From: Acidobacteriota bacterium
Lineage (GTDB): Bacteria; Acidobacteriota; Terriglobia; Terriglobales; Acidobacteriaceae
Assembly (NCBI GenBank): GCA_021780415.1
Contig: JAJXYW010000139.1
Coordinates: 1-9,458 of the forward strand
Reading direction: 5' to 3'
Length of the DNA stretch: 9,458 bases
Every line of letters begins with the position of its first letter. Positions within the stretch are counted from its first letter, which is position 1. Positions 1 to 9,458 of the stretch are shown in pieces. The notes under the pieces were generated by a model, which worked only from the letters and a program-made list of their open reading frames with translations, did not search any database and was not told the origin of the DNA. The position numbers and the translations under genes were made by a program.

Positions 1-413
1 TCGCCATGATGTACTTCGTCCCTCTGGTCCTCAAGGAGGGAATCGTCAACGCCAGAACCCGCATCTCCTTTGAAAGCGATCTCGCCACCGCCCTGGAAGA
101 GATGCCGATGAACGTTCCCGTGATGATGTCCCTCACCAACCACGTCGGCGCTGTCCAGACCGCCGGCCGCACCCTGCGCAGCATGGTCAGCGAGAACGAC
201 GATCAGGACTGGCAGATCGCACTCAACGACCCGGCCCGCCACGCCGCCTATGTCATCGCCATCGTCGGCGACCCTGTCGACAAAGCCGTAACCGCCCACC
301 CCAACGGCCTCACCGAGAACGAAGTCATCTGCACCACCGGCCAGCCCTGCGCCCACATCTTCCAGTCCCAGCTCTGGACTCCATCCGCCAACACCTCGTC
401 CTCTCGGCCGTAG
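1..413 (+). CDS. C-terminal part of an unidentified protein, possibly a membrane glycosyltransferase
   Basis: The reading frame is open from the left edge (first full codon at base 3) and ends with TAG at 411-413, so the true start probably lies outside the window; the ATG codons at 6 and 9 are more likely internal. About 136 residues are visible. The first dozen are hydrophobic (MMYFVPLVL), which would fit the end of a last membrane segment. The rest looks soluble, with the stretches NARTRISFE, SLTNHVGAVQTAG, VIAIVGDPV and VICTTGQPC. These resemble, from memory only, the soluble tail of large acidobacterial membrane proteins annotated as family 39-type glycosyltransferases; I cannot confirm this. 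The final residues (PSANTSSSRP) are low complexity. The gene is separated by 100 bases from the next one and no function can be assigned with certainty. Confidence 0.6.
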   Translation, partial: AMMYFVPLVLKEGIVNARTRISFESDLATALEEMPMNVPVMMSLTNHVGAVQTAGRTLRSMVSENDDQDWQIALNDPARHAAYVIAIVGDPVDKAVTAHPNGLTENEVICTTGQPCAHIFQSQLWTPSANTSSSRP

Positions 414-501
414 CCTGCATTCTTGCCGCCGCAGTCGAGGGATCTCTCCGCTCGCACCACCCAGAATCCATCCCTCGTAGCCTCTCCACCATCGAGAGTA
501 G

Positions 502-513
502 TACCCTGACCTA
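502..513 (+). promoter_or_regulatory. Candidate -10 box for a leaderless mgtC-operon transcript
   Basis: TACCCT at 502-507 fits TANNNT and lies exactly six bases before the ATG at 514, so transcription could begin at the A of the start codon. An in-frame TAG at 499-501 blocks any longer start, and there is no purine-rich Shine-Dalgarno at a normal distance; the nearest, GAGAG at 494-498, is about 15 bases away. No convincing -35 is seen. This is inference from spacing. Confidence 0.35.
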
Positions 514-1290
514 ATGGTGGATCCAGACCGCATCCATTTTTCAGCGCTTGAGCAGTTGGTCCTCTCCGTGCCATCGATCCAGCGCCTGCTCACCGCCTGC
601 GCCCTCGGCGGCGCCATCGGCCTCGAGCGCGAGTGGCGTCACAAGGACTCCGGCCTCCGCACCAACATGCTCATCTGCATGGGCTCGGCGCTCTTCACCA
701 TCATGAGCGTCGTCCTCGCCGGCGACAACTCCCCCAACAAAGGTCAGGTCGCCTCCAACATCGTGCAGGGCGTCGGCTTTCTCGGCGCGGGCCTCATCCT
801 GCACACCAAAAATCGAGTCCTCGGCCTCACCAGCGCAGCCACCGTCTTCGTCGTTGCGGCCATCGGCATGACCTGCGGCGCGGGCCTCTACATCGTCGCC
901 GCCCTCGCCACCTTACTGGTCCTCGTAGCTCTGCAACTCGTCGGTGCGTTCGAGAGCCGTCTCGGCTGGAAGCGCTATCCCATGATCTACGAAGTCCGCG
1001 CCGACGTTGGCTCCATGCTCCCCGAGAACGTCGTCGGCGCCGACCGCGCCGAGGCTCTCGCCGCAGACATCTCCGCTGCCCGCAACCGCATGCAACTCGC
1101 CATCCTCAAAGTCCTCGACGCCTCCGGCCAACGCCTCACCGTGCAGGACCGCGACAACGTCGCCGGCATCGAGCGCGTCTCCTTCACCCTCAAGACCACA
1201 GCCCGACAACACGAGCACCTGCTCAACCAGTTGCGCGCCAGCGACGAAGCCGATCAGGTCATCATGTTCCCAGACTCGGAGGAAGAATGA
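514..1290 (+). CDS. MgtC/SapB family membrane protein
   Basis: The protein has 258 residues. The hallmark MgtC/SapB motifs are visible: GGAIGLEREWR at 32-42, GLRTNMLICMGSALF at 47-61, VQGVGFLGAGLIL at 84-96 and GLTSAATVFVVAAIG at 104-118, followed by a further hydrophobic segment at about 124-146. This gives about four or five membrane segments. Residues about 155-255 form a charged, probably cytosolic C-terminal domain, in the position where many MgtC proteins carry an ACT-like domain. Family members act at the inner membrane; Salmonella MgtC is needed at low Mg2+ and inside macrophages and is reported to inhibit the F1Fo ATPase, but most environmental homologues have no known role. An in-frame TAG at 499-501 rules out a longer start. 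Its TGA overlaps the next gene's ATG by four bases, so it heads the peptidoglycan-recycling unit. A Mg2+ transport role should not be assumed. Confidence 0.9.
   Translation: MVDPDRIHFSALEQLVLSVPSIQRLLTACALGGAIGLEREWRHKDSGLRTNMLICMGSALFTIMSVVLAGDNSPNKGQVASNIVQGVGFLGAGLILHTKNRVLGLTSAATVFVVAAIGMTCGAGLYIVAALATLLVLVALQLVGAFESRLGWKRYPMIYEVRADVGSMLPENVVGADRAEALAADISAARNRMQLAILKVLDASGQRLTVQDRDNVAGIERVSFTLKTTARQHEHLLNQLRASDEADQVIMFPDSEEE
1278..1285 (+). promoter_or_regulatory. Strong ribosome binding site of the dapF-like gene
   Basis: GGAGGAAG lies just before the ATG at 1287, inside the last codons of the mgtC-like gene. Together with the ATGA overlap it fixes the dapF-like start and predicts translational coupling. 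Such a clear Shine-Dalgarno is rare in this window. Confidence 0.7.
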
Positions 1291-2099
1291 GCCGCATCGG
1301 CTTCGTCAAAGCGCACGCCTGCGGCAACGACTTTCTCATCATCGAAGAGAGCCTTGCCCACGGCAACCACGCCGCCCTCGCCCGCAAGCTCTGCAGCCGC
1401 AACACCGGCATCGGCGCCGACGGCATCGAGTTTTTAGACCGTCGCCCCGACAACTCCTTCTTCCTCCGCCTCTTCAACGCCGACGGCAGCGAAGCCGAAC
1501 TCAGCGGCAACGGCACCCGCTGCGTAGCCGCCTGGCTGGCCGCCAGCGAAGGCCTCCACGAAGTCGCACTCGCCACCCACGGCGGCGTCCGCACCTGCCG
1601 TCTCATCCGCCGCGACGACGTCGACTACTGGATCGAAAGCAACATGGGCATCCCCCGCGTGATGCCCCGCACCATCGAAATCCCCGGCATCAGCGCCCCC
1701 ATCTCCGGCGCCATGGTCAACGTCGGCAACCCCCACTTCGTTCTCTTCCCAGACTCCGACGACTTCAGCAGCCACCACCTTACCTGGCAACAACTCGGCG
1801 CCCTCATCGCCATCGACCCGCTCTTTCCCCACGGCACCAACGTCGAGTTCGTCCGCATCCTTTCGCCCACTGAAATCGCCTTCCGCATCTACGAGCGCGG
1901 CTGCGGCCCCACCACCTCCAGCGGCACCGGCACCTGCGCCTCATCGGCCGCGTCCATGTTCCTCCACAACACTGCCCGCTCGCTCACCGCCATCGCCCAG
2001 GGCGGAACCCAGCAAGTCGTCTGGCCCACCAACTCCAGCGAGATGCTCCTCACCGGCCCAGCCGAAATCATCTGCACCGGCGAGGTAGACCTTGCCTGA
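1287..2099 (+). CDS. dapF: Diaminopimelate epimerase family protein with both catalytic cysteines replaced by serine
   Basis: The protein has 270 residues, the normal DapF length (about 274 in Haemophilus influenzae). DapF interconverts LL- and meso-diaminopimelate in the cytoplasm using a cysteine pair as base and acid. Family landmarks are present in order: HACGNDF (10-16, Asn14), GIGADG (41-46), NADGSEAE (64-71), GNPHF (147-151), GTNVEFV (183-189), YERG (202-205) and SGTGTC (212-217). The substrate-binding residues Asn14, Asn64, Asn148, Asn185, Glu203 and Arg204 are all there. However, the first catalytic position, normally Cys in (Q/M)CGNG, is Ser73 (AGC at 1503-1505), and the second, normally ACGTG, is Ser212 in SSGTG. 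Pro208 also replaces the usual Glu of the GET motif. The nearby non-catalytic cysteines Cys79 and Cys217 are kept, and the frame is intact, so decay is unlikely. The start is the ATG behind the GGAGG; upstream in-frame codons would run through mgtC. Family membership is sure, DAP epimerase activity is not. Confidence 0.85.
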   Translation: MSRIGFVKAHACGNDFLIIEESLAHGNHAALARKLCSRNTGIGADGIEFLDRRPDNSFFLRLFNADGSEAELSGNGTRCVAAWLAASEGLHEVALATHGGVRTCRLIRRDDVDYWIESNMGIPRVMPRTIEIPGISAPISGAMVNVGNPHFVLFPDSDDFSSHHLTWQQLGALIAIDPLFPHGTNVEFVRILSPTEIAFRIYERGCGPTTSSGTGTCASSAASMFLHNTARSLTAIAQGGTQQVVWPTNSSEMLLTGPAEIICTGEVDLA

Positions 2100-3009
2100 T
2101 CCCGTCACACCGCGCCCCAGACTCCAGCAGGGAAGCCGCATCGCCATCGTCTCCCCCGCCTCCGCCGCCAAACCCGAACTAGTAGCCCAAGGCAGCGCAG
2201 CGCTCAAGGCCTACGGCTACGACCCCCTCATCATGCCTCATGCCCTCGACCGCGGCCCGCTCTACTACGCCGGTACCGCCGCCGACCGCATCGCAGACCT
2301 CCACTCCGCCTTCGCCGACCCCACCATGGACGCCATCCTCTGCACCCGCGGCGGCTGGGGCTCCGCCGAACTCCTCCCCCTCCTCAGCGCCGATCTCATC
2401 CGCGCCAACCCCAAAGTCTTCGCCGGCTACAGCGACCACACCTCGCTCCACGTCTACCTCTGGAACCTCTGCCAACTCCCCACCTTTTACGCCCCCATGG
2501 CCGCCGCCGACTGGTCCAACCCCATCGGCGTCGATGACCGCACCTGGCGCGCAGCCCTCCACGCCGAAACCCCCTGGTCCGTCTCCGCCGCCGACGGCCT
2601 CCGCACCCTCCGCCCCGGCCGCGCCGAAGGCCGTCTCCTCGGCGGCTGCCTCTCCATCCTCATCGAATCCCTCGCCACCCCCTTCGCCCTCAACCTGACC
2701 GAACCCACCATCCTCTTCCTCGAAGACATCCACACCAAGCCCTACCAGTGGGACCGCATGCTCCAGCACCTTCACTTCGCCGGCCTACTGCGCAACGTAC
2801 AGGGCATCGTCTTCGGAGACCCGGCCTCCAACATCCAGCCCTCCGAACTCCCTCTCCTCGAAGCCGCCTGCCTCCACGCTCTCGCCGACTTCCACGGCCC
2901 CATCGCCATCGGCCTCCAATCCGGCCACATGGCCTCCCACAACCGCTCCCTCCCCCTCGGCGCCTGGGTCACAATGCAAGACAACACACTAAGCGAGCAA
3001 ACGAAGTGA
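2092..3009 (+). CDS. ldcA: Muramoyltetrapeptide (LD-)carboxypeptidase, peptidase family S66
   Basis: The protein has 305 residues, close to Pseudomonas LdcA. The enzyme removes the terminal D-Ala from cytoplasmic murein tetrapeptide, leaving L-Ala-D-Glu-meso-DAP for reuse. The family's Ser-Glu-His triad is recognisable: Ser114 in GYSDHT, Glu211 in LFLEDIHTKPYQWDRML, and His279 in SGHMASHNRSLPLG. The N-terminal RIAIVSPAS (16-24), the CTRGGWGS loop (84-91) and RLLGGCLSIL (181-190) are also typical. There is no signal peptide, consistent with a cytosolic recycling enzyme. The start is a TTG at 2092, eight bases inside the dapF-like gene, preceded by GAGGT at 2082-2086; the conserved RIAIVSPAS begins 16 residues later, so little of the protein can be missing. 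The next gene, mpl, uses the tripeptide product. A role on microcin-like substrates (the MccF branch of S66) is possible but less likely given mpl next door. Confidence 0.93.
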   Translation: MPDPVTPRPRLQQGSRIAIVSPASAAKPELVAQGSAALKAYGYDPLIMPHALDRGPLYYAGTAADRIADLHSAFADPTMDAILCTRGGWGSAELLPLLSADLIRANPKVFAGYSDHTSLHVYLWNLCQLPTFYAPMAAADWSNPIGVDDRTWRAALHAETPWSVSAADGLRTLRPGRAEGRLLGGCLSILIESLATPFALNLTEPTILFLEDIHTKPYQWDRMLQHLHFAGLLRNVQGIVFGDPASNIQPSELPLLEAACLHALADFHGPIAIGLQSGHMASHNRSLPLGAWVTMQDNTLSEQTK

Positions 3010-4475
3010 GCAACAACTCCACACCCACAACACCCCGGCACATCCACCTCATCGGCATCTGCGGCACAGCCATGGCCTCACTCGCCGGAATGCTCCGCGC
3101 CCAGGGCCACCGCGTCACCGGCTCCGACACCGCAGCCTACCCGCCCATGTCCGACCAACTCCGCGAGATGGGCATCCCCATCCTCGAGCCCTTCAGCCCC
3201 GCCAACCTCACCCCCACCCCCGACCTCGTCGTCGTCGGCAACGCCATCTCGCGCGGCAACCCCGAGCTCGAATTCATCCTCGACCGTCTCCCCTCCGAGC
3301 GCATCCCCATCACCTCCATGGCCGCCCTCATCCACGACGAATTCCTCGCCCACCGCGAGCGTCTCGTCATCTGCGGCACCCACGGCAAGACCACCACCAC
3401 CAGCATGCTCAGTTGGATCTACGAGGTCGCCGGCCGCACCCATCCGCAATACACCCCGTCCTTCCTCATCGGCGGCGTAGCCGAAAACTTCCGCACCAGC
3501 TTCCGCGTCCACCCCGAATCCCGTACCTTCATCCTCGAAGGCGACGAGTACGACACCGCCTTCTTCGACAAGGGACCCAAGTTTCTCCACTACTTTCCCG
3601 ACGCCGCCATTCTCACCCACGTCGAGTTCGACCACGCCGACATCTACGCCGACCTCGCCGCCGTCAAGACCGCCTTCAAGCGCATGGTCAACCTCATCCC
3701 CCGCCGTGGCCGCCTCATCGCCTTCGACGCCAACCCCAACGTCACCGAGTGCTGCGCCCGTGCCTTCTGCAACGTCGAGCGCTACGGCCTCCTCCCCGAC
3801 TCCTATTGGCAAGCCACCAACCTCCACCAGCGCGGCTCCACCACCACCTGGACCCTCCTCCGTGGCGGCGAAGAGTTCGCCCGTCTCACCCTCCCCATGG
3901 CCGGCGAGCACAACGCCCTCAACGCCACCGCCGCCGCCGCCCTCGCCGCCGGTCAGGGCGTCCCCACCGCCGCTATCATCGAGGCCCTCGCCACCTTCCA
4001 GTCCGTCAAGCGCCGCCTCGAAGTCCGCGCCGAAGTCGCCGGCGTCACCCTCATCGACGACTTCGCCCACCACCCCACCGCCATCCGCGAGACCCTCCGC
4101 GCTCTCCGCGCCGCCTATCCCGGCCGCCGCCTCTGGGCCGTCCTCGAACCTCGCTCCAACACCCTCCGCCGCAACGTCTTCGAGCGCGAGCTGGTCGACT
4201 CCCTTGCTCTCGCCGACGAAGTCGTCCTCGCCGCCGTCTTCAAAAGCGAAGCCATCCCCGCTCTCGAGCGCCTCGACCCCGACCACGTCCTCTCCGCCCT
4301 CACCACCCGCAACATCCCCGCCGTCCTCTGCGCCGACGCCGACGCCATCGTGGCCAACATCACCCCCCGTCTCCGTCCCGGCGACATAGTTGCCATCCTC
4401 TCCAACGGCGGCTTCGGCAACATCTACGAAAAACTCCCCGCCGCCCTCACCCCACCCCAAACCCCGTCATCCTGA
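3006..4475 (+). CDS. mpl: UDP-N-acetylmuramate:L-Ala-gamma-D-Glu-meso-DAP ligase (murein tripeptide ligase)
   Basis: Mpl uses ATP to join recycled tripeptide to UDP-MurNAc, bypassing MurC, MurD and MurE. The protein has 489 residues (E. coli Mpl 457) and resembles it throughout: a nucleotide-sugar-binding start HLIGICGTAMASL (14-26), TGSDTAAYPPMS (38-49), VVGNAISRGNPELE (77-90), the Mur-ligase ATP loop GTHGKTTTT (124-132), LEGDEYDTAFFDK (177-189), HVEFDHADIY (205-214), AGEHNALNA (299-307), KRRLEVR (335-341), DDFAHHPTAI (351-360), EPRSNT (381-386) and LSNGGFGNIYEKL (465-477). FAHHPTAI, EPRSNT and SNGGFG match Mpl rather than MurC. The start is a GTG at 3006 overlapping the ldcA stop by four bases (GTGA) with only a weak upstream GCGAG. 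Further in-frame upstream codons would overlap ldcA. The last residues (PSS) and the stop are encoded by a dispersed repeat. Confidence 0.95.
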   Translation: MSNNSTPTTPRHIHLIGICGTAMASLAGMLRAQGHRVTGSDTAAYPPMSDQLREMGIPILEPFSPANLTPTPDLVVVGNAISRGNPELEFILDRLPSERIPITSMAALIHDEFLAHRERLVICGTHGKTTTTSMLSWIYEVAGRTHPQYTPSFLIGGVAENFRTSFRVHPESRTFILEGDEYDTAFFDKGPKFLHYFPDAAILTHVEFDHADIYADLAAVKTAFKRMVNLIPRRGRLIAFDANPNVTECCARAFCNVERYGLLPDSYWQATNLHQRGSTTTWTLLRGGEEFARLTLPMAGEHNALNATAAAALAAGQGVPTAAIIEALATFQSVKRRLEVRAEVAGVTLIDDFAHHPTAIRETLRALRAAYPGRRLWAVLEPRSNTLRRNVFERELVDSLALADEVVLAAVFKSEAIPALERLDPDHVLSALTTRNIPAVLCADADAIVANITPRLRPGDIVAILSNGGFGNIYEKLPAALTPPQTPSS

Positions 4476-4526
4476 GCGCAGCGAAGAACCCCTGTATTTG
4501 TAGTTGCAGTTGCTCTTGCCGTTGCT
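4464..4526 (+). repeat. Dispersed intergenic repeat, copy 1, with GTTGCN tandem tail
   Basis: A 37-base core (4464-4500) contains CGTCATCCTGAGCG and CCCTGTATTTG and recurs at 4536-4572 with two differences. The core runs into hexamers of the GTTGCN type (4497-4526: TTTGTA, GTTGCA, GTTGCT, CTTGCC, GTTGCT). The TGA in CCTGAGCG is the stop codon of mpl. Similar cores occur, from memory, as abundant intergenic repeats in acidobacterial genomes. Orientation is arbitrary and no coding function is seen. Confidence 0.75.
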
Positions 4527-4535
4527 CGTTTTACG

Positions 4536-4586
4536 CCGTCATCCTGAGCGAAGCGAAGGACCCCTGTATTTGCGGTTGCTGTTGCC
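4536..4586 (+). repeat. Dispersed intergenic repeat, copy 2, with shorter GTTGCN tail
   Basis: This is the second direct copy, exactly 72 bases downstream of the first. The 37-base core (4536-4572) differs from copy 1 at two bases. Its hexamer tail is shorter (4569-4586: TTTGCG, GTTGCT, GTTGCC). It fills the gap between the convergent ends of mpl and the DUF3592-like gene, where a terminator would be expected. No stem-loop followed by a T-run was found here. Confidence 0.75.
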
Positions 4587-4594
4587 CCCTCCCC

Positions 4595-4981
4595 CTACAT
4601 CTCCCAAATCCCAAACGGCAACTTCCCCGCATTATCAACCGCCAGCGCATGCGTCTTATCCGGATTCGTCGGGTCATACCGCACCGTCACCGCCGCACCC
4701 TCCTCCACCTGCCGTGTCCACCGCCGCCCCTCCGACTCCGAACAGGGAACACTCCGCAGATACCCGCCATAGAACTCCTCACCTAGCACAAAGTAGTACT
4801 CAAACTCAACCTGAAACACCTGCGCCAGCGACCCTTCGGCCAACTCATCGCGCTCCACCACCTTACCTGCCAGCAGCTTGGCCGCGACCGTTGGCCATCC
4901 CGCCGCGGCCTCCAATTCGCGCGTCCGCCCGCGTCGCCGGAAGTACCGAAACAACCACCCCAACAGGATCGAATCGCTCAT
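4595..4981 (-). CDS. Small DUF3592-like protein of unknown function
   Basis: The protein has 128 residues and lies on the minus strand, convergent with mpl and divergent from the lipoprotein gene. Its pattern resembles DUF3592: a tryptophan near the start of the domain (AAGWPTVAAKL, 26-36), an aromatic strand FEYYFVLGEEFYGGYL (60-75) and, near the end, an EEGAAVTVRYDPTNPDKTHAL segment (93-113) in which VxVRYDPxNP is typical. The N-terminus has a short hydrophobic patch (ILLGWLF, 5-11) followed by RRRGR, which could be a weak membrane anchor but is short for a transmembrane helix. Members of this family are often linked to the envelope but have no defined biochemical role. The start at 4981 has no Shine-Dalgarno. 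The frame is real rather than a shadow because the opposite strand shows no recognisable protein here. Confidence 0.72.
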   Translation of the reverse strand: MSDSILLGWLFRYFRRRGRTRELEAAAGWPTVAAKLLAGKVVERDELAEGSLAQVFQVEFEYYFVLGEEFYGGYLRSVPCSESEGRRWTRQVEEGAAVTVRYDPTNPDKTHALAVDNAGKLPFGIWEM

Positions 4982-4989
4982 GGCCCAAG

Positions 4990-4995
4990 ATTCTA
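4990..4995 (-). promoter_or_regulatory. Candidate -10 box for the DUF3592-like gene
   Basis: Read on the minus strand this is TAGAAT, a good TANNNT match, ending eight bases before the ATG whose A is at 4981. No Shine-Dalgarno lies between box and start, so a leaderless or nearly leaderless transcript is possible. The -35 region is weak. Confidence 0.4.
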
Positions 4996-5074
4996 GCTGA
5001 CCCGCGCATTCTCAGCCACTCCCCGCGCATCGTGTATCGTGGAAATATCTCCCCACGCGGCTCCTTCTATCTCC

Positions 5075-5079
5075 GGAGG
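5075..5079 (+). promoter_or_regulatory. Ribosome binding site of the lipoprotein gene
   Basis: GGAGG lies eight bases before the ATG at 5088, an ideal distance. It fixes the start, which is directly followed by a signal peptide. Confidence 0.75.
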
Positions 5080-5087
5080 CGATCCTC

Positions 5088-6080
5088 ATGCGTTTCAAGA
5101 TCAGCAGAAACCTCTCCTCCCTCTGCCTCCTGCTCCCGATCCTGCTGCTAGCCTGCGCCCGCACCGTACCCCCACCCCAGCCTCCGCCTCCCGACGTCAT
5201 CGCCCGCGTCACCGCCGCCAAGTCCATCTTCCTCTCCAACGCCGGCGTCAACGACTACTTCGCCAGCGAGATCCCCGGCGGCCCCAACGTCGCCTACAAC
5301 GAGTTCTACGCGGCCCTTCAGCAGTGGGGCTACTTCCAGCTAGTCGACTCGCCCGCCCACGCCGACCTCATCCTCCAAATCCGTGGCACCGAGCAGATGC
5401 CACAACTCGAGCGCACCGGCATTGCCCTCGATCAGGCCGTTGCCATTCAGCACTTGCCCATGCTCGAACTCTCCATCCTCGACCCCTCCACCCTCGCCCC
5501 CATCGACATCCTCACCCTCCCCGCCAGCCGCGGCCCCAACATCCCAAAAGGCGCCGCCGCCTTCGCCAACTCCATCGAATGGCTCGCCTACAAACTCAAG
5601 CTCCTCGTCGCCACCCCTCCCCGTCCCCCGGCCACCCTTCAGGCCTCCGCCTCGCGGCCCGCTCACCCGCCGCTCACGCAATCCATCGCCCCCATTCCGC
5701 CGCAGGTCCTCCACGCCAAAAACGTCTTCGTCGAAACCACCGCCCCACCCAACGACCACTACTACAAAGCCTTCACCGCGGCCCTCACCACCTGGGGCTA
5801 CTACCACCTCGTCGACACCCCGCAAGCCGCCGACATCGTCTTCGACTTCCATAATGAGACAGCCAGCGGCATCAATAATGACGACGCCAACGGCATCTAC
5901 GTCACCCTCCACCCACCCGCCAGCAAAGTCATCCTCTGGACCGTCACCGACCCACACTACGGCCTCTACGGCTACGACGGCCACTACCGCGTCAACGCGC
6001 TCACCCGCAACCTCATCAGCGCCTTCAAGCAGCTAAACCACATCCCCCTCACCCCCGCCGAAACCACCGCCCTCCGCTAA
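5088..6080 (+). CDS. Predicted lipoprotein with two related halves, function unknown
   Basis: The protein has 330 residues. It begins with a lipoprotein signal peptide: basic MRFKISRN, a hydrophobic core (11-21) and the lipobox LLAC with the lipid-attachment Cys at 23, so it is expected to be exported and anchored in a membrane. A proline-rich linker (27-35) leads to the first domain (about 40-175). A second proline-rich stretch (177-205) leads to the second domain (about 206-318). The halves are homologous: FYAALQQWGYFQLVDSPAHA (73-92) matches FTAALTTWGYYHLVDTPQAA (229-248), both after an AKxxF strand (44-48 and 210-214). Similar AK-x-x-F...AAx-x-WGxxxLVxxPxxADL proteins appear, from memory, in many acidobacterial genomes with one copy of the domain. 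No catalytic motif is recognised. It is a single gene with a good GGAGG site, divergent from the DUF3592-like gene. Confidence 0.88.
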   Translation: MRFKISRNLSSLCLLLPILLLACARTVPPPQPPPPDVIARVTAAKSIFLSNAGVNDYFASEIPGGPNVAYNEFYAALQQWGYFQLVDSPAHADLILQIRGTEQMPQLERTGIALDQAVAIQHLPMLELSILDPSTLAPIDILTLPASRGPNIPKGAAAFANSIEWLAYKLKLLVATPPRPPATLQASASRPAHPPLTQSIAPIPPQVLHAKNVFVETTAPPNDHYYKAFTAALTTWGYYHLVDTPQAADIVFDFHNETASGINNDDANGIYVTLHPPASKVILWTVTDPHYGLYGYDGHYRVNALTRNLISAFKQLNHIPLTPAETTALR

Positions 6081-6102
6081 CCCGCATCAGCCACCACTCC
6101 CA

Positions 6103-6190
6103 GCGCCAACGGCGCGACATATACCAGCCTGGGCCGAAGGCCTGGGTCCACAACCCACAAGCGACCAGAGGGCTAAAGGCCCGACATATC
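6103..6190. repeat. Cluster of four small palindromes between the lipoprotein gene and dnaE
   Basis: Four stem-loops follow one another: GCGCC-AAC-GGCGC (6103-6115), GGCC-GAA-GGCC (6132-6142), TGGGT-CCACA-ACCCA (6143-6157) and GGGC-TAAAG-GCCC (6170-6182). The first and last are each followed directly by GACATAT, giving CGACATAT at 6115-6122 and 6182-6189. The modular layout resembles intergenic palindromic repeats found in several copies in GC-rich soil bacteria. None is followed by a T-run, so classical intrinsic termination is not indicated, although the cluster could stabilise the 3' end of the lipoprotein mRNA. Confidence 0.6.
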
Positions 6191-6235
6191 GCATCGCCCA
6201 CGTTTTCCTCACGCCCCCTCCCATCGCCGCAGCCG

Positions 6236-6241
6236 TAAACT
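6236..6241 (+). promoter_or_regulatory. Candidate -10 box for leaderless dnaE
   Basis: TAAACT fits TANNNT and ends exactly six bases before the dnaE ATG at 6248. Its first three bases are an in-frame TAA, which blocks any earlier start, and the intervening bases (ACCCTT) contain no Shine-Dalgarno. No clear -35 is visible. Confidence 0.4.
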
Positions 6242-6247
6242 ACCCTT

Positions 6248-9200
6248 ATGGCCGCCGAGTTCACGCACCTCCATCTCCACACCGACTACTCTCTCCTCGA
6301 CGGCGCCTGCGACGTCGACAAGCTCGCCAAACACCTCACCAAAATCGGCCAGACCTCCGCCGCCATCACCGACCACGGCAACATCTACGGCGCCGTCCAC
6401 TTCTTCGACGCCATGAAGAAGAAGAACCTCAAGCCCATCCTCGGCTGCGAACTCTACGTCTGCAAGGAAGAGTCCCACCTCCGCGAGCACGCCGACCCCG
6501 ACTCCAAGTACAACCACCTGTTGGTCCTCGCCGAAAACGAAGCGGGCTACCGCAACCTCGTCCGCCTCACCTCCGAGGCCGCGCTCCACGGCTTCTACAA
6601 GAAACCCCGCGTCAGCAAAAACTTCCTCGCTGCCCACACCGAAGGCCTCATCGGCTTCTCCGGCTGCCTCGCCGGCGAGGTCTCCCAGCACATCATGGCA
6701 GGGAACTACGACCTCGCCAAAAAATCCGCCGGCGAGCTCGAAACCATGTTCGGCCGCGGCAACTTCTTCCTCGAAATCCAGGACCACCACCTCGGCCCGG
6801 ACAAGGCAGTCACCGAGGCCATGTTCCGCCTCGAAAAAGATCTCGACATCCCGCTCATCGCCACCAACGACTCCCACTACATCGAGAACGAAGACTCCCG
6901 CGCCCACGAAGTCCTCCTCTGCGTCCAGACCGCCGGCAGTATGAACGACCCGAAGCGTTTCAAGTTCGACACGCAGGAGTTCTACATCAAGTCCGCCGAC
7001 GAGATGCACCAGCTCTTCGCCCACGCCCCCGAAGTCTGCACCCGCACCATGCAGTTTCCCGAGCGCTGCAACCTCGAGCTCACCAAGGTCAAAAATCCCT
7101 TCCCCAAATTCGATTGCCCCGACGGCATGGACCTCGACGCGTACTTCGAGCAGGTCTGCCGCGCCGGCTGGCGTCATCGCCGCGAAACTGCCATCCGCCA
7201 CCTCGAGGACACCGGCAAACTCCGCAAGTCCATCGCCGACTACGAAGCTCGGCTCAACCGCGAAATCGACTGCATCAAGCAGATGAAGTTTCCCGGCTAT
7301 TTCATGATTGTGTGGGACTTCATCCGCTACGCCCGCGAGCAGGGAATCCCCGTCGGCCCCGGCCGCGGTTCCGCCGCTGGCTCGCTCGTCGCCTACGTCA
7401 TGGAGATCACCGACATCGATCCCCTCCAGAACGATCTCCTCTTCGAGCGCTTCCTCAACCCCGAACGTATCTCCATGCCCGACATCGACATCGACTTCGA
7501 CATGAACCGTCGCAGCGAAGTCATCGATTACGTCCGCAAAAAATACGGCAACGACCAGGTTGCCCAGATCATCACCTTCAACACCATGGCCGCCAAGGCC
7601 GCGATCAAGGACGTCGGTCGCGCACTCGACATGCCCTACGGCGAAGTCGACCGCATCGCCAAGCTCATCCCCGCCACCATCGGCATCACCATCTCCGACG
7701 CCCTCAAGGAAAATCCCCTCCTCGCCACCGCTTACCAGGACCCAAAAATCAAGGAACTCATCGACACCGCGCTCCGCCTCGAAGGCCTCGTTCGCGGAGC
7801 CGGCGTCCACGCCGCAGGTGTCGTCATCGCACCTCAACCTCTAACTGAACTAGTACCCGTAACCCGCACCAAAGACGACGCCATCGTCACCAGCTACGAT
7901 ATGAAGGCCGTGGAGAAAATGGGCCTGTTGAAGATGGACTTCCTCGGCCTCACCACCCTCACCGTCATCCACGACTGCCTGGAACTCATCCAGTTCAACC
8001 GCAGCGAAACCGTTGACCTCTCCACCATCGATCTCGAGGACGCCGCCACCTTCGAGCGCGTCTTCCACCGCGCCCTCACCTCCGGCGTCTTCCAGTTTGA
8101 ATCCGGCGGCATGCGCGACGTCCTGCGCCGCTACAAGCCCAACACCATCGAGCATCTCACCGCGCTCAACGCTCTCTACCGCCCCGGTCCCATGTCGATG
8201 ATCGACGACTTCATCAAGCGCAAATGGGACCCCAGCCTCATCCAGTACACCCTCCCCGAACTCGAACCGCTCCTCAAGGAGACCCTCGGCGTCATGGTCT
8301 ACCAGGAGCAGGTCATGCAGATCTCCAACGTCATCGGCGGCTACTCCCTCGGTGGCGCCGACCTCCTCCGCCGCGCCATGGGTAAAAAAGACGCCGCCGA
8401 GATGGAGAAGCAGCGAGAGATCTTCCTCGCCGGCGCAGCCGAGCGCAAGTTCCCCAAGGCCGCCGCCGGCGAAATCTTCGACCAGATGGCCAAGTTCGCC
8501 GGCTACGGCTTCAACAAGAGCCACTCCGCCGCCTACTCGCTGCTCGCCTACCAGACCGCCTGGCTCAAGACGCACTATCCGGTCGAGTTCATGGCCGCCC
8601 TCCTCACCTCCGAAACCTCCAAGCCCGAGAACGTCGTCAAGTACATCGGCGAGTGCCGCGAGCTAGGCATCGCCGTCGTCCCGCCCGACGTCCAGGTCTC
8701 CGCCGCCACCTTCACCCCCACCGGCGACAGCATCCTCTTCGGCCTGGAAGCGATTAAAAACGTAGGCCGCAACGCCATCGAATCCATCACGCAAGCCCGC
8801 AGCGAACTTAAAGCGCAAGGTAAACAAGGCTTCGCATCTCTCTATGAGTTCTGCGAAAAAGTCGAACTCCGTCTCATGAACAAGCGCGTCCTCGAATCGC
8901 TCTGCAAGGCCGGCGCCCTCGACGCCTTCGGCCCTCGCGCCGCCGTCTTCGCCGCACTCGACAAGGCCATCGAGCGCGCCCAGAAATCCCAGCGCGACAC
9001 CGCCTCCGGCCAGCACGGCCTCTTCGGCATGTTTGACGAGCCCGGCCCCGCCAGCTCCAAATCCAACGACGACGCCCTCCCCACCGTTCCTGACTGGGAC
9101 GAGCACCTCCGCCTCCAGAACGAGAAGGACGTCCTCGGCTTCTTCGTCAGCGGTCACCCCCTCGACAAGTACCGCGAAAAGCTCCGCAATCTCAAGGTCA

Positions 9201-9458
9201 TCGACACCGTCACCGCCTGCGAGATGAAACCCGAGCCCGCCGTCTTCAACCGTGGCCGCCGTGAAGAAGGAGCAAGCGAGATCCAGATTGCCGGCGTCAT
9301 CACCGGCCTCAAAGTCGCGAAATCCAAGCGCTCCGGCGAGATGTACGCCCAGGCCGCCCTCGAAGACACCGTCGGCAAGATCGAGCTCATCGCCTTCTCC
9401 TCGGCCTATGAAAAGCTCGCCGAAAAGCTGAAGATTGACGTCCCCGTTCTGGTCCGCG
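6248..9458 (+). CDS. dnaE: DNA polymerase III alpha subunit (replicative polymerase), 3' end beyond the window
   Basis: The frame is open from ATG 6248 to the right edge (1070 codons); DnaE usually has about 1160-1180 residues, so roughly 100 are missing. The N-terminal PHP domain starts HLHLHTDYSLLDGA (7-20) and shows a full candidate metal site: His9, His11, Asp18, His43 (ITDHGN), Glu68, His90, Cys140 (GCLAGE), Asp208 and His210 (NDSHY). The polymerase core has PGRGSAAGSLVAY (371-383), catalytic Asp412 and Asp414 in MPDIDIDFD, GAGVHAAGVVIAP and the third catalytic Asp564 in KMDFLGL. ALYRPGPM, YQEQVMQ and FNKSHSAAYSLLAYQ follow. A clamp-binding motif QHGLF (922-926) sits where E. coli has QADMF, and an OB fold begins near residue 1012. 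The layout is that of DnaE, not PolC or error-prone DnaE2. An in-frame TAA at 6236-6238 forces this start. Confidence 0.97.
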   Translation, partial: MAAEFTHLHLHTDYSLLDGACDVDKLAKHLTKIGQTSAAITDHGNIYGAVHFFDAMKKKNLKPILGCELYVCKEESHLREHADPDSKYNHLLVLAENEAGYRNLVRLTSEAALHGFYKKPRVSKNFLAAHTEGLIGFSGCLAGEVSQHIMAGNYDLAKKSAGELETMFGRGNFFLEIQDHHLGPDKAVTEAMFRLEKDLDIPLIATNDSHYIENEDSRAHEVLLCVQTAGSMNDPKRFKFDTQEFYIKSADEMHQLFAHAPEVCTRTMQFPERCNLELTKVKNPFPKFDCPDGMDLDAYFEQVCRAGWRHRRETAIRHLEDTGKLRKSIADYEARLNREIDCIKQMKFPGYFMIVWDFIRYAREQGIPVGPGRGSAAGSLVAYVMEITDIDPLQNDLLFERFLNPERISMPDIDIDFDMNRRSEVIDYVRKKYGNDQVAQIITFNTMAAKAAIKDVGRALDMPYGEVDRIAKLIPATIGITISDALKENPLLATAYQDPKIKELIDTALRLEGLVRGAGVHAAGVVIAPQPLTELVPVTRTKDDAIVTSYDMKAVEKMGLLKMDFLGLTTLTVIHDCLELIQFNRSETVDLSTIDLEDAATFERVFHRALTSGVFQFESGGMRDVLRRYKPNTIEHLTALNALYRPGPMSMIDDFIKRKWDPSLIQYTLPELEPLLKETLGVMVYQEQVMQISNVIGGYSLGGADLLRRAMGKKDAAEMEKQREIFLAGAAERKFPKAAAGEIFDQMAKFAGYGFNKSHSAAYSLLAYQTAWLKTHYPVEFMAALLTSETSKPENVVKYIGECRELGIAVVPPDVQVSAATFTPTGDSILFGLEAIKNVGRNAIESITQARSELKAQGKQGFASLYEFCEKVELRLMNKRVLESLCKAGALDAFGPRAAVFAALDKAIERAQKSQRDTASGQHGLFGMFDEPGPASSKSNDDALPTVPDWDEHLRLQNEKDVLGFFVSGHPLDKYREKLRNLKVIDTVTACEMKPEPAVFNRGRREEGASEIQIAGVITGLKVAKSKRSGEMYAQAALEDTVGKIELIAFSSAYEKLAEKLKIDVPVLVR

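Follow-up and report, generated by a model that had tools for sequence, protein, structure and literature searches.

The DapF-type protein encoded in the analysed stretch of DNA (9,458 nucleotides of an acidobacterial contig, called the window below) carries serine at both positions at which diaminopimelate (DAP) epimerase has its catalytic cysteines. From sequence comparison we estimate with a probability of about 0.8 that it is the organism's housekeeping epimerase for the conversion of LL-DAP to meso-DAP, in a Ser/Ser form whose serines would act as acid and base. The fold, the serines at the N-ends of helices, the kept DAP pocket, the sole copy in relatives and the convergent origin of the Ser/Ser form were shown by computation and support this reading. 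More broadly, there is a reasonable case that a large part of one phylum relies on a two-serine DAP epimerase which removes an alpha-proton without a cofactor and which arose from the thiol form on at least two occasions, with the donor cysteine lost first, and that a second phylum is at a Cys/Ser half-way stage.

The DapF-type gene of the window

The gene (Table 1) is an intact open reading frame (ORF) that starts with ATG and contains no stop. Its product scored 196.8 bits against TIGR00652 (cut-off 114.65), which is above the equivalog score for DapF, and showed the two PF01678 domains and the fold of DapF. PF01678 was the sole Pfam family matched at E ≤ 0.001; no Pfam family of the proline racemase superfamily was matched, no additional domain was detected with Pfam or NCBIfam, and the model of bifunctional DapF/glutamate racemases (NF038284) gave 73.1 bits with a cut-off of 350. 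Among the best 80 of 580 stretches encoding a relative, the nearest was 80% identical, and the source organism was taken to be an acidobacterium.

Table 1. Features of the window (positions on the forward strand)
Feature	Position	Strand	Basis or remark
MgtC-family membrane protein	514..1290	+	PF02308, 124.9 bits; 4-base overlap with start of dapF-like gene
Ser/Ser DapF-type protein, 270 aa	1287..2099	+	TIGR00652
Asn14, DAP contact, kept	1326..1328	+	89/89 in main Ser/Ser clade
Asn64, DAP contact, kept	1476..1478	+	89/89 in main Ser/Ser clade
Ser73 codon AGC, first catalytic Cys position	1503..1505	+	HMMER alignment; residue preceding helix 74-88 in model
Asn148, DAP contact, kept	1728..1730	+	89/89 in main Ser/Ser clade; Val/Ile/Leu in the four nested Ser/Ser rows and likewise in numerous Cys/Cys rows
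Asn185, DAP contact, kept	1839..1841	+	89/89 in main Ser/Ser clade
Glu203-Arg204, DAP contacts, kept	1893..1898	+	89/89 each in main Ser/Ser clade
Ser212 codon AGC, second catalytic Cys position	1920..1922	+	HMMER alignment; residue preceding helix 213-227 in model
LD-carboxypeptidase (peptidase S66)	2092..3009	+	PF02016, PF17676; 8-base overlap with end of dapF-like gene if first start is used
Mpl-type UDP-MurNAc : L-Ala-gamma-D-Glu-meso-DAP ligase	2748..4475	+	TIGR01081, 413.5 bits (cut-off 388.7)

It had originally been predicted that serine replaces cysteine at both catalytic positions. This was confirmed by translation of the ORF, by the AGC codons and by HMMER alignment to solved DapF chains, in which SGNGTRC of the window stood opposite CGNGIRC and SSGTGTC opposite ACGTGAC; the alignment thereby put Ser73 and Ser212, and not other cysteines, at the catalytic positions. 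In the computed structural model, each serine sits at the N-terminal end of one of the two central helices. The thiol-thiolate pair of DapF is accordingly absent, and the PROSITE pattern PDOC01029, as quoted in the accessible part of PMC8225329, is broken at its cysteine, which is Ser73 in the window, while the remaining pattern positions fit. Because the protein lacks both the cysteine pair and the pattern, it was classed as a Ser/Ser variant related to DapF, and most likely works like DapF. A sequencing error was ruled out, since Ser/Ser was found in 160 of 297 genomes of the phylum and was encoded by five different Ser codons at each site. Likewise, the view that the gene is not a pseudogene stood, given the intact ORF, the wide occurrence of Ser/Ser and the purifying selection that was evident from dN/dS values of 0.18-0.37 against the window gene in four of six comparisons (dS was not computable in the other two).

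For C. glutamicum DapF, the accessible part of PMC5296763 lists Asn15, Asn74, Asn85, Asn159, Asn194, Glu212, Arg213 and Thr223 as DAP contacts. Mapped by motif and order, the window protein has Asn14, Asn64, Asn75, Asn148, Asn185, Glu203, Arg204 and Thr214. The contacts named in the original prediction (Asn14, Asn64, Asn148, Asn185, Glu203 and Arg204) were all present, as were Cys79, Cys217 and Pro208. Throughout the main Ser/Ser clade (89 of 89 rows) Asn14, Asn64, Asp66, Asn75, Asn148, Asn185, Glu203, Arg204 and Thr209 were conserved, and the smaller Ser/Ser groups differed at few pocket positions, namely Asn148 in four nested rows and Asn75 in four of the eight rows of the third group.

Distribution and origins of the Ser/Ser form

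One scan of a genome collection yielded 580 stretches that encoded a relative. Of these the best 80 loci were kept, and record titles together with likeness assigned 24 of the 80 to the acidobacteria or Aminicenantes. Among these 24, 23 were Ser/Ser and L010 was broken across the first motif with Ser at the second, and the other 56 of the best 80 comprised 55 Cys/Cys loci and one Cys/Ser locus (L048). With regard to oxygen tolerance as a possible driver of the swap, five loci titled Aminicenantes, a mostly anaerobic group, were Ser/Ser as well. The original prediction had suggested searching the organism's own genome for a second, canonical dapF; relatives were searched in its place, and none was found in the 24 close and 13 further genomes. 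A single gene exceeded the PF01678 cut-off in 23 of the genomes of the 24 close loci (G022 had two, both Ser/Ser) and in all 13 of the further genomes with Ser/Ser, including G178, G239 and G263, whose main contig represents approximately the whole genome. Sub-cut-off matches to part of the model (about 22-25 bits) lay in other frames of 329-360 amino acids in G002, G004, G005, G263 and G271.

For a census, 297 genomes were drawn from a larger group, the phylum of Acidobacteriaceae bacterium TAA 166 (genome G003, locus L003). TIGR00652 matched in 280 of them, and the genes were located and read at both sites. Ser/Ser was the only state in 152 genomes, Cys/Cys in 111 and Cys/Ser in six, eight genomes had Ser/Ser together with Cys/Cys, and three were fragmentary (G264, G280, G309); 'only' means here that TIGR00652 matched no other gene at E ≤ 0.001. 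With 160 Ser/Ser carriers, the suspected lineage-wide acidobacterial variant was thus borne out. In 15 genomes two matches were counted as halves of one divergent gene, in agreement with a PF01678 search. Many census genomes are probably metagenome bins, in which the absence of a second gene weighs less, and single-contig genomes are the best ones for this argument. Neither TIGR00652 nor PF01678 detected a DapF homologue in the remaining 17 of the 297 genomes (G036, G068, G071, G093, G102, G113, G127, G150, G154, G163, G186, G245, G267, G283, G304, G306 and G312), which may be incomplete or use another route.

Of the eight genomes with both forms, seven combined a divergent Cys/Cys gene (CSNGSR ... 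CCGTG) with a Ser/Ser gene from a clade of its own, marked by SG[ND]G and ASGSS, and the Cys/Cys match of the remaining one, G184, contains an in-frame TGA. As Ser/Ser stands beside a Cys/Cys homologue in these genomes, it need not be the epimerase there and may have another role. The divergent Cys/Cys form (loci L181-L194, L196 and L241-L247) was also the sole copy found in some genomes. The six acidobacterial genomes with Cys/Ser DapF (L327, L381, L384, L401, L450 and L451) fell into three places of a quick tree of 332 rows and are possible half-way forms.

One other phylum was sampled, that of G319, the genome of L048, which has one PF01678 gene with Cys/Ser. Here 60 of 68 genomes matched TIGR00652, and from these 36 genes (L048:79-912, L283-L312, L474-L478) were read at both sites, all 36 with Cys73/Ser212, in agreement with three one-site fragments. 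The whole second phylum therefore appears to have a Cys73/Ser212 DapF.

All trees were calculated with the catalytic columns 73 and 212 masked. A 173-row tree, chosen from 254 ORFs and the window after leaving out duplicates, the frame-broken L010 and L104, the truncated L195 and most non-acidobacterial loci, required three changes to Ser/Ser, two of them forced by starred branches. A mixture-model tree of 66 of these rows gave the same result, and Ser/Ser formed one clade in 0% of 200 bootstrap trees. Holding all Ser/Ser rows as one clade cost 81 log units and was rejected (AU p = 8e-9). The two larger groups could be held together without rejection (AU p = 0.42), so that the safe number of Ser/Ser origins is two and not three. 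Ser/Ser was thus shown to have arisen at least twice, and a swap that arose more than once suggests that serines can do the job.

The 332-row tree comprised census rows of at least 230 amino acids already scored as Ser/Ser, Cys/Cys or Cys/Ser, 15 of the 30 loci L283-L312 and 15 non-acidobacterial loci; with this pre-selection the tree alone cannot show the absence of Ser/Cys. Seven Ser/Ser genes grouped together with an SH-aLRT of 100, nested among Cys/Cys and Cys/Ser genes, and Cys/Ser required four changes, three of them forced, in this quick tree with long-branch warnings. Ser/Cys was observed in none of the 254 ORFs, the 180 loci and the 280 matching census genomes. The swap probably led from Cys/Cys via Cys/Ser to Ser/Ser, with the proton donor, which would be chemically easier to replace, changing first. 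A lipoprotein-like gene (named from sequence only) lies directly upstream of four nested Ser/Ser genes and of 11 Cys/Cys genes, and this shared neighbour points to a Cys-to-Ser switch at one locus.

Across the Ser/Ser rows, serine was encoded by TCN or AGC at either site. The AGC codon of Ser212 in the window was shared with only two of 172 other Ser/Ser rows, most of which had TCN. Unless two bases are exchanged at once, a switch between TCN and AGC has to pass via a Cys or Thr codon.

Pathway context, gene neighbours and alternative functions

LysA requires meso-DAP, and lysA exceeded its cut-off in 28 of 43 genomes searched; it did so in 26 of the 34 genomes counted as Ser/Ser and stayed below the cut-off in the other eight, where the counts include G010, read at the second site only, and G015, whose lysA hit has an internal TGA. 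Of 24 genomes, 22 had a MurE above the cut-off (21 Ser/Ser genomes and one Cys/Ser), and all 22 had the DNPR motif, which we take to be that of the DAP-adding MurE. A bypass through DAP dehydrogenase was rejected, as no match exceeded the cut-off in the 24 genomes (five sub-cut-off matches had 19-23 bits). With LysA and DNPR-type MurE present and DAP dehydrogenase missing, LL-DAP must still be epimerised. A DapL-type aminotransferase was matched with more than 400 bits in 16 of 43 genomes, in none of the 43 over the curated cut-off of 593.

The MgtC-like gene was found upstream in 10 Ser/Ser loci, window included, and an LD-carboxypeptidase-like gene downstream in 19 Ser/Ser loci other than the window (by eye, for cluster representatives). 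A gene similar to the Mpl gene, which lies two genes downstream of the dapF-like gene in the window, was found downstream in 28 Ser/Ser loci, window included. Among 101 Ser/Ser rows, again counting the window, this amounts to at least 28 with Mpl and at least 20 with LD-carboxypeptidase, these being lower bounds owing to short flanks. The TIGR01081 match begins at residue 98 of the Mpl ORF, with the conserved part from about 3039; the longest ORF starts about 290 bases earlier (2748-3038), within the LD-carboxypeptidase gene, and the true start is probably later. In 15 loci (L015, L016, L018, L022, L026, L113, L115, L123, L127, L131, L132, L136, L147, L150 and L165), among them the five titled Aminicenantes, a gene for an HtrA/DegP-like protease, named from sequence, is located upstream of the Ser/Ser gene. 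A 330-residue ORF of the window (5088-6080) had no Pfam or NCBIfam match at E ≤ 0.001; it is flanked by a DUF3592 ORF on one side and, on the other, by an ORF resembling DNA polymerase III alpha, the latter identified from its translation only.

The most serious alternative, which we consider unlikely, is that the Ser/Ser protein acts otherwise on DAP, on a DAP peptide or on another amino acid, and that meso-DAP comes from a non-homologous enzyme that has escaped recognition. The neighbouring cell-wall recycling genes for LD-carboxypeptidase and Mpl make a muropeptide substrate conceivable, the same fold hosts histidine, O-ureidoserine and diaminobutyrate racemases as well as a dehydratase, and the eight two-copy genomes would fit. 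However, the recycling neighbours occur in part of the set, the DAP-contact residues are invariant in the main clade, and roughly one half of the sampled phylum would have to possess an unknown epimerase whose loss or gain coincided with the switch at least twice. A different reaction would also leave the Ser/Ser genomes without any known source of meso-DAP, and the same holds for a catalytically dead sensor of DAP or muropeptides, which we regard as highly improbable. Such a sensor would agree with the loss of both thiols from a retained pocket and with the overlapping MgtC-like gene, but in 152 of 297 genomes no DapF homologue other than the Ser/Ser protein was found, DAP dehydrogenase is missing as described, the window protein has no further domain, and serine was retained at both sites through five codons, which is unexpected for a dead site. 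Even less credible is the substitution of the missing cysteines by another thiol: Cys12, proposed originally for its place two residues ahead of Asn14, fails because it is not conserved (29 of 89 in the main clade, 0 of 12 in the other Ser/Ser groups), Cys79, although present in 86 of 89 proteins of the main clade, is just as fixed in Cys/Cys proteins (45 of 45), is missing from all eight proteins of one Ser/Ser group and in the model would lie inside helix 74-88 away from its N-end, and Cys217 varies. The position of Pro208 was Glu in 42 of 89 proteins of the main clade, and neither Cys12 nor Pro208 holds as a part of the Ser/Ser variant. The Ser/Ser epimerase, one of the options raised at the outset, is supported by its being the sole DapF homologue in most carriers, by a pathway that needs an epimerase and by the convergent swap.

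Proposed mechanism and relation to known enzymes

In textbook DapF chemistry two catalytic cysteines are required, and as an acid a serine hydroxyl is much weaker than a thiol. In Anabaena DapF, as described in the accessible part of PMC12039745, LL-aziDAP is bound covalently through Cys75 and DL-aziDAP through Cys224, and closure expels water. Mapped onto the window by analogy, residue 73 would face the L-centre and residue 212 the D-centre. DAP binding would close the two domains and expel water. The alpha proton would be taken by Ser73, whose side is turned to the L-centre in the aziDAP complexes, and Ser212 would give a proton back at the opposite face, so that in the biosynthetic direction residue 73 would be the base and residue 212 the proton donor. 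The donor may be replaceable by a hydroxyl with less loss, which would fit the repeated finding of Cys/Ser and never of Ser/Cys.

Catalytic serines are described in the accessible part of PMC4113996 for the sister proline racemase superfamily, with a Ser93/Cys236 epimerase and a Ser90/Thr256 dehydratase, and by analogy these would be a precedent for a serine base at the N-terminal-domain site. Against the proposed mechanism, the accessible parts of three papers report that activity was greatly reduced in HisR C67S and C209S (PMC11602996), that it was abolished in PddB with both cysteines substituted (PMC8225329) and that C. glutamicum DapF C83A and C221A were almost inactive (PMC5296763). Among the 40 most divergent positions listed, none besides 73 and 212 separated all three Ser/Ser groups from Cys/Cys, and no partner residue that would make Ser73 basic was common to all Ser/Ser groups. 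Ala82, found in 82 of 89 proteins of the main clade, is mostly Arg or Lys in Cys/Cys proteins and Arg in both other Ser/Ser groups.

If the reading as a Ser/Ser epimerase is true, thiols are dispensable for DapF chemistry, and Ser/Ser enzymes should resist oxidation, aziridines and other thiol-directed inhibitors; cysteine-alkylating DapF inhibitors would be expected to miss them. How a base as weak as a cysteine thiolate removes a proton of pKa ~29 is described in the accessible part of PMC12039745 as unusual, the pKa values being seemingly mismatched. Cys/Cys, Cys/Ser and Ser/Ser forms of a single pathway enzyme, found partly at the same syntenic locus, make a natural series that would be a ready-made experiment on this question. 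Enzymes that depart from the published active-site pattern go unnoticed when annotation relies on TIGR00652.

No paper on a serine-type DapF was found in a search that ran largely without subscription papers and is thus weak evidence of novelty. A search on the cell-wall chemistry of acidobacteria, which covered listings of papers, yielded no statement on the stereochemistry of DAP. DapF proteins of TIGR00652 with solved structures (H. influenzae 1gqz, C. glutamicum 5m47, Anabaena 9mro) have two catalytic cysteines, in contrast to the two serines of the window. The engineered variants C73S (2q9h) and C217S (2q9j), presumably of H. influenzae DapF, are laboratory single mutants by their structure titles, whereas both residues are Ser in the window protein, which is natural and under selection. 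PhzF (1u1w), an isomerase of phenazine biosynthesis whose catalytic residue is acidic, was 13% identical to the window protein. The 4-hydroxyproline 2-epimerase B9JQV3 (Ser/Cys), which retains one cysteine, and the 3-hydroxyproline dehydratase B9K4G4 (Ser/Thr), both from the accessible part of PMC4113996, act on other substrates and showed about 15% identity each.
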